A stretch of DNA of 64,000 bases. Source: Nitrospirales bacterium (GTDB taxonomy: Bacteria > Nitrospirota > Nitrospiria > Nitrospirales > UBA8639). Below, piece by piece: positions 1 through 64,000 of this stretch. Below the pieces are notes generated by a model. The model was not told the origin of the DNA. It saw only the letters and a list, made by a program, of their open reading frames with translations, and ran no database searches. Location of the stretch: the NCBI GenBank assembly GCA_022828225.1, contig JAJEJG010000006.1:124001-188000 (forward strand). Reading direction: 5' to 3'. The translations under genes and the position numbers were made by a program. The stretch's first letter is position 1, and every line of letters begins with the position of its first letter.

Positions 1-39
1 ATTCGGAATCTGTTGGTAATCGCGCTCGCTCATGCTCAT
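1..39 (-). CDS. Possible 5' end of a gene running off the left edge
   Basis: On the minus strand an ATG at 39 (with a second in-frame ATG at 33) is preceded by GGAG about six bases upstream. It opens 13 codons (MSMSERDYQQIPN) without a stop before the window ends. The spacing of the Shine-Dalgarno-like GGAG is the main support. Nothing can be said about function from so short a piece. Between it and the next gene (40-262) I see no convincing feature. Confidence 0.35.
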   Translation of the reverse strand, partial: MSMSERDYQQIPN

Positions 40-262
40 CCTGAACTCCGCGTAGACTAACACTTTCGAGCGGAAGAACACCAAGTGCATCCAACTTAAC
101 TGATCCCGATCGATGACCCTGACCGCTTTCCGGTTGAGGGTATTCGGCATTCTCCAAACCGTTCACATCGAAAAGGGGCTTGCGATTGACACCTGATCCA
201 TGCAAGGATGAAGATCCGAATCGGCCTTGGGGCTCAAGCCTCCTTGAGCAACGAGCAGTGCT

Positions 263-1039
263 ATGATGACGTTTTCATCGAAACTCCGTCCCGCAAAGTC
301 AGGTGTTTTGCAGGCGGCAGCTGTTATTGGTAATAGTATAGTTGCGTCTGCAGTCCTCTTAAGCATCATGGCAGGGGCATCGTTGATCGTTCCCGGCACC
401 GAGCCCGGGTCTCCCGCCGATCCCGAACCCACAACCGTCAAACACGCGCCCGCTCCGGTCGCCTCCAATCTCCCCTTGTGGGAAAAAGTGCGTTTCCAGC
501 GACATATTGAAACTCGCTTGCCGCAGTATCGACGGCAATTTGAAGGCGTCGCAAAGGCCTACAATATTTCCTGGACGTTACTCGCGGCCCAAGCGTATCA
601 GGAATCACGTTGGGATCCACATGCCGTCAGCCCGACCGGCGTTCGAGGCATCATGATGCTGACCCGCGATACCGCGTCGTCCCTGGGCATCCAAAATCGG
701 GAAGACCCGACCAAAAGCATTGTCGGCGGAGCCCGGTATTTTCGGAATCTGGAAAAACGACTTCCCCGTCACATCGGAAAAACGGATCGCATTGCGATTG
801 CCCTGGCGGCCTATAACGTGGGCATGGGACACATCAAGGACGCGCAATTCCTGGCGCGCCGGATGGGCAAGAACCCCTATGCATGGAATGATCTCAAAAC
901 CACGCTCCCCCTCTTGACCCAAAAATCCTACTACCAAACCTTGCCATACGGGTATGCTCGCGGTTGGGAGCCCGTTCGATACGTGAAACGCATCCGCGCC
1001 TACCACGCCCTGCTGGAGCAATACCTCCGCCAAATCTGA
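263..1039 (+). CDS. Lytic transglycosylase, MltF-type catalytic domain
   Basis: This protein of 258 residues should cleave the beta-1,4 bond between MurNAc and GlcNAc in peptidoglycan, with formation of 1,6-anhydro-MurNAc. A hydrophobic segment at about residues 16-44 suggests a signal peptide or membrane anchor. Residues 75-258 resemble the C-terminal SLT domain of MltF: the motif AYQESRWDP carries the presumed catalytic Glu114, followed by SPTGVRGIMMLT, AAYNVGMGH and a C-terminal YVKRIRAY segment. The N-terminal extracellular solute-binding domain of full MltF is missing, so this is a catalytic-domain-only version. Two ATGs (263, 266) are candidate starts. It stands alone on its strand apart from the broken gene behind it. 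Confidence 0.85.
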   Translation: MMTFSSKLRPAKSGVLQAAAVIGNSIVASAVLLSIMAGASLIVPGTEPGSPADPEPTTVKHAPAPVASNLPLWEKVRFQRHIETRLPQYRRQFEGVAKAYNISWTLLAAQAYQESRWDPHAVSPTGVRGIMMLTRDTASSLGIQNREDPTKSIVGGARYFRNLEKRLPRHIGKTDRIAIALAAYNVGMGHIKDAQFLARRMGKNPYAWNDLKTTLPLLTQKSYYQTLPYGYARGWEPVRYVKRIRAYHALLEQYLRQI

Positions 1040-1063
1040 CGATTCTCCGAAATTGGAGAACCT

Positions 1064-1343
1064 ATGAATACGGAAGACATGGAAGGAATCAAACGCTATT
1101 TTGGCGTTGTTGCCGAAGGACTTCGACACGATCTCCAGCAAGTAGCCGAAGGCCACCAGGTCATCCTTACTCAGGCTCAACAGTTTCGGGAAGAGGTTCA
1201 GGAGGAATTTAAAGAAGTTAAGGCATTAATAAAGTTTTCTTTTGTCTTTTGCAGAGTTGGATAATCGAATCCAATCGCTTGTTGAAACGGACGTGGGTAT
1301 TCTCAAGGCAAGACTCGATCGCCTTGAAGCTCAACAAAGATAG
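1064..1343 (+). pseudogene. Coiled-coil gene broken by a 7-bp tandem duplication
   Basis: An ATG at 1064 opens a frame of charged, helix-forming residues (LRHDLQQVAEGHQ, FREEVQEEFKEVKALIKF) that stops at 1264 after only 66 residues. The coding signal continues in another frame with ELDNRIQSL and ILKARLDRLEAQQR to a stop at 1341-1343. The frame changes exactly at two adjacent copies of TCTTTTG (1238-1251). Removing one copy restores a single reading frame of about 90 codons with uninterrupted heptad-like character. I infer a recently inactivated small coiled-coil protein of unknown function. A sequencing error of this form, or a phase-variable state, cannot be excluded. Confidence 0.75.
1238..1251 (+). 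repeat. 7-bp tandem duplication (TCTTTTG x2)
   Basis: Two perfect adjacent copies of TCTTTTG at 1238-1244 and 1245-1251. The extra copy adds seven bases and causes the frameshift in the coiled-coil gene. With one copy removed, KFSF joins directly to AELDNRIQ. Confidence 0.9.
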
Positions 1344-1372
1344 TCTCCCCCGATCAACGTTTTTGATCGTCC

Positions 1373-2101
1373 ATGAACGCTTCCTCTCCGATTCAGGAAC
1401 TGAAGGCGAGGCTTGCACGCGCCACCGCCGTGACGGTCCTAACCGGAGCCGGCATTTCCGCGGACAGCGGAGTGCCGACCTTTCGAGGTGCAGATGGGAT
1501 GTGGAAGGACCACCGGCCCGAAGAGCTGGCCTCACCCGACGCTTTTGCCCGCAATCCCAAACTCGTCTGGGAATGGTACAACTGGCGCCGCGAACTCATT
1601 GCAACCAAACATCCGAACCCGGCCCATGCCGCCCTGGTGGAACTGGAGCACAGGATGCAAAACTTCTGGCTCATCACGCAAAACGTCGATGGGCTCCACC
1701 TGTCAGCCGGATCTCAACGCCTGTCGGAAATTCACGGCAATATTTGGAAAGTGCGTTGCACGCAATGCGGACGGGTGACGGTCAATCGCGACGTCCCCAT
1801 CGCCATCCTGCCCGAATGTACAACCTGCCGAGGACTGCTCCGTCCTCACATCGTCTGGTTTGGAGAATCCCTGGCTGCTGAAGATTTACAAAAAAGTTTC
1901 GACGCGTTGCGCAATTGCGAAGTGCTCCTGATTATCGGCACGTCCGGGGTGGTCTATCCGGCCGCGTCTTTCGGGCCCATAGCCAAAGACAATGGCGCCT
2001 TCGTGGCGGAATTGAATCTCGATCCGACGCCCAATTCCGATCTCGTGGACGTGGCCATCCAAGGTCACGCTAAAGATCTGGTGCCCCAACTACTTTCATA
2101 A
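1373..2101 (+). CDS. cobB: NAD-dependent protein deacylase, class III sirtuin
   Basis: This 242-residue Sir2 protein transfers acyl groups from protein lysines to NAD+. The NAD site GAGISADSG and TFRG lies at about 25-39, TQNVDGLH at 102-109 and the catalytic His121 in EIHGN. A zinc ribbon is formed by C129, C132, C149 and C152. Tyr69 and Arg72 form the YxxR signature of class III sirtuins, which in the family prefers negatively charged acyl groups such as succinyl or malonyl, so desuccinylase activity is likely as well as deacetylation. No clear Shine-Dalgarno precedes the ATG. It lies just upstream of the sulfur-carrier island but 90 bp separate them. Confidence 0.93.
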   Translation: MNASSPIQELKARLARATAVTVLTGAGISADSGVPTFRGADGMWKDHRPEELASPDAFARNPKLVWEWYNWRRELIATKHPNPAHAALVELEHRMQNFWLITQNVDGLHLSAGSQRLSEIHGNIWKVRCTQCGRVTVNRDVPIAILPECTTCRGLLRPHIVWFGESLAAEDLQKSFDALRNCEVLLIIGTSGVVYPAASFGPIAKDNGAFVAELNLDPTPNSDLVDVAIQGHAKDLVPQLLS

Positions 2102-2191
2102 CCCCTTGTATTTTCACATTTTCTTGACGACATTATTATGAGTCTGTTATCCTTACATGTTTATAGTCATACCCATACGGTGGAGAACATC

Positions 2192-2392
2192 ATGCAAATC
2201 ACCATTAATGGAAAACCCGAAGAATTGCAGGCCGATACCATTATGGACGTCCTGAAACAAAAAGATATCGACCCGCATATGGTAGCCGTCGAACTCAACA
2301 CGCAAATCGTCGAACGAGACCGGCTCGAATCCACGAACGTCCAAGACGGCGACAAGGTAGAATTTCTGTTCTATATGGGTGGAGGGGCGTGA
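2192..2392 (+). CDS. thiS: ThiS-like ubiquitin-fold sulfur carrier with GGGA tail
   Basis: A 66-residue beta-grasp protein of the ThiS family. The start at 2192 is chosen over an upstream ATG (2138) because GGTGGAG lies at ribosome-binding distance and because it gives the usual ThiS length and N-terminus (MQITING). The body has the family pattern VAVELN, IVERDRL and DGDKVEFL. Carriers of this kind end in Gly-Gly, which is adenylated and turned into a thiocarboxylate. Here the chain ends MGGGA, so at least one residue follows the Gly-Gly. Its stop overlaps the cysteine synthase start (GTGA), implying translational coupling and a role as sulfide donor for cysteine rather than, or besides, thiazole synthesis. 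No thiG is in the window. Confidence 0.88.
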   Translation: MQITINGKPEELQADTIMDVLKQKDIDPHMVAVELNTQIVERDRLESTNVQDGDKVEFLFYMGGGA

Positions 2393-3318
2393 CCACCCGA
2401 TATTTATCAAAGATTACGGAGGGCATCGGGAACACCCCTCTGGTTCGGTTGAATCGCCTTTCCGAGGAAGGCGGCGGCGCAATTTTCGGAAAGGTGGAGT
2501 TCGCCAACCCCGGCGGAAGCGTCAAGGATCGGATCTGCCTCAATATGATCGATGAGGCGGAACGTACCGGTACGCTTCAACCCGGAGGAACGATCGTCGA
2601 ACCCACCAGCGGGAACACGGGAATCGGACTGGCCTTAATCGCTGCGGTTCGCGGGTATAAATTAATTCTGGTCATGCCGGAGAGCATGAGCCTCGAACGG
2701 GCCAGCCTGTTATCCTCCTACGGCGCGCAATTGATTTTGACCCCGGCGTGGGAAGGCATGCAGGGTTCGATTCGAGAGGCCGAGAATATTATCGCCCAAA
2801 ACCCGGAATATTTTATGCCGAACCAATTTTCAAATCCGGCGAATCCCGCGATTCACCGGGCCACGACCGCGGTTGAGATCTGGGATGCCATGGACGGCAA
2901 GATCGATGCGTTTGTCGCGGCCGTCGGCACGGGCGGGACCATTACCGGTTGCGGAGAGGTCATGAAAGAACGTAAGCCGGACACCAGGGTCGTCGCCGTG
3001 GAACCGGCCGGGTCCCCGGTACTCTCGGGAGGCGCACCAGGTCCGCATAAGATTCAAGGCATCGGCGCAGGTTTTGTGCCGGCGGTCCTCAATCGTTCCA
3101 TTATTGACGACATTATTCGGGTCACCGACGACCAAGCCTATCAAACCACGAAACTGCTGGCCAAAAAAGAGGGCCTGCTCGTCGGGATATCCGCAGGAGC
3201 GAACGTCTTTGCAGCCCAACAGGTCGCTAAAGACCTCAGACCCGACCAGCACGTGGTCACGGTGTTGTGCGACACGGGGGAACGGTACCTGAGCATCGAA
3301 AAATATTTTAATATCTGA
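2389..3318 (+). CDS. Cysteine synthase, PLP-dependent (CysK/CysM family)
   Basis: 309 residues of a fold-type II PLP enzyme that makes cysteine from an activated serine (O-acetylserine or O-phosphoserine) and a sulfur donor. GNTPLVRL lies near 14-21, the Schiff-base lysine K46 in PGGSVKDRI, the phosphate and substrate loop PTSGNTGIG follows, then GTGGTITG, and a C-terminal CDTGERYLS. The start is GTG at 2389, sharing GTGA with the carrier stop. The arrangement carrier-cysteine synthase-E1 matches the logic of the Mycobacterium cysO-cysM system, where CysM uses a protein thiocarboxylate. Whether this enzyme uses free sulfide or the carrier cannot be read from sequence. Confidence 0.9.
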   Translation: MTTRYLSKITEGIGNTPLVRLNRLSEEGGGAIFGKVEFANPGGSVKDRICLNMIDEAERTGTLQPGGTIVEPTSGNTGIGLALIAAVRGYKLILVMPESMSLERASLLSSYGAQLILTPAWEGMQGSIREAENIIAQNPEYFMPNQFSNPANPAIHRATTAVEIWDAMDGKIDAFVAAVGTGGTITGCGEVMKERKPDTRVVAVEPAGSPVLSGGAPGPHKIQGIGAGFVPAVLNRSIIDDIIRVTDDQAYQTTKLLAKKEGLLVGISAGANVFAAQQVAKDLRPDQHVVTVLCDTGERYLSIEKYFNI

Positions 3319-3331
3319 CGAGTCGAGCGAG

Positions 3332-4159
3332 ATGAGTTTCACGGACGAACAAATCACCCGGTACAGCCGGCATATCCTGTTACCCGAGGTCGGTGGGAAG
3401 GGACAAAAGAAAATTGCCCGGGCGAAGGTGTTTGTCGTCGGAGCGGGCGGCCTCGGCTCACCGGTGGCCTTGTATCTGGCAGCAGCCGGCGTTGGAACAA
3501 TTGGCTTGATTGACAGTGACGTGGTCGATCGGTCCAATCTTCAACGACAGGTCCTGCACCATACCCCCGACGTGGGACGGTCCAAGGTACAATCGGCGAA
3601 AGAAAAAATCTTTCTCCTGAATCCCGACGTGAACGTTGAAACGTACGAGGATCGATTTACCGCCTCCAACGCGATGGATTACATTGCGCCCTATGACGTG
3701 GTGATCGACGGCGTGGATACCTTTCCGGCCAAGTTCCTCATCAACGACGCGTGCTATTTTGCCGGCAAACCCCTTGTCCACGGCGGGATCCTCAGGTTTG
3801 AAGGCCGGGTCTTCTCTATCATGCCGAATCAATCCGCCTGCTACCGGTGCATTTTCAACCACCCACCGCCACCCGGGCTCGTACCCAGTTGTCAGGAGGC
3901 CGGCATCATCGGCGTGGTAGCCGGCATTATCGGAACCATTCAGGCCACGGAGGCGCTGAAATTGATTCTTGGGATCGGAGATCCGCTCACCGACCGCATA
4001 CTCGACTTTGATGCGCGAAAGACCGCATTTCGTGAAATAAAGACGAAACGAAATCCCAGATGCCCCTTGTGTGGGGACGATCCGGACATTACCGAACTGT
4101 TTGAGCACGAACAGGAGGCGTGTCAATTGCAAGCGCCCGGGGCGCTCGGTATTTCCTGA
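3332..4159 (+). CDS. MoeB/ThiF-type E1-like adenylyltransferase (copy 1)
   Basis: 275 residues. Enzymes of this family adenylate the C-terminal glycine of a ubiquitin-like carrier before sulfur loading. The nucleotide site GAGGLGSP is at 38-45, followed by DxDVVDRSNLQRQ (59-73), which includes the Arg and Gln conserved in ThiF/MoeB. The structural zinc is bound by C170, C173 (CYRC) and C244, C247 (CPLC). C187 in PSCQEAG corresponds to the cysteine implicated in persulfide or acyl chemistry in some members. The C-terminal rhodanese domain of MOCS3-type proteins is absent. It lies 13 bp after cysteine synthase, so carrier 1 is its likely substrate. A close relative lies at 5950-6750. Confidence 0.9.
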   Translation: MSFTDEQITRYSRHILLPEVGGKGQKKIARAKVFVVGAGGLGSPVALYLAAAGVGTIGLIDSDVVDRSNLQRQVLHHTPDVGRSKVQSAKEKIFLLNPDVNVETYEDRFTASNAMDYIAPYDVVIDGVDTFPAKFLINDACYFAGKPLVHGGILRFEGRVFSIMPNQSACYRCIFNHPPPPGLVPSCQEAGIIGVVAGIIGTIQATEALKLILGIGDPLTDRILDFDARKTAFREIKTKRNPRCPLCGDDPDITELFEHEQEACQLQAPGALGIS

Positions 4160-4191
4160 TTTCCCGTCCGGATGCGGAAGGAGGTTGAACC

Positions 4192-5430
4192 ATGGCAAAG
4201 ATGAAAGCCCTTATTTGCCGGGAATGTGGGAAGGAATATCCCACGGAAGCCCTTCACGTGTGTGAACTGTGCTTTGGGCCTCTGGAAGTCAAATATAATT
4301 ACGATGAAATCAGGGAGGCGATGTCACGAGCCTCGATCGAGGCCGGCCCCAAGTCGCTGTGGCGGTACAAGGAATTGCTCCCGGTCGAAGGCGGGCCGAC
4401 GATCGGTCTGCACGCCGGCATGACGCCGCTCGTTCACGCCAAAAATCTGGGGGCTTTTTTGGGACTCGATGAACTGTACATCAAGAACGACTGCGTCAAC
4501 CAGCCGACCCTGTCGTTTAAGGACCGGGTCGTGGCCGTGGCCCTGACGCGCGCCAGGGAACTGGGATATGAAACGGCAGCCTGTGCTTCCACCGGCAATC
4601 TGGCCAATTCGGTTGCCGCGCACGCGGCGCAGGCCGGCATGCAATGTTACGTGTTCATCCCCGGCGACCTGGAAGCGGCCAAAGTCCTCGGCAACCTGAT
4701 CTATAGACCGAAAGTCGTGGAAATCGAAGGCAACTATGACGACGTGAACCGTTTATGCAGTGAAATTGCCGGCGAACGACGATGGGCCTTCGTAAACGTG
4801 AATATCCGTCCCTATTATGCCGAAGGCTCGAAGACCCTCGCGTTTGAAGTCGCGGAGCAACTGGGGTGGCGGGCTCCAGACCAGGTCGTCGTGCCCATGG
4901 CTTCGGGATCGTTATTGACCAAAATCTGGAAGGGACTCAAGGAATTCCAGAAAATCGGAATTCTCAAGGACGTATCCACGAAGATAAACGGCGCCCAGGC
5001 CGAAGGGTGCTCCCCGATCGCCACGGCGTATAAGGACGGCCGCGACTTCTTCAAACCGGTCAAGCCGAGCACCATCGCCAAGTCGCTGGCTATCGGCAAC
5101 CCCGCGGACGGCTACTATGCCTTGAAAACCGTCGCGGAAAGCGGTGGGGCCATGGATGCCGTCACGGACGACGAAGTCATCGAAGGCATCAAGCTCCTGG
5201 CTCAAACGGAAGGCATCTTTGCGGAAACCGCTGGAGGCGTGACCATCGGAACCCTTCGTAAACTCGTGAAACAAGGCGCCATCAAAAAGCACGACGTGAC
5301 CGTCGCCTATATTACCGGCAATGGATTGAAGACCCAGGAAGCCGTTGTGGATTCGGTCGGACGTCCGTTCCGCATTCCACCGAGCCTGGTGAAATTTGAA
5401 CAAACGTTTGGACAACAGGGGGGGGCATGA
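4192..5430 (+). CDS. thrC: Threonine synthase-like PLP enzyme with N-terminal zinc ribbon
   Basis: 412 residues preceded by AGGAGG. C9, C12, C24 and C27 form a small zinc-ribbon. The fold-type II PLP core follows, with Schiff-base lysine K110 in PTLSFKDR, the loop STGNLANS and a glycine-rich MASGSLLTK. Known ThrC converts O-phosphohomoserine to threonine. Its stop overlaps the start of the CysO-like carrier (ATGA), and a NIL-domain protein, an E1 and a JAMM protease follow. That context suggests an alternative or extra role in which a carrier thiocarboxylate replaces water and homocysteine is made. This is inference; threonine synthase remains the default annotation. A run of eight G just before the stop is described separately. 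Confidence 0.88.
   Translation: MAKMKALICRECGKEYPTEALHVCELCFGPLEVKYNYDEIREAMSRASIEAGPKSLWRYKELLPVEGGPTIGLHAGMTPLVHAKNLGAFLGLDELYIKNDCVNQPTLSFKDRVVAVALTRARELGYETAACASTGNLANSVAAHAAQAGMQCYVFIPGDLEAAKVLGNLIYRPKVVEIEGNYDDVNRLCSEIAGERRWAFVNVNIRPYYAEGSKTLAFEVAEQLGWRAPDQVVVPMASGSLLTKIWKGLKEFQKIGILKDVSTKINGAQAEGCSPIATAYKDGRDFFKPVKPSTIAKSLAIGNPADGYYALKTVAESGGAMDAVTDDEVIEGIKLLAQTEGIFAETAGGVTIGTLRKLVKQGAIKKHDVTVAYITGNGLKTQEAVVDSVGRPFRIPPSLVKFEQTFGQQGGA
5418..5425 (+). other. G8 tract at the thrC/cysO junction
   Basis: Eight consecutive G lie in the last codons of thrC (zero-frame CAG GGG GGG GCA TGA). The heptamer G GGG GGG fits the X XXY YYZ slippery pattern. A -1 slip would read on into the carrier frame, through GGC ATG ATC ACC, giving a ThrC-carrier fusion. 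The tract could equally serve as a purine-rich ribosome-binding stretch for the overlapping ATG. No downstream pseudoknot was demonstrated. Confidence 0.5.
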
Positions 5431-5708
5431 TCACCGTACGCATACCCACTCCCCTCCGGCCGATGACCGGGGGCAAGAGTGAAGTCGAAGGAACCGGCGC
5501 CAGTATCGGCGAATTGATCGAGCAATTGAACGCCGCGCATCCGGGCTTGAAAGACCGGATCTGCGACGAACAGGGAGAGATTCGACGGTTTATCAATATT
5601 TACCTGAACGAGGAAGACATCCGGTTCCTGACGGGCAAAGACACGCCCGTCAAGGACGGTGACGAGGTGTCCATCGTTCCCGCGATCGCCGGTGGCGGCC
5701 ATGACTAA
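5427..5708 (+). CDS. cysO: CysO/MoaD-like ubiquitin-fold sulfur carrier with GGGHD tail
   Basis: 93 residues closely patterned on Mycobacterium CysO: IPTPLRPMTGGK at the N-terminus, RRFINIYLNEEDIRFL in the middle and DGDEVSIVPAIAGG near the end. CysO is thiocarboxylated at its C-terminal glycine and donates sulfur to make cysteine. Here the chain continues past AGG to end GGGHD, so adenylation would first need removal of the last residues. The JAMM protease at 6834 is the obvious candidate. The ATG overlaps the thrC stop and its 3' end overlaps the NIL gene by 8 bp, indicating one tightly coupled operon. Confidence 0.88.
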   Translation: MITVRIPTPLRPMTGGKSEVEGTGASIGELIEQLNAAHPGLKDRICDEQGEIRRFINIYLNEEDIRFLTGKDTPVKDGDEVSIVPAIAGGGHD

Positions 5709-5940
5709 ACTGCGATTTCACATCCGGTTTCCGGAAGAAAAGATTCCCGAACCCGTCATTTATCAGATCGGGCATGAATACCAGGTGGTCACCAGTATCC
5801 GCCGGGCCGACGTACGCGAAACCACCGGCTGGATGGACGTGGAATTCTCAGGCGAAACAGAAGAAATCGAACGCGCCATTACAGGGTTGCGGGAGAAGGG
5901 CGTGCTCGTAGACCCGATTGAACTCAACGTGGTGGAATAG
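5701..5940 (+). CDS. Stand-alone NIL-domain protein
   Basis: 79 residues. The start at 5701 is chosen because it overlaps the preceding carrier gene and gives a compact ferredoxin-like domain (KLRFHIRFPEEKIPEPVIY...). An upstream ATG at 5659 would only add residues out of family. NIL domains occur at the C-terminus of methionine transporter ATPases and in proteins of a non-canonical homocysteine pathway, where they are thought to bind sulfur amino acids or act as accessory domains. Its place between a sulfur carrier and an E1 supports a role in sulfur amino acid synthesis or its feedback control. The precise function is unknown. Confidence 0.8.
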   Translation: MTKLRFHIRFPEEKIPEPVIYQIGHEYQVVTSIRRADVRETTGWMDVEFSGETEEIERAITGLREKGVLVDPIELNVVE

Positions 5941-5949
5941 AGGCGGGAC

Positions 5950-6750
5950 ATGGATTTTACCGAAGATCAAATCGAACGATACAGCCGGCAGATCATCCTC
6001 GAACAAGTTGGCGGTAAGGGGCAACAAAAATTGAGCCGGGCCAAGGTCCTTGTGATCGGCGCCGGAGGCCTGGGTTCGCCGATCGCCCTGTACCTGGGCG
6101 CGGCGGGTATCGGCACGATCGGATTGATTGACGGCGACGTGGTCGATCTTTCGAACCTGCAGCGGCAGGTCCTCCACACCACGCCCCACGTGGGAGTTCA
6201 CAAGGTCGAATCCGGCCGCCGGCTTCTGGAGGCGTTGAATCCCGACGTCCGCGTGCAAACGTATCAGGAGCACATCAGCGCCGAGAACATCATGACGCTG
6301 TTGCCGGACTACGACCTGGTGCTGGACGGCTCAGACAACTTCGGCACCCGGTTCCTGGTGAATGACGCCTGCTTCTTTGCGAAGAAACCCTTGATCTCGG
6401 GAAGCATCTTTCGTTTTGAAGGGCAACTGGCCACGATCAAACCGCATGAAGGCTACCCCTGCTATCGGTGTCTCTACCCTGAACCGCCGCCTGCCGGGCT
6501 GGTCCCCAGTTGTCAGGAGGCCGGAGTATTGGGCGTCCTCGCGGGCACGATCGGTATTTTGCAGGCCAACGAAGCCGTGAAAGAAATTCTGGAAATCGGG
6601 GACACGCTCGCGGACCGTTTGCTGATCTACGATGCGCTCGAAATGAAGTTTCGCAGCGTCGGGCGTCCCAAAGATCCCCGCTGCCCACTCTGCAGCGCCA
6701 ACCCGACAATCACCGTGCTGGAAGAACATCACGTCTCGTGCAGCGTGTAA
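5950..6750 (+). CDS. MoeB/ThiF-type E1-like adenylyltransferase (copy 2)
   Basis: 266 residues, clearly paralogous to the protein at 3332-4159 over its whole length. GAGGLGSP is at 38-45, DGDVVDLSNLQRQ at 61-73, zinc cysteines are C171, C174, C245 and C248, and the cysteine in PSCQEAG is C188. As in copy 1 there is no rhodanese domain. It lies 9 bp after the NIL gene and is probably the activating enzyme of the CysO-like carrier. One of the two copies may also activate MoaD for molybdopterin synthesis, which this organism is likely to need since it has a molybdate transporter. Confidence 0.9.
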   Translation: MDFTEDQIERYSRQIILEQVGGKGQQKLSRAKVLVIGAGGLGSPIALYLGAAGIGTIGLIDGDVVDLSNLQRQVLHTTPHVGVHKVESGRRLLEALNPDVRVQTYQEHISAENIMTLLPDYDLVLDGSDNFGTRFLVNDACFFAKKPLISGSIFRFEGQLATIKPHEGYPCYRCLYPEPPPAGLVPSCQEAGVLGVLAGTIGILQANEAVKEILEIGDTLADRLLIYDALEMKFRSVGRPKDPRCPLCSANPTITVLEEHHVSCSV

Positions 6751-6833
6751 CGGTAATGGATAGAACCAGGCCATACATCGTCCTCGGCCCGGTTTCGGGA
6801 AAGCCCCGCGCGCGCTGACCGTCTTTACCCGTC

Positions 6834-7340
6834 ATGCTTTCGATCCCTTCAGACATTTGGGAAGATATGATCGCGCACGCGCGGCTCCTGGATCCACATG
6901 AATGCTGCGGCATTTTGGCCGGCCGGGACACCACCATTACCGAGCATTACCGGATTACCAACATCCTGGCCAAGATGAGTGAAGCTGAACTGGCCCGTTT
7001 CGACCAAGCCAAGCTGTCCGACCTGAAACAACTGTCTCCCGAGGAACGCGCCGATATCGCCTTCCAGATGGATGCGCTGGAGATGTCACAAGCGCAAAAG
7101 GATATTCGGCAAAAGGGTATCACGCTCACGGCCTTTTACCATTCGCATACGTTCAGCCCTGCCCGCCCATCCGTCACCGACGTTAAAATCGCCATGGAAT
7201 TCGAGAGCTACAGGGAAAAACTCAATATACCCGAACCCGTCCACGTCATTATCTCCCTCCAGGATAAAGCGAATCCCGTCATTCGCGGCTACCGAATCCG
7301 GAATTCGACGGCTACCGAAGTTCCCGTCGAACGCCGATAG
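6834..7340 (+). CDS. JAMM/Mov34 metalloprotease (Mec-like, M67)
   Basis: 168 residues with a complete JAMM zinc site: Glu23 in HECCGILAG, then H103 and H105 in HSH, S113 and D116 (HSHx7SxxD). Family members Mec and QbsD cleave after the Gly-Gly of a ubiquitin-like sulfur carrier, either to release cysteine from CysO-Cys or to trim a C-terminal extension. An acidic, helical insertion of about 45 residues (46-90) lies between the Glu and His motifs and is a notable feature of this copy. It is the last gene of the island, 83 bp after the second E1, without an obvious Shine-Dalgarno. Both carriers in the island have tails that such an enzyme could remove. Confidence 0.9.
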   Translation: MLSIPSDIWEDMIAHARLLDPHECCGILAGRDTTITEHYRITNILAKMSEAELARFDQAKLSDLKQLSPEERADIAFQMDALEMSQAQKDIRQKGITLTAFYHSHTFSPARPSVTDVKIAMEFESYREKLNIPEPVHVIISLQDKANPVIRGYRIRNSTATEVPVERR

Positions 7341-7429
7341 GCACGGCAAGGCATGCCGCTGTGGACAACCTTTTTTCAAGTTGCCATAATGCGCAAATCT
7401 TTTTCTCCCTTATAACAAGGAGATTCATC

Positions 7430-7792
7430 ATGTTTCGTCCTTTTACATTCGTCCTGCTTCTCGTGCTTTTCATGTCGACGGCTACACTTGCTTTGGCTTT
7501 TACCGATGAACCCGGCAAAGAAGGAAGTTTCTACAGTCCGATTATCCGCGTGGTCCCGGACAAAGGCTTTATCCTCATCAATAGCGGGAGCGGTATCCTC
7601 TGGCTCAAAGCCAGCGAGGCGGCCATGCCGCATATTGCAAAGTTACCCGTCGGCGGGCTGATTGACGTTGTCGTCGTCTTTCAAGGCAAACCCAATCCGC
7701 CGATTATCAAGCTATGGAGATTGGCGGGCGGCGATTCAGCCTGTTCCGAGTTCGACGGAAAACAATGCCTGCCGCCGGCAAAGAAGAAATAA
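7430..7792 (+). CDS. Small secreted protein of unknown function
   Basis: The ATG at 7430 follows AAGGAG and gives 120 residues. An upstream ATG at 7361 in the same frame lacks such a site. Residues 1-22 form a clear signal peptide (RPF, a hydrophobic core, then ALA before FTDEPGKE). The mature part is about 98 residues with mostly beta-strand character (FYSPIIRVVPDKGFILINSG, IDVVVVFQGK), two cysteines near the end (CSEFDGKQC) that could form a disulfide, and a KKK tail. I do not recognise the family. It is convergent with modC. Confidence 0.75.
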   Translation: MFRPFTFVLLLVLFMSTATLALAFTDEPGKEGSFYSPIIRVVPDKGFILINSGSGILWLKASEAAMPHIAKLPVGGLIDVVVVFQGKPNPPIIKLWRLAGGDSACSEFDGKQCLPPAKKK

Positions 7793-7826
7793 CGCCGTGG
7801 GTCAGTATACCGCCGGGGGGCGTGGT

Positions 7827-8909
7827 TTAGTTTAATGCGACGGCCTTGAAAGATGCATGGACCTTCTGGCCGGGTCGCAGCCGGAGTTGATGAAAGGATT
7901 TTCTCGTAATCATGGCCAGCAACGGGCACCCCACGTCGAGCTTCACTTCGACGGCGTAAGGATCGCCCGGTGACTCGCTGACCTCGGCAATCGTCGCTTC
8001 CAACGCATTCAACACGCTGCTGGTCGCAAGAGGCGCACCAACCGCCAAACTCACGTCGCGCGACAGAATTTGCACCCTCAACGGCGCGCCGGGAGGAAGG
8101 GCCTGTTGAGGAAGGAAAAGGGACTGACCCAAGAATTCAACCCGTGTCAGCCCGAAGTGCGGTTCATGCTCGGCAATCCGTGTTTCAAGAATAGCCCCAA
8201 CCACGTTCGATTCCACCAACTCCGGCAGATCCAACCGGGCAAAGACATCCTGAATCGGTCCGGTCGCCACCACTCTCCCCTCTTTGAGCAGAACCATGTG
8301 ATTGGCGAGCTGTAAAATTTCGTGAAGATCGTGGCTGACGTACAGGACCGGGATACGGAATTCCTGGTTCAGACGTTGAAGGAAGGGAATGATTTCTTTT
8401 TTGCGTTGCCGGTCGAGTGAGGCCAGAGGCTCATCCATCAGCAGAAGCTGCGGATTGGTCAGCAAGGCTCTTCCCATGGCCACTCGTTGCTGTTCCCCCC
8501 CGGACAAGTGGGACACCCGCCGCTGAAAAAGCGGCTCAAGCTGCAACAGCGCACTGACGTGATCGAATTCGATGCGCCGCGGGGATGGAGCGCTGCGCTT
8601 CATCCCGTACTTGAGGTTTTGCGTGACGGTCAGATGCGGAAACAGTCGCGCTTCTTGAAACACGACCCCTACGCGACGCCGGTCGACCGGGAGAAAAATC
8701 CCGCTCGCGTCGTCCTGCCACACGGCCTCGTCGAATTGAAGAAATCCCGAAGAGGCTCGGGTCAAGCCGGCGATGCACCTCAACAGCGTGGTCTTGCCGC
8801 TCCCGGACGAACCGAACACCGCAGTCGTCCCTTCCAGCGGAACCGTGCAAGCCACGTCGAAACGAAACCCGGGATAGTCAATTTGAAATCGTGCGTCGAG
8901 GCGACTCAT
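7827..8909 (-). CDS. modC: Molybdate ABC transporter ATP-binding protein ModC
   Basis: 360 residues. Walker A GSSGSGKT is at 33-40, the ABC signature LSGGEQQRVAMGRALL and Walker B LLLMDEP follow, then the switch His in YVSHD. The C-terminal third (about 290-356) carries a TOBE/mop-like region, as usual in ModC, where it binds oxyanion and regulates transport. The start overlaps the modB stop by 4 bp. It is the last gene of a minus-strand unit with the order porin, modA, modB, modC, so the ATPase is co-expressed with its binding protein and permease. Confidence 0.93.
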   Translation of the reverse strand: MSRLDARFQIDYPGFRFDVACTVPLEGTTAVFGSSGSGKTTLLRCIAGLTRASSGFLQFDEAVWQDDASGIFLPVDRRRVGVVFQEARLFPHLTVTQNLKYGMKRSAPSPRRIEFDHVSALLQLEPLFQRRVSHLSGGEQQRVAMGRALLTNPQLLLMDEPLASLDRQRKKEIIPFLQRLNQEFRIPVLYVSHDLHEILQLANHMVLLKEGRVVATGPIQDVFARLDLPELVESNVVGAILETRIAEHEPHFGLTRVEFLGQSLFLPQQALPPGAPLRVQILSRDVSLAVGAPLATSSVLNALEATIAEVSESPGDPYAVEVKLDVGCPLLAMITRKSFHQLRLRPGQKVHASFKAVALN

Positions 8910-9589
8910 GAGACCTGAATGGGCAAACGCCGGTTGACCGTATACACGATCGCCAGGATGAAGAAACTGAATATGAGGAGGACGGCCGACAGAAAATGGG
9001 CTTGCGTATATTCAAGCACCTCGACGTGATCATAGATGGCAATGGAGAGGACTTTGGTCACCCCGGGGATATTGCCACCGACCATCAGCACGACGCCGAA
9101 CTCGCCAAGCGTATGAGCAAAGCCCAGGACAACGGCGCTCAGGTATCCTCGAACAGCCATGGGCGACGCGACGGTAAAAAAGGCGTCAAGCCTTGAGGCT
9201 CCCAGTGACCAGGCGGCTTCCAAAGGTTTTTTGCCGACGGCCTCGAACGCTCCATGCAGAGGTTGAACGACAAACGGAAGCGAATAGAAGGTCGAGGCAA
9301 TCACCAACCCCGTAAAGGTGAACGAGAGCGCCGATCCGGTCAGGTCCTTCCAGGGGCCGCCGATCAATCCATGAGGCCCGAGTGCCACCAAGAGATAAAA
9401 TCCGAGCACGGTTGGCGGCAAAACGATGGGTAGCGCCACGATGGCCTCTATCAGGGTCCTGAACTTCGAACGCGTGAAGGCCAACCACCATGCAACCGGT
9501 GTGCCGACCAGCAACAACACGACAACGGTCACCCCTGCCAGTTGCATGGTCAGCCACAACGGGCCCCAATCCATTTCCGGGATATTCAT
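8906..9589 (-). CDS. modB: Molybdate ABC transporter permease ModB
   Basis: 227 residues with about five to six hydrophobic membrane segments. The cytoplasmic EAA-type loop is visible as EAAWSLGASRLDAFFTVASPMA, where the conserved Gly contacts the ATPase. The family pattern ALPIVLPPTVLGFYLL is in the first half and LGEFGVVLMVGGNIPG near the end. It overlaps modC by 4 bp and lies 21 bp downstream of modA, so the three transporter genes are one unit. Confidence 0.93.
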   Translation of the reverse strand: MNIPEMDWGPLWLTMQLAGVTVVVLLLVGTPVAWWLAFTRSKFRTLIEAIVALPIVLPPTVLGFYLLVALGPHGLIGGPWKDLTGSALSFTFTGLVIASTFYSLPFVVQPLHGAFEAVGKKPLEAAWSLGASRLDAFFTVASPMAVRGYLSAVVLGFAHTLGEFGVVLMVGGNIPGVTKVLSIAIYDHVEVLEYTQAHFLSAVLLIFSFFILAIVYTVNRRLPIQVS

Positions 9590-9610
9590 CTTATGACTCC
9601 CGGGTCTTGA

Positions 9611-10411
9611 TCATTCCAAGCCATAGCCGAATCGTTCAATGATGTCACGGGATTTGGCCCCTTTCACGTAGTCCAGGAACGCGCGTGCGATTTCATGACG
9701 TTGACCGGTGCGCAACAGCACCGCTTGTTGCCGGATCGGAGCATACAAATGCGTCGGAACGTCCCATCGGCTTCCGGCCCCGTTGACTTTGGGATCCAAC
9801 ACCTGCGAAAGGGCGACAAATCCCATCTGAGCATTCCTCGAAAAAACAAAGTGGAACGTTTGTCCGATATTTTCTCCACGGACCAACCGGTCCCGAACCC
9901 GCTCCCAAAGTCCCAGTGCCTGCAAGGCTTCCTTGGCAGCGGCGCCGTAGGGCGCAGTTTTGGGATTCGCAATGGCCACGTGCTCGGCGTCGTCGCTCAA
10001 CAGCGTCAATTTCCCATTTCCCTCAATCAGGGTGGAACCGAGGCTCCACAACGTGAGGCGTCCCACGGCATAGGCAAAGCGGCTCCCTTGAACAGCCAAC
10101 CCTTCTTGTTCCAGCAATTTCGGGCGCGTCGCGTCGGCGGACAAAAACACGTCGAACGGGGCGCCGTTTTTAATCTGAGCATAAAGTTTACCGCTCGAGC
10201 CCGAACTGATAACGGCGGTATGCCCCGTGTCTCGTTCAAAATTGATCGCAATTTCATTGAGGGTCGCGAGAAAATTTGCCGCGACTGCCACGCGTACTTC
10301 TTCGGCCGAGCCGGTCGCCGGACTGATCGCCAGAAAAAGCAGGGACAGAAAAGCGTGAATGCCGGCAATCACGACAAGCTTTCTGTAACACCAGTGGTTC
10401 CCCATACCCAC
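9611..10411 (-). CDS. modA: Molybdate-binding periplasmic protein ModA
   Basis: 266 residues with an N-terminal signal peptide (about 1-36, ending SAEE). The mature protein starts VRVAVAANFLATLNEIA, continues with HTAVISSGSSGKLYAQIKNGAPFDVFLSAD and later has IANPKTAPYGAAAKEAL, the usual oxyanion-binding elements of ModA. It captures molybdate (or tungstate) for ModBC. It lies only 6 bp after the porin gene, so the outer-membrane protein and the binding protein are probably co-transcribed. Confidence 0.93.
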   Translation of the reverse strand: MGMGNHWCYRKLVVIAGIHAFLSLLFLAISPATGSAEEVRVAVAANFLATLNEIAINFERDTGHTAVISSGSSGKLYAQIKNGAPFDVFLSADATRPKLLEQEGLAVQGSRFAYAVGRLTLWSLGSTLIEGNGKLTLLSDDAEHVAIANPKTAPYGAAAKEALQALGLWERVRDRLVRGENIGQTFHFVFSRNAQMGFVALSQVLDPKVNGAGSRWDVPTHLYAPIRQQAVLLRTGQRHEIARAFLDYVKGAKSRDIIERFGYGLE

Positions 10412-10417
10412 GTACCC

Positions 10418-11884
10418 TTACAGCCGAAACTTCGTCTGTATGTAAAAATAATCACTATCCCTGTTCCCGCCGGAAGGCAACCCCGCCGAATCGGGAAGCC
10501 TGTCAAAATAACTGCCTTTGAACCAATGCGTGTAACCCAATTCGAATTCCAGGTTATCGTTGGTTATCCAGCGAGCGCGCAGTTCAAGATCATGGCCGAG
10601 AAAATTCCCTGATCCTCCACTGGGATCATGCAACCCATTACGGCCAAATGCGCCGCGTGAGGTCGCGAGATACCACACCCGGTGTTTGAGCTGCACTTCA
10701 CAACCCCGGCACGGAACCGTAATCACCCGCCAACCCGGCGAACTGAAGTTCGACCGAAAAAAGGGTCCGAAATTGCCGGTAGGCATATAATCGAAACGTC
10801 GAGCGCCGAACAGCGTATCAAATGCCGAACTCCGGCTGTCCTGCGCGCTACGGTCCCCGCTGGCATAGTCATAATGAATCAGAAACCGCGGCGACCATGG
10901 GAGGTCCAAGGTGTAGCCGATATCAATATGCTGGAAGTGGGCAAAATGATCGATATTGCCCTTTTTTCCCGTCTGCCAAACGCTCTCGATTTCATAATCG
11001 ATTCTTCCCGTTTCCGGCTCATCGTAGAGACGTGTTCCGAATGTCGAAAACGTTCTGTGCCTCTCGACGGAAGCACTCCGCTGATCGTTCAATCCGAAAT
11101 AGTAGGCATTGAGACGCAACATGGGCATGTATTCGGATTCGACGGAAGTGCCCCAAAAGACACTCCGTTTCGACTGTTCGTCCGGTTGGATGACGTCGCG
11201 CAGGACCGGCTCCACCAGAAACAGACGGAAACGCCAACTCTCTTGTCTTCCCAACTGCCAATGCAGTCCGTCGAACGCGTTCGACGTATTCCGGTAGTCA
11301 TTCCGGATGATCAGGCGACCTCGGCCGAAATCCATTGTCAGCCGTCCAACGTGTAGGTCCGCACGAAGACCGGTTTCCAACACGTTGTTGACGGTGAAGG
11401 ACGCCATGAGTTGCAGTACGTCCATCTCATTCCTGATGGCCGTGGTGACGTAGCTTTCAACGCCATCCAGATAGACCCTGGAATCCTGACCTTCAAACAG
11501 GAATTTGACAGACTTCCCGCTCAAACCCAACCGGACACGGGACCGTTGTTGAATTTGGGAGTCCGTTTGGCCCGCAGGTTGGCTCCGTCGCCATGGATGG
11601 TCATAGGTTTCGAAGCGAGTCCGGTGTTCGAGTCCAAGATCCAGCCAATCAGGGAGATGCAGGGCAGCCTTCAGGTACCGATTCCATTTCCATTCCCTCG
11701 TTGGAACGAGAACGGCATCCGCGGGTTCGGTTATCTGCATACTCGATGCCCGTGCAAGCAACCCGCCTCCCGTTCGAGGAGAACCATCCATGGAGGCGGA
11801 TGCGATACCGCCCCAAGCGCACAAGACCAAAACTCCCACCCACACCAACATCCGGCGCTTCTGCTTTCGAAAGTCCATCGTCAC
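10418..11884 (-). CDS. Alginate-export-type outer-membrane beta-barrel (porin)
   Basis: 488 residues. A signal peptide of about 30 residues precedes a mature chain with alternating amphipathic strands. LDLGLEHRTRFETYDHPW and QQRSRVRLGLSGKSVKFLFEGQDSR fit the alginate export (AlgE-like) family, and the C-terminus ends FYIQTKFRL with a terminal aromatic/hydrophobic pattern usual for barrel assembly. Despite the family name, alginate export is not implied. Its position immediately upstream of modA suggests an outer-membrane pore, perhaps for oxyanions. Its own 5' region (11885-12034) is AT-rich and contains TATAG-N4-CTATA, a possible operator. Confidence 0.8.
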   Translation of the reverse strand: MTMDFRKQKRRMLVWVGVLVLCAWGGIASASMDGSPRTGGGLLARASSMQITEPADAVLVPTREWKWNRYLKAALHLPDWLDLGLEHRTRFETYDHPWRRSQPAGQTDSQIQQRSRVRLGLSGKSVKFLFEGQDSRVYLDGVESYVTTAIRNEMDVLQLMASFTVNNVLETGLRADLHVGRLTMDFGRGRLIIRNDYRNTSNAFDGLHWQLGRQESWRFRLFLVEPVLRDVIQPDEQSKRSVFWGTSVESEYMPMLRLNAYYFGLNDQRSASVERHRTFSTFGTRLYDEPETGRIDYEIESVWQTGKKGNIDHFAHFQHIDIGYTLDLPWSPRFLIHYDYASGDRSAQDSRSSAFDTLFGARRFDYMPTGNFGPFFRSNFSSPGWRVITVPCRGCEVQLKHRVWYLATSRGAFGRNGLHDPSGGSGNFLGHDLELRARWITNDNLEFELGYTHWFKGSYFDRLPDSAGLPSGGNRDSDYFYIQTKFRL

Positions 11885-12034
11885 AAAAAAGATGTTATTT
11901 TATAGATTACTATATATCAATTAAACATTACATTAAGAACATAAGGAAAATCGCTCCCTCCACAGCAGGGACGGCGCGACATGAAAGGGCTGCTCAAGTG
12001 AGGCCGGTCAATATCCAGCCCCCTGTCGGATTGC

Positions 12035-13180
12035 CTATGATTGCCGAATGACTTTCCCGCTCTCTCTGACGTCATACCCTCCCAGGGCTTCGATTTCCCG
12101 TTGAAATTTGCGCGTAACCAGGGTGTCCAGAAATATCTTCATGCCGGGATGCGAGTCGACGTACGCCGTCGGGATGATGAGATCGTACCGTTCTTCCTGC
12201 AAGGGAATGAAATCGAAATTGTACAATTGGGCCACGGCCTGTGCGCCGATACCGACATCCGCCTTCCCTTCCGCAATACATCGTCCAAGGCCGATCTGGG
12301 AAAGAGCTATGGTCCCATAGCCCCTCACGACTTGACTCGGAATGCGATGACGCGACAGCAAATGATCCAAAAGCAAGCGAGCCCCCGCTCCCTTCTCACG
12401 GTTGATCATCCGCACGTCAGACCTGGTCAGGTCTTCAAGGCGACGGACTTGCTTGGGATTCCCCTCCTTCACCAACAATCCTTCCTGCCAAGTAGCAAAC
12501 CGGACGACCGTCACGGTCTGTCCCTGCCCATACCGTTTCAGGAACGGAAGATTATATTCACCGGAACGAGGATCCCTCAGATGAATCCCTGCCACGTGCA
12601 CGTCTCCCCGTTTTAACGCGCGTAACGCCGCAAGGCTGGCCATGTTCCACCCGACGACCGACGCATTACCGGCTTGCTGGCGAACGTGCTCGCCGGCCAG
12701 ATACATCGCCGGATCGCACCCCGCCACGACGATCTGCCTATCCACGTCCTTCCGACTCTTCAGAAGCTGCACGTACACCGAACGTTTCCTCCGGGAAGCT
12801 CCCCCCAAAACCAGGGCATCTGCCGGAACCGTATAATTCAGGACGTCCCCAAGCTCCGTGACGGGCTTGGCAACCAAGCGGTTCCCGACCGTTGCCAACT
12901 TCACCCTGGCGGATTTCAACACTCCGGAATGATCCGCCGGCAGTTCCGCCTCAAGAATGTTTCCATCGTCATGCAGGGAAAACAGATCCTCCACCGACGT
13001 GCCCAACGTGTGGGCGAGTTGCAACGCAACTTCCGTACCCGGGAGATACTGATTCTTTTCAATGGCATAAAGAGCTTGTCGCGTCACGCCCGCGCTTTGC
13101 GCCAAATCTCCTTGAGAGAGACCGGCGGCGATCCGCGTTTCACGCAATCGGTTCGTCACTCGTTGTTGAAGCTTTTGCAT
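12035..13180 (-). CDS. XRE-type regulator with periplasmic-binding-protein-like sensor domain
   Basis: 381 residues from the ATG at 13180; a TTG seven codons upstream is less likely. The N-terminal 65 residues form a Cro/C1-type helix-turn-helix (LSQGDLAQSAGVTRQALYAIEKNQ). The remaining 300 form a substrate-binding domain of the type found in stand-alone molybdate regulators (ALVLGGASRRKRSVY, VAGCDPAM, MINREKGAGARLLLD). By position just upstream of porin-modABC it is probably the molybdate- or tungstate-responsive regulator of that unit. This is inferred from domain and context. A palindrome lies in front of its start. Confidence 0.82.
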   Translation of the reverse strand: MQKLQQRVTNRLRETRIAAGLSQGDLAQSAGVTRQALYAIEKNQYLPGTEVALQLAHTLGTSVEDLFSLHDDGNILEAELPADHSGVLKSARVKLATVGNRLVAKPVTELGDVLNYTVPADALVLGGASRRKRSVYVQLLKSRKDVDRQIVVAGCDPAMYLAGEHVRQQAGNASVVGWNMASLAALRALKRGDVHVAGIHLRDPRSGEYNLPFLKRYGQGQTVTVVRFATWQEGLLVKEGNPKQVRRLEDLTRSDVRMINREKGAGARLLLDHLLSRHRIPSQVVRGYGTIALSQIGLGRCIAEGKADVGIGAQAVAQLYNFDFIPLQEERYDLIIPTAYVDSHPGMKIFLDTLVTRKFQREIEALGGYDVRESGKVIRQS

Positions 13181-13211
13181 AGGGTCACGCCATATGACCA
13201 AACTTTATACA

Positions 13212-13223
13212 TGACATATGTCA
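13212..13223. promoter_or_regulatory. Palindrome TGACATATGTCA, candidate operator
   Basis: A perfect 12-bp palindrome with TATA on both sides two bases away (TATA-NN-palindrome-NN-TATA). It lies between the regulator (minus) and the M3 peptidase (plus). It sits immediately upstream of a TATAAT at 13226-13231 that would serve the plus strand. A second, shorter palindrome TGTCATGACA is at 13245-13254. Autoregulation by the XRE-type protein is the simplest reading. Confidence 0.5.
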
Positions 13224-13363
13224 ACTATAATAGTATATTCTCCCTGTCATGACAAGAGGCTTTTCCGGAAACGACGACTTGACCGACATCGCACCCGTCT
13301 TTATGGAAATTCTTGGACCTTACCTATTCCGCAACATTCCGGCGAGTCAACAGGGAGTTGAAT

Positions 13364-15172
13364 ATGCCCAACATTCACGTTCAAACGAAAACAGGACGCC
13401 AAGCCAAGAGCCTTCCTCGATGGAACCTGAAAGACCTGCTCCGTCATCAGGACAAGGATCTCGAAACCTTTTCTCGAACGCTCGATGGTCACGTGCGATC
13501 CCTGGAGGGCCTTCGCAACCGCCTTTCTTCCACGCTCACGCCTCGCACGTTTCTCAGAGGCCTGCAACTCCAGGAAACCATTGCGTCGGAATCTTCCAGG
13601 CTGGCGGCCTACGCTCAATTATGGTTTGCTCAAAACACCCAAAACCAGCGAGCGAGGGCATTTGAAACGCAAGTCAGGAAACACCTGCTCCCCATTTCCA
13701 ATCGGACGCTCTTTTTTGATTTGTGGTGGCAACGACTGGGGGACCGAACTGCAGGACGGCTTATGAAGCATGCGGGATCATTGCGCTACCATTTGGAATC
13801 GCTCCGGCGAGTCAAGCGACATACGTTGTCAGAAACCGAAGAACAAATCATCAACGTCAAGAACTCCACCGGACGACAGGCACTCGATAGCCTGTACGAC
13901 GTAATCACCAATGGATTGACGTTCCAGTTGCCTTCGCGCAAGGGCTCGATGCCATTGTCGCGCGAACAATTGTCCGTGCATTTCAGGGATCCTTCCTCGC
14001 ACGTACGTCAGGTGGCGTACGATCAATTTTTCCAGGTGTATTCGAAACGCGCCGATGCTCTCGGAGACATCTACAAAACCCTCGTGATGGATTGGAAAAA
14101 CGAAGGGGTGGATCTTCGCGGCTATGCCAGCCCGATTGCCGTACGAAACCTTCACAACGACATCCCTGACAAAGCGGTTTCCACCCTCCTGCAAACCTGT
14201 CGTGACAACCGGGACGTATTCCAGGAATATTTTCGGATCAAAGCCAGGATCTGCGGTTTCCGACGAATGACCCGTTACGACGTCTATGCACCCCCGAAAA
14301 TCAAGAAGGTTTTGTATCCGTTCGATCAGGCCGTCAAACTCGTGTTCGAAGCGTATCAACAATTCTCCCCGACCCTCGCGGAGCACGCGCGTCGAGTCTT
14401 TGCTGAACGACACATCGACGCGGCTCCCGCCCCGGGGAAAATGGGTGGAGCCTTTTGCTATAGCGTGTTGCCGTCTCTCACGCCATACGTCCTGTTGAAC
14501 TACTCCGGCGACGCCCGAGACGTTGCCACCTTAGCCCATGAACTCGGACATGCCGTGCATAGCATGATGGCCCGGCATCATTCGGTGTACACGTTTCACG
14601 CCACGTTGCCGCTCGCTGAAACCGCCTCCGTGTTCGGGGAACAGCTTCTCTCCGACGCCCTGCTGGCGGATGCCTCCGACGCCAAAGCGAGACAGCGATT
14701 GTTAGTGAGTCAACTCGATGACCTCTACGCCACGGTTCTCCGGCAAGCGTATTTTGTCGAATTCGAAAATCAAGCCCATCATCTTGTTGCCGAAGGAACG
14801 ACGATCGACCGTCTTGCCCAAACGTATCTTTACCTTCTCAAAGAACAATTCGGCCGTTCAGTGAACATCTCCAAGGCCTTTCAATGGGAATGGATGACGA
14901 TCCCTCATATTTTCCGAAGCCCGTTTTACTGCTATGCGTACAGTTTCGGAAATTTGTTGGTGCTGTCCCTCTTTCAACGCTACAAGAAGGAAGGGCAGTC
15001 TTTTATCCCGCGGTACCTCGAACTCTTGGGCCACGGGGGCTCACAAAGCCCGCAGGACATACTCAAACCTCTCGGAGTCGATCTCTGTAAGAGATCGTTT
15101 TGGCAGGCAGGGTTCAACCGTATCCGGGAACTCGTGGAATCTCTCGAGAAAACGGTGGGTGCGACAACCTGA
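13364..15172 (+). CDS. M3-family oligoendopeptidase (PepF-like)
   Basis: 602 residues from the ATG at 13364, which has GGGAG seven bases upstream; the in-frame ATG at 13313 has none. The zinc site is HELGH at 392-396 with the third ligand E419 in LPLAETASVFGE, typical of clan MA(E) family M3B. Such cytoplasmic enzymes hydrolyse short oligopeptides. The helical N-terminal half (residues 1-300) builds the channel that limits substrate size. The gene stands alone after the divergent regulator. No signal peptide is visible. Confidence 0.88.
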   Translation: MPNIHVQTKTGRQAKSLPRWNLKDLLRHQDKDLETFSRTLDGHVRSLEGLRNRLSSTLTPRTFLRGLQLQETIASESSRLAAYAQLWFAQNTQNQRARAFETQVRKHLLPISNRTLFFDLWWQRLGDRTAGRLMKHAGSLRYHLESLRRVKRHTLSETEEQIINVKNSTGRQALDSLYDVITNGLTFQLPSRKGSMPLSREQLSVHFRDPSSHVRQVAYDQFFQVYSKRADALGDIYKTLVMDWKNEGVDLRGYASPIAVRNLHNDIPDKAVSTLLQTCRDNRDVFQEYFRIKARICGFRRMTRYDVYAPPKIKKVLYPFDQAVKLVFEAYQQFSPTLAEHARRVFAERHIDAAPAPGKMGGAFCYSVLPSLTPYVLLNYSGDARDVATLAHELGHAVHSMMARHHSVYTFHATLPLAETASVFGEQLLSDALLADASDAKARQRLLVSQLDDLYATVLRQAYFVEFENQAHHLVAEGTTIDRLAQTYLYLLKEQFGRSVNISKAFQWEWMTIPHIFRSPFYCYAYSFGNLLVLSLFQRYKKEGQSFIPRYLELLGHGGSQSPQDILKPLGVDLCKRSFWQAGFNRIRELVESLEKTVGATT

Positions 15173-15302
15173 GAGTGCAGACCAACGACTCGGCCGCTAT
15201 GGTGTGCCCGGCATCTTTCCTTGATTTAAAGATATTTATTGCGTTAGCCTATTTTGCCGGATGGCCTTATAGGGCAGGATTTTGAAAAAGGGAGTTTGAC
15301 AA

Positions 15303-15545
15303 ATGCCGGAAAGCGCTTACGTTCTCATCAACGTGCTACCTGGACAAACGGCAAACGTGAAGAATTTATTGGCGCAAATCGAGGAAATTAAAACGATTGA
15401 CGCCTGTTGGGGAAAGCCGGATATTTTCGTCAAAGTCGAAGTGGCAAGCCAGGAAGCCCTAACCCAATTGGTCCTCACCAAAATTCATGCCATCGAAGGA
15501 GTCGCTCAAACCGACACCCACCTGGTCTACACGCTCTACGAATAA
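15303..15545 (+). CDS. Stand-alone Lrp/AsnC-type ligand-binding (RAM) domain
   Basis: 80 residues preceded by AAGGGAG. The sequence (ESAYVLINVLPGQTANVKNLL, IDACWGKPDIFVKVEVAS, IEGVAQTDTHLVY) matches the alpha/beta-sandwich ligand domain of Lrp/AsnC regulators, without a DNA-binding domain. Such single-domain proteins bind amino acids and assemble as dimers or larger rings; some modulate full-length Lrp proteins. Its partner is not in the window. The region 15173-15302 before it looks like a plain promoter region. Confidence 0.85.
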   Translation: MPESAYVLINVLPGQTANVKNLLAQIEEIKTIDACWGKPDIFVKVEVASQEALTQLVLTKIHAIEGVAQTDTHLVYTLYE

Positions 15546-15565
15546 TCAGATCTCAACAATCTTCA

Positions 15566-15707
15566 GGAACCTCTGATTTATTGTGATAGCAGGATGCAGG
15601 GCAAGGCGTCCCGGAGCGAAACCCGAGGCTTATCAGAGAGATAGGTGGGGGTTGAGCGAGGACACAACGCCGCCATGCGCCCGATAGTGCAAGAAATCAG
15701 AGGTTCC
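15566..15707 (+). repeat. Repeat family A, copy 1 (MITE-like, 142 bp)
   Basis: Bounded by perfect 14-bp inverted termini GGAACCTCTGATTT and its complement, with an inner stem GCAGGATGC...GTCCCGG and a conserved core GAGCGAGGACACAACGC. It lies between the convergent Lrp-domain gene and cytochrome c gene and ends 1 bp from the cytochrome stop. Two further copies occur at 21797-21930 and 53496-53636. No coding capacity. Confidence 0.9.
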
Positions 15708-15708
15708 T

Positions 15709-16149
15709 TCAATAGATTCCCGCTTGACGTTGCAACCACCGAACATAAGGGATGATCTGCGTGACGTCATCGGGTGTGGCTTCGGATATTTTTGGCATAT
15801 TGCCAAATTTCCAGTGGTGCGCGCGGACACCTTGCATGGCCGCCCGCATGAACGCAAAATCGGCATGATGAGAAGGCTCATAAATTTTATGCACTAACGG
15901 CGGTCCCGCATTCGTCCCTTGGCCGGCATTGCCATGACAGCGCGCACATAGTTCATCGAACCGTTCTTCCCCTGCTTGATATTCTTCGGGTACCGGTCGA
16001 GACGCATCCTGCGACGCGACGGTGTTTTGCACAGTGCCGTCATCAGAGGCATGCTTTGAACTGGTCTCGCCTTGTCCTTCCGAGCAACCGACGACCCAAA
16101 GCAAGACTGCCAGACCAAACCACGTCAGTTTCATGTCAACACGTCGCAT
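15709..16149 (-). CDS. Monoheme c-type cytochrome lipoprotein
   Basis: 146 residues from the ATG at 16149. GGAG lies ten bases upstream; an inner ATG at 16134 is also possible. The N-terminus has a lipoprotein signal peptide (FGLAVLLWVVGC), so the mature protein is anchored by lipidated Cys in the periplasm. One heme site CARCH lies in the middle, followed by GQGTNAGPPL and a distal Met in FGNMPKISEATPDDVTQII, the pattern of class I cytochromes c. It is probably a small electron carrier for the respiratory chain. The gene lies 26 bp after queC on the same strand. Confidence 0.88.
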   Translation of the reverse strand: MRRVDMKLTWFGLAVLLWVVGCSEGQGETSSKHASDDGTVQNTVASQDASRPVPEEYQAGEERFDELCARCHGNAGQGTNAGPPLVHKIYEPSHHADFAFMRAAMQGVRAHHWKFGNMPKISEATPDDVTQIIPYVRWLQRQAGIY

Positions 16150-16175
16150 CTCTTGCACACTCCGTTACCGAGCTT

Positions 16176-16880
16176 CTAGAGGGCCGATGAATCGGGGGCT
16201 TCTGCCGCATAGGGAGCGGGATCTCGAAGACCGGCCTCCTGAAACCCCTTCAATCGGATCAGACAACTGTCACATTGCCCACATGCCGAACCATCCTCAC
16301 GAGGATCATAACAACTGTGCGTCAATTCGAACGGCACGCCCAAAGCCAAGCCTTGCTGAATGATCTCAGTTTTACTCAAAAGCAGAAGCGGCGCTTTTAT
16401 CTGAACCGTGTCGCCACGAGTTCCTTTTTTCGTGCCGAGACGGGCAACCTGTTCAAACGCGCGCAAGAATTCAGGGCGACAATCCGGGTATCCGGAATAA
16501 TCCAAGACATTCGCTCCGATGAAAATACACGAAGCTTCGACGACCTCGGCATAGGCCAAGGCCAGCGACAGAAATACCGTATTGCGTGCAGGAACATAGG
16601 TGGATGGGATACCTGTCCGTCGTTCATGGTCCGACCGATTTTTCGGGACGTCTCCAGTGCCGACCAAAGCCGAACCGCCGAATTCGTGCAAATCCAAACG
16701 AAGAATCCTATGTTCAACGGCCTCGAGCCACGCTGCAATTTCTCCTGCCCTTTGAATTTCAATGTGATGACGCTGTCCATACTCGATTGTAAGCAAATAC
16801 AGGACGTACCCCTCATGACGAGCCATGGCGGCTGCCACGGTTGAGTCAAGCCCTCCACTGGCGAGTACAACGGCTTTCAT
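16176..16880 (-). CDS. queC: 7-cyano-7-deazaguanine synthase QueC
   Basis: 234 residues. The PP-loop ATP site SGGLDSTVAA is near the N-terminus, and YGQRHHIEIQ follows. The zinc site is formed by C190, C200, C203 and C206 (CYDPREDGSACGQCDSC). QueC converts 7-carboxy-7-deazaguanine to preQ0 for queuosine in tRNA. No other queuosine genes are nearby. It is the second-last gene of the minus-strand string that begins at hemE. Confidence 0.95.
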   Translation of the reverse strand: MKAVVLASGGLDSTVAAAMARHEGYVLYLLTIEYGQRHHIEIQRAGEIAAWLEAVEHRILRLDLHEFGGSALVGTGDVPKNRSDHERRTGIPSTYVPARNTVFLSLALAYAEVVEASCIFIGANVLDYSGYPDCRPEFLRAFEQVARLGTKKGTRGDTVQIKAPLLLLSKTEIIQQGLALGVPFELTHSCYDPREDGSACGQCDSCLIRLKGFQEAGLRDPAPYAAEAPDSSAL

Positions 16881-17000
16881 CGCGCCTTGATCGACCCGGG
16901 AGGCACTTTCATAACGTGACAGGGCCGAACGATCGATTCAATGATGGGATCAGCAGAAAAGTCAAGAGAGGCGAGAGGCGGGAACACGTGAGTCTTCAGG

Positions 17001-17630
17001 TCAGATCCGTTGCTCCCCGCGTTCAATTTTTTCAAGCAGTTCGATTTTTTCCTGGCATTCGACGCAGAGCCTGGCGAAGGGCATGACCGCCAATCGTTTT
17101 TCACTGATTTCCGTGTTGCACTCGACGCAAATACCATAGGTCCCTTCTTCCAGGCTCACCAGCGCTTCATCGATCATTTGCCGTTCCCGGTTTCGTTTTT
17201 CCTGAAGGGAAATACCCATTTCACGTTCCAGATCCAATAAGGCCTGATCGCCACTGTCCATGGCCGACTCAAACCGCCGTTGCTGCTCTTCCGTCAATGA
17301 CTGCCCTAACTGGTTTTGAATTTCTTTCATGAGCTGGACTCGTTTTTCCAGCATGATTTTCCGCAACGTCGTCGATCGAGAAGAAGGCAGCCGCTTGGGA
17401 GTTTTCGCCGTCGCCGGGGTCCGTTTCTTGACGGCTTTCCGTTCGACGGTTTTGCTCTTGACCGAAGAAACAGTGGCTTTGCGTTTCACCGGGGGGGACC
17501 CGGCTTTAGCCGCCACTTTCAGCGTCTTGCTCTTGGGAGAGGCAGGGGCTTTCGTCTTGGCGGATGTTTTCGTCTTGGATGAACGCTTGGCGACTGCAGT
17601 TGAACTTTTCTTCGTCGATTTCCCTGCCAT
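17001..17630 (-). CDS. DksA/TraR-type zinc-finger protein with histone H1-like tail
   Basis: 209 residues from the ATG at 17630, which follows AAGGAG; an upstream in-frame ATG at 17714 has no such site. The first 90 residues are almost only Lys, Ala, Ser, Pro and Thr (KSTKKSSTAVAKRSSKTKT, VKKRTPATAKTPKR), resembling a histone H1 tail. The rest is DksA-like: a coiled coil with the acidic tip motif DSGDQALLD (DxxDxA) and a C4 finger with C168, C171, C189 and C192. DksA proteins enter the RNA polymerase secondary channel and act with ppGpp. The basic tail could add DNA binding. Confidence 0.85.
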   Translation of the reverse strand: MAGKSTKKSSTAVAKRSSKTKTSAKTKAPASPKSKTLKVAAKAGSPPVKRKATVSSVKSKTVERKAVKKRTPATAKTPKRLPSSRSTTLRKIMLEKRVQLMKEIQNQLGQSLTEEQQRRFESAMDSGDQALLDLEREMGISLQEKRNRERQMIDEALVSLEEGTYGICVECNTEISEKRLAVMPFARLCVECQEKIELLEKIERGEQRI

Positions 17631-17738
17631 ATCCAGTCTCCTTTTTTCGCGCAACCGCAACGCGTTCCTTCTTTCGCCTGCCGACCTGAACCAGGATTCG
17701 CATCGGTTCGCCACGCCGGAGCTGCAAAAGATAGCAGT

Positions 17739-18254
17739 TCAGTCATAAGTCATCAAGGAATGAACCGCGCAATCTTCAATTTTTTGACGTCCCTGCAAAA
17801 ACCGCAATTCAATCATAAAGGCGCACCCGACGATCTCCGCCCCCAATTTCCGCAATAAATCCACCGTAGCCGCCGCCGTCCCACCGGTGGCCAGGAGATC
17901 ATCAACCACCAGCACCCGTTCTTCCATCGCCACGGCGTCACGATGGATCGCCAACGAACTTGCCCCATATTCCAGGTTGTATTTCACCTCAAACACGTCG
18001 GCAGGAAGCTTGCCGGCTTTACGGACCGGCACAAATCCCGCCCCCAAGTTGTACGCCAACGGCGCTCCCATGATGAAACCGCGAGACTCAATGCCCACGA
18101 CTTTGCTGATCTTGTCATCCCGGTAGCGAGCCGTGAGGTCGTCAATGACCGCTCGATATCCTTGAGGATCCTTCAACAACGTCGTGATGTCGTAAAACAA
18201 AATACCGGGTTTGGGAAAATCCGGGATCTCTCGAATGAATGATTTGTAATCCAT
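17739..18254 (-). CDS. apt: Adenine phosphoribosyltransferase
   Basis: 171 residues, preceded by AAGGAT. The enzyme makes AMP from adenine and PRPP. The PRPP-binding loop [14 protein letters not shown] and the preceding [14 protein letters not shown] are complete, and the N-terminus ([19 protein letters not shown]) is typical. It sits in the minus-strand string between acylphosphatase and the DksA-like gene. Confidence 0.95.
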
Positions 18255-18294
18255 AGATCAATCCTTTCCGGCCGGGCTCCAGTAAGAAACCGAT

Positions 18295-18603
18295 TTAACC
18301 GCTGCCGGCAATGATAATAAAATCGGACGAACCCTGGACATTCGGGTCGATCCATTCCACTTGAATATCTTGCACCCGTGCCAAGGCTGGTCCACGTTTG
18401 ACGGCCTGAATGACTTCATCGACGAGAACAAGGGGGCCTTCGACTTCCGCTTCTATTCGACCATCCGGCAAATTCCTGACCCACCCGCGCAGCTCACGCC
18501 TGGTCGCCTGGGACTGAAGAAACGCCCGAAACCCGACGCCCTGCACGCGACCTTGGGCCACGATGTGGGCCCGAACAGGATTTTTTTCGACTTCTCGATC
18601 CAT
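18295..18603 (-). CDS. acyP: Acylphosphatase
   Basis: 102 residues. Acylphosphatases hydrolyse carboxyl-phosphate bonds of small molecules such as acetyl phosphate or carbamoyl phosphate. The phosphate loop GRVQGVGFRAF includes the catalytic Arg, and the Asn is in GWVRNLPDGRIEAEVEG. The ending (SSDFIIIAGSG) is usual. It lies 28 bp after hemG. Confidence 0.93.
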   Translation of the reverse strand: MDREVEKNPVRAHIVAQGRVQGVGFRAFLQSQATRRELRGWVRNLPDGRIEAEVEGPLVLVDEVIQAVKRGPALARVQDIQVEWIDPNVQGSSDFIIIAGSG

Positions 18604-18631
18604 GATCTTACCACAACAGACAAACAGCGCC

Positions 18632-20080
18632 TCACGGCACGCAATCCCACAAATATGCGGTCACCTTTGCAGACGTCTGTTCCGCGTCACGAATACAGTC
18701 CGGGATTCCGATACCGTCATAGGCCGCTCCCGTGACGTATAATCCGGGCTGCCGGGCGATACGTTCACGAATTCGTCGCACACGCTCGCGATGCCCACGG
18801 GTGTATTGGGGCATAGCTCGAGGCCACCGATACACTTCCGTGCGAAGAGGCAGGCTTTGAATGCCGGCTATGTCTGCCAACTCACGACAGGCTCGTCTCG
18901 TCAATTCGGCGTCATCCAAATCCAACAAATGTTCCCGTCCACGCCCACCCAAATAACAGCGAACCAGACATTGGCCCGCCGGCGCACGTTCCGCCCACTT
19001 CATCGATGACCACGTCGCGGCAATCAAAGAACGATTTTCTACGCGCGGGACCACAAACCCATAACCCCGAATCAGATGTTTGACCTCCGGTAAGGCAAAA
19101 ACCATCGAGATGGTCAAGGTCGAGGCATAGGGGATTTGATTTAACAGCGTCGCGGCTGCATCGTCGAATGGGCGGAGCAAGCCGGCGGACACGTACGCCG
19201 GTGTCGCAAGAATGACGGCATCCGCCTCTAATCCGTCTCCCGCTTCCAACTCCAGTCGATACGCTGGGGCAGCCTGAGAACCGAGTGCCTGCACCTCGCG
19301 CACGTTCGCGCCTCGCCGAAGAGACACCCCGGCATCTGACAATCTCTCCGTCAGACTGCCAATCAAATCGCCCAGACCGCCTCGTAAGGTCGTGAACAGG
19401 GTACGGACCTTCGCATCAGGCTTCTGCGAAGGTCGAGCCCGCTGCATGGCCAGCGCGCCTTTGATCAGGCTGCCGTGCTTGCGCTCCAATTCGACGAGAT
19501 GAGGAAAGGTCGCATCTACGCTCAACTCGTTCGCGTCACCGGCGTAAATCCCCGAAACCAACGGTTCAATCAGGCGGTTAAAGGCCTCGGAGCCCAAACG
19601 CCGGCTGAAAAATTCCGCCAAGGTTTCTTCATCGTTCGTGCGAGCCCGGCGAGGGATGATCCAATCGGCTCCCATGCGCACGACACCGGCCCAGGAAAGC
19701 AGACCGCCGTGAAACAAGGGCCCGACCTTCGTCGGGACCATTGATATCAGACCCTGCGGGAATTGACGCAAGCGGCCTTTCGAATAGGTAAACGTTTGCG
19801 CATGTTCTTGATTGGTGTTGATCAATTGCGAAGAGAGCCCCAGTTTTTCACAAAGGGCCAGAGCCGCCGGTTTCGTCGTCAGGAACGAATCGGGGCCCCC
19901 TTCCGTTATCACGCCATCCCGGCGGTTCGTGAGGATTTTGCCGCCAAGATAGTCCTGGCCTTCCACCACCGTACACTGAAGTGGAACTTGCTTGTTTCTT
20001 GCTGGTTCCAGCAGGGCAAACGCGGCAGAAAGCCCGGAAATCCCACCGCCGACAATCACCACACGTTTGGGAGTCGCCAT
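18632..20080 (-). CDS. hemG: FAD-dependent protoporphyrinogen/coproporphyrinogen oxidase
   Basis: 482 residues. The FAD dinucleotide site VVIVGGGISGLSAAF is at the N-terminus and YVTGAAYDGIGIPDCI at the C-terminus, both usual for the HemY-type oxidase that takes six electrons from the porphyrinogen using oxygen. The same fold is annotated hemG or hemY in different genomes, and substrate preference (proto- or copro-) cannot be decided here. hemE lies 48 bp upstream on the same strand; hemH is not in the window. Confidence 0.93.
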   Translation of the reverse strand: MATPKRVVIVGGGISGLSAAFALLEPARNKQVPLQCTVVEGQDYLGGKILTNRRDGVITEGGPDSFLTTKPAALALCEKLGLSSQLINTNQEHAQTFTYSKGRLRQFPQGLISMVPTKVGPLFHGGLLSWAGVVRMGADWIIPRRARTNDEETLAEFFSRRLGSEAFNRLIEPLVSGIYAGDANELSVDATFPHLVELERKHGSLIKGALAMQRARPSQKPDAKVRTLFTTLRGGLGDLIGSLTERLSDAGVSLRRGANVREVQALGSQAAPAYRLELEAGDGLEADAVILATPAYVSAGLLRPFDDAAATLLNQIPYASTLTISMVFALPEVKHLIRGYGFVVPRVENRSLIAATWSSMKWAERAPAGQCLVRCYLGGRGREHLLDLDDAELTRRACRELADIAGIQSLPLRTEVYRWPRAMPQYTRGHRERVRRIRERIARQPGLYVTGAAYDGIGIPDCIRDAEQTSAKVTAYLWDCVP

Positions 20081-20128
20081 GATGGGTCACTCAATGCGGG
20101 GAAAAACGTCGAGCAGGCCGGACCGCAT

Positions 20129-21157
20129 TCATCGAGTACTGTATTTGCGAACGAATGCAATGGCGGACTCGACGTGATCCACGGACGTTTTGGGGAGAAT
20201 ACCATGACCAAGATTGAAGATATGCCCGGCCCTGTTCCCTGCCCTATCCAGAATGTCCTTGATACGGCGCTCGATCTCCGACAAGGTCGCAAACAAAACC
20301 ACGGGGTCGAGGTTGCCCTGAACGGCAACGTCAAACCCGACACGCGCCCACGCTTCGTCGAGGTCCACGTGCCAGTCCAACCCCAAAACGTCGCTGCCGG
20401 CAGTGCGCATGAGCGGCAACAGCGTCGACGTGCCCGTTCCAAAATAAATGATCGGAATTCCTTGAGGTTTCAAGCGATCGATGACCGATTTCACGTGCGG
20501 CAACACGTATTCGCCGTAATCGGCCGGAGCCAGACAGCCCACCCAACTGTCAAATATTTGCACAACGTCAACACCCGCCCGGATTTGATTTTCCAGATAC
20601 GTCACAATCACGTCCGAGAGTTTTCGAAGTAATGCATGCCACTGATCGGGCCGGCAGAACATCATCTGTTTGGTATTGAGATAGTTCCGCGAGCTGCCGC
20701 CCTCGATCGCATAACTCGCCAGGGTGAACGGAGCTCCGGCAAACCCGATGAGAGGGACACGGCCGTCCAACGCTTTCTTCGTTAAACGGACGGCATCGAA
20801 GGAAAAACGAAATGCGTCCGGCTCTATATGACGCAGCTGCGTCACATCATCTTCATGTCTGACCGGATTGAAAATGACCGGCCCCTGTTCTTCCTTGAAG
20901 GTCAACTGCAACCCCATCGGCTCCAGGGGTAACAGGATATCCGCAAAGATGATAGCCGCATCCAAGTCAAAACGCTCGATAGGTTGGAGCGTGACCTCCG
21001 CGGCCAGGTCCGGGGTCTTGCAGACGTCGAGAATACTGTGCTTCGCCCTGATCCGCTGGTATTCCGCCATGTAGCGACCCGCTTGTCGCATGAACCAGAC
21101 CGGTGTTCGATCCACGGGTTCCCGGCGGCAGGCTTTCAGAAAACGATCATTGGTCAT
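20129..21157 (-). CDS. hemE: Uroporphyrinogen decarboxylase
   Basis: 342 residues. The enzyme removes four acetate carboxyls from uroporphyrinogen III. The substrate-binding N-terminal motif PVWFMRQAGRYM is complete, as are FAGAPFTLASY, the Asp/Tyr region FDSWVGCL and the C-terminal FNLGHGILP. It is the first heme gene of the string hemE-hemG and is followed at 48 bp by the oxidase. Confidence 0.96.
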   Translation of the reverse strand: MTNDRFLKACRREPVDRTPVWFMRQAGRYMAEYQRIRAKHSILDVCKTPDLAAEVTLQPIERFDLDAAIIFADILLPLEPMGLQLTFKEEQGPVIFNPVRHEDDVTQLRHIEPDAFRFSFDAVRLTKKALDGRVPLIGFAGAPFTLASYAIEGGSSRNYLNTKQMMFCRPDQWHALLRKLSDVIVTYLENQIRAGVDVVQIFDSWVGCLAPADYGEYVLPHVKSVIDRLKPQGIPIIYFGTGTSTLLPLMRTAGSDVLGLDWHVDLDEAWARVGFDVAVQGNLDPVVLFATLSEIERRIKDILDRAGNRAGHIFNLGHGILPKTSVDHVESAIAFVRKYSTR

Positions 21158-21242
21158 AGGGAGAGAAATTGTACGGATGGGATGAAAAGACTGTCAAAGC
21201 GAGAGAAAGCCTTGCCGCGGCAAAGGTGCCGGTCATGCAACG

Positions 21243-21719
21243 CTAAAACCACTCCTGATCGGTCGATCGGGTTTCCTCCGAAGGCCGCATGGATTGACCG
21301 GCATACGCTTCCCTGATCCTCCGGCTTTGCTCTTCATAAGATGAAGCCTCGGCAGGCTCAAGAAGCCAAGCATCGCCATCCGGCAATTCAATACGATAAT
21401 GATCACCGGCCAGCGAAAACCACTCGATATAGGGGTGCGGCGCAAGTAGAGGATGCGGGTCAAAAGAAATCGAACTCACGGTGCCGATCTGGGGATTCGC
21501 CAAATCGAGCAGGCGCGATGCGGCATTGGGATCATCGGAAAATTGAGAGTTCTTAAAGGTAAAGATCCGGCCGGCGATGTCGGGTTTAAAGTCCCCATTC
21601 AAATAAAATTCTATCGGACCTAGAGAAGCAAACGTCATCGCTCCGACTACGACGCCGGGCATACGATTGTCCAGATAGCCTTCCTTGACCCATCGATAGC
21701 TCCCGAATTTCTCTGCCAT
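21243..21719 (-). CDS. Conserved-looking hypothetical protein
   Basis: 158 residues, no signal peptide or membrane segment. The composition is balanced and acidic overall, rich in aromatic residues (YRWVKEGYLDN, HPYIEWFSLAGDHYRIELP), ending in a charged helix (EEQSRRIREAYAG). I do not recognise the family. It precedes hemE on the same strand, 85 bp away, but need not be functionally related. Confidence 0.65.
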   Translation of the reverse strand: MAEKFGSYRWVKEGYLDNRMPGVVVGAMTFASLGPIEFYLNGDFKPDIAGRIFTFKNSQFSDDPNAASRLLDLANPQIGTVSSISFDPHPLLAPHPYIEWFSLAGDHYRIELPDGDAWLLEPAEASSYEEQSRRIREAYAGQSMRPSEETRSTDQEWF

Positions 21720-21796
21720 GTGCGATGATCGCTTCCCGTGTGTCCGCTACCACACCTCGACCGGCCGACGTGAATCCGCCGTCAGGCAACAACAAT

Positions 21797-21930
21797 CCTC
21801 TGATTTATTGTGATAGCGGGATGCAGGACAAGGCGTCCCGCAATGAAACCCGAGGCTTATCATGAAGATAGATGAGGGTTGAGCGAGGACACAACGCGGC
21901 CACGCGCCCGATAGTGCCACAAATCTCAGG
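21797..21930 (+). repeat. Repeat family A, copy 2
   Basis: Same order of blocks as copy 1: CCTCTGATTTATTGTGATAGC, the inner stem with GCGGGATGC and GTCCCGC, then GAGCGAGGACACAACGC and GCGCCCGATAGTG. The right terminus has decayed (AAATCTCAGGG). The stop codon of the minus-strand gene at 21926-22129 lies in this decayed terminus. Confidence 0.88.
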
Positions 21931-22129
21931 GCTTACACAGACGACATTTCACTTGGCGCACGACTCCCGACTGTTCCAGGGCATCCAGGGCCGTATCTTT
22001 GTCGGGATATTCAAACCATCCCCCCTCCCAAAAATCGGACCGGGTGGGAACGGAAGGGACTTCGATGCACCGCTCCTTATGCAGAACGGCCTCATCCACG
22101 GATCTTCGAATGTTGATCCAAAGCGCCAT
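21926..22129 (-). CDS. Small hypothetical protein, 67 residues
   Basis: The ATG at 22129 has a strong GAGGAG six bases upstream. The protein is soluble and charged (MALWINIRRSVDEAVLHKERC, WFEYPDKDTALDALEQSG), ending VKCRLCKP with a CxxC that could bind metal with an earlier Cys. The last bases, including the stop, fall in repeat A copy 2, so the C-terminus may have been altered by that element. Function unknown. Confidence 0.65.
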   Translation of the reverse strand: MALWINIRRSVDEAVLHKERCIEVPSVPTRSDFWEGGWFEYPDKDTALDALEQSGVVRQVKCRLCKP

Positions 22130-22155
22130 AGAGTTCTCCTCAGGGATGACGACGT

Positions 22156-22335
22156 TCAGTCATCAAGAAGCTGCCATTCATCTTTTTCAATCTTGACCTT
22201 GGCCCCGGTCTGGATTTTTTTCGCGTCTTCACGATCAAACAGCTTCATATACCGTTCAATACGATCCGGGTCATCAATCCGTTCGACTTGTTGCAACCCA
22301 CTTGCCAACCGATACGTTCTCACCAAGACAGACAT
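22156..22335 (-). CDS. Small hypothetical protein, 59 residues
   Basis: The ATG at 22335 follows GGAGG at seven bases; a TTG two codons upstream is less likely. The peptide is highly charged and probably helical (VRTYRLASGLQQVERIDDPDRIERYMKLFDREDAKKIQTG). It lies 26 bp upstream of the 67-residue gene on the same strand, so the two are probably co-transcribed. I do not recognise it. Confidence 0.6.
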   Translation of the reverse strand: MSVLVRTYRLASGLQQVERIDDPDRIERYMKLFDREDAKKIQTGAKVKIEKDEWQLLDD

Positions 22336-22430
22336 CTGCAATCCTCCAACCCGTTAGAATGAACAAAGCAATCAGAACTATAAGAATCTAAAGAAGAAAA
22401 CCTTCGGGCGTCAAGAGCGGAGACACGAAG

Positions 22431-22470
22431 CTCCCTCGCCCATGGCGGGAGAGGGCTGGGGTGAGGGGGA
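22431..22470 (+). repeat. Repeat family D (GC-rich palindromic element)
   Basis: A 40-bp element CTCCCTCGCCC-ATGGCGGGAGAGGG-CTGGGGTGAGGGGG. The halves CTCCC/GGGAG can pair. A related element, interrupted by another repeat, is at 62229-62310. Such CCCTCACCCC-type elements are scattered in many bacterial genomes. Confidence 0.65.
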
Positions 22471-22577
22471 AGCAGAATAATTTCATTGGGTCATGGTCAA
22501 GGGCATTTTCAATCCTGTATAATAGGCCCAACGTCACAATACGTACATGAATCCGTAACAAGGGAGTGATTTGATCC

Positions 22578-22901
22578 ATGCCTGTCTACGAATATCAATG
22601 CAACACCTGCAACCATAAATTCGAACTGCTCCAATCCGTCAACGTCAGGCCGGAAGATACATCCTGTCCACAATGTAATGAAGTTAATGTTCAACGACTC
22701 ATGTCCGCGTTCGCTTCCCAAATCAAGGGCGACCATAAACCCGGCTTCGGTGAAATGAAGGCTTACGACATGTACAATGAGCGGATGGATAAATTCAAAA
22801 AGCTTCCGCCCCTCATGGGGGTTGCCCGTGATGCCCCCGGCACGCCCATGATGACGCAGCCGACGGATTCAGGCCCAAGCTCAGATCCAGGAGAAAGCTA
22901 G
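22578..22901 (+). CDS. FmdB-type zinc-ribbon regulatory protein
   Basis: 107 residues. The N-terminal 45 residues are the FmdB/CxxC_CxxC_SSSS domain: MPVYEYQCNTCNHKFELLQ with the first CxxC and SCPQCNE with the second, together one zinc ribbon. The remaining 60 residues (DMYNERMDKFKKLPPLMG, then a Pro/Ser/Asp-rich tail) are probably flexible. Members are often called putative regulators, but the molecular role is not settled. GGGAG lies upstream of the start. Confidence 0.88.
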   Translation: MPVYEYQCNTCNHKFELLQSVNVRPEDTSCPQCNEVNVQRLMSAFASQIKGDHKPGFGEMKAYDMYNERMDKFKKLPPLMGVARDAPGTPMMTQPTDSGPSSDPGES

Positions 22902-23033
22902 CACTCAGCACTTCCGTCGATTCCCTGCATCATCAACACATCGGGAAACGTGTCGGATTGCTCCATTCTATCATTGTGATGAGATCGCTTAATCATCCGG
23001 AACCTCCCGTATCCACGGAATGAAGGATTTTCC

Positions 23034-23927
23034 ATGCCACGCGTGAAGAACAATGCCAAGTTGCCGAAGATTAATTCTCTGGCGGCGTTCTGGTTGATGA
23101 CCTTGCTGCCGTTCGGATGGCCGGTGCTTGGCGTCGCGGAAGAACTGACCGGTTCCGCCTTAATCGTAGGGAATGGGCCGGAACGGTACGCGGTCGAGGC
23201 CTTGGCCAAAAACTTTGAAGCCATGCACCCCAAAACCTCCATTGATTTCTTCTGGCACCAGAACGCCCGACCCGTCGAAGAGGTTCGGGAAAACGGCGCG
23301 GACATCGCCGTGACGGGTCAAGCTGAAGAAGACCTTCCCTCAACCACCGTGGCCTGGGACGGCATCGCCGTCGTGACGAATTTTTCCAATGCCATTGAAG
23401 ACATCACACGGGAACAATTGGGACAAATTTTCTCGGGCGAAATAAAATTCTGGTCGCAAGTGTACGAGGAGGGCCCGGAAGCCAGGATTGCGCTGATTCA
23501 CCGGACCTGGAATCAAAATATCCGCCAACCATTTGAAAAATTTCTCGGCCTTGAAAATCATAAGAGCATCCGGGCAAAAGTCGTCGAAAAAGAAAATGAG
23601 ACCTTCAAAGCCATCAATGGTGACATCTATTCCATTTCCTATGTCTCGATGGGGCCCGCTTTACAGGCGCGCAAGGATGGGTATGGCGTCACTCTTCTGT
23701 TCGTTGACGATATTGAACCCGAGTACCAAACGGTCTTGGACGGCACCTATCCCCTTCGCCGGCCGGTAGTCTTCGTCATGAACCCCAATGCCTCTCCGGT
23801 AGCCCAAGCCTTTCTCGAATACGTACTGTCGCCGCAAGGACAACGAGCCATCAAGGTAGGCGCCAGTGGTCTTTTCCAGGACAAGACCAGCTCGGTCATC
23901 AAATATTACCCGCTCAAAGGGGAATAG
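23034..23927 (+). CDS. PstS-like periplasmic phosphate-binding-type protein
   Basis: 297 residues with a signal peptide (about 1-36, ending GVAEE). The mature domain is of the PstS-like family: LTGSALIVGNGPERYAVEALAKNFEAMHP, ADIAVTGQAEEDLPSTTVAWDGIAVVTN, then ITREQLGQIFSGEIKFW and the C-terminal EYVLSPQGQRAIKV. No PstC, PstA or PstB gene is adjacent. It may bind phosphate or another anion as an orphan binding protein, possibly in signalling or extracellular matrix as seen for other orphan PstS proteins. That role is inferred. Confidence 0.83.
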   Translation: MPRVKNNAKLPKINSLAAFWLMTLLPFGWPVLGVAEELTGSALIVGNGPERYAVEALAKNFEAMHPKTSIDFFWHQNARPVEEVRENGADIAVTGQAEEDLPSTTVAWDGIAVVTNFSNAIEDITREQLGQIFSGEIKFWSQVYEEGPEARIALIHRTWNQNIRQPFEKFLGLENHKSIRAKVVEKENETFKAINGDIYSISYVSMGPALQARKDGYGVTLLFVDDIEPEYQTVLDGTYPLRRPVVFVMNPNASPVAQAFLEYVLSPQGQRAIKVGASGLFQDKTSSVIKYYPLKGE

Positions 23928-24116
23928 TCCCGCGTAGCGGCCGTCACGACCTCGGGCACTCTCTTGAAGGACCCCGACCATCCATGATACATACGCCCTC
24001 GCCTAACGGACTTCGGTACTTTCCTCGGAGATTCATGGCCAGGGAACGGGTTGACATGATGCGCTGAGTCAACCAAAGGAACCACTCTTTTTCTTGGAGA
24101 ACCCTCAGGTCAGGCC

Positions 24117-25535
24117 ATGTTTAAAAAAATCCTCGTTGCCAATCGTGGTGAGATCGCCATGCGGGTCATCCGGGCCTGCCGCGAACTCGATATCGCCACC
24201 GCTGCCATTTATGCCGAATGCGAAGCCACGGCGATTTACGTCAAGAAAGCCCATGAAGCCTATCTGGTAGGCCCCGGTCCGGTCCAGGGATTCCTGGACG
24301 CCCGGGGAATCGTCAGCCTGGCCAAACGCATCAAAGCCGACGCCATTCATCCCGGTTACGGGTTCCTGGCGGAAAATGCCCAGTTCGCTCATTTCTGTCG
24401 AGAGGCAGGCATCACGTTTATCGGACCGTCACCCGAAGCCTTGGAACTGCTGGGCGACAAAGTGCAAGCCAGAGAACTGGCCAAACGAATCGGCGTCCCC
24501 GTCGTTCCGGGCACGGAAGGCTGTATCCAAAGCGTCGAAGACGGGCTGAACTTTGCCCGGTCCATCGGCTATCCCGTGATGGTCAAGGCCAGTGCCGGTG
24601 GAGGGGGGCGCGGCCTTCGCGTCGTCCGTTCCGATGAAGAACTGAAAGAGGCCATGGAATCCGGGGCCCGGGAGGCACTGGCGGCGTTCGGCAATGCCGA
24701 CCTTTTTTTTGAAAAGTACGTTGAACGACCCCATCATATTGAATTTCAACTTCTGGCGGACAAGGACGGACAGGTCATCCATCTGGGCGAACGCGATTGT
24801 TCCATCCAGCGTCGCCATCAAAAAATAATTGAGATCGCCCCGTCCTTGATCCTGACTCCGGAACTGAGAAATCAAATGGGCGATGCGGCGGTCGCCTTGG
24901 CGCGTGCCGCGGAATTTGAAAACGCCGGCACCGTTGAATTCCTGTTGGATCAGGATGGCCGATACTATTTCATGGAGATGAATCCCAGGATCCAGGTGGA
25001 ACATACGGTCACGGAAGCGATTACGACCATCGATATCGTGCAGGCCCAAATCTGGATCGCCGCAGGACGGCCGCTCATGTACGGGCAGCACGAGGTGAAC
25101 CTTCAAGGCTACGCGATTCAATGCCGGATCAACGCCGAAGACCCGCAGAACGGATTCCGTCCTTCATCAGGTAAAATCACGGCGTACCTGTCTCCGGGCG
25201 GAATCGGGGTGCGAATCGACGGCGTCGTCTACAAGGACTATACTGTTCCCCCGTACTATGACGCGCTGTTGGCCAAAATGACGGTCCAGGGCCGGACGTG
25301 GGACGAAGCCGTTCGGCGGACGCACCGCTCTTTGGAAGAATTTTTGTTGCGGGGAGTCAAAACGACTATTCCCTTTTTGAAGAACATTATGGAAGAATTC
25401 GATTTCCGAAACGGAACATTCGACACGTCGTACCTCGACTCACACGCGGACCTGTATAACTACGAGCATGACTTGGTTTCGGAAGATCTTGTGGTGACGC
25501 TCGCCGCCGCCATTGCGGCGTATGAAGGGCTGTAA
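24117..25535 (+). CDS. pycA: Biotin carboxylase subunit of two-subunit pyruvate carboxylase
   Basis: 472 residues. The ATP-grasp biotin carboxylase domains are complete: MFKKILVANRGEIAMRVIRAC at the N-terminus, ASAGGGGRGLRVV as the glycine-rich ATP lid, HLGERDCSIQRRHQK and MNPRIQVEHTVTE with catalytic residues. It carboxylates biotin with bicarbonate and ATP. The next gene, 41 bp downstream, carries the carboxyltransferase and biotin domains, so the pair forms pyruvate carboxylase (anaplerotic oxaloacetate). A separate accC at 41632-42981 serves fatty acid synthesis. Confidence 0.9.
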   Translation: MFKKILVANRGEIAMRVIRACRELDIATAAIYAECEATAIYVKKAHEAYLVGPGPVQGFLDARGIVSLAKRIKADAIHPGYGFLAENAQFAHFCREAGITFIGPSPEALELLGDKVQARELAKRIGVPVVPGTEGCIQSVEDGLNFARSIGYPVMVKASAGGGGRGLRVVRSDEELKEAMESGAREALAAFGNADLFFEKYVERPHHIEFQLLADKDGQVIHLGERDCSIQRRHQKIIEIAPSLILTPELRNQMGDAAVALARAAEFENAGTVEFLLDQDGRYYFMEMNPRIQVEHTVTEAITTIDIVQAQIWIAAGRPLMYGQHEVNLQGYAIQCRINAEDPQNGFRPSSGKITAYLSPGGIGVRIDGVVYKDYTVPPYYDALLAKMTVQGRTWDEAVRRTHRSLEEFLLRGVKTTIPFLKNIMEEFDFRNGTFDTSYLDSHADLYNYEHDLVSEDLVVTLAAAIAAYEGL

Positions 25536-25576
25536 CGCCTATCCGGCAACAAGCATCGTTAACGCAAAGGCACCCT

Positions 25577-27529
25577 ATGGCAAAGAAACCGACATTCTGG
25601 GACAAGTTCAAAAGACGCGCTTCGCCCAAAAAGCGACGGAAAGGCAAACGTCCGGATACGTTTGAACTGGAAGCTTCCCAGGGACGAAAAGTGCACCTGA
25701 CCGACGTGTGCTTACGAGACGGACATCAATCGTTGCTGGCGACGCGTATGCGTACGGAAGACCTGATTCCGACGGCGGCGCAACTGGACGCGATCGGGTT
25801 CTGGTCCCTGGAAGTCTGGGGGGGGGCCACGTTCGACGCCTGCCTGCGTTTTCTGAAAGAGGATCCATGGGAACGCTTGAAAGCCTTCCGACAGGCGGCG
25901 CCCAACACCAGACTGCAAATGCTGCTGCGCGGGCAAAACCTGGTGGGCTACCGCCATTACGCCGACGACGTCCTCGAACAGTTCATCGTCAAATCCGCGG
26001 AACACGGCATCGACGTGTTCCGCATTTTTGACGCCTTGAACGACATTCGAAATCTCAAATCGGCCATCAGGGTGGTACGGCAATGCAACAAACACGTACA
26101 GGCCACGATTTGCTATACGGTCAGCCCTGTGCACAGCCTGCATCACTTCGTGGAACAAGCCAAGCGACTCGAAGATCTGGGCACCGACAGTATCTGCATC
26201 AAGGATATGGCCGGTCTCTTGCCGCCCTTCGAAGCCTACGCGCTCATCAAACGATTGAAGGAGGCGGTTCGGGTTCCCATCCATCTGCATACGCACTATA
26301 CGTCGGGCATGGCCTCGATGTCGTCACTCATGGCTATCCTCGGAGGGCTCGACGTTCTGGATACGGCCCTGTCTCCGCTTTCGGGAGGCACGTCCCATCC
26401 GCCCACGGAAACCTTTATCGCGGCCTTGAAAAAGACCCCGTACGACACGGGGTTGGATCTATCGCAATTCGGGCCCATCACGGCGCAACTGCGGGAGGCA
26501 AGAAAGAAATATCACCAATTTGAAAGCGATTTCACGGGTGTCGATACGGACGTCCTGTCGTCGCAGGTACCGGGCGGCATGATTTCGAACCTGGCATCTC
26601 AACTGGCCGAGCAAAACGCCATCGAGAAAATGAAAGAAGTGCTGGAAGAAATCCCGCGAGTTCGCAAAGATATGGGCTATCCCCCATTGGTGACCCCCAC
26701 AAGTCAGATCGTCGGCACGCAGGCCACGCTGAACGTCATGACCGGCGAGCGGTATAAAGTCATCACCAATGAAGCCAAAAATTACTTTTTGGGACTCTAC
26801 GGCGAACCACCGGGTTCTCTGGACTCGACCACGCGACAAAAAGCCATTGCCGACAGTAGCCCCATATCGAACAGGCCGGCAGATAACCTTGATCCCGAAT
26901 TGGAAGCAGCCGCGAAAGAGTTGAGCGAACATGACGTATCGATAGAAGACGTGTTGTCGTATACCTTGTTCCCTTCCGTGGCGTTACAGTTCATCCACGA
27001 ACGGGCAAGCGGACAGTTACGACCGGAACCCCTTGAACCAATGCCTGAAGGAAAAGGGGGCAGTGGACAACAAGGGCTTCATCTTGCGCCTATCGAATTT
27101 AACGTGACCCTTCACGGCGAATCGTATCACGTGCGGATCTCAGGCTCGGGACGGACAGTCGACGGAAAGAAACCCTACTATATCAAAGTCGATGACAAAC
27201 TCGAGGAAATCTACCTGGAACCCCTGCAAGAAGTGTTGGCAAGCGGACCCGAGACGCCCGTATCAACGGACACGGCAACCGACTCCACAAAAGGAGAACG
27301 CCCCAAACCGAGCGGGCCGGGAGACGTGACCACTCCCATGCCGGGGCGCGTCGTGAAAGTCCTCGTTGCCGAGGGCGCAAAGGTCAATGCCGAAGATGCG
27401 GTGATCGTGATTGAAGCGATGAAAATGGAAAACCGGGTCACCGCGCCCATTGAAGGGACGGTGAAGGCCATCTACGTCAACGAAGGCGACGCCGTCAATT
27501 GCGATGAGACCCTGATTCGTCTCGAATAA
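25577..27529 (+). CDS. pycB: Pyruvate carboxylase subunit B (carboxyltransferase plus biotin carrier)
   Basis: 650 residues. The N-terminal TIM-barrel carboxyltransferase shows VCLRDGHQSLLATRMRTEDL, ICIKDMAGLLPP and HLHTHYTSG, with metal-binding Asp, Lys and His residues. A conserved carboxylase domain follows. The last 75 residues are a biotinyl domain with K616 in EAMKMEN. An internal run Pro-Ser-Gly-Pro-rich (about 555-580) is a linker. It also resembles the alpha subunit of oxaloacetate decarboxylase, but no beta or gamma subunit is present and pycA is adjacent. A nine-G run at 25818-25826 lies within codons for WGGA. Confidence 0.9.
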   Translation: MAKKPTFWDKFKRRASPKKRRKGKRPDTFELEASQGRKVHLTDVCLRDGHQSLLATRMRTEDLIPTAAQLDAIGFWSLEVWGGATFDACLRFLKEDPWERLKAFRQAAPNTRLQMLLRGQNLVGYRHYADDVLEQFIVKSAEHGIDVFRIFDALNDIRNLKSAIRVVRQCNKHVQATICYTVSPVHSLHHFVEQAKRLEDLGTDSICIKDMAGLLPPFEAYALIKRLKEAVRVPIHLHTHYTSGMASMSSLMAILGGLDVLDTALSPLSGGTSHPPTETFIAALKKTPYDTGLDLSQFGPITAQLREARKKYHQFESDFTGVDTDVLSSQVPGGMISNLASQLAEQNAIEKMKEVLEEIPRVRKDMGYPPLVTPTSQIVGTQATLNVMTGERYKVITNEAKNYFLGLYGEPPGSLDSTTRQKAIADSSPISNRPADNLDPELEAAAKELSEHDVSIEDVLSYTLFPSVALQFIHERASGQLRPEPLEPMPEGKGGSGQQGLHLAPIEFNVTLHGESYHVRISGSGRTVDGKKPYYIKVDDKLEEIYLEPLQEVLASGPETPVSTDTATDSTKGERPKPSGPGDVTTPMPGRVVKVLVAEGAKVNAEDAVIVIEAMKMENRVTAPIEGTVKAIYVNEGDAVNCDETLIRLE

Positions 27530-27556
27530 GCGGGGCACAGCGATTGCTGGCCCCGC
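27530..27556 (+). terminator. Strong hairpin after pycB
   Basis: Directly after the pycB stop, GCGGGGC (27530-27536) pairs with GCCCCGC (27550-27556), and the loop contains a further CAGC/GCTG pairing around GATT. No T run follows, so it may be a weak or Rho-assisted terminator or an mRNA-stabilising structure between pycB and the hydrolase gene. Confidence 0.55.
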
Positions 27557-27592
27557 CATTCATGTTCTCTGCCGTCATGTTAGCCTGTTGTT

Positions 27593-28486
27593 GTGACGAC
27601 CTCGTCTCCTTTCCGCATCCCCTCCCGCGTTGACCTGCTGCACCGGCACGCTGTTCATACCACAACAATAGACGGACATCGCATGGCCTACCTGGACAAC
27701 GGGGATGGACCGCCCGTCATCCTGATCCATGGGTTGGGAGGCTCCATGTGGCATTGGGAACACCAACAAGCCGCACTTGCCCGGTCATACCGGACCATTA
27801 CGCCTGATTTGTTGGGGTCCGGGCTGTCCGAGAAACCTGAACGCCCGTACACTCCAACGTTTCTCCTCGATACCCTCCGTACGTTCATGGATAACCTCAA
27901 CATTCAAAAAGCCTCATTAATCGGCAGTTCCATGGGAGCCGGCATCGCAATGGGGATGAGTCTGAAGTTTCCGGCCCGCGTCACGAAACTCGTCCTGATC
28001 GGCGGATTTCCTTCCGGCATTCTGGACAATCTGCAATCGTCGAGAACCGGGCGGTTCATCACGCATAGACCGGCACTTTGGTTGTCAAAACTAGGGAGTC
28101 GGATAACCGGCCGATGGTCCATCAAACTCATTCTGCAAGAAATCATTCACGACCATGCCCGGCTTTCTCCGATGGTGGTGGAACGGGCACAGCATCTCCT
28201 CAGTCAACGGGGATTCTTCCATGCCATTTATTCACAACTGGATCAAATCCCGGAATGGGAAACGACGTTCGCTCCGCGACTCACGGAAATTTCCCACTCC
28301 ACGCTCATTCTGTGGGGCGCCCATGACAAAATCTTTTCCCCTTCGATAGGGCAAAACCTGCAAACGACTATTCCAAACAGTTCGTTCCTCCTGGCGCCGA
28401 ATTCCGGACATCTCCCCCAATGGGAAGACCCCGGGTTCGTGAACCCCGCCATCCTGCAATTCCTGGAATCCGGACCCGCCCGTTGA
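27593..28486 (+). CDS. Alpha/beta-hydrolase
   Basis: 297 residues with a GTG start at 27593; an inner ATG at 27683 would remove part of the first strand. The fold markers are complete: oxyanion-hole HGLGG, nucleophile elbow GSSMGAG, acid in LWGAHDKIFSP and catalytic His in NSGHLPQWEDP. The cap region (about 150-215) is helical. Substrate is unknown; similar proteins are esterases, MhpC-like C-C hydrolases or epoxide-hydrolase relatives. Confidence 0.82.
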   Translation: MTTSSPFRIPSRVDLLHRHAVHTTTIDGHRMAYLDNGDGPPVILIHGLGGSMWHWEHQQAALARSYRTITPDLLGSGLSEKPERPYTPTFLLDTLRTFMDNLNIQKASLIGSSMGAGIAMGMSLKFPARVTKLVLIGGFPSGILDNLQSSRTGRFITHRPALWLSKLGSRITGRWSIKLILQEIIHDHARLSPMVVERAQHLLSQRGFFHAIYSQLDQIPEWETTFAPRLTEISHSTLILWGAHDKIFSPSIGQNLQTTIPNSSFLLAPNSGHLPQWEDPGFVNPAILQFLESGPAR

Positions 28487-28642
28487 ATGAGCGTCACGCA
28501 TTTCGACAGTCCTGGCGCAACCCGGCAGAAACCTCATCCAACCGACTCGCCGAATGGGGACAAAATTTTGCCTCCCTATGCTCAATCGAGTACACTTTTG
28601 CCGATGCGGCTATTTTTCTGAATCCATGACGGGAACTGATTC

Positions 28643-29311
28643 GTGAGTTTTACGGAACGTTTGCACAAGGTGGCGAAACCGATTTGGGACGCGCAATTCA
28701 AGCATCCTTTCGTAAAGGCCCTTGGCAAAGGCACGCTCCCTCAACGCAAGTTCCGGTACTATATCCTGCAGGATGCCCGGTATCTCGAAGAACTCGCTCG
28801 CATCTTCGCCCTGGGCGCGCAAAAGGCCCAGGACCCCGATACAGCGCTTCGCTTTGCCAAACTCGTTGAAGAAACCATCGTCGTCGAACGCGGGTTGCAC
28901 GAAACCTACGGCAAGCAATGGAAGCTGACAGCCGCGGACATGCGAAACACGCCGCTCGCTCCCACGAATTACGCCTACTGCCGGCACATGCGAAGCACGG
29001 CCCAGACCGGCACCCTGGCCGAACTCACGGTCGTGGCCCTTCCCTGTGCATGGATCTATTGTGTGGTGGGCCAACACCTGTTACGAAAGGGGCCACCCTC
29101 ATCCAAGCATCCCTATCGGGATTGGTTGCTGCTATACGGCTCGCCGGAATTCGCCGAAGTCACCCGATGGATGCGCGCATTGGTTGATAAGGAAGCCAAA
29201 CGGGCCGGTAAAGCCGAAAAGGAGCGGATGAGTGAAGCATTCCTGACCAGTTCACGCTATGAATGGATGTTTTGGGACATGGCGTGGCGTGAAGAACAAT
29301 GGCCGGTCTGA
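28643..29311 (+). CDS. tenA: TenA/thiaminase II family aminopyrimidine hydrolase
   Basis: 222 residues with GTG start. The family's active-site residues are recognisable: Asp in LQDARYLEELA, Cys135 in VALPCAWIY (same number as the catalytic Cys in Bacillus TenA), and Glu in the C-terminal FWDMAWREEQW. TenA salvages pyrimidine from degraded thiamin. Other thiamin-related genes in the window are thiE (40969-41619), thiI (32168-33397) and a thiS-like carrier, but they are not in one operon and no TPP riboswitch was seen in front. Confidence 0.88.
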   Translation: MSFTERLHKVAKPIWDAQFKHPFVKALGKGTLPQRKFRYYILQDARYLEELARIFALGAQKAQDPDTALRFAKLVEETIVVERGLHETYGKQWKLTAADMRNTPLAPTNYAYCRHMRSTAQTGTLAELTVVALPCAWIYCVVGQHLLRKGPPSSKHPYRDWLLLYGSPEFAEVTRWMRALVDKEAKRAGKAEKERMSEAFLTSSRYEWMFWDMAWREEQWPV

Positions 29312-29330
29312 CCAAACAGGATTGTCGAAC

Positions 29331-29396
29331 CTCTACCTCCCCTCGCCCCTCCTCACCCTTCGACTTCGCTCAGGGCAGGCAAAGGAGGGGAATAAG
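29331..29396 (+). repeat. Repeat family B half-element with nested family C repeat
   Basis: CTCTACCTCCCCT and CCCCTCCT (to 29353) continue in AAAGGAGGGGAATA (from 29381), the same hairpin arm as in the B element at 44081. The loop of that hairpin is replaced by 27 bp (29354-29380) containing CCTTCGACTTCGCTCAGGG, a family C repeat. So one short repeat has landed in another. Confidence 0.7.
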
Positions 29397-29402
29397 AGAG
29401 GG

Positions 29403-30422
29403 CTACTCCCGCACCGGACCAAAGGCGCCAAGGTATGGAAACCCACCGACGTTCAGCAGTGGGGAGTCGGCCTGCAATCGATAATCCCCACGGTCCGGCG
29501 CGACAAACTTGGGAGAAACATCGACGTCCGAAAAAACCCGGGACTCGGAAGACGCGGTTTGGCCATCGACCTGATACTTCACGTCAATTTGATGTAATCC
29601 GTTATGCGCGATGTCCACCTCGTGCTTGACTGACCACTCAATGCCCACTCGGGCCCGGTCAATAATATTACCGGCAACCCTGCCCGTTGCGTCATCCTGA
29701 AACTTGACGCCGCCCCGATTCCCGACAAGGGTGTTCTGAATCAACGTGGCGTCGCCTTGATCGGCCACGAGAACGGCTTCAAACAAGCTTCGCGTAATGA
29801 CGTTCCGTTCCAAGTGCACGATCGACGTTCCCCCGACCGACACGCCATGGTCATTATCGTGAATCAGGTTGCCGATCAGCATGGCTTGCGAATCCGCAAA
29901 CGCGATACCCGTGGTTTCGCTGCCGCCTATCACGCAATCCTCAATATGCACGTTTTGGACTTGTTGCCCAAAGACGAAGCCATTGACTTTCAGATTCTTG
30001 AGGGTCACGCCTGAACCATTGAAAATGCCGACGCCCAACCCGCCGTGTTGTTGAACGGTCAATCCGCGAATTTCCACGTTCGTGGCCCCATAAGGCCATT
30101 TTCCGATATGCAGCGTACCGACCCGTTTCAGACCCGCGAGAAAGACTTCTTCCTGACCTTCGCCAATGACCTTCAGCCCTTCTTTGCTGTGGACCGTGAC
30201 GTCCTCGGCATAGCGCCCGGCCTTGATGAAGACGGTATCCCCATCCTGCGCTTGATCGATGGCTTCTTGAATCGACGTGAAGTGTCCGGACCCGTCCAAG
30301 GCCACGTTCCAGATTGATCCTTCACGAGATTTGCCCTGCTCTTGAGCGACCGATACGTTCACCCCGCATAAGGCAAACAACGCAACAACGGCGAAAATGA
30401 CTCTCACTCGAAACGTCGTCAT
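29403..30422 (-). CDS. Secreted right-handed parallel beta-helix protein (NosD/pectate lyase-like)
   Basis: 339 residues from the ATG at 30422, which follows AAGGAG and begins a signal peptide (FRVRVIFAVVALFALCGVNVSVAQ). The mature protein has repeating short strands with Asn, Gly and hydrophobic residues (DGDTVFIKAGRYAEDVTVHS, NVEIRGLTVQQ, VHIEDCVIGGSETTG, NLIHDNDHGVSVGG), the pattern of PbH1 repeats. The first part resembles DUF1565-like starts of carbohydrate-active beta-helices. Catalytic residues cannot be assigned. It may bind or cleave polysaccharide in the periplasm or outside. Confidence 0.82.
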   Translation of the reverse strand: MTTFRVRVIFAVVALFALCGVNVSVAQEQGKSREGSIWNVALDGSGHFTSIQEAIDQAQDGDTVFIKAGRYAEDVTVHSKEGLKVIGEGQEEVFLAGLKRVGTLHIGKWPYGATNVEIRGLTVQQHGGLGVGIFNGSGVTLKNLKVNGFVFGQQVQNVHIEDCVIGGSETTGIAFADSQAMLIGNLIHDNDHGVSVGGTSIVHLERNVITRSLFEAVLVADQGDATLIQNTLVGNRGGVKFQDDATGRVAGNIIDRARVGIEWSVKHEVDIAHNGLHQIDVKYQVDGQTASSESRVFSDVDVSPKFVAPDRGDYRLQADSPLLNVGGFPYLGAFGPVRE

Positions 30423-30577
30423 CAAGTCCGACTCCTTAATGTGAATCGCATTGCCTCTATTTCCGTTTGTGTCATATCCGGATCCGTTATTGGACGCATA
30501 GCGGGCATACAGGAACGGAGTTTTCCCGGTCAAGCGACTTTCGGAGACCGGAAAAATCTCCTATACTAGAATTTACC

Positions 30578-31216
30578 ATGATATTGGTAGGTATCACGGG
30601 GGGGCTCGCTTCGGGAAAAACAACGGTAGCAGGCCTGTTTCAGGAATGCGGCGCGTTCGTGATTCAAGCCGACCAATTGGCCCGCACCGTGGTGGAACCG
30701 GGCAAAACGGCCTGGAAAGAGATTGTCAAAACCTTCGGATCCCGAATCCTGCAAGCCGACCGCACGTTGGACCGGACCGCCTTGGCCAATCTGGTTTTTC
30801 AGCATCCCCGGAAACTGTCGGTCCTGCATTACATCGTGCATCCTCGCGTGGCACGCGAACAGGTCCGGCAAACCAACGCCGTCGCTAGGCAACATCCGAA
30901 TGCCGTGATCATTTACGATGCGGCGCTCTTGATCGAAGCGCGGGCACATGAACGCATGGATCGGATCATCCTGGTGACCGCGAACCAGCCCATACAAATT
31001 CAACGAGCCCGGCAACGGGATGGCCTCACGAAACGAGAAGCATTGGCTCGCATTCGCGCGCAACTGCCCTTGCGTACCAAACGTCGTTTCGCGGATTATA
31101 TCCTGAACGGCACGTTGCCAATTGCCCGGCTTCGGCCGCAGGTGCGCCAACTCTATCAGGAATTCCTTCAAGAAGCGGCCATGCCGCAACGACCACGTAA
31201 ACCGCGTCATGCCTGA
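30578..31216 (+). CDS. coaE: Dephospho-CoA kinase
   Basis: 212 residues from the ATG at 30578, which places the P-loop GGLASGKTT at residues 7-15 as in the family; the longer upstream frame is not coding. YDAALLIEA and VTANQPIQIQRARQRDGLTKREALARI are the usual substrate and lid regions. It phosphorylates the ribose 3' hydroxyl of dephospho-CoA, the last step of CoA synthesis. trxB follows at 34 bp. Confidence 0.95.
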   Translation: MILVGITGGLASGKTTVAGLFQECGAFVIQADQLARTVVEPGKTAWKEIVKTFGSRILQADRTLDRTALANLVFQHPRKLSVLHYIVHPRVAREQVRQTNAVARQHPNAVIIYDAALLIEARAHERMDRIILVTANQPIQIQRARQRDGLTKREALARIRAQLPLRTKRRFADYILNGTLPIARLRPQVRQLYQEFLQEAAMPQRPRKPRHA

Positions 31217-31250
31217 CCATTTTCACATTTCGCACGAAGGATAGAACGAC

Positions 31251-32168
31251 ATGCACAACGTTGTCATTATCGGATCGGGTCCCGCCGGACTCACGGCCGC
31301 CATTTACACGGCTCGGGCCAATCTTTCGCCGCTCATGATTGAAGGCTCTCAAGCCGGCGGGCAACTCACGTTGACGACCGACGTGGAAAACTTTCCCGGT
31401 TTTCCCCAGGGCATTATGGGGCCGCAACTCATTCAGGACATGCGGGCCCAGGCGGAACGTTTCGGCACGGCATTTCAGACAGCCGACGTCACCAAGGTCG
31501 ACCTCAACCGCAGACCTTTTGCCGTCACGATCAACGACGAAGAAACCGTGCAGGCCCGATCGTTGATTATCTCCACCGGCGCGTCGGCCAACCTTTTGGG
31601 CTTGGATTCGGAAAGTCGCCTCCTTGGCCACGGGGTCTCGACGTGCGCCACCTGTGACGGGTTTTTCTTCCGGGGCCAACCTATTGTCGTCATCGGAGGC
31701 GGCGACAGCGCGATGGAAGAAGCCACGTTCCTGACGAAATTCGCCTCCCACGTGACCATCGTTCATCGCCGGGACAAACTTCGCGCGTCCAAGATCATGC
31801 AGGACAAGGCCATGAAGAACGACAAGATTTCGTTCCGCTGGAATTCCGTGGTGGAAGAAGTCCTGGGTGACGACGTGGTCACGGGAATTCGCCTTCGGGA
31901 CGCCGTCGCCAATGACACGGCGATGCTGGATTGCAAGGGCGTATTCGTGGCCATCGGGCATACGCCGAACACCCAACTTTTCAGGGGGCAAATCGACACG
32001 GATGCCAACGGCTACATTCAAACCACGCACGGGACGGCAACGAACGTACCCGGAGTGTTCGCTGCCGGCGACGTACAGGATCCTCACTATCGACAGGCGA
32101 TCACGGCGGCCGGTACCGGCTGCATGGCCGCGATGGACGCCGAACGGTTTCTGGAGGCTGAAGGGTAA
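31251..32168 (+). CDS. trxB: Thioredoxin reductase
   Basis: 305 residues. FAD site [20 protein letters not shown], redox pair C132/C135 in [16 protein letters not shown] site [12 protein letters not shown] and the C-terminal [25 protein letters not shown] are all complete. It transfers electrons from NADPH to thioredoxin. Its stop shares one base with the thiI start (TAATG), which may couple their translation. ThiI also needs a reduced cysteine persulfide system, so the pairing may be meaningful. Confidence 0.95.
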
Positions 32169-33397
32169 TGCCCTATGCCCTGGTCCACTATCACGAGTTG
32201 GCGCTCAAGGGTCGCAACCGCGGGTTTTTTGAACAACGACTGATTCAACATCTCGGCAATTCTCTCAAAAAAACGAACGTCACCGAAATCAAATCTCTCT
32301 CCGGTCGTATCCGGATCACCTTCACGGACGAATCTTCTTGGGAGGAGGTGCAGGATCGCATCCGCCATACGTTCGGGGTGGCGAATTATTCTCTGGCCCA
32401 TTCCCTGCCGATCGACTACGAAGCGCCGGATATCACGCCGCTTTGCAAGGCGATTGAAAGCGCCCTCCGATCGATCACGTTTGAAACCTTTCGCGTCACG
32501 ACCAAACGCGCGGACAAACGATTTACCAAGACCTCCGTTGAACTGAACCGCGACATAGGCGCCCACGTGTGCGCCGCGACCGGAAAACGAGTGCGGCTGA
32601 ACGGAGCCGACGTCAACGTGGTCGTGGAAATCGTCGATCACACCGCGTACTTTTCGCTCGTCAAATACACGGGGCCGGGAGGACTCCCCACGGGCATCAG
32701 TCGCAACGTCCTCTGCCTCATCTCGGGCGGCATCGATTCGCCGGTCGCCGCCTACCGGATGATGAAACGGGGCTGCAAGGTCGTCTTCGTTCATTTCCAC
32801 GGCCGGCCCTATCTCTCACGAACCTCCGAAGAAAAAGTCCGAGACCTCGTCTCCCTGCTCACACGCTATCAACTGGCAACCCGCCTCTATCTCGTTCCCT
32901 TCGGAGAAATTCAACGACAAATCGTACTCGGCTCACCCGCTCCGATCCGCGTGGTCCTGTACCGCCGAATGATGATGCGCATTGCAGAGCAACTGGCCGA
33001 AAAAGAACACTGCTGGGGCTTGGTTACCGGCGACAGCCTGGGACAAGTTGCGTCCCAAACCGCAGAAAACCTTCAAATCGTGAGCCAGGTGGCGCACCTG
33101 CCTATTCTTCGTCCGTTAATCGGGATGGACAAAATAGAAATCACGAATGAAGCCGAGCGAATCGGAACCTTTGAAACCTCCATCGAACCGGACCAGGATT
33201 GCTGCACGTTGTTCGTCCCACCCCATCCGAATACGCGCTGCCGGCCCAACATCATTCAACAAGCTGAAACCGCACTACCGATCCAAGACATGGTCCATGC
33301 AGGGATCGAAACCGCCGAACTTGCCGAATTGTCTTTTCATGCCAAACCGTCGAGCACAGCCCACTTCGTTGACAAGCCTTCGACCCGGTCTATATAG
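32168..33397 (+). CDS. thiI: tRNA 4-thiouridine synthase ThiI (no rhodanese domain)
   Basis: 409 residues. An N-terminal ferredoxin-like plus THUMP region (LVHYHELALKGRNRGFFEQRL...) is followed by the PP-loop ATP pyrophosphatase (CLISGGIDSPVAAYRMM) and a VTGDSLGQVASQTAENL segment. The length fits the Bacillus/archaeal-type protein that lacks the C-terminal rhodanese domain of E. coli ThiI. The sulfur therefore has to come from a separate desulfurase. It makes s4U in tRNA and in some organisms supplies sulfur for thiazole. Confidence 0.93.
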   Translation: MPYALVHYHELALKGRNRGFFEQRLIQHLGNSLKKTNVTEIKSLSGRIRITFTDESSWEEVQDRIRHTFGVANYSLAHSLPIDYEAPDITPLCKAIESALRSITFETFRVTTKRADKRFTKTSVELNRDIGAHVCAATGKRVRLNGADVNVVVEIVDHTAYFSLVKYTGPGGLPTGISRNVLCLISGGIDSPVAAYRMMKRGCKVVFVHFHGRPYLSRTSEEKVRDLVSLLTRYQLATRLYLVPFGEIQRQIVLGSPAPIRVVLYRRMMMRIAEQLAEKEHCWGLVTGDSLGQVASQTAENLQIVSQVAHLPILRPLIGMDKIEITNEAERIGTFETSIEPDQDCCTLFVPPHPNTRCRPNIIQQAETALPIQDMVHAGIETAELAELSFHAKPSSTAHFVDKPSTRSI

Positions 33398-33409
33398 TCC
33401 TGGCAGTTT

Positions 33410-33530
33410 CTACCCCACCTGCCCTCCCCTTACAAAGGGGAGGAAGCAGATGGGCATGCCTAGCTTCCCTTGGGATGTCATTCACATGATATTCCCCCTC
33501 CTTTGTAAGGAGGGGTGAGGGGAGGTAGAG
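33410..33530 (+). repeat. Repeat family B, full element (121 bp)
   Basis: Left arm CTACCCCACCT plus hairpin CTCCCCTTACAAAGGGGAG. Central CAGATGGGCATGCC, then a right hairpin CCCCTCCTTTGTAAGGAGGGG and GAGGGGAGGTAGAG. It is inverted relative to the copy at 44081-44206, with which it shares the central CAGATGG-CATGCC. It sits between thiI and the dienelactone-hydrolase-like gene. Confidence 0.85.
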
Positions 33531-33562
33531 GATTACAGCAGAACCCGACAATACCTCTCATC

Positions 33563-34378
33563 ATGTCAGAAAACGTCACACCGTATACGGCACAGCAAAT
33601 CGGGTACAGAGCCGTCCGCTTTTCCAGCAAGGGTATTTTCGATACCCATAAAGACAAGATGGTTGACCCCTATTCCGCCACCAAGATCCCCAAAGAGCAT
33701 CAGGTTCAAGGCTTTCAATTTTGGCCTCAGGAAAAAGGAAAATACTCGTCTCTTATCCTGCTTCATGACAAATGGGGATTGACGCCGGACGCGAAAGACC
33801 TGGCCATCCGACTCGCCTGCGAGGGATACATGGTCATGCTTCCGAACGTGTATGGCCGTCAGGGCGGCATGGTCACGGCCAACGCCGAAGTGGCCGACGC
33901 TCTCGCGGAAAGAATCGACCTGCCGACGGCCTTGCAGGACATCAATGCCTCATGCGAATTCTTGAATGCGAATCTCTCCGAAGACCCGAACCTGGACCTG
34001 ACGGTGCGGAACGCGCATGCTGCGGTCGGATTGGGCCTGGGTGGCACCTTGGCCATCCTCTTTGCCCTCAAACGAAAACGGTTACGCGCCGCCGTCTCCT
34101 TCTACGGAAAACTTCCCGACCCGCTGGATTCGATCAAGAACATGTATTGCCCGCTCCTGTACCATGCGGCTGAAACAGACAATGCCGCGACATCCGAAGA
34201 ACTGACACAAATGACGCAAGTCGCACAGGAGTCGGGAAAAACCGTGGAAATACGTCAATATCCGGACACCAGCATCGGATTTTGCGACCAGGTACAGCCC
34301 GACCGCTACAATGAAACCTCGGCCAAGCAAGCTTGGGACGACACCATCGCGTTTCTCAAGAAGCAATTGCCCGTGTAA
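33563..34378 (+). CDS. Dienelactone hydrolase-fold protein lacking catalytic residues
   Basis: 271 residues from the ATG at 33563; the open frame runs back into repeat B and is not coding there. The fold pattern of dienelactone hydrolase is clear: SLILLHDKWGLTPDAKDLAIRLACEGYMVMLPNVYG, then ITxxx-type strands and a C-terminal AWDDTIAFLKKQL. The nucleophile elbow, usually GxCxGG, is GLGLGG here, so Cys is replaced by Gly. The usual GHGF near the end is SIGF, so His is also gone. I infer a non-catalytic member with a binding or scaffold role, or one with a different chemistry. Confidence 0.78.
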   Translation: MSENVTPYTAQQIGYRAVRFSSKGIFDTHKDKMVDPYSATKIPKEHQVQGFQFWPQEKGKYSSLILLHDKWGLTPDAKDLAIRLACEGYMVMLPNVYGRQGGMVTANAEVADALAERIDLPTALQDINASCEFLNANLSEDPNLDLTVRNAHAAVGLGLGGTLAILFALKRKRLRAAVSFYGKLPDPLDSIKNMYCPLLYHAAETDNAATSEELTQMTQVAQESGKTVEIRQYPDTSIGFCDQVQPDRYNETSAKQAWDDTIAFLKKQLPV

Positions 34379-34418
34379 CGCTTCTCAGGGCTCAATCGAA
34401 GCCAAGCACACCTTGAAG

Positions 34419-35582
34419 ATGTGTGCATCCAATGGCATTCCGGACGTTCCGCGCGACGCGGGTTTGAACCGGCCCGTTTTGAATCGCTACGCGGGATGGC
34501 GAGCGTTTCTTGTCGTGGTTTTCCTGGTAGGGCTTCCCAATCTTTCCGCTGCCGCTTTTTCAAATTTCCTGCTGGGAACAAATCCTCCCGTCATTGTTTC
34601 CGAGAAAGAAGCCACCGTCTTTTTCCTCAAAACGTTCGGCTCCTTCCTTGAATTACCCGGAGAACTGCTGAGACGCAGGCAGACTTCCCCACCTCTTCCG
34701 AAGGGATTGAGGCAACACCTGTCGCCATTTGTGGCAAACATCACCGCCTGGCATCTCACACGTGACCTCATGATCGCCCTCGATCAAGGTAAGAGATCCC
34801 GGATTCAATCGATTCTCGATAAACGACAACAACAGAGCGAGTGGCTCGGACAATCCCAGCCTAAACTTCCCGCTCTCCTGGCCATGGTCGAGACCATCGC
34901 TCGATTACAGCCGACGGAATCGTCCGCGCAACCACTCTCTCCATATGAGGTGGAATTCACGCAATTCCTCCTTGACCAATACCCGGACTGGACCGGCACA
35001 CCGGATAGCTGGTTAACGCTGGCACAAGCCCAAGGAGCGGCCGGTGTGAGAAAACGGCTACAGAATTCATGGGACCGCCGACCGGCACAGGACAGCCCGC
35101 ACGAGAAGCCCGACCCTGCCCCATCCATCAATCACTTTCTCCGGCAGTCCTTTCTGCCGATAGCCAAGGCACACGTCGAGGCCGCCCTTTTGCAATTACA
35201 GGTCAGGAACGAACAACAAGCATGGACGTCCTGGCAGGCGATTCAAAAGTGGAATAACGATCGAAAAAACGAAAGAGGGCTTCGACGACTGTGCGGGACG
35301 TGGCAATGGCTCATTCACAACCATCAGAACCATGGCGACCATAAAACGATCATGGTCTACCCTCCCCCCTCGCAATACGACCGGATGGATCCCCAACCGG
35401 CCACGATCCGCGTTCAAGGAGACACCGTCTACATCAGGTGGGAATTTCCGCGAGGAATCGTACAGGAAGAAAGCCTTCTGTTTGGTGAGAAAGACCAACT
35501 TCTCTCAGGCACTTTCGTGAACAACCTGGGCCCCAACGGCAACATCACCGGCCGCCGATTGAAACCGTGCCAAGACAAGTAA
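34419..35582 (+). CDS. Hypothetical exported protein
   Basis: 387 residues from the ATG at 34419. A membrane-spanning or signal segment (GWRAFLVVVFLVGLPNLSAAAF) follows about 28 N-terminal residues. The mature part is mainly helical (ALLAMVETIARLQ, HVEAALLQLQVRNEQQAWTSW) and ends in a beta-rich domain (PATIRVQGDTVYIRWEFPRGIVQEESLLFG). I do not recognise it. It lies between the dienelactone-hydrolase-like gene and putA on the same strand; the relation is unclear. Confidence 0.7.
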   Translation: MCASNGIPDVPRDAGLNRPVLNRYAGWRAFLVVVFLVGLPNLSAAAFSNFLLGTNPPVIVSEKEATVFFLKTFGSFLELPGELLRRRQTSPPLPKGLRQHLSPFVANITAWHLTRDLMIALDQGKRSRIQSILDKRQQQSEWLGQSQPKLPALLAMVETIARLQPTESSAQPLSPYEVEFTQFLLDQYPDWTGTPDSWLTLAQAQGAAGVRKRLQNSWDRRPAQDSPHEKPDPAPSINHFLRQSFLPIAKAHVEAALLQLQVRNEQQAWTSWQAIQKWNNDRKNERGLRRLCGTWQWLIHNHQNHGDHKTIMVYPPPSQYDRMDPQPATIRVQGDTVYIRWEFPRGIVQEESLLFGEKDQLLSGTFVNNLGPNGNITGRRLKPCQDK

Positions 35583-35630
35583 CCGTGCTTGCAAATGGGG
35601 AAAGGAGTACAATGAAGGGAGGAGACTGTC

Positions 35631-38606
35631 ATGCGCGCGGAACAGTTCCTCGAACCCTCCATTTGGCATATCGGCCTGACGTTAGCCGAGCACTGTAAAG
35701 CCGGCACTCCTGCGGTCCTGAGTCAACGCTGGTGGAATGATCTCCTCATGGACTGGGGCATGCAGGATGAGGAATTCAAGATCCAGCTTTTCCGCTTTGT
35801 GGACGTGCTGCCCACTCTCAAAACGGATGAACAATTTACCCGGCTTCTCGCCGAATACTTCAACCACACGCCTATTCTCCCCCGAGGCGTCAAGTGGTCT
35901 CTGCAGAAACTGCCGGCCACATGGATCGGCACCCACGTCGGGGCACTCGTGTTGCGCAGGCAATTCACGCGCATGGCTTACACGTTTATCGCCGGAGACT
36001 CCATACACCACGCGAAACCGGTCCTGAAGCACCTGTGGCAGTCGGGACGGTGCGCATCGATTGACCTGTTGGGTGAAACGACGGTCAGCGAAATAGAAGC
36101 CGACGAGTACCGGAACCGGTGTTTGGACGCTCTTCGCGAATACCACGCACAGGCTCAAGCCTGGCCGGGCCGATCGTTGCTCGAACGTGATCACCTTGGA
36201 CTGATTCCACGCGTAAACCTATCGGTGAAAATTTCCGCCTTGTATTCACAATTAGACCCGGCCGATCCCAATGGAAGTTTTGAAGGCGTGGCTTCCCGGC
36301 TTCGGCCTATTCTGGACTTGGCCTTGCAACTGCCGGCGTCTCTGACGTTCGACGTGGAACATTATGAACTCAAAGACCTGACCTATGAAATTTTCATGCG
36401 AATCTTCTCCGAACCCGCGTATCGGAACTACCCGTGGGCGGGCATTGCCCTCCAAGCGTACCTTCGGGATGCAGACCGCACACTCGATCGTCTCGTGGAT
36501 TGGGTTCGGCAACGCGGCTCTCCAATCAGTATTCGCTTGGTCAAAGGCGCGTATTGGGACGCGGAAAACATTCTCAACACGCAACGGGGTTGGCCTATCC
36601 CCGTGTTGAAAAAAAAGAGCGAAACGGACGCGAACTTTGAATATCTCAGCAACAAATTACTGGCTCACCAGTCACTCCTGCGTCCGGCCTTCGGCACCCA
36701 TAACTTGCGAAGTCTTGCTCATGCCGAAGCCGTGGCCCAAGCCCAAAGGCTCTCCCCGGAAACCTGCGAATACCAATCGCTGTACGGCATGGCCGATTCA
36801 TTGCAACGCGCCATTGTCCGGTACGGACGTCGCGTGAGAGTGTATACGCCAATCGGAAAACTTCTGCCCGGGATGGCCTATCTCGTACGACGATTACTGG
36901 AAAACACCTCCAACGAATCTTTCCTCTCACAACAACGAAAACAGGACACGCCGCTTGAGGTCTTACTCGCCCCGCCGGAGGCGGCAGTTGCCCAAACGGA
37001 CCCTCCCGCTCAACCGCATACCGGCACACGTTTTCACAATGAACCGCACACCGATTTCTCGCGTGAAGCTTCGCGTCACGCGATGACGCAGGCCATAGAG
37101 GAGGTCAAACGACGACTCGGACAGTCACCGTCTTTCCCTGTCCCGGCGGTAACCGGACAACTGAAAGACGAACTGGTGTCGACCAATCCAAGCCGGCCGG
37201 ACGAAGTCATTGCCCGTGTTCCCTGTTATTCCCCCGCCGAAGTGGAACCGGCGATTCAGGACTCGCTTAAAGCGTTTGAAGCTTGGCGTACCGTGCCGGC
37301 CGACACACGCGCCGCTTACCTCCGCGCCGTTGCGGAACGCATGAGGCAGCGCCGGTTTGACCTGGCCGCGTGGGAAATTCTTGAAACCGGAAAACCCTGG
37401 AGAGAGGCGGATGCCGACGTGGCGGAGGCCATCGACTTTCTCGAATTCTACGCCCAACGGATGAGTCACCTTGGACGGCCGCAACTCCTGGGGCAGGAAC
37501 CCGGTGAATTGAACCACCTCGAATGGCTGCCACGCGGTGTGGCCGTAGTCATTTCTCCATGGAATTTTTCGTTGGCCATTCCCACGGGGATGGTTTCGGC
37601 GGCCCTGGTCACGGGCAACACGGTGTTGTTCAAGCCTTCGGAACGCTCACCCATGATGGGCTACCTCTTGTTCGAGCTCTATAGAGAAGCAGGACTCCCT
37701 GACGGCGTGCTACGCCTCCTCCCGGGCGGGCCTGACGTGGGACAAGCACTCATCGCCCATTCCCGCATCCACGTCATTGCCTTTACCGGATCGAAAGGAG
37801 CCGGACTGCAAATCATCCAACAAGCCGCACACGTGATGCCCGGCCAATCCCACGTCAAACACGTCATTGCGGAAATGGGCGGGAAAAACGCCATCATCGT
37901 CGATGACACCGCGGATCTGGATGAAGCCGTGAGTGGAGTCCTGTCGTCGTTTACCGGGTATCAGGGACAAAAATGCTCTGCCTGTTCCCGGGTCATCGTG
38001 TTGGAACCGGTGTATGAAGAGTTTGTCGCGCGGTTGACGCAAGCGGCGCAAAGTATGCACGTCGGTCCGCCTGAGAATCCGGGAAATCACATGGGACCGA
38101 TGATCGACGAACGCGCCCTCCTGAAAGTCCGGACGTACGTGAACGTCGCCGCGCAAGAAGGGACGGTCCTGTTGGACAGACGGATGACCGGTCAGGGCTG
38201 GTTCCAGGGTCCGGTGATTGTGACCGGGATCCGGCCGGACCATCGTTTGGCCCGGGAAGAAATATTCGGTCCCGTGGTGGCCGTGCTCCGTTGCGCCACG
38301 TTCACGGAAGCCCTGCACGTCGCTATGCAATCAGAGTTTGCGTTGACCGGCGGGATCTACTCCCGAAGCCCCTCGAATATTCAGCGGGCTCGTGAAGCGT
38401 TCGACGTGGGAAATTTTTATATCAACCGCCCCATTACCGGGTCGCTGGTCGGACGGCAGCCCTTTGGCGGGCATCGCCTGTCAGGGGTAGGCGTCAAGGC
38501 CGGAGGGGACGGGTATCTGGAACAATTCATGGTTCAACGGCTGACGTGCGAGAACACCATACGTCGTGGGTTTGCCCCGGCTGAGCCTGACCGTCCCGCC
38601 CTGTAA
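35631..38606 (+). CDS. putA: Bifunctional proline dehydrogenase / P5C dehydrogenase
   Basis: 991 residues, preceded by GGGAGGAG. Residues of about 90-460 form the FAD-dependent proline dehydrogenase barrel (NLSVKISALYSQ, SIRLVKGAYWD, TFGTHN-like AFGTHNLRS). Residues 480-980 form the NAD-dependent glutamate-semialdehyde dehydrogenase (SPWNFSLAIPTGM, FTGSKGAG) with general base E748 and nucleophile C782 (QKCSACS). There is no N-terminal ribbon-helix-helix DNA-binding domain, so it is not the self-regulating PutA. It oxidises proline to glutamate with electrons to the quinone pool. Its 3' end overlaps the convergent gene by 126 bp. Confidence 0.95.
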   Translation: MRAEQFLEPSIWHIGLTLAEHCKAGTPAVLSQRWWNDLLMDWGMQDEEFKIQLFRFVDVLPTLKTDEQFTRLLAEYFNHTPILPRGVKWSLQKLPATWIGTHVGALVLRRQFTRMAYTFIAGDSIHHAKPVLKHLWQSGRCASIDLLGETTVSEIEADEYRNRCLDALREYHAQAQAWPGRSLLERDHLGLIPRVNLSVKISALYSQLDPADPNGSFEGVASRLRPILDLALQLPASLTFDVEHYELKDLTYEIFMRIFSEPAYRNYPWAGIALQAYLRDADRTLDRLVDWVRQRGSPISIRLVKGAYWDAENILNTQRGWPIPVLKKKSETDANFEYLSNKLLAHQSLLRPAFGTHNLRSLAHAEAVAQAQRLSPETCEYQSLYGMADSLQRAIVRYGRRVRVYTPIGKLLPGMAYLVRRLLENTSNESFLSQQRKQDTPLEVLLAPPEAAVAQTDPPAQPHTGTRFHNEPHTDFSREASRHAMTQAIEEVKRRLGQSPSFPVPAVTGQLKDELVSTNPSRPDEVIARVPCYSPAEVEPAIQDSLKAFEAWRTVPADTRAAYLRAVAERMRQRRFDLAAWEILETGKPWREADADVAEAIDFLEFYAQRMSHLGRPQLLGQEPGELNHLEWLPRGVAVVISPWNFSLAIPTGMVSAALVTGNTVLFKPSERSPMMGYLLFELYREAGLPDGVLRLLPGGPDVGQALIAHSRIHVIAFTGSKGAGLQIIQQAAHVMPGQSHVKHVIAEMGGKNAIIVDDTADLDEAVSGVLSSFTGYQGQKCSACSRVIVLEPVYEEFVARLTQAAQSMHVGPPENPGNHMGPMIDERALLKVRTYVNVAAQEGTVLLDRRMTGQGWFQGPVIVTGIRPDHRLAREEIFGPVVAVLRCATFTEALHVAMQSEFALTGGIYSRSPSNIQRAREAFDVGNFYINRPITGSLVGRQPFGGHRLSGVGVKAGGDGYLEQFMVQRLTCENTIRRGFAPAEPDRPAL

Positions 38607-39362
38607 GCTGGCTTCTTCCAATTCTTCGGTAATTTCAATCAACCGGTCCTTACCGGCTCCGACCATCGGAACCATCTGACGCTCGATGTATTTGACCAAC
38701 CCCACGCCTTTCACCAACCACAGCGTCATGGTGTCGAATCCGGTGATGCGCGTACCGTCTCCGGACAAATGCACCAACAGATTCATGTGCGCTTCCATGC
38801 GAACCGCCTGTTCATACGTCCCGATGGGCACGGTCACGGATTCCTGCCTCTGAATGCTCACCGTAGCCTGGATGTCCACGGTTTCCGCCTGTCCGTCGCG
38901 ATCCAGGTCCAAACCGAGGTTGAGGTTTTTTCGATCCAATTGATGAAAGGAACTTGGAACTTCAAGAGGAAACCGCACGATTTGATAGGGAATCAACTGC
39001 TTTTCAAGGATGGTCCCCGGTTTGGATCCATAGTAACGAATACCTGCGACGTCTCGAAGATAGTAACTGTCGGTCGGTCCCTGGTCTCCGGGATTGGTAT
39101 CGTGAAACACCGTGACCATGACGCCGTCTTTTTTTTCCCTTCCCGTGACCTTCGAAACATTCACGAACGTCTTATCCTCGATCTGGTTGACGACGCCTTC
39201 GGCAATACGCCCACGGTATTTCCATTCATTTCCCGTTTGATCGGGAAAATAGACGCCCGCATCCCGTATCACGACAAACGTAGCCTGCCCGAACCCGGGA
39301 TTGCACCAACCCGCGACCAGACCTATAACCAGTACGGCTCTCAACACGGCGAATCTGACCAC
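38481..39362 (-). CDS. Hypothetical secreted protein
   Basis: 293 residues from a GTG at 39360-39362 with AGGAG five bases upstream. A signal peptide follows (VLRAVLVIGLVAGWCNPGFGQA). The mature protein is beta-rich with YFPDQTGNEWKYRGRI, VTVPIGTYEQAVRMEAHMN and WLVKGVGLVKYIERQ, a pattern seen in lipoprotein-like domains that follow a substance exported to the envelope. I cannot name the family. The last 42 codons overlap the 3' end of putA on the other strand, so the true C-terminus deserves a check. Confidence 0.7.
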   Translation of the reverse strand: MVRFAVLRAVLVIGLVAGWCNPGFGQATFVVIRDAGVYFPDQTGNEWKYRGRIAEGVVNQIEDKTFVNVSKVTGREKKDGVMVTVFHDTNPGDQGPTDSYYLRDVAGIRYYGSKPGTILEKQLIPYQIVRFPLEVPSSFHQLDRKNLNLGLDLDRDGQAETVDIQATVSIQRQESVTVPIGTYEQAVRMEAHMNLLVHLSGDGTRITGFDTMTLWLVKGVGLVKYIERQMVPMVGAGKDRLIEITEELEEASLQGGTVRLSRGKPTTYGVLARQPLNHELFQIPVPSGLDAYP

Positions 39363-39508
39363 ATTTTCTCCTGTTTTTCGGTTATGACACGTAGATGCAA
39401 GCTGTTTTTCACCGTACCATAGCCCCCTCAGCACGGCAAGACAGAGGCGCTATCATCCTTGCACCCTGGTTTGCCTTGACTTCTTACGTTCGGGATAATC
39501 AATGCAAT

Positions 39509-40279
39509 ATGCCCTCGGCATCAACACACACGGTCCGCCCCCCGGATCGGGGCTCCGTGAATCCTCACACAGTGCTCGTCCTCGGAGGTTCCGGGGCCAT
39601 CGGTGCCGCGGTCTGTCTTCGTTTCGCGCAGAATGGATGGAACGTCGGCGTCCATTATCATGCCCGTCACGACTCAGCCGATGATATCGTTCACAAGATC
39701 GAACACCTGGGCCGAAAGAGCTGCGCCTTTCAAACGGACATGAGTGATGCACGTCAAATCCACAAACTTTTCGATCAGATTCAAACGGTCTGGTCCGAAC
39801 TCGACGCGATCGTGTGGGCGGCAGGCACAACCGTGAACCGCCTCACCGTCCGTATCACACCAGCCGAATGGGAGCACATGCTGCATGTCAACCTCACAGG
39901 CCTGTTTCTTTGTTTGCAAGAAGGACTGCGGTTGTTTTCCGAACAACGCGGAGGTGCCGTGACCATAGTGAGTTCCTTGAGCGGCGTTCAAGGCGGGACG
40001 GGCCAGGCGGCTTATGCCGCGTGTAAAGCCGGGACACTGGGATTGGTCAAGTCGGCAGCGAAGGAACTCGGCAAGGCCAACGTCCGCGTCAATGCGGTCT
40101 TTCCGGGTTGGCATCAATCGCCTCTCGCCGGAGACGCGTTTCCTGACCCGGACCGACTCCACGCTCACGTTTTGGGACGCACGCCCTCTCTCGATGAGGT
40201 TGCCGATTTCATCTATCGGTTGACGACGGCTCGAGATATCTCGGGGCAGGTGTATAACTTGGACAACCGGATCCGGTAA
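39509..40279 (+). CDS. Short-chain dehydrogenase/reductase (FabG-like)
   Basis: 256 residues from the ATG at 39509; a GTG near 39557 is another option. The NAD(P) site VLVLGGSGAIGAA, NAG-equivalent WAAGT, catalytic Ser in VSSLSGVQG and YAACK complete the triad. The end (DISGQVYNLDNRIR) is usual. Its 3' end lies 4 bp before bioD. Neighbourhood and similarity to FabG suggest a role in acyl or pimeloyl chain formation for biotin, but it could reduce other substrates. Confidence 0.85.
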   Translation: MPSASTHTVRPPDRGSVNPHTVLVLGGSGAIGAAVCLRFAQNGWNVGVHYHARHDSADDIVHKIEHLGRKSCAFQTDMSDARQIHKLFDQIQTVWSELDAIVWAAGTTVNRLTVRITPAEWEHMLHVNLTGLFLCLQEGLRLFSEQRGGAVTIVSSLSGVQGGTGQAAYAACKAGTLGLVKSAAKELGKANVRVNAVFPGWHQSPLAGDAFPDPDRLHAHVLGRTPSLDEVADFIYRLTTARDISGQVYNLDNRIR

Positions 40280-40283
40280 ACCA

Positions 40284-41009
40284 ATGCCCGACCAACGGCT
40301 ACAACCTGGAATCTTCATTACCGGAACGGATACGAACGTGGGAAAAACCGTGGTGACTGCCGCCTTGGGCCTGGCGCTGCAACAAACCGGCGCCAAGGTC
40401 GGGATCATGAAGCCCGTTGAGACGGGAACCACGCCGGACAACACAGATTCGGACGTCCGGCGACTCAGAAATGTATTTGCGCCCTACAGGAACGTGGACG
40501 TGCTGAACGTCTCTGGCTTTCCCGAGCCCGTGGCCCCACTCGAAGCCGCGCGGTCCGCACGACAAGTCATCGACGTTGACGTGATTCTCAATGCCTGCCG
40601 AGAAAGGACCGTTGATCGTGACTATATGCTCGTAGAAGGCATCGGGGGTATTCTCGTGCCCCTGACTGAAACCCATGACGTCCGCGATCTGATCGGGCTT
40701 CTGGGCCTTCCATGCCTGATCGTAGGCCGAACCGGTTTAGGCTCGATCAACCACACGCGCTTGACCCTCATGGGATTGCAGGAGGCGGGCATTCCGATTT
40801 TAGGGATTGTGCTGAATCACATGGATATCACGCCTAAAGAGCAGCAGGCATCCACCGTCAAACTGATCCGCGAACTCAGCGATGTGCCGGTCCTGGGTCC
40901 CCTCCCCTTTCAACCCCGTATGAATTCACAGTGGGAAGACTGCATCAGGACGCTCGCAAACCATTCAACTATTCGTGAAGTGGCGAGGATGGTTCAGGAA
41001 AATAACTGA
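40284..41009 (+). CDS. bioD: Dethiobiotin synthetase
   Basis: 241 residues. The P-loop GTDTNVGKT is at 14-22, followed by MKPVETG and LVEGIGGILVPL. It closes the ureido ring of dethiobiotin with CO2 and ATP. No bioA, bioB or bioF is in the window. It lies 4 bp after the SDR gene and its 3' end overlaps the convergent thiE by 41 bp. Biotin is needed by accB and pycB in this window. Confidence 0.94.
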   Translation: MPDQRLQPGIFITGTDTNVGKTVVTAALGLALQQTGAKVGIMKPVETGTTPDNTDSDVRRLRNVFAPYRNVDVLNVSGFPEPVAPLEAARSARQVIDVDVILNACRERTVDRDYMLVEGIGGILVPLTETHDVRDLIGLLGLPCLIVGRTGLGSINHTRLTLMGLQEAGIPILGIVLNHMDITPKEQQASTVKLIRELSDVPVLGPLPFQPRMNSQWEDCIRTLANHSTIREVARMVQENN

Positions 41010-41619
41010 CCAAGTCGCGCAGGGTCTGCTCGATAGACGAGGCATTGAACACGGCGGAAGCGACGGCCATGCCATTCGCTCCGGAGGCCACGACTTCCTC
41101 GACGGAATCCGGCGTAATCCCTCCGATTGCGAACACCGGCAACCGGGTCAGGGAACGAATTTCCCGTAATCCGGCAAGTCCCACGGGCGTTTCGTGAGCT
41201 TCCTTGGTCGTTGTGGGAAAGAGAGGGCCGTACCCAATATAGTCTGCGCCTCCCTGAGTCGCTTGCGACACCTCTTCGGGTCGATGGGTGGAAATCCCGA
41301 TGATTTTGTGCCGTCCCATGATGCCTCTCGCCAACTCCAGGGGGAGATCATCCTGGCCCAAGTGCACGCCATCCGCCTCTACCGCCAAGGCGAGGTCGCA
41401 CCGGTCATTCACGATGAACACGGAATTCGTGCGGGCGGCCACTTCCCGTAATTCTTTAGCCTTGGCAAATACCTCTCGCGGGGATCCGGTCTTATTCCGG
41501 TATTGAAACAACCGGATACCGCACCCGGCTGCCAGTTCGAGAACGGCCGACAAATTATGCCGGGAAGCCCACTGTTCATCCAACAGGAGATAGACGCCGG
41601 AAAGGGAAGACCGGGACAC
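40969..41619 (-). CDS. thiE: Thiamin phosphate synthase
   Basis: 216 residues, a TIM barrel joining HMP-PP and thiazole phosphate. LFQYRNKTGSPRE, FIVNDRCDLALAVEADGVHLGQDDLPL, IGISTHRPEE, YIGYGPLFPTTTKE and VFAIGGI are the usual phosphate and substrate loops. It follows accC at 12 bp as the last gene of the minus-strand string aroQ-efp-accB-accC-thiE. The overlap with bioD affects only its C-terminal 13 codons or so. Confidence 0.92.
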   Translation of the reverse strand: MSRSSLSGVYLLLDEQWASRHNLSAVLELAAGCGIRLFQYRNKTGSPREVFAKAKELREVAARTNSVFIVNDRCDLALAVEADGVHLGQDDLPLELARGIMGRHKIIGISTHRPEEVSQATQGGADYIGYGPLFPTTTKEAHETPVGLAGLREIRSLTRLPVFAIGGITPDSVEEVVASGANGMAVASAVFNASSIEQTLRDLVSYFPEPSSPLHE

Positions 41620-41631
41620 GGGGCTGCCACG

Positions 41632-42981
41632 CTATAGCATGCGGCCGGCTAACAACCGCTCGAGAAAATTGGTGGAGACTCCACCCTTTTGAAAGTCGGG
41701 ATCACGCAAGATGAGCCGCTGCAAGGGAATCGTCGTCTTGATCCCTTCCACGGCAAACTCGTCGAGTGCGCGTTGCGCCCTGGTCAGCGCATCCGCACGA
41801 TCCTGGCCGTGCGCAATCAACTTGGCGATGAGAGAATCGTAGTGGGGATGAACCTGCTCCTTCGCTTCCAGGGCCGTATCCACTCGAATCCCCGCGCCTC
41901 CGGGCACGTGAAAACGCGAGACGACGCCGGGACTCGGAACGAAGGTTTCCGGGCATTCGGCATTGATTCGACATTCGATACTGTGGCCCTGCAACTGAAT
42001 GTCTTTCTGTCGAAATCGTAGCGGCATCCCCGCGGCCACGCGAATTTGTTCCTTGACGAGATCAATGCCGGTGACCATCTCGGTGACCGGGTGTTCGACC
42101 TGGATTCGGGTATTGACTTCCATCACATAAAATTTTCGATGTTGATCAAGCAAAAACTCCACGGTCCCCGCGTTCCGATAATGCACGGCTTTGACCACCT
42201 TGAGAGCAACGTTCCCCATCTCCTTTCTCAAGGAGTCATCTACCACGGGTGACGGGGATTCCTCTACCAATTTCTGGTAGCGGCGCTGGATCGAGCAGTC
42301 TCGCTCGCCCAAATGAACCGCGTGCCCGTGTTCATCCGCCAACACCTGAATTTCGACGTGCCGGGGTTCGGGAAAAAACTTTTCAAGATACACGCCGTCG
42401 TGAGCAAATCCCGTTCTCGCTTCCACTTGGGCCGATAAAATGGCCTTACCCAGTTCGGCTTCACGACTGACGACCCGCATGCCCCGTCCTCCTCCTCCGG
42501 CCGAAGCTTTGACCATCACGGGGTATCCGAGTTCGCTCGCGACCCGGACGGCATGATCAAGGTTTTGCAATTCGCCCTTGCTGCCCGGCATCACGGGAAT
42601 CCCGTGCCGGAGCATGGTTTCTCGAGCCCTGGCCTTGTCTCCCAGCAGGGCGATGTGTTCGGAGGTCGGACCGATGAACGTCATGCCGACCGATTCGCAT
42701 ATCTCGGCAAAATGCGCATTCTCCGCCAGGAACCCGTATCCGGGATGAATGGCATCGGCCCCGGTAATTTCCGCCGCGCTCAACACGTTGGGAATATTCA
42801 GGTAGCTCAAGGCACTGTCGCCCGGACCGACGCACACGCTCTCGTCCGCTTGACGTGCAAAGAGAGACTGCGCATCGACTTCGGAAAAAACGGCAACCGT
42901 TTTGATGCCCAGTTCCCTGCAGGCACGGATAATACGCAGGGCGATTTCTCCGCGATTCGCTATCAGAATTTTTTTAAACAC
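41632..42981 (-). CDS. accC: Biotin carboxylase of acetyl-CoA carboxylase
   Basis: 449 residues with the complete biotin carboxylase fold: MFKKILIANRGEIALRIIRAC, KASAGGGGRGMRVV, HLGERDCSIQRRYQKLVEESPS and MEVNTRIQVEHPVTE. It carboxylates the biotin on AccB. It is immediately downstream of accB (27 bp), so this copy serves fatty acid synthesis, whereas the pycA copy serves pyruvate carboxylase. Confidence 0.96.
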   Translation of the reverse strand: MFKKILIANRGEIALRIIRACRELGIKTVAVFSEVDAQSLFARQADESVCVGPGDSALSYLNIPNVLSAAEITGADAIHPGYGFLAENAHFAEICESVGMTFIGPTSEHIALLGDKARARETMLRHGIPVMPGSKGELQNLDHAVRVASELGYPVMVKASAGGGGRGMRVVSREAELGKAILSAQVEARTGFAHDGVYLEKFFPEPRHVEIQVLADEHGHAVHLGERDCSIQRRYQKLVEESPSPVVDDSLRKEMGNVALKVVKAVHYRNAGTVEFLLDQHRKFYVMEVNTRIQVEHPVTEMVTGIDLVKEQIRVAAGMPLRFRQKDIQLQGHSIECRINAECPETFVPSPGVVSRFHVPGGAGIRVDTALEAKEQVHPHYDSLIAKLIAHGQDRADALTRAQRALDEFAVEGIKTTIPLQRLILRDPDFQKGGVSTNFLERLLAGRML

Positions 42982-43008
42982 GGAACGTCCTCGTGCGGCA
43001 AAGAGGAT

Positions 43009-43461
43009 TTACGGTAGAGGTTCGATGACAAACAAGGGTTGTCCATATTCCACGCCCGACTCATTCTCAACCAGGACCTTGACGACTCGCCCGTCGACTT
43101 CGGATTCGATTTCGTTCATCAGTTTCATGGCTTCGACAATGCACAGGATTTGCCCTCTGCTCACCAGATCTCCCTCATCCACATAAGGCTCGACGTCCGG
43201 TGACGATGACCGGTAGAAGGTCCCGACAACGGGCGAAGTGACCGTCAATAACCGGGATGATTCCCTTTCCGTAAAGTCTGCGGCCGGTTGCGAAGTTTGA
43301 GCGGATTCCGCGGAAAAAGGCACCCGTGCATTCGCCGTGGGACTGGATTCACGGCGGACCCGGATACGCACGTCCCCGCGTTGAACCTCGATCTCGTTCA
43401 AATTCTGCTCGTTCAGAATTTCAACCAGATCCTGGATTTCTTTTCGTTCTTCGCTGTTCAT
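43009..43461 (-). CDS. accB: Biotin carboxyl carrier protein of acetyl-CoA carboxylase
   Basis: 150 residues. The N-terminal part is helical and charged, followed by a Pro/Ala/Ser linker and the C-terminal biotinyl domain with the biotin lysine K113 in EAMKLMNEI. SSSPDVEPYVDEGDLVSRGQ carries the usual thumb region. It sits 3 bp after efp and 27 bp before accC, the common efp-accB-accC order. Confidence 0.96.
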   Translation of the reverse strand: MNSEERKEIQDLVEILNEQNLNEIEVQRGDVRIRVRRESSPTANARVPFSAESAQTSQPAADFTERESSRLLTVTSPVVGTFYRSSSPDVEPYVDEGDLVSRGQILCIVEAMKLMNEIESEVDGRVVKVLVENESGVEYGQPLFVIEPLP

Positions 43462-43464
43462 GTT

Positions 43465-44028
43465 TCACGACCGAACGCGTTCGACGTAACCCCGGGTCCG
43501 GGTATCGACTTTAATCGTTTCACCGTTCTCCAGATATAACGGGACTTTGATGGTCGCTCCGGTCTCAACCACCGCGGGTTTTGTGCCTCCCGAGGCCGTA
43601 TCGCCTCGAACACCCGGGTCGGTTTCCACGACCTTCAACTCCATAAACATCGGCAACAATATGGAGATGGGGAGGCCTTCGTAAAGCAGGATTTCCACCG
43701 TCGTGTTCTCTTTGAGCAGATCGGTATCGTCGCCGAGTTGCCCTTTTTGATAGGTGAACTGCTCATAGGAGGAGGTATCCATAAACGTATAGGACTCACC
43801 GGCAGCATAGAGGAATTGCATCTCGCACTCCTCCAAATCCGGTTCGTCAAACTTTTCACCCGACCGAAACGTCTTCTCCAACACCTGACCGGTTTTCAAA
43901 TTCTTCAACTTGGTCCGGACAAACGCTCCGCCTTTCCCCGGCTTCACATGTTGAAATTCCACGATATAGTATGGCGTGCCCTCCAACTCCATCCGGGCGC
44001 CATTTCGAAACTCTGCGGTTGAAATCAC
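43465..44028 (-). CDS. efp: Translation elongation factor P
   Basis: 187 residues with three beta-barrel domains. The loop at the tip of domain I is PGKGGAF with K32, the usual post-translationally modified position (Lys34 in E. coli). The modifying enzymes (EpmA or EarP) are not in the window; since the tip residue is Lys and not Arg, a lysine-type or no modification is expected. EF-P relieves stalling at polyproline. Its promoter region contains a full repeat B element that separates it from aroQ. Confidence 0.96.
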   Translation of the reverse strand: MISTAEFRNGARMELEGTPYYIVEFQHVKPGKGGAFVRTKLKNLKTGQVLEKTFRSGEKFDEPDLEECEMQFLYAAGESYTFMDTSSYEQFTYQKGQLGDDTDLLKENTTVEILLYEGLPISILLPMFMELKVVETDPGVRGDTASGGTKPAVVETGATIKVPLYLENGETIKVDTRTRGYVERVRS

Positions 44029-44080
44029 GATTTCCGTATCCTTTCTCTAGTAACCTGACAATCCTATTACGATCCTCTCG

Positions 44081-44206
44081 CTCTACCTCCCCTTACCCCT
44101 CCTTTACAAAGGAGGGGAATGCCAGGGAAACGACACAGCCGGAGAATACAGGCGGCATGTCCATCTGTTTCCTCCCCTTTGTAAGGGGAGGTCAGGTGGG
44201 GTAGAG
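44081..44206 (+). repeat. Repeat family B, full element between aroQ and efp
   Basis: CTCTACCTCCCCT with hairpin CCCCTCCTTTACAAAGGAGGGG on the left. CCTCCCCTTTGTAAGGGGAGG and GTGGGGTAGAG form the right end. Ends are imperfect inverted repeats. The element interrupts the usual aroQ-efp spacing and could act as a transcript-processing or termination structure. Confidence 0.85.
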
Positions 44207-44248
44207 ACTTATTGCCGCATTGAACTTCGCTAATCCGACCTGCCCGAC

Positions 44249-44704
44249 TTACCCCGACTGCTTGTCGCGGGACTTTCTGACGTGGTCAATGACCGCCCGA
44301 ACCCCGAGTTCATAACTGAACGCCCCAAACCCACTGATCTGGCCGATGGCCACTCCGGCCAGATAGGAATGTTGGCGAAATTCCTCCCGTTGGTGAATAT
44401 TCGACAGATGCACCTCAACCGTCGGCACGGTGACACTCAATATGGCATCACGAAGAGCGACACTCGTATGCGTATAGGCCGCAGGATTGATCACGATCGC
44501 ATCGAATTGACCTCGGGCTTCTTGAATCCACGAAACCAATTCTCCTTCGCCGTTCGAATGTCTTGCTTCAAGGGTGACCCCTTCGGCCTTTGCCAATTCC
44601 ATGAGTCGATCGTTGATGGACTGAAGGGTCTGATCCCCGTACACCTCCTGTTCGCGTACCCCAAGCATATTCAGATTTGGCCCATGCAACACTAAGATGC
44701 GCAT
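44249..44704 (-). CDS. aroQ: Type II 3-dehydroquinate dehydratase
   Basis: 151 residues. The enzyme dehydrates 3-dehydroquinate in the shikimate pathway. [17 protein letters not shown] includes the catalytic Tyr22, followed by [29 protein letters not shown] with the active-site region and [14 protein letters not shown]. AroQ next to efp-accB-accC is a widespread bacterial gene order, here broken by repeat B. Confidence 0.95.
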
Positions 44705-44929
44705 TGTTTAAGAGTGTCCTTACCGTGTGAGGAAGGAAGCATGTTTGAGGAAAGGGAGGAAGGGACGGTCAGGCCAAAGTTCAATCCCCCTGGCACACTC
44801 AAGTGATTGACGTAAAAAGGGATTCTAACAAGGTGCGGACAGTCGGTCAACGAAATGTCGCTGTTCAGGGTTTCGCGGACGGTTGCCGCGTTTCGCAAGA
44901 CACGTTGTTCCTTGATTCAAGTCGACCGC

Positions 44930-46525
44930 CTAGGACGCGGCAGCCGACCGCACTTTTTGTAACAGGACTCGGCGGAGTTCCACCATGCCCAAGGTGTCCC
45001 GCGCGCAATAGGCAAGGAGCGCCGATTCCAGACGTTGACGCTCGACCCAATCGGTCACGACAAACATCATTCGATGGTACATGGCCGATGCGGTTGCGCC
45101 GTCCTTGATTTCCAAATCGCCATAATCCAAAGACGGGACGAGGGCCGGCAGCACGGACTTGATGGAAAACGAACCTTGAAAGTCCGGGTGGTAATAGCAG
45201 GTTTGCAGCACTTCCAGGAGATCCCAAAGGCGCTCCCCCACTCGAAGCAGATCTTTTCGCAGATGCGGCACGGCTTCGGCCAACGCCTTCACGATGTAAT
45301 GTTCATACTCGGAGTAGACGCAGATACTGCCTTCGTCCCCGACCGATTCCAGCAGGCTCACGGCAATGCCTTCACGCGGATCTTTCTGTTCCGTTGACAG
45401 ATAGGCGGTATGCCGTAACGTCCCGTCTTCCGCCTCCGTATGGTTCGACCATTGAATCGGTATGGGCTGATAGGGATGGGTGTGCGCATACAGGGGAACC
45501 GCGGGCATCACCGTCTCGAAATCCAAATGATGGACCGGGTATCGGATTGCTTGAAGTTTCTCCGCCAGTTTTGGCGACATCCATTCCACGTTCTCTCGTA
45601 CGCGCTGTTGCAAATGAGGCAGAGAAACCTGAGCAGGGATCTCGTCAATGGTTTCAATGCCCTGCCGGCGCAACCGGCGCACAAGATCTTTCCGGCCGGG
45701 CAGATAGTAGATCCAGCGAGCGGGTTTGGCAGCCGTACAATGCGACCAGAACGGACATTCATAGGGAGAGTGACAATGGTGATCCGGCTCGACGTCGGGA
45801 GAACGGCTTTGACTGAGCATCGCACGCATCTCGCCCAGCCGCGGAGGAATATCAGGCAGTTTTTCCTGAATGGCTTCCGTAAGGTCTTCGACTATGAACA
45901 ATCGTTGCAGGTCCACCTCCCCGCCGGGGTAAGCATACTGTCGATTCACGTGCATCAAGGAAATTCCGCTCAGCTTGAGGCCGTTTCCCCGAAGCACGTG
46001 GGTTTGCACCGCCAAATCATCAAGGTGCACGGATTTCACGCGTGAGGCCGCCTTCACTTCAATTAACTTCCAGCTATCGTCGACTCGTTCGAGCACGTCC
46101 ACCCGAACCAAGGTCCCTTCAAATTGAAAAGCGCCTTCAAAAATGGCGGGGACGGCCGGATCGGCCATGAGGGCCGCGGTTTTTTCCAGGGCGGCGGTTG
46201 ATTGACGATGACCCTCGGCAACCAACGCGCCCCCGGGGAAATACCGGTGCGCAATTTCATTGATCTCCTTCCCCATCTCCAGCATCATTTGACGCCGGTC
46301 ATCAATCTCGTCGGCCAACCGGGGATGATGGATCTCCAAATACAACCGTTTATGGCATTGAAGTCCGGAGAGAAACCTGGACTTGGAAAGACGAGGGAAT
46401 TGCGGATTGCTCATTGTGGATTGGGGATCACGAGGACTTGTCATGGATGTTTGTTCTTCAGAGATGGGTGCGCGATCCATGCCAGGCCGGAATGAAGGCC
46501 TCGGGTCTTGACAAAAGGCCTGCAT
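44930..46525 (-). CDS. Cas4-like nuclease fused to DUF2779 DEDD-type exonuclease
   Basis: 531 residues from the most upstream ATG; starts at 46444 (M28) or 46414 (M38) are equally possible, since none has a good ribosome site. The first half has Cas4/RecB features: D143 and the E156-V-K158 motif of PD-(D/E)XK, plus four cysteines (C57, C251, C257, C263) that may hold a 4Fe-4S cluster as in Cas4/AddB. The second half is DUF2779, with HLDFET (D335, E337) and a distal CARDTLGMVEL, as in RNase H-like 3'-5' exonucleases. It is thus probably a DNA-end processing enzyme. No cas genes are nearby. Confidence 0.8.
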   Translation of the reverse strand: MQAFCQDPRPSFRPGMDRAPISEEQTSMTSPRDPQSTMSNPQFPRLSKSRFLSGLQCHKRLYLEIHHPRLADEIDDRRQMMLEMGKEINEIAHRYFPGGALVAEGHRQSTAALEKTAALMADPAVPAIFEGAFQFEGTLVRVDVLERVDDSWKLIEVKAASRVKSVHLDDLAVQTHVLRGNGLKLSGISLMHVNRQYAYPGGEVDLQRLFIVEDLTEAIQEKLPDIPPRLGEMRAMLSQSRSPDVEPDHHCHSPYECPFWSHCTAAKPARWIYYLPGRKDLVRRLRRQGIETIDEIPAQVSLPHLQQRVRENVEWMSPKLAEKLQAIRYPVHHLDFETVMPAVPLYAHTHPYQPIPIQWSNHTEAEDGTLRHTAYLSTEQKDPREGIAVSLLESVGDEGSICVYSEYEHYIVKALAEAVPHLRKDLLRVGERLWDLLEVLQTCYYHPDFQGSFSIKSVLPALVPSLDYGDLEIKDGATASAMYHRMMFVVTDWVERQRLESALLAYCARDTLGMVELRRVLLQKVRSAAAS

Positions 46526-46569
46526 TGTTAAAACAATTTCTCCAACTCATGATCCGTTCTTGAGATTTT

Positions 46570-47091
46570 ATGACCGACCAGCCTGAGTATTCTCGACACC
46601 GCCCGGAACCCGTTCTCGACGACGAACAGGAACGGCAACGAGAAGCCCTGCGCGATTCCGCTGATTCCATCGCCCGCCTTCTCGATTCAATCGTGCAAAT
46701 TCCCGGGACTTCGATCCGGATCGGATTGGATGCCCTATTGGGCCTGATCCCGGGCCTGGGTGACTGGCTCGCCAATGGCATCGGAAGCACGATTCTGTTC
46801 TTCGCCGTTAAACTCCAAGTACCTAAAATCGTGATCGTCCGAATGGCCTTGAACCTGGGGATCAACACCTTGGTCGGGACCATTCCCGGCCTCGGCGACG
46901 TATTTTCAATCTGGTTTCGAAGCAACCTGAAAAATGCAAGATTGTTACGGCGTTATACCAGTAAACGAACGACCCGTGCGACTCCCGCAGACTGGCTGTT
47001 CGTTATAGGATTGCTGGCAGGGACGTTTGGCATCGCCATCGGCACACTGGCCCTGATCTTGTGGGGATTTCAAACTCTATGGAACTCGTGA
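46570..47091 (+). CDS. DUF4112 membrane protein
   Basis: 173 residues. After a charged N-terminus rich in Arg and Glu come two related hydrophobic repeats (GLDALLGLIPGLGDWLANG and LNLGINTLVGTIPGLGDVF), the signature of DUF4112, and a third membrane segment near the C-terminus (FVIGLLAGTFGIAIGTLALILWGF). Probably in the inner membrane. Function of the family is not known. Confidence 0.85.
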   Translation: MTDQPEYSRHRPEPVLDDEQERQREALRDSADSIARLLDSIVQIPGTSIRIGLDALLGLIPGLGDWLANGIGSTILFFAVKLQVPKIVIVRMALNLGINTLVGTIPGLGDVFSIWFRSNLKNARLLRRYTSKRTTRATPADWLFVIGLLAGTFGIAIGTLALILWGFQTLWNS

Positions 47092-47503
47092 AGCCAGTCC
47101 TCTGAACCGGCATGATGCCGAATAGCCTTTTCATTACTGTGGATAACGTTCTCAAAATCTCGACAGCCCCTTCAATACTGTCGTTGAAACCGCCTGAATT
47201 CCTATCTTCACTGTTTGCAATGTTTTCTTGATTAAGTAATTCTAATCGTCTTTCTACATAATAATTTTTCAATTTTACTTCAACTAACACTTTACCTTTA
47301 TCTTATTTAAAATAATTATTCATGGGTACCTGATTCTGTCCACAAATTTCCTTAATTACATGTGGACTACCATGTTGATAAGCTCCATCCATTCGCAAAC
47401 CAAGGAACATTGAGCGGATTGCCTAATTCTTGTGCAATCGGAATGGTGGTTCCATTTCGGATTGCGCTATGCAACTTCGACCTCCTCCGACCCACCTGCT
47501 TTC
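47092..47503. other. AT-rich stretch with possible gene remnants
   Basis: About 400 bp without a sound gene. Positions 47190-47370 are much more AT-rich than the rest of the window. On the minus strand two short frames look protein-like: one from about 47290 leftwards (KLKNYYVERRLELLNQENIA) and one ending at a stop at 47303-47305 (FLGLRMDGAYQHGSPHVIK). They are in different frames with stops between, so I read them as decayed remnants of unknown origin, possibly acquired DNA. Confidence 0.45.
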
Positions 47504-48679
47504 TTACAGCAAAGCCACAGCCACGGTATCAACAAAACGCAAACCCAAATCAGTCAGTCGCACTCGTCCCTGCTTTTTCACTTGCAATAGCCCCTGCTCT
47601 CCCAATTGACGAATCGTTTGAAGCAAGGCTGTTTTCTGCTCCGTCGCTTTCATCCTGACCGGCACTCCGGATAACATCCGCAATCCCCATACCATGCGTT
47701 CACGATCCACCTGGTCAAGCGATAAACTCGTGATCTCATCCAACGGTAATGTTCCCCTCTTCAAGAAATCGGCATACGATTCCAAGTCTGCCATGTTCCC
47801 AAATCGGGCATGGCCAAGGGATGACTGAGCACTGGGACCAAGCCCGAGATAAGGCAGGACGTGCCAATACCGCATATTATGACGACATTCATAGCCAGCA
47901 CGGCAATAATTGGAAATCTCGTATCGCTCGAATCCTGCGGCGACCAAACGATCGACGGTTTCATCCTCCAATACCAACTGAAATTCCTGGTCCGGCGCTG
48001 ATCTCTTTCCCTGCATGATTTCCCGATGAAAGGGCGATCCTTCTTCCATAGTGTAGGCATAACAGGAGAGATGAGTGGGTGATAGAGAAAGGGCTTCGCC
48101 CAGAGTCCGTTGCCATGATTCCATCGACTGCCCGGGAAATCCGTACATCAAATCAAGCGAAACGTTCGTAAATCCTACAGATTGAGCCCAAGAAAGAGCT
48201 TGCCGCACTTCTGCCCCGAAAGCTCGTCCTCCCAAGTCCCGGAGTTCGTCCTGATCAAATGATTGCGCTCCCACACTCAGCCGGGTAAACCCGGATTCCC
48301 GGAGGATTCCAAGACTGTCGGGCGAGACCGTTCCCGGATGCGCTTCTACGGAGATCTCCGCATCGTCTTCCACCGCAAACCAGTACCGGATGTCGTTCAA
48401 GATCCGGGCAAGTTGCCGCGGAGCTAGAGTGGTGGGGGTTCCTCCGCCGAAATAAATCGTGTGAACCGGCGTCTTTCGGAGTCCCAGGTCACGCGCATAC
48501 AGACGGAGTTCATGCGCCAATGCGTCCATGAACGCTTGAACGCGGTCTTCCCTGAGCCTCTCCATATAAAACGCGCAAAAACGGCAGCGCGCGAAACAAA
48601 AGGGGACGTGCACGTAGATGCCCAGGTCTTCCACCTGCATCCGCCCAAGGGTTTTTTGGAAATCAGTTACTGTCGTCAT
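47504..48679 (-). CDS. hemW: HemW-type radical SAM heme chaperone
   Basis: 391 residues. The radical SAM cluster motif is C28-x3-C32-x2-C35 (CFARCRFC) after IYVHVPF, with the following FGGGTPT, and the heme-binding HNxxYW motif appears as CRHNMRYW. The C-terminal winged-helix-like part is RMVWGLRMLSGVP... These features identify HemW (often annotated coproporphyrinogen III oxidase), which delivers heme to respiratory proteins. A true HemN would need a longer Cys motif with CNVxCx2FC, so HemW is preferred. Confidence 0.87.
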   Translation of the reverse strand: MTTVTDFQKTLGRMQVEDLGIYVHVPFCFARCRFCAFYMERLREDRVQAFMDALAHELRLYARDLGLRKTPVHTIYFGGGTPTTLAPRQLARILNDIRYWFAVEDDAEISVEAHPGTVSPDSLGILRESGFTRLSVGAQSFDQDELRDLGGRAFGAEVRQALSWAQSVGFTNVSLDLMYGFPGQSMESWQRTLGEALSLSPTHLSCYAYTMEEGSPFHREIMQGKRSAPDQEFQLVLEDETVDRLVAAGFERYEISNYCRAGYECRHNMRYWHVLPYLGLGPSAQSSLGHARFGNMADLESYADFLKRGTLPLDEITSLSLDQVDRERMVWGLRMLSGVPVRMKATEQKTALLQTIRQLGEQGLLQVKKQGRVRLTDLGLRFVDTVAVALL

Positions 48680-48867
48680 TGGCCCAAGTCCTTGTCACGA
48701 AAGTGTACCGTCGAATCAGACGACACTCAACGACCACCTCAGTCCTCCGTACCGACCCACCTCACGATTCTTGATCATGGCAACTCATTCGCGTTAGAAC
48801 GTCACGTCGTTGCAGGATCGAATTCTTCACAACCGCTCACAATCACAATCCAGCCGGAGGTACACAC

Positions 48868-49872
48868 ATGAACCACACGCCTGAGAAAATCATGCACTTG
48901 GGCATGGCATTTTGGGGATCCAAGACATTGTTAAGCGCCGTCGAACTCGAAGTCTTTACGAGTTTGGCAACAGGGCCGATGGATGCCGAAACCTTGCGAA
49001 AACGCTTGGACCTGCACGAGCGAAGCGCACTGGATTTTTTTGATGCGTTGGTGGCCCTGGGTATGCTGGACCGGCATGACGGGCTCTATTCCAACACCCC
49101 GGAAACAAACCTGTACCTCGATAAAGCCAAGCCGTCCTATATCGGCGGATTCCTGGAGATGGCAAACGACCGGCTGTACCGATTTTGGGGATCTTTGACC
49201 GAGGGCTTGAAAACCGGGCTCCCTCAGAACGAAGCCAAAGACGGGAAAAACATTTTTGACATCCTCTATAGCGATCCGGCCAAGCTGGCAAGCTTCATGC
49301 AAGCCATGACCGGCATCAGCATGGGCTCCAGCAAAGCCATTGCGCAAAAATTTCCATGGAAGGACTATCGAACCTTGATCGACATCGGCTCGGCCCAAGG
49401 CGGCCTGGTCGTCGAAGTCGGCAAAGCGCATCCGCATATTACCGGCGGAGGGTTCGACCTTCCCGTCACCGGCCCCCTCTTTGAAGAATACGTCGCCTCA
49501 TTCGGATTGAACGACCGATTCAAATTCATCCCCGGAAACTTCTTTGCCGACGACCTGCCGTCCGCCGACGTGCTTTCCATGGGACACATCCTCCATGACT
49601 GGGATTTGGAGCAAAAGAAGACGCTGATCCGAAAAGCCTATCACGCCCTGCCCGACGGTGGAGTCCTCCTGGTCTTCGAAGGGATCATCGACGACGAACG
49701 CCGGCAAAATGCTTTCGGGTTGCTAATGAGTCTCACGATGCTCATTGAAACGCCGGGCGGATTCGACTATACGGGCGCGGATTGCTGCCGATGGATGAAA
49801 GAAGCCGGGTTCCGGCAAACGCGCGTCGAACACCTGACCGGCCCCGAATCCATGGTCGTCGGCACGAAGTAA
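48868..49872 (+). CDS. SAM-dependent O-methyltransferase (acetylserotonin/CrtF-like)
   Basis: 334 residues, preceded by CCGGAGG. The N-terminal 95 residues are the winged-helix dimerisation domain ([32 protein letters not shown]). The SAM domain has the motif [21 protein letters not shown] and the acidic GHILHDWD with the His-Asp pair of the plant-type family. Substrate is unknown; related bacterial enzymes methylate hydroxyl groups of secondary metabolites or carotenoids. Three glycines and a G in GSxxG fit, but the usual GGG is GSAQGG. Confidence 0.82.
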
Positions 49873-49888
49873 CACCCTTGCAGGAAAG

Positions 49889-49977
49889 TGGTGCTGGAGG
49901 CCGGACTTGAACCGGCACGCTTCTTACGAAGCACGGGATTTTAAGTCCCGGGTGTCTGCCTGTTTCACCACTCCAGC
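49889..49977 (-). tRNA. tRNA-Leu (anticodon UAA)
   Basis: On the minus strand the 5' end is GCTGGAG at 49977 and the 3' end CTCCAGC plus A and encoded CCA. The D arm is TGGTGAAACAGGCAGACA, the anticodon stem CGGGA-CTTAAAA-TCCCG with UAA reading UUA, the long variable arm (GTGCTTCGTAAGAAGCGT) is typical for leucine tRNA, and the T arm is CCGGTTCAAGTCCGG. All stems pair. Confidence 0.97.
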
Positions 49978-50041
49978 ACGGGAAATTCACTCTATCATCA
50001 CGCTTCCGGAGTGGCAAGAATTCACACGTAAGCCGCCGTCT

Positions 50042-51070
50042 TCATCGGCCCAACACATTCTCTTGATACCACGCCCAAAACAAGCTGATTCCTTCGTGCA
50101 CCGAGATTTGCGGAGCATACTCCAATAGCTCTCTCGCTTTGGAAATATCGGCGCAAGTGGAAACGACGTCGGCCTCCGGCATGAGAGCGGAAACGACGTG
50201 CGCTTTTTGTCCGACGCATTCTTCAATCACTTGAACGAATTCAGCCAATGAAACGGGCTCTCCTCGTCCGAGATTCAGGATCTCGTACCCGAACGGCCGG
50301 TCAACGGCGCTGACCACGCCTTGGACGATATCGCTCACGAACGTCCAATCACGGTGCATGTTCCCCGCATTATACAGCGGCACGTCACGCCCGAAAAAGA
50401 TATTGTCCAGTACCTTGTAGGCCATCATATCCGGGCGTCCCCTGGGGCCGTACACCGTGAAAAACCTGAGAGCCGTAAACGGCAACCCATACACGTGATG
50501 ATACGAATAGCCCAACAATTCCCCGGCTTTCTTGCTGGCGGCATAAGGAGCCAAGGGGCGGTCACAGGGATCGCTTTCGCGAAAAGGGATCGCTTCCGTA
50601 TTGCCATACACGGACGAAGTCGAAGCAAACACGAAGGCGGGCAACGTGTCACGCCGGCCTCGGCGCCCGATCCTTCCGACGGCGGCATCCAGCAGGTTCA
50701 GCGTCCCGTTGATATTCACGTCGCAGTAGAGATGGGGCTTCTCGATCGAAACCCGAACCCCGGCCATCGCCGCCAAATGAACAATTCCGTCAAACTCATG
50801 GGATGAGAAGATCTCTTCCACGGTCTGCAGGTCTTGAATGTCTCCATGGATGAACGTGAAGGCTTCTCCTGAGCCACTGTGACTCAAGGCTTGGCGGACT
50901 TCCTCCAAATTGGCGCGTTTCCTGGCCGGGTCATAATAGTCGTTCAGGTTGTCCAAACCTACAACCCGATCTCCCCGGGCCGCCAACGCCTGAACGGTAT
51001 GGCTTCCGATAAATCCAGCCGCCCCCGTCACCAACAGGGTTCTACGCAAGGCCCTTCCCCTTTCCGTCAT
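50042..51070 (-). CDS. NAD-dependent sugar-nucleotide epimerase (UDP-glucuronate 4-epimerase-like)
   Basis: 342 residues. The NAD site VTGAAGFIGSHTVQAL is at the N-terminus, followed by GLDNLNDYYDPARKRANL, a run usual for UDP-glucuronate 4-epimerases. The active site has Ser in ASTSSVYG and YAASKKAGE as the Tyr-Lys pair, with the C-terminal substrate loops PFGYEILNLGRGEPV. It would supply UDP-galacturonate for surface polysaccharide. It stands alone beside the tRNA gene. Confidence 0.87.
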   Translation of the reverse strand: MTERGRALRRTLLVTGAAGFIGSHTVQALAARGDRVVGLDNLNDYYDPARKRANLEEVRQALSHSGSGEAFTFIHGDIQDLQTVEEIFSSHEFDGIVHLAAMAGVRVSIEKPHLYCDVNINGTLNLLDAAVGRIGRRGRRDTLPAFVFASTSSVYGNTEAIPFRESDPCDRPLAPYAASKKAGELLGYSYHHVYGLPFTALRFFTVYGPRGRPDMMAYKVLDNIFFGRDVPLYNAGNMHRDWTFVSDIVQGVVSAVDRPFGYEILNLGRGEPVSLAEFVQVIEECVGQKAHVVSALMPEADVVSTCADISKARELLEYAPQISVHEGISLFWAWYQENVLGR

Positions 51071-51156
51071 GCAAGAGTGAGGTCACGTGCAAAGAGACCT
51101 TCTTGATTGTGTGATGGACATCTCATGGGTACAATGCGGCGTTATTTGCACACCGC

Positions 51157-51453
51157 ATGAGTAATCTTCCCACCACAGAAGTGACGGAAGTCACGGAACA
51201 GGAAACCGATCAAGGTACCGGCCGTGAGTTTGAAGCCGAAGTGATCGTGTACAATTGCGATTGTCACACGTATCAACAAGTCATCGACTTGTTTTGCCGG
51301 CATATTCCCGGCATGACCTCGTCCAAAGCCTTTGAGTTGGCTTGGCGGATCGACCATCACGGAAACGCCCAAGTCTACCAGGGAACTCAAAAGACGGCTG
51401 AAACGATCGCCCATAAACTGGCAGCCGGCGGCTTGCGAGTCGCCGTCCGCTAG
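51157..51453 (+). CDS. clpS: ClpS-family Clp protease adaptor
   Basis: 98 residues. After a 28-residue acidic, flexible N-terminus comes the ClpS core: EAEVIVYNCDCHTYQQVIDLF, AFELAWRIDHHGNAQVYQG and AHKLAAGGLRVAVR. ClpS binds N-end-rule residues and hands substrates to ClpAP or ClpCP. The substrate-pocket segment is YNCDC here, compared with the VNDD of E. coli, so ligand preference may differ. No clpA is adjacent. Confidence 0.85.
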   Translation: MSNLPTTEVTEVTEQETDQGTGREFEAEVIVYNCDCHTYQQVIDLFCRHIPGMTSSKAFELAWRIDHHGNAQVYQGTQKTAETIAHKLAAGGLRVAVR

Positions 51454-51563
51454 GGGTTGTCCGGTCATGCGGATATCTCTCGACGACCAGACGGTTTCGG
51501 TGTCGTTCTTTCAGCGAGAACAGTTGAAACGTACTCTTTTCGGTAATCGGCAAGACATTTCGG

Positions 51564-52181
51564 TCAACGAGATCGTTTCGCTTTTGGGGCCGGCGCGGAT
51601 CTTGCCTTGCTCGTCGCCTTGGTCTTCCCTTTGGTTTGGGCTTTTGCCTTGGCTTTCGCCGGAGTACGAGGCTGCGCCCGCGGCTTGGCGGTGGGCTTGC
51701 GCGTACTCCGCTTTGGCACCACACTCTTTTTCGCCACACCTTTAGATGAAACTTTGCGAGCAACCTTCTTGGGGGTAGATTGAGCCTTTGCCGACGCCTT
51801 CGCTTTGCGAACGGGCTTTGGGACCTTTAGAGACTTGGCCTGCTTCTTGGGCGTAATTTTTGTTTTCGACTTCGCCGGCGCAACTTTTGAAGTCGCTCTT
51901 GAAGGTGCAGACCGTGTCGCTTTCGCTGCGGTTTTGGGATTTTTTGCGGCGACTTTAGGTTGTTTTGCGGCTGCTTTCTGTCTCTTGGCAGACTTTGCCT
52001 TGGAAGAGGCAGGCGTTTCCTTGGGCTTCGGAGGGTTCAGAACCGGTAGCGATTTGCGAATCTTCAGGGATTTGAGACTGTCCCCGCTGTAGACTCGAAC
52101 CTGGTACAACTCCATGAGTTGATTGACGGCCTTCTGGTCTCCTTTCCGAGCCAACGCCAGCAAATGCCGGCGCTGATTCAT
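51564..52181 (-). CDS. Histone H1-like Lys/Ala/Pro-rich protein
   Basis: 205 residues from the ATG at 52181 (GAGG nine bases upstream); an ATG at 52220 is also open. The first 45 residues are a short helical domain (RRHLLALARKGDQKAVNQLMELYQVRV), the remaining 160 are dominated by Lys, Ala, Pro, Ser, Thr and Arg in PKK, AKA and TPKK runs as in eukaryotic H1 tails and bacterial HctA/AlgP proteins. It should bind DNA as a nucleoid protein, as inferred from composition. Similar tails occur in the DksA-like protein at 17001-17630. Confidence 0.78.
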   Translation of the reverse strand: MNQRRHLLALARKGDQKAVNQLMELYQVRVYSGDSLKSLKIRKSLPVLNPPKPKETPASSKAKSAKRQKAAAKQPKVAAKNPKTAAKATRSAPSRATSKVAPAKSKTKITPKKQAKSLKVPKPVRKAKASAKAQSTPKKVARKVSSKGVAKKSVVPKRSTRKPTAKPRAQPRTPAKAKAKAQTKGKTKATSKARSAPAPKAKRSR

Positions 52182-52307
52182 TTCTTCTTCCTCAGTATGG
52201 GATGTAACTCGTCTTTCCATACCTGTGCCCTACGGCATTCCCATGACACGGTCTATCGCGTACCGCATCGCAAAACCACGTCGATACGGTTCCGAACTTA
52301 GCTCCGG

Positions 52308-52499
52308 CTATTTCTTATTACTGAAGACCGCGGCGTCACACGAAAAATACTTCAGTTGTTTGAGGGGAATGATGATGACCTCCTTGGGAGTGTCAATTTC
52401 CAGGATTTCCATGTCATCACTGATCGTATGACGAAGAGCATCACTGACCATGAGTTCCTGATTATCGGTAAACACCACTTTGACCCAATACTGCACCAT
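52308..52499 (-). CDS. Small hypothetical protein, 63 residues
   Basis: The ATG at 52499 follows AAGGAG closely, and a GTG one codon later would have better spacing. The sequence (YWVKVVFTDNQELMVSDALRHTIS, EILEIDTPKEVIIIPLKQLKYFSC) alternates hydrophobic and charged residues like a small beta-barrel, possibly an Sm- or WWE-like fold. I do not recognise it. It lies between the H1-like gene and proC on the same strand. Confidence 0.65.
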   Translation of the reverse strand: MVQYWVKVVFTDNQELMVSDALRHTISDDMEILEIDTPKEVIIIPLKQLKYFSCDAAVFSNKK

Positions 52500-52578
52500 T
52501 GACTCCTTTCTTCGCTTCACGCCCGCTTGAATGGCACTCTACCAAGACGGTTCTCCGTCGCGCGCCTTGACGGCAACT

Positions 52579-53451
52579 TCACGTCGCGGTCCGCTTCACC
52601 GGCCGCGACGCGGCTGAGGATTCCCGGGAGACAATAGCCTGTTGTCGTAACTCATGACAACGAAGGGTTGCGGCTTCAACGGCGCCGATCACCGTTCCTC
52701 GCAATCGCCCTTTTTCGAGACGGTGTAATCCGGCAATGGTCGTCCCGCCCGGGGAAGCCACCTGATCTTTCAAGGTTCCGGGATGGGCCTTCGTTTCGAC
52801 AACCATCTTGGCCGCACCCAACACCGTTTGCGCCGCCAGGAGTTGGGCATGCGCACGGGACAGCCCCATTTTTACGCCGCCATCGGCCAAGGCCTCGATA
52901 AACAGGTACACGTACGCAGGTCCGCCTCCGCTCAGGCCCGTCACCGCATCCAAGAGCGGTTCATCAACCACCACCACTTGTCCCATGGCCTCGAACACCG
53001 CTCGGGCCACCTTCATTTGGCCGGTCGTCACCCCGGGTCCGCCTGCGAGGGCCGTCGCGCCTTCAAGGACAACAGCCGGAGTATTGGGCATGGCCCGGAC
53101 CACGCGAGCCCGTGGATGCAAGCCGGAAATGATGGTCGCTATAGAAATCCCTGCCGCCACGGTAATAATGAGTTGCCCGGAACCTCGAGTCAGATCCAAA
53201 CCATCCAAAACTTTATTCATCACCTGAGGTTTTATTGATAAGATAATGATATCACTGGATTCAGAAGTCTCTTGGTTATCGTGGGACACCCGGACCTGAA
53301 AGGTCTTACGAAAATACGTCAACCGTTGGGCATCCACGTCCGTGGCACAAATCTGACTGGAGTTCACAATGCCCTTCTTCAACAAACCGGCGACAATGGC
53401 TTCCGCCATGTTCCCGGCCCCGATAACGGCTATTTGCTTTTGCTTCAACAT
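52579..53451 (-). CDS. proC: Pyrroline-5-carboxylate reductase
   Basis: 290 residues from the ATG at 53451; the open frame extends upstream to 53490 but the N-terminus QIAVIGAGNMAEAIVAG fits the family from here. The NAD(P) loop GAGNMAEAI, the central VRAMPNTPAVV with conserved Asn, and the C-terminal KDQVASPGGTTIAGL are complete. It makes proline from P5C, opposite in direction to putA in this window. Repeat A copy 3 lies in front of its promoter. Confidence 0.95.
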   Translation of the reverse strand: MLKQKQIAVIGAGNMAEAIVAGLLKKGIVNSSQICATDVDAQRLTYFRKTFQVRVSHDNQETSESSDIIILSIKPQVMNKVLDGLDLTRGSGQLIITVAAGISIATIISGLHPRARVVRAMPNTPAVVLEGATALAGGPGVTTGQMKVARAVFEAMGQVVVVDEPLLDAVTGLSGGGPAYVYLFIEALADGGVKMGLSRAHAQLLAAQTVLGAAKMVVETKAHPGTLKDQVASPGGTTIAGLHRLEKGRLRGTVIGAVEAATLRCHELRQQAIVSRESSAASRPVKRTAT

Positions 53452-53495
53452 GATGCCGGTCAGTATATCGTGGATTGTAAGCCCATTCAACTTAT

Positions 53496-53636
53496 GGAAC
53501 CCTTGATTTATCGCACTATCGGGCGCATGGCTGCGTTGTGTCCTCGCTCACCCCTCGCCTATCTTCATGATAAGCCTCGGGGTTCGCTGCGGGACGCCTT
53601 GCCCTGCATCCCGCTATCACAATAAATCAGGGATTC
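53496..53636 (-). repeat. Repeat family A, copy 3 (inverted)
   Basis: Reading the minus strand the order of blocks equals copies 1 and 2: CCCTGATTTATTGTGATAGC, GCGGGATGCAGGGCAAGGCG, TCCCGCAGCGAA, GAGCGAGGACACAACGC and GCGCCCGATAGTG, ending near GGAACCC. It lies in the divergent promoter region of proC and the secreted HEAT-like gene, with imperfect inverted ends. The rest of 53452-53761 holds nothing else that I can support. Confidence 0.9.
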
Positions 53637-53761
53637 TTTATCGACCTTGACTGCCCGATCCTGAAAGACGTGTTGCTTTTTTACGAGGCGGGAGTATAGT
53701 AAAAAGCACGATTGAGTAGCCACCCTCATGGCATGCCAACCCATGCGAAAGGAGGCTTCTT

Positions 53762-54868
53762 TTGAAAAATCGGCCGGTGGTTTTCATAATCTGTACGATC
53801 TTCAGCGTTTCACTCATTTGTGCCCCGGAAGGTTCGGCTCGCCGAACCCACTTGACTCCGGAACAAAAACAACAGCTCCAAAAAGCTCAGACCGTATTCG
53901 TGAACGCGCTTGCGCTCACGGAAAAAGGACGAACCGACTCCGAACCACTGCAGGCTCTCGTCTCTCAACGGCTTACGGAAGTCGGATTTTCCGTGACTGC
54001 CGACCGCAAACAAGCCCACGACGTCGAATTCAAGGTAAAGTGTGAAGAGCGGAAAACGTGGACCGGCACCACCGCGGAAGGAGGCGATGCCGAACTGCTT
54101 GATGCCCCGGCGCGGCTCTGGAAAGGACCGGCGTGTTTGTTGACCTATCTGGTCGATGGAAAGAACCTTGGATGGTACAAGGAAGTCCGAACGACCTTCC
54201 CGGATGCCATGGAAGCCGCCAAAAAAGCCGGAGCGAAAAACGCAGGGGACTATGCTCTGACCAAATTGGCCGAACGTCTCAATCAATATGATTTTCCGGT
54301 GCTGCTGGCGGCGGAATGGGGGCAGCCCGACCGGCTCATCCAACTGATCGACGCTCCGGACACGCCCAAAATCCGCAAACTGTTTATCCTGTCCGCGCTG
54401 AGCGAAATCGAAGCCGAAGCGGCGCTCCCGCACTTGACCAAGCTGATGCAGGATAAGGATCTGGCCCAGGAAGCCGTGGAGTCGCTCACCGGCGTGGGAG
54501 AAGATTCCATCCCGTTTCTCACCGATCTCTTTCAATCGTCAACGCAACCCGAGATTCAAGCGGCAGCCGCCAAGGCCTTGGGTGACGTGGCCGGAAGCAG
54601 CGGAAACCCCACGGCAATCCCCCCCCTGCTTGAATACCTGAAAGCCGCCTTAAAGAACTTCAATAGCTCTGACGATATTAATTTCCCCGTTTTAACCGAA
54701 GTTGTCTGGAGTCTCGGCAAACTCAGAGACGAAAACTCAATCGAACCCATGGACGAACTGAATCAGAGAGTTTGGCTAATCAGAGACACCTCGCAAGAAA
54801 TGGCAAACCTCCGGGAGGCGGCGAATTGGACGTATAAACAACTCGACCTGGACGGGCACGTCAGTTAA
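53762..54868 (+). CDS. Secreted HEAT-like repeat protein, paralog 1
   Basis: 368 residues with a TTG start at 53762 behind AAGGAGG. The signal peptide is VVFIICTIFSVSLICAPEGSA. Next comes an N-terminal domain with VFVNALALTEKG, HDVEFKVKCEERKTWTGTT and LWKGPACLLTYLVDGKNLGWYKEVRT. About residues 180-345 are helical repeats of HEAT type (ALPHLTKLMQDKDLAQEAVESL, IPFLTDLFQSSTQPEIQAAAAKAL). The protein at 54982 is a clear relative over the full length. Function unknown; likely a periplasmic scaffold. The 3' end carries a 17-bp tandem duplication. Confidence 0.8.
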   Translation: MKNRPVVFIICTIFSVSLICAPEGSARRTHLTPEQKQQLQKAQTVFVNALALTEKGRTDSEPLQALVSQRLTEVGFSVTADRKQAHDVEFKVKCEERKTWTGTTAEGGDAELLDAPARLWKGPACLLTYLVDGKNLGWYKEVRTTFPDAMEAAKKAGAKNAGDYALTKLAERLNQYDFPVLLAAEWGQPDRLIQLIDAPDTPKIRKLFILSALSEIEAEAALPHLTKLMQDKDLAQEAVESLTGVGEDSIPFLTDLFQSSTQPEIQAAAAKALGDVAGSSGNPTAIPPLLEYLKAALKNFNSSDDINFPVLTEVVWSLGKLRDENSIEPMDELNQRVWLIRDTSQEMANLREAANWTYKQLDLDGHVS

Positions 54869-54887
54869 CCGGGCACGTCAGTTACCC
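54854..54887 (+). repeat. 17-bp tandem duplication at the stop of paralog 1
   Basis: GGGCACGTCAGTTAACC (54854-54870) is followed by GGGCACGTCAGTTACCC (54871-54887), one mismatch. The first unit contains the stop codon TAA, so the copy adds only untranslated sequence. Together with the 7-bp duplication at 1238 it shows local slippage or duplication events. Confidence 0.85.
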
Positions 54888-54981
54888 CCCCTCTTTCCAT
54901 GCACACCCATTATTCGGTACTATTCATATTCCAGATACCGGTTTTCCAGGTTCACCCTGATCCCTGTCAGGAGGATTCATA

Positions 54982-56082
54982 ATGAGATACGTTTCAGGAA
55001 TACTCGTCTGCTTACTACTCTTGGCGGTCACGACCGAAAGTATGGCGCGCCGAAGCCACATCACAAACGAACAAAGGGCCCAATTAGCCAAGGTCAACAC
55101 GATATACCTCAACGTCCTTGCGCTGACGGAGAATGGGCGAGTACCGCCGGACAATCTGCTGACCACGGCCAAAACGCGGTTGGAAGCCATCGGATACAAA
55201 GTTGTCACCGACCGGAAAGAGCCCCATGACGTGGAGTTTCGGATGAAGTGCGAAGAACGGAAACGGTGGACGGGCACCACGCGCTCCGGCGGAGACGCGG
55301 AATTGGCCGACGCCCCTGCCCGCCTGTGGAAGGGACCGGCGTGTCTCTTCAATTATCGTCTCGAAGGGCGGGACTTGGGTTGGTATAAGGAAACCCGGAC
55401 TGATTTCGTGGACGCCTATGCCGCGGCACGAAAAGCCAAAGCCAAAAGCTCCGGACAATATGCCCTGGAACAACTGAACCTGAAGCTGCAGGAATTCGAT
55501 TTTCCCATCATGATCGCCACGGAATGGAGGCATACCGACCGTTTGGCTCAACTCCTGGAGAATCCGGATACGGATAAACGCCGCAAATTGCGGATTCTCT
55601 CCACGCTGTCACGGGTTCAATCAAAGCAGGCCTTTCCCCATTTGGTGAAATTGGCGAGAGATGAAAACGCCGAGTATGCCGAAGAAGCGATTATCGCTCT
55701 GGCCGGACTCGGCAGGTCGGCAACGCCCATACTCACGGATATCTTTGTCACGGCACAGAATTCGAAGATTCAAGCTGCCGCGGCCAAAGGATTGGGCTTG
55801 GTCGGCGCCCACACCGGCGACCCCGACATCACGCCGCCGTTGCTCGATTATCTCAACAAGAATTTGGAAGACATGGACGAATCCTCGGACATCGATTTTC
55901 CGGTGCTCACCGAAGTCGTCTGGTCGATAGCCAAACTCCGAAACGACAATTCCGTCGAACCGATTGAACAACTCAACATCAAGATCTGGCTCATCCGGGA
56001 CACGTCGGAGGCAATGAAAAAACTGCGGGAAGCCGCCAACGTCGCCACCAAAATGGTGGACCTCGACTATCAAATCATGTAG
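54982..56082 (+). CDS. Secreted HEAT-like repeat protein, paralog 2
   Basis: 366 residues, start preceded by AGGAGG. The signal peptide is YVSGILVCLLLLAVTTESMA. The remaining protein follows paralog 1 block by block: LALTENGRV, PHDVEFRMKCEERKRWTGTT, LWKGPACLFNYRLEGRDLGWYKETRT, HEAT-like AFPHLVKLARDENAEYAEEAI and the C-terminal SSDIDFPVLTEVVWSIAKLR. The tandem arrangement in the same orientation, 113 bp apart, indicates a local gene duplication. The two may interact or act on related ligands. Function unknown. Confidence 0.8.
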   Translation: MRYVSGILVCLLLLAVTTESMARRSHITNEQRAQLAKVNTIYLNVLALTENGRVPPDNLLTTAKTRLEAIGYKVVTDRKEPHDVEFRMKCEERKRWTGTTRSGGDAELADAPARLWKGPACLFNYRLEGRDLGWYKETRTDFVDAYAAARKAKAKSSGQYALEQLNLKLQEFDFPIMIATEWRHTDRLAQLLENPDTDKRRKLRILSTLSRVQSKQAFPHLVKLARDENAEYAEEAIIALAGLGRSATPILTDIFVTAQNSKIQAAAAKGLGLVGAHTGDPDITPPLLDYLNKNLEDMDESSDIDFPVLTEVVWSIAKLRNDNSVEPIEQLNIKIWLIRDTSEAMKKLREAANVATKMVDLDYQIM

Positions 56083-56107
56083 CACGGTCATTCGTGCGAC
56101 GATCAGG

Positions 56108-56187
56108 CTCTACCCCACCTATCCTCCCCTTACAAAGGGGAGGAACAGGAAGGGGCATGCTTCTTTTATTACCCTCCTGATTCCCCT
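56108..56187 (+). repeat. Repeat family B, truncated copy at the kinase 3' end
   Basis: CTCTACCCCACCT and hairpin CCTCCCCTTACAAAGGGGAGG with GGGGCATGC match the left part of the B elements, and GATTCCCCTC (56178-56187) matches the start of the right hairpin. After that the match stops exactly where the histidine kinase gene ends. A matching right-hand piece is at 59016-59040, across the foreign-looking segment. Confidence 0.7.
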
Positions 56188-58538
56188 CATTCTTCGCCAG
56201 GCCTCGCCATGCGGTAGCCGACGCCGCGCTCGTTGAAGATGTAGGTGGGGCGCGCGGCGGCGTCGCCGAGCTTCGCGCGGAGTTGTTTCACGAAGGAGCG
56301 CACGCGCTCGGGGTCGATGAAGCCGCGGCCCCACACCTGGCGCATCAGCGACTCCGACGTCACCACCTGCCCGGCGTTGACCGAGAGGATGCGCAGGATC
56401 TCGTACTCGGTGGCCGTGAGCGTCACCGCGCGCCCGTCCACCGTGACCCGGCGCCGTTCGTAGTCGATGGCGAGCGCGCCGAGCACGAACGGCTCGGCGC
56501 CCGCGTGGGCGCGCAGCGCCGCCCCGACCCGCGCGGTGAGTTCCGTCGCCGAGAAGGGCTTGACGAGGTAGTCGGCGGCGCCGGCCGTGAAGGCGCGCGC
56601 GATGGTCTCGTCGCGGCCGTAGCCCGAGATGAAGATGACCGGCTGGTCGGAGAGTTCCGGGACCTTGGCCATCAACTCGATCCCGTCGGTCCCGGGCAGC
56701 ATGAGGTCGAGCAGCACGAGCGTGGGCTGCTCGTTGAGGATGAGGGCGGGCAGTTCGTCCAGATCGGCGGTGACCAACACGGCGTAGCCCGCCTGCGTGA
56801 GCGCGTCGCGCACGAAGCGAAGCGTATGCGGGTCGTCGTCCACGACGAGGACGCACGGTTTCGCGGCCGGCTCGCCGGCGGGACGCCTGGCCGTCCGCCG
56901 GGCCCTCGCACCGGCGGCGCCGGCCTCGGTCACCGGAAGCGTGAAGGTGAACCGCGCGCCCTGCCCGAGCCCGGCGCTCTCGGCGCGGATGCGGCCCCCG
57001 TGCGCCTCCACCAGCCCCTTGCAGATCGCCAGCCCCAACCCGCTCGTCACGGTCCCGTGCTCGGCGTCGCCGCCGGTAAGCGCGACGTGCTTGCGAAAGA
57101 GCTGCCCCAGCAGCTCCGGCGGCACGCCCCGCCCCTCGTCGCGGACCGAGATTGCCACGTGCGTACCGTCGCGCGACGCCTCCACCCGTATGGGGGAGGA
57201 CTCCGGAGAGTGTCGGGCGGCGTTTGAGAGCAGATTGTTCAGCACCTGCACGATGCGCTCGCGGTCGGCCATCACCCGGGGCAGCTCCGGCGGCAGATCT
57301 ATGCGAACGGCGTGCCGGGCGCCGCCGCTCAGGAACGTGCTCCGCGCCCGGTCCACGAGCACGGCCACCTCCGAGGGCTCCGGCGCGACCGAGAGCGTCC
57401 CCGCCTCGATGCGGCCGGCGTCGAGGAGGTTGCCGATGAGCGCCTGCATGTGGTTGGCCTGCGCGTCGATGATGCGGAAGAACTGCTGCACCTCGGCCGG
57501 CGGCAGGGCGGGGGCGGCGCCGAGCACCGCGGCCGCCGACCCCTTGATGGCCGCAAGCGGCGTGCGCAACTCGTGGCTCACGAGCCCCAGGAACTCCGCG
57601 CGCTGGCGCTCGATCTCCTGGAGCGGGGCCAGGTCCTGCATGGTGACGACCACCGAGACCACCGCGCCGTCTTCGGCGCGGATCGGCGTGCCGTTGACCA
57701 GGATCGAGACGCTGCGCCCGTCCGGGACCGAGAGCACGAACTCCTCGGCGCGCACCGTCTCGCCGGTGCGGAGCCACTCTGCAACGGGGAACTCGCTCAG
57801 GCTCACCTCCCGGCCGTCGGGACAGCGGACCGTCACCACCTCGAGGAGCGCCTCCGTGGGGAGGTCCCCGGTGCGCAGGCCCTCGACGATACGTCGCGCC
57901 TCCCGATTGAACGACACCGGACGGCCGGTCCTCGCGTCGAACACCACCACGCCGACCGGCGAGGTCTCGACCAGGGCCTCGAGGTCGGCCCGCGCGCGCC
58001 GCTCCGCGCTGTGGGCGCGCGCGTTGGCGATGGCGGTCGCGGCCTGCGAGGCGAAGAGCATCAGCACCTCCTCGTCCTCGTCGGTGAACGCCGGCGCGTC
58101 CTCCTTCTCGGCGAGGAAGAAATGACCTACGGTCTCGCCGCGATGGCGCATCGGCGTGCCCTGGAAGGTCCTCGCGAGAATCAGGCCCGGGGAAAAGCCC
58201 AGCGAGCGGACCAGCGCGGGGAGGTCGGTGAGGCGAACCGGGCCCGGCAGGTCGTGCAGGTGCGCGAACAGCTTCGGTCCCTCCGGCCACTCGGCGAACC
58301 GGCGGTGCTCTTCCTCGGTGAAGCCGGAGGAGACGAAGTCGCGCACCTCGCCGGTCTCGTCAACGGTAGTGATGATGCCGTAGCGCGCACCGGTGAGCGC
58401 GCGGGCGGTATCGGCCGCCTCCTGCAGCACGGTGGCGAGGTCGAGGCTGGCGCTGGTGCGCAGGATGGCCGCGCTCAACGCGGCGAGGCGCTCGTGGGCC
58501 GCCTGGAGCGCGCGGCGCGTGTCGTCGGGACCGTTCAT
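56187..58538 (-). CDS. Hybrid histidine kinase with receiver and OmpR-type DNA-binding domain
   Basis: 783 residues from the ATG at 58538 (AAGGAGG upstream). Order: GAF (about 15-165), PAS (185-290), HisKA with phospho-His in SHELRTPL, HATPase with NNLLSNAARHSPE, DEGRGVPPE and GLGLAICKGL, an Ala/Arg linker, receiver with VVDDDPH and phospho-Asp in LLDLMLPG, then a winged helix of OmpR/PhoB type ending YIFNERGVGYRM. It is cytoplasmic, with no membrane segment. Input, phosphorelay and DNA binding are in one chain, so no partner is needed. The GC content is far above that of its neighbours, indicating transfer from a GC-rich donor. Confidence 0.9.
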   Translation of the reverse strand: MNGPDDTRRALQAAHERLAALSAAILRTSASLDLATVLQEAADTARALTGARYGIITTVDETGEVRDFVSSGFTEEEHRRFAEWPEGPKLFAHLHDLPGPVRLTDLPALVRSLGFSPGLILARTFQGTPMRHRGETVGHFFLAEKEDAPAFTDEDEEVLMLFASQAATAIANARAHSAERRARADLEALVETSPVGVVVFDARTGRPVSFNREARRIVEGLRTGDLPTEALLEVVTVRCPDGREVSLSEFPVAEWLRTGETVRAEEFVLSVPDGRSVSILVNGTPIRAEDGAVVSVVVTMQDLAPLQEIERQRAEFLGLVSHELRTPLAAIKGSAAAVLGAAPALPPAEVQQFFRIIDAQANHMQALIGNLLDAGRIEAGTLSVAPEPSEVAVLVDRARSTFLSGGARHAVRIDLPPELPRVMADRERIVQVLNNLLSNAARHSPESSPIRVEASRDGTHVAISVRDEGRGVPPELLGQLFRKHVALTGGDAEHGTVTSGLGLAICKGLVEAHGGRIRAESAGLGQGARFTFTLPVTEAGAAGARARRTARRPAGEPAAKPCVLVVDDDPHTLRFVRDALTQAGYAVLVTADLDELPALILNEQPTLVLLDLMLPGTDGIELMAKVPELSDQPVIFISGYGRDETIARAFTAGAADYLVKPFSATELTARVGAALRAHAGAEPFVLGALAIDYERRRVTVDGRAVTLTATEYEILRILSVNAGQVVTSESLMRQVWGRGFIDPERVRSFVKQLRAKLGDAAARPTYIFNERGVGYRMARPGEE

Positions 58539-58740
58539 CGGGGGTCGCCTCCTTTCCAATGGGAACTATCCGGAATAGTTGACGGCCCTTCCTCATTGTC
58601 GCTGCGGGATCGTATCCGCCGTCTTCTTGGCCGCATAAGATACGGCAGCTACAAATCAAAGAGGCCGGGGCCGGGTTCGCGGCGTGTGGGGCCGGGCGCG
58701 GCGACCGATTCGGACACCACTGGGCGAGGATAGCAGAAGC

Positions 58741-58782
58741 AAACCCAAAAAACCACGAAAAACACACGAAAAACATAAAAAA
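58741..58782 (+). promoter_or_regulatory. Phased A-tracts (predicted bent DNA) upstream of the kinase gene
   Basis: Runs of A at 58747-58752, 58758-58762, 58769-58773 and 58777-58782 have centres about 10.5, 11 and 8.5 bp apart. A-tracts in helical phase bend DNA. They lie some 200 bp upstream of the kinase start, where GC content drops sharply. Whether a promoter uses the bend is not known. Confidence 0.5.
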
Positions 58783-58874
58783 GGCACGCGAAACTCATAT
58801 AGTGTCGTGTCGTTTTTGGCCTATTATTTTTCTGGACTTATCCGGAACCTCAAGGAGAATTCAGAAAAGGCTTG

Positions 58875-59015
58875 TGCTATGATTTTGCTATGTCTTGCTA
58901 TGTTTAATGCTATGAATGCTATGTTTGTGCTATGCTTGCTATAATATTGCTATGAATTCTATATTTCTGCTATGTCTATGCTATCCTTGCTATGATATTG
59001 CTATGTCCTGCTATG
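58875..59015 (+). repeat. Array of 14 TGCTATG heptamers with a helical spacing
   Basis: TGCTATG or a close variant begins at 58875, 58886, 58896, 58908, 58917, 58928, 58937, 58948, 58957, 58968, 58979, 58988, 58999 and 59009. The steps are 9 to 12 bp with a mean near 10.3 bp, so all units face the same side of the helix. Units 7 (TGCTATA), 9 (TTCTATA) and 11 (TGCTATC) are variants. Spacers are AT-rich and not conserved. The whole unoccupied region 58539-58991 otherwise contains only the kinase leader and the A-tracts. Confidence 0.92.
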
Positions 59016-59543
59016 TTTCCCATCCTTTGTAAAGAGAGGCAAAATGGAGGAAAAAAGGGCGTCGCTTGGATCTGCTCTGTTTCTCTTCTTGTACTCGTTG
59101 TCTCTGTTTTCCCCGGTCCGGCTCAAGCCTCCGATGCCGAACGGGAACTCTCGCGGCTCCAAACGCAAGCCGAAAATGCGATGGCTCAGGGTGATCCTCA
59201 GGGCGCGGCCAACAGCATCGGCAGGGCCGCTTTGCTGGCCTCCCAACTCGACAAACAATCTGACGCAACCCGGCCGCCCTACCGAATCATGAGCGATCTG
59301 TTTCGAACACAGGAACAGGTGTATCGCGCCATTGCCCTGTTTCAACAGAGTGGAGAGCGAACCCCGGCCTCTTCCGGAATTTGCTCGTTACTCTCTCAAG
59401 GCGGGCAGCATGCCGTCCGGGCACTGGAGCACAATTCCGCCACAACAGCGAGTCCGGCTGTTCATGAACGCCTGCAACAGGAAACCATGGAATGGCTGGA
59501 AACCGTTCAGGAAGTGCAACAGGAATGGGATTGCAGGCAGTAG
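59013..59543 (+). CDS. Hypothetical secreted helical protein
   Basis: 176 residues if the ATG at 59013 is used; the ATG at 58992 would add seven. Both lie in or at the edge of the heptamer array, and neither has a good ribosome site. The signal sequence is KKGVAWICSVSLLVLVVSVFPGPAQA. The mature protein is helical (AERELSRLQTQAENAMAQGDPQGAANSIGRAALLASQL, VHERLQQETMEWLETVQEVQQEW), has a few Cys and looks like a small TPR- or four-helix protein. It is 61 bp upstream of the TonB receptor and may be its periplasmic or surface partner. Confidence 0.7.
   Translation: MFPILCKERQNGGKKGVAWICSVSLLVLVVSVFPGPAQASDAERELSRLQTQAENAMAQGDPQGAANSIGRAALLASQLDKQSDATRPPYRIMSDLFRTQEQVYRAIALFQQSGERTPASSGICSLLSQGGQHAVRALEHNSATTASPAVHERLQQETMEWLETVQEVQQEWDCRQ
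59016..59040 (+). repeat. Family B fragment, right-hand piece
   Basis: TTTCCCATCCTTTGTAAAG followed by AGAGGC resembles the right hairpin of family B (ATTCCCCTCCTTTGTAAAG...). It begins directly after the last TGCTATG unit. It complements the truncated copy at 56108-56187 and may be the other half of one disrupted element. Confidence 0.55.
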
Positions 59544-59604
59544 GCATGATGGATATATTACGTCCGCATAATTTTTCAGGGAGGCTTTGAGAGAGGGATT
59601 CAGC

Positions 59605-62175
59605 ATGAATAGATCATCATGGACTCGACTTTCACGTCTACGCTTCCTCGAACGTCTTGCCAACACCATTCTGGTCGTTGGATTGACGGCTCTCGCGGCA
59701 ATAACGGCAATCACGCCGCAAATCCGTGCAGCCGACTGGATCCCATCCGTGGCCGGCAATATTCCCACTGCTCAGGCGGACGCGGTGCGTCCCCTCACCG
59801 TGATCGACAGGGAGGATATCGAACTGTCCGGCATGAGAAACGTCTATGACCTGTTGAATTCATCCCACGGGCGAGGGTACTTCAACAACTTCGGCATCTT
59901 TCGGCCGTTCGTGGCCGGATCCAGCCGCGTCGCAGTACTCATCAACGGCCGCCGGGTTTCCGATTCGATTGTCGATCTTCACACCCTGCCGATATCGGGT
60001 GTCGAGCGTATCGAGATCCTGGGCGACAGCGCCGCGGCCTTGCGCGGCGGACACGCCATCGGCGGCGCGATCAACATCGTGCTCAAGCGCGATCTTGAAG
60101 GCCTCGAGATTCAGGCAAGCCCTGCATGGACGACCCAAACCGGCGGTGATTTCGGTCAGGGAAGCGTCTTATGGGGAAGCGCGCTCGGACGAGGGCATAT
60201 CACGATCGGGGCAGACCTGTTTCGGAGAGAGCAAATCCGCGACCGGGACCGGAGTTACAGCCGCGCCTCATGGACTCCGGGAGGCTTATTCGCCGATACG
60301 ACCGGTGTTTCGACAGGCGGCAACACCCTTTTGATCAGGACGGACAACAAAACAGTCGGACGTCCTCTGGGCGACTGCGAAGGCAGCGCCTATACCGGCG
60401 TGCTTGCCCAACCGCCGGGCGCCTCATCCGGCGAAGGCTGCGGCTTTGCATACGCCGACGTCGCGTGGCACCTGCAACCGTATGCCCGTTATGAGCGGGA
60501 GAGCATGTTTTTCAATTTCGATCATCCGCTGGGAAAGGACGCGGACGTGTACCTCGACTTCAGAGCTGCCTGGGACGACACGGCAGAACGCTATGCTCCA
60601 TCAGTCGGCACCTTTTCCTTTACTCCCTCGGAGACGCTCAAACAGAGATTGCGGCAGGACCCCGAAATTGACACTCTTCCGGACAGGGTCCGTGTCGCCC
60701 ATCGATTCGTCGGCCACGGCAATCGAGATTGGCGAACGGATACGGATGAATACGACCTCACGCTGGGTTTCCGTGGCCGGTTCGTCGACAGGATCAACTA
60801 CAATACCTACGTCCGGTATTATCGTCACGATACCCTGACAATCGGCGATACGTTCGTGAGCGAGTCGCTGGCACAGCAAGCCATCGAAGAGGGTCGCTAT
60901 GACATCGAAAACCCGTTTTCGACGGACACGACACATCTGGCAGCCATCCGCGACACCGGACTCAGACAGACCCGCGACCAAGTCACGGATCATAAGACGG
61001 CCCGCATCGTCTTCGACGGTCCGGCGTTCGCACTCGGCGGACGGGACGTGAAATGGGCCGCGGGCGCCGCATTCGCCCATGAGGAACGGAGGAACATCTA
61101 CGATTATCGGGATACCGGTAACAGGTCCTACGAAGCCTCGGACGTGCTCGGATCGAGTGGCAACTCGTTCTCGGGCGAACGCCGACGCTGGTCCGCGTTT
61201 ACGGAAGTCTCCCTCCCCGTGCGCAACGATTGGGATCTTGTCCTCGCGGGGCGGCTCGACGAACACGACGACGTAGGCACGGCTTTTTCCCACCAGATCA
61301 CGAGCCGATACCGATTGCACCAGGCAATCACGCTTCGCGGGTCCTGGAATCAAGCATCCAGGGCTCCCAGCCTGTCATCTCTACACCAACTCCAAGCAAG
61401 CAGCTATCCATACATTTGTGATAGAAAAACGTTCGCCGGCAACTTGCAGAATTGCCCCAGATATCAAGTGGAGCGCACGTTCGGCGGGAATCAAAACCTC
61501 AAGCCGGACGATGCCGAGAGTTTCAGCCTCGGGGCCGTGATGAGCCTGGGGCCGTTTTCCTTGAGCGCGGACTGGTTCAGGATCGGGATGACCGACATTC
61601 CGACCCGGTTGTCTGCGCAGTCTATCATCGACCTGGAAGCGGAAGGACGGTTACCCTCAGGCGTGACCGTGACACGCGATGGAGATTTCATTGCCCTGAT
61701 CGAAAGCCCGTTGGTCAACGGCGGGGAAAGCGACCTTGCCGGATTCAACGTTCAGGGCAACATGGACTGGAAAACCGATTGGGCGGACGTGGTCTTTGCT
61801 GCCTACTGGTCACACCTTACTGAAAACGAATTTCGTGTAGCCGGAGAAGTCCAACCAGGCGACTACCCGCGAAATCGCGTCCATGCACTGCTTCGCGTAA
61901 GCAGAAGCGGCGTGACCGCGAACTGGAGCGTCATTGGGGTTTCAGGCTATTCAAACGTACTGGGAACTGCCCGTTACAAGGCGTGGATGGGGAACAACGT
62001 CACAATCCAATGGCACGATGCATTGGGCGTGAAAGGAATGGACCTGGCAGGCGGCATCCTCAATATCGGCAATCGCGGTCCGTCAACGGCCACCCAACAG
62101 GAAGTCGACCGGACTCAGGATTCCACCAGGGGGCGTACGTTCTTCCTGACCGCCAAAATCTCGTTCGACCCGTGA
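59605..62175 (+). CDS. TonB-dependent outer-membrane receptor
   Basis: 856 residues from the ATG at 59605, with GAGGGA upstream (a TTG at 59587 is less likely). The signal peptide is about 40 residues. The plug domain is recognisable: VIDREDIELSGMRNVYDLLN, VAVLINGRRVSD, SGVERIEILGDSAAALRGGHAIGGAINIVLKR. The remaining 620 residues are barrel strands ending RTFFLTAKISFDP with a terminal aromatic pattern. Ligand unknown: the barrel has no visible iron-siderophore or cobalamin marker. No TonB, ExbB or ExbD gene is in the window. Confidence 0.9.
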   Translation: MNRSSWTRLSRLRFLERLANTILVVGLTALAAITAITPQIRAADWIPSVAGNIPTAQADAVRPLTVIDREDIELSGMRNVYDLLNSSHGRGYFNNFGIFRPFVAGSSRVAVLINGRRVSDSIVDLHTLPISGVERIEILGDSAAALRGGHAIGGAINIVLKRDLEGLEIQASPAWTTQTGGDFGQGSVLWGSALGRGHITIGADLFRREQIRDRDRSYSRASWTPGGLFADTTGVSTGGNTLLIRTDNKTVGRPLGDCEGSAYTGVLAQPPGASSGEGCGFAYADVAWHLQPYARYERESMFFNFDHPLGKDADVYLDFRAAWDDTAERYAPSVGTFSFTPSETLKQRLRQDPEIDTLPDRVRVAHRFVGHGNRDWRTDTDEYDLTLGFRGRFVDRINYNTYVRYYRHDTLTIGDTFVSESLAQQAIEEGRYDIENPFSTDTTHLAAIRDTGLRQTRDQVTDHKTARIVFDGPAFALGGRDVKWAAGAAFAHEERRNIYDYRDTGNRSYEASDVLGSSGNSFSGERRRWSAFTEVSLPVRNDWDLVLAGRLDEHDDVGTAFSHQITSRYRLHQAITLRGSWNQASRAPSLSSLHQLQASSYPYICDRKTFAGNLQNCPRYQVERTFGGNQNLKPDDAESFSLGAVMSLGPFSLSADWFRIGMTDIPTRLSAQSIIDLEAEGRLPSGVTVTRDGDFIALIESPLVNGGESDLAGFNVQGNMDWKTDWADVVFAAYWSHLTENEFRVAGEVQPGDYPRNRVHALLRVSRSGVTANWSVIGVSGYSNVLGTARYKAWMGNNVTIQWHDALGVKGMDLAGGILNIGNRGPSTATQQEVDRTQDSTRGRTFFLTAKISFDP

Positions 62176-62228
62176 AGCGGGCATCAGAAGATCCTCTTAT
62201 CCCAACAGTTTTTTAGCCGCTTCGCATG

Positions 62229-62310
62229 CCCCCCTCACCCCGGCTCCTTCGACAAACTTCCTTCGACTCCGCTCAGAACAGGCTCTCTCCCTCCAGGGGA
62301 GAGGGAGTAG
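62229..62310 (+). repeat. Repeat family D element interrupted by a family C repeat
   Basis: CCCCTCACCCCGGC (to 62244) and CTCTCTCCCTCCAGGGGAGAGG (from 62283) are the two parts of a family D element. Between them lie 38 bp (62245-62282) with two TCCTTCGAC copies and CGACTCCGCTCAGAACAGG, a family C repeat. The same C repeat interrupts the B half-element at 29331. Confidence 0.7.
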
Positions 62311-63789
62311 TTAATAGATTTTCTTGTCGAAGTCGTACCGGAAGCCGAGGCTGAACTTGTTGACGACTCCGGTGTCGGTCCAGGCATTGCGAACCGGGTT
62401 TCCGGCACCATCCGTCCTCGGATCGCCGTTCTCATCGACGGCCACCAGCGTCGGGTTGCCGAAATCGTCGCGCACCCATTCGACGAACACGTCCATGGCC
62501 GGATTCAACTCCTTGATCAGCGTGACCGCGTTCCCGATCAGGCTCGGCCCCCGGTCAAGCGGACTTTTATTGTTGCTGTCCCTGTCATGGAGATAGACGT
62601 CAAACAGAGTTTTCCACCCGCCGCCCAAATCGTAAGTGCCCAACAGATCCAGCGTATAGCGATTCTGTTTCAGAGCAACGTCCCCGGGATAAATCGCACC
62701 CTCAAAGTGGCGAAGGTACTGATACGTGAAACCGAGATACAGGTCGTCGGTCGCCTGCCACCGCCCGCCCACACCGATAAAATCCCTTCTCGTATCACTG
62801 CCGCCCAGCCGGTTGACGTTTCTGTTGGGATCGTAAATCGAACCGTCGGGTCCGACAGAGGCCGTCCCTTTCGGCGCATTCGCTCTCAGGTATGAGACGC
62901 CGAGATAAAACGGTCCGTCATAGGCGATACCGATGGAAGCCGCGTCAACGTGGTCCGGATCGGTTGCGGTCCTGAGGCCATCGCCTTCGAACACTCTCTG
63001 ACCGCTCCCCGTGCATTCGCCCGCGTTGTTCGGCCTTACACGATCGCCTATTCCTATACCGCTGCACCCCTCGCCGTTGACCTGGAGCATGGCGGCCAGT
63101 TGAATGTCGCCGAACCGGTTGGCGTATTGGATCTGGTTATTACTCCGAAAAGCGCCCTCTTCGTTAAAGCCATAAGGACTCCGGCGATTGTAGAAAATGT
63201 CGCTGCCTTCCGTCACGATCCTGTAGTGCGCGTCCCACTGTTTCCCGATGGCCAGATAGCCGTATCCGGAGTGTTCCACCCCGATGTAGGCCAGCCGGGC
63301 GTCACCCCAGTCGCCGTTCTGTTCAAGGTCGACGTCCCATTCACCCCCCATGAACGCGGAGAGATTGTTGTTCACTCTGGATTCGGCTTTAATGCCGACG
63401 CGCGACAACGCATCGGTAACGTCCGTGGACGTGTCTTTCCCGTCACGGTAGGTCACCCTGGGCCAGAACCGGCCGTAAAGAGATACCACGGTCGCTTTTT
63501 CATCCCGTTTCGGAAGTTCAATGGCCTGGACGACTTCGACGACCTTCTCAAGCTTTTTCCGGTCTTGCTCCAGCTTCTCCCGTTCCCGCTTGGCCTTCTT
63601 CAACTCCAGTTTCAGCTTTGATGCGGATTCCAGGATTTTCTCCAGTTTCTTCCGCTCCTGCTCCGCCCTTTCCAACGCCCGTTCAAGCCCGGCAATCCGC
63701 GCTTCCAATTCGTCCATCGTCGCCGCGTTGACCGGCGCCGCGGACAAGAACAGCAACAGCCCAAACCCCGTCAGTATTCTCACAATCAT
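62311..63789 (-). CDS. Gram-negative porin with N-terminal coiled coil
   Basis: 492 residues from the ATG at 63789; a GTG at 63810 would add seven. The signal peptide is IVRILTGFGLLLFLSAAPVNAA. Residues 25-80 are a coiled coil (LEARIAGLERALERAEQERKKLEKIL...), which may trimerise the protein or tie it to peptidoglycan. The rest is a 16-stranded-type porin (VVSLYGRFWPRVTYRDG, ALSRVGIKAESRVNNNLSAFMGGEWDVD) ending KFSLGFRYDF. It allows passive solute uptake. It follows directly after the symporter gene, suggesting co-transcription. Confidence 0.85.
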   Translation of the reverse strand: MIVRILTGFGLLLFLSAAPVNAATMDELEARIAGLERALERAEQERKKLEKILESASKLKLELKKAKREREKLEQDRKKLEKVVEVVQAIELPKRDEKATVVSLYGRFWPRVTYRDGKDTSTDVTDALSRVGIKAESRVNNNLSAFMGGEWDVDLEQNGDWGDARLAYIGVEHSGYGYLAIGKQWDAHYRIVTEGSDIFYNRRSPYGFNEEGAFRSNNQIQYANRFGDIQLAAMLQVNGEGCSGIGIGDRVRPNNAGECTGSGQRVFEGDGLRTATDPDHVDAASIGIAYDGPFYLGVSYLRANAPKGTASVGPDGSIYDPNRNVNRLGGSDTRRDFIGVGGRWQATDDLYLGFTYQYLRHFEGAIYPGDVALKQNRYTLDLLGTYDLGGGWKTLFDVYLHDRDSNNKSPLDRGPSLIGNAVTLIKELNPAMDVFVEWVRDDFGNPTLVAVDENGDPRTDGAGNPVRNAWTDTGVVNKFSLGFRYDFDKKIY

Positions 63790-63810
63790 GTCCGTTAAGG
63801 TCCCCGGCAC

Positions 63811-64000
63811 TCAGGCGGACTGCTTCCGTTCGTCAAAATATTCCCGCGTCACCTTGAACACCATCGGCGCCAGCAACAACAAACCCACCAGGTTGGGAAT
63901 GGCCATCAGGCCGTTCAAGGTATCCGACAGATTCCAGACGAACTCGACTTTCACGTTGGCAAAACCCAATGCCGCCGCGATCCATAACACCCGGTAGATG
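63811..64000 (-). CDS. AGCS-family sodium:amino acid symporter, C-terminal end
   Basis: The minus strand ends in 62 codons to a stop at 63811-63813 (IYRVLWIAAALGF, VWNLSDTLNGLMAIPNLVG, LLLLAPMVF, then EYFDERKQSA). VWxLSDTxNGLMAIPNL is the last membrane region of the alanine/glycine:cation symporters. The start lies outside the window. The stop is next to the porin start, so symporter and porin form one minus-strand unit. Confidence 0.85.
   Translation of the reverse strand, partial: IYRVLWIAAALGFANVKVEFVWNLSDTLNGLMAIPNLVGLLLLAPMVFKVTREYFDERKQSA

Follow-up and report, generated by a model that had tools for sequence, protein, structure and literature searches.

An array of heptamers beside a TonB-dependent receptor gene

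The window, by which we mean the whole 64,000-nucleotide stretch analysed here, carries an array of TGCTATG-like heptamers on its plus strand at positions 58875-59015. To the left lie a HEAT-repeat gene (54982-56082, plus strand), which marks the left edge of the region that lacks both kinase and array in relatives, and a gene for a hybrid kinase of GAF-PAS-HisKA-HATPase-REC-Trans_reg_C architecture (56187-58559, minus strand). To the right, a reading frame for a secreted protein (59013-59543, plus strand) is followed by the gene of a TonB-dependent receptor (59587-62175, plus strand). The array is preceded by a diverged copy of a 5' end cassette (58852-58874, plus strand; aaggagaattcagaaaaggcttg here and gaccgaaggagacaaaaggcttg elsewhere) and followed by the junction tttcccatcc (59016-59025, plus strand), which resembles the 3' cassette of other arrays (ttccgcaaagcgggcgg) at most in degenerate form. 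The sole ATG starts before the signal peptide of the secreted protein (58992 and 59013) fall within array units; in relatives this frame has no start codon in genome G010 and only non-ATG ones in G005. The adjacent HEAT-repeat proteins at 53762-54868 and 54982-56082 resemble tandem paralogs, the second being kept beside the TonB operon in relatives, and a short tandem repeat (AAAAACACACG) is found shortly upstream of the array at 58748-58775.

The original prediction of 14 TGCTATG heptamers holds for the number and position of the units (starts at 58875, 58886, 58896, 58908, 58917, 58928, 58937, 58948, 58957, 58968, 58979, 58988, 58999 and 59009), but just 11 of them are exact, the others reading TGCTATA (58937), TTCTATA (58957) and TGCTATC (58979). 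The predicted step of 9 to 12 bp with a mean of about 10.3 bp was confirmed, the steps in order being 11, 10, 12, 9, 11, 9, 11, 9, 11, 11, 9, 11 and 10 bp with a mean of 10.31 bp. The whole window contains 14 exact heptamers, 11 of them inside the array, against a mean of 2.6 and a maximum of 8 in dinucleotide shuffles of the window, and Markov-1 sequences of the 400-bp region yield at most three against the 11 observed; these counts exclude a chance origin. In Tandem Repeats Finder, a period of 11 fits poorly, with 69% matches and 14% indels, and periods of 20 and 40 are proposed too as higher-order solutions. The alternation of 9- and 11-bp steps is a first sign that phase rather than spacing is kept. 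The spacers, described at the outset as not conserved, do vary within this array; arrays at other loci nevertheless share some of its spacer runs and its two end sequences.

The TonB-dependent receptor is kept in G003, G005, G010, G012 and G013, where neither array nor kinase lies upstream, and four of these five genomes carry several arrays elsewhere. Because all five orthologous loci are free of it, the window array is a lineage-specific arrival, and its reading as a conserved promoter of the TonB operon was rejected on the same grounds. A different dispersed repeat lies upstream of the receptor in G010 and G005. The winged helix of the kinase, proposed originally as the binding domain, was rejected as a general array binder by its distribution, given that five of the eight array-rich genomes (G001, G008, G011, G012 and G013) lack a kinase ortholog and G004, a genome without any TGCTATG array, has one. 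The kinase ortholog of G003 (L287) is encoded on a different contig and contains an in-frame TGA.

Distribution of the arrays across genomes and gene settings

A genome-wide cluster search, as suggested by the original prediction, revealed about 17 arrays of 5-18 units each in the window's own genome (G000), where a pattern of three units separated by any 1-6 bp gives 60 matches. This pattern was found in 9 of the 14 genomes of the genus and in none of 27 other genomes of the family and order, its reversed control gave no matches, and among 296 genomes drawn from 135 genera of the phylum it was confined to the window's genus. A scan of 84,980 species returned at least 115 stretches, and outside the genus, among the matches listed, almost all were short exact or near-exact tandem repeats. 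The literature searched contained no prior report of TGCTATG arrays. The data set used below comprises 76 arrays with 785 units in the stretches of DNA around them, the commonest heptamer variants being TGCTATA, TGCGATG, TGCTATT and CGCTATG. The left end of many arrays (L166, L189, L194, L237, L238 and others) is a unit in inverted orientation, CATCGCA or CATAGCA, followed by T and then TGCTAT, which gives a palindromic junction.

Most arrays belong to 14 orthologous locus groups defined by their flanking genes, with up to eight genomes per group and with side and orientation of the array agreeing within it. Genes called with a simple program, which overlooks some of them, place 20 arrays in divergent, 10 in convergent and 23 in tandem settings, and no array overlaps a called gene. 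With neighbouring proteins identified by reading, one array lies between the converging genes xth and pyruvoyl-dependent arginine decarboxylase, whose ends are 6 and 13 bp away, and another between the divergent genes nuoF and purE; further neighbours, mutually unrelated, include thiC, type I restriction genes and hflK, among others. Since the shared loci occupy divergent, convergent and tandem gaps alike, the arrays are not a promoter element as such. A local operator controlling the kinase gene as well as the secreted-protein/TonB genes, with either the kinase winged helix or some other response regulator as its binder, would suit the divergent position at the window locus and the binding of PhoB/OmpR-type regulators to direct repeats of about 11 bp. 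Sites of that type, however, have fixed spacing, few repeats and promoter positions, unlike the arrays, and their operators need the regulator wherever the sites are, while the kinase is missing from most array-bearing genomes. Together with the five array-free TonB loci and the arrays in convergent gaps, these points speak strongly against a local operator, which we consider very improbable, and the claim that the array serves as promoter region of both neighbours was not borne out. Slightly less probable again is an element acting at the RNA level, in which the transcribed array would bind a protein or form a terminator or stability element: some arrays directly follow stop codons (6 bp in the case of xth), but orientation to the flanking genes is about even, a search against Rfam gave no match, and a period close to that of B-DNA has no evident meaning at the RNA level.

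At the level of the chromosome, arrays on the same contig of G000 are at least about 64 kb apart (P = 0.003 against random placement, with some contig sizes assumed), and at 14 of the 17 arrays TGCTATG is found on the strand of negative GC skew. Strand polarity agrees at 25 of 33 loci overall (p = 0.005) and at 11 of 16 when the loci of G000 are excluded (p = 0.21), both the even-spacing and the strand-polarity tests being post hoc. The unrelated housekeeping neighbours, the presence of every orientation, the even spread and the GC-skew strand bias suggest a chromosome-level role rather than a regulon.

The main rival to such a role, which we judge possible but unlikely, is that the arrays belong to a mobile or selfish repeat family, dispersed and non-autonomous, whose heptamers would be needed for its spread as sites bound by a recombinase or by replication proteins. 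The strand bias and the avoidance of close copies are also compatible with insertion bias plus loss of near copies by recombination, and the lineage-specific insertion in the window, with array-free sites in relatives, agrees with mobility. The 5' cassette GACCGAAGGAGACAAAAGGCTTG was found 10 times, each time abutting an array, in stretches of DNA that are themselves centred on arrays, and the 3' cassette TTCCGCAAAGCGGGCGG abuts 20 arrays; cassettes of this kind, candidate ends of a MITE-like repeat, occur on a subset of arrays only. Further dispersed repeats of intergenic regions, AAAGACACTGGATGCCCGATCGGGGTCGGGCATGACA being one example, often surround the arrays, as in the flanks of L156, L158, L160, L161, L163, L167 and L169. 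On the other side, 14 loci are common to species in the same place and orientation in up to eight genomes, heptamers are kept in place between orthologs, and no transposase or target duplication was identified. REP/BIME, MITE and cyanobacterial STRR elements resemble the arrays in being intergenic, multi-copy and lineage-restricted, but they are palindromes or have a fixed period, whereas the arrays keep only the heptamer and its helical phase.

Helical phasing and heptamer conservation

Across the arrays, steps are 9-12 bp, rarely 8 bp, and spacers are mostly 2-5 bp. CRISPR repeats are about 23-50 bp long with spacers of similar length, and a CRISPR array was ruled out by the 7-bp units and short spacers seen here. 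The 61 arrays with at least eight units each have a per-array period of 10.43 ± 0.02 bp, and the standard deviation of the period between arrays is 0.135, compared with 0.248 expected for independent steps. This spread is a stronger test of phasing than the residuals about a fitted line, which barely differ from a random walk (0.54 versus 0.62). A step of 9 bp is followed by 10, 11 or 12 bp (6, 47 and 4 cases) and never by 9, and a step of 12 bp by 8, 9 or 10 bp (1, 8 and 24 cases) and never by 11 or 12. The lag-2 variance is 0.69 versus 1.03-1.14 in shuffled data (1.03 when steps are shuffled within runs), and successive steps are anticorrelated with r = -0.40 over 456 distinct spacer pairs; with one array per locus, the correlation is negative at 26 of 30 independent loci. 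Common ancestry of modules was rejected as the sole cause of phasing, as the effect survives both reductions. Short and long steps thus compensate, so that helical phase is held though spacers vary, and gaps at decayed units, mostly 20-22 bp, indicate that the lattice continues through them.

A simple tandem repeat or VNTR with a constant period and independent indels is ruled out by steps of 8-12 bp with strong compensation. Least credible of all the readings weighed here is an ordinary decaying tandem repeat, which would account for the head-to-tail copies and for a unit number that varies between orthologs, but neither for the anticorrelated steps nor for heptamers conserved beyond their flanks. 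A precise 10- or 11-mer decaying at random, which the original prediction had set against its own reading, was checked and rejected.

Conservation was assessed in orthologous pairs whose array alignments contain no indels shorter than 8 bp, the exact heptamers of one species being compared with the other species. Changes were found at 51 of 1890 heptamer sites (2.7%), 157 of 745 spacer sites (21%) and 498 of 3302 flank sites (15%); choosing exact heptamers in one species lowers their rate by up to half, and the heptamer deficit persists against half the flank rate (p = 0.0037). With one pair per locus, 17 of 497 heptamer sites were changed versus 71 of 342 (Fisher 1e-15). Unit number differs between orthologous arrays, and the indels are often multiples of 10-11 bp. 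These rates bear on a purely structural explanation, namely that phased TpA steps or T-tracts confer curvature or flexibility without a sequence-specific protein. The T-rich spacers and the single TA step per unit at about 10.4 bp would fit it, but curvature needs no exact 7-mer, and letter by letter the heptamer is conserved more than the T-rich spacers, which leaves this explanation about as improbable as the local operator. The proposal that one face of the helix is kept was upheld genus-wide, with compensating steps that hold the phase, a conserved heptamer and drifting spacers. Such a combination is as expected for a protein that would stack on one helix face; the physical meaning first given to the pattern is right, while the protein and the scope were wrong.

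A candidate binding protein and the possible role of the arrays

A reading frame of 139 amino acids, here called Arp, follows the array shared by the most genomes (eight) at a distance of about 45 bp, upstream of thiC. It is intact in G000, G001, G003, G005, G008, G011, G012 and G013, which are exactly the genomes with at least three arrays, and the intact proteins share 69-100% identity. Among the 14 genomes of the genus, Arp is absent from G002, G004, G006, G007 and G010, and G009 holds a 44-amino-acid remnant. G002, G006, G007 and G009 have no arrays by either search pattern, G004 has two degenerate pattern matches only, and G010 has a single array, with exact 10-bp steps, in the absence of arp. 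An array precedes arp in all eight Arp genomes, and the thiC site is array-free in the other six. The association has a Fisher p of 3e-4, a bare count that ignores phylogeny and the choice of gene. In a FastTree gene tree of thiC and xth, the Arp-positive G005 is placed beside the Arp-negative G010 (support 0.36), their nearest relatives being G004 and G006, and G009 with its Arp remnant falls in the outgroup; from these placements, the association seems to hold across more than a single event of gain or loss. Further genes could share the distribution of Arp across genomes. Runs of exact 10-bp steps, unlike most arrays, were seen in the xth-side array of G010 and in its G005 counterpart (L198, L278), the former genome being without and the latter with Arp.

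The Pfam family HARE-HTH (PF05066) matches eight of nine Arp family members (best E 5.3e-5), with bit scores of 17.3 and 21.7 for two of them, below the Pfam gathering score of 25.9; no MerR-type match is among the Pfam matches. Two AlphaFold2 models have low confidence (pLDDT 54 and 51) and predict a helical N-terminus. No array lies upstream of a homolog from another family (G195, 37% identity), and searches of plasmids and viral contigs gave no hit in the former and one distant relative in the latter (L290, 37% identity). Arp is probably DNA-binding and a better candidate binder than the kinase.

We contend, with a probability of roughly one in two, that Arp binds cooperatively to one helix face on dispersed platforms, probably in a chromosome-wide role. 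The approximately 17 arrays would be platforms for a sequence-specific DNA-binding protein, most likely Arp, which would assemble with one protomer (or dimer) per helical turn through a putative helical oligomerisation segment at its N-terminus and a putative HARE-HTH winged helix at its C-terminus. The array before arp may serve autoregulation, with Arp repressing or adjusting its own promoter, and the other arrays may form nucleoprotein patches with a nucleoid-organising role rather than a regulon. The window copy, with its diverged 5' end cassette, would be a lineage-specific arrival of such a platform. It can further be speculated, doubtful as this more specific proposal is, that these bacteria possess a lineage-specific chromosome-organising system, in which filaments of an oligomerising HARE-HTH protein would start from helically phased arrays that are polar and evenly spaced, protein and arrays being gained and lost jointly. 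The architectural and selfish readings are poorly separated by the data and both need a heptamer-binding protein; if the arrays are a selfish repeat, Arp, if it is a binder, would serve the element and not a chromosome function.

The nearest precedent for the proposed binding mode is BldC of Streptomyces, a small, MerR-like winged-HTH protein that assembles cooperatively head-to-tail on variable numbers of direct repeats, the tracts bound at smeA-sffA being one helical turn apart (PMC5859096). The TGCTATG arrays are likewise direct repeats one helical turn apart in variable number. BldC sites, however, are degenerate AT-rich 9-bp repeats, present in few copies at the promoters of a regulon (PMC5859096), whereas the arrays have a strict 7-mer, up to 18 units and positions in all types of intergenic gap, and Arp has no MerR match; membership of that family is not claimed. 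RdfS and other wHTH recombination directionality factors oligomerise along DNA by means of an extra N-terminal helix, but RdfS sites have no apparent consensus motif and form no dispersed arrays (PMC11963761). H-NS is a nucleoid protein whose cooperative binding nucleates at sites in helical phase, spaced by about 10 turns, and it prefers an AT-rich motif without a dense heptamer array, unlike the fixed word found here (PMC5418058).

In bacteria, proteins stacking on direct repeats are known from a few promoters. The nine species studied here provide a comparative footprint, with a fixed seven-letter word, free spacers and a phase held by compensating steps, from which the phase requirement of cooperative DNA assembly becomes measurable from sequence alone. 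Arp offers a testable partner for the HARE-HTH family, whose bacterial functions are little known, and the arrays hint that uncultured bacteria related to Nitrospira may possess a chromosome-organising system.

Some members of the array-bearing genus are associated with sponges. Poribacteria MAGs contain a short repeated element (TGCTATGAA, TGCTATGAAAGCTGCTATGAAATTTGCTATGAAA) in which three TGCTATG units, spaced by about 11 bp, stand in a partly conserved frame; a search run without a positive control found no Arp homolog in five genomes bearing this element, which was itself seen at L039, L060, L071, L072, L074, L080, L086, L087, L097, L098, L103, L105 and L109.
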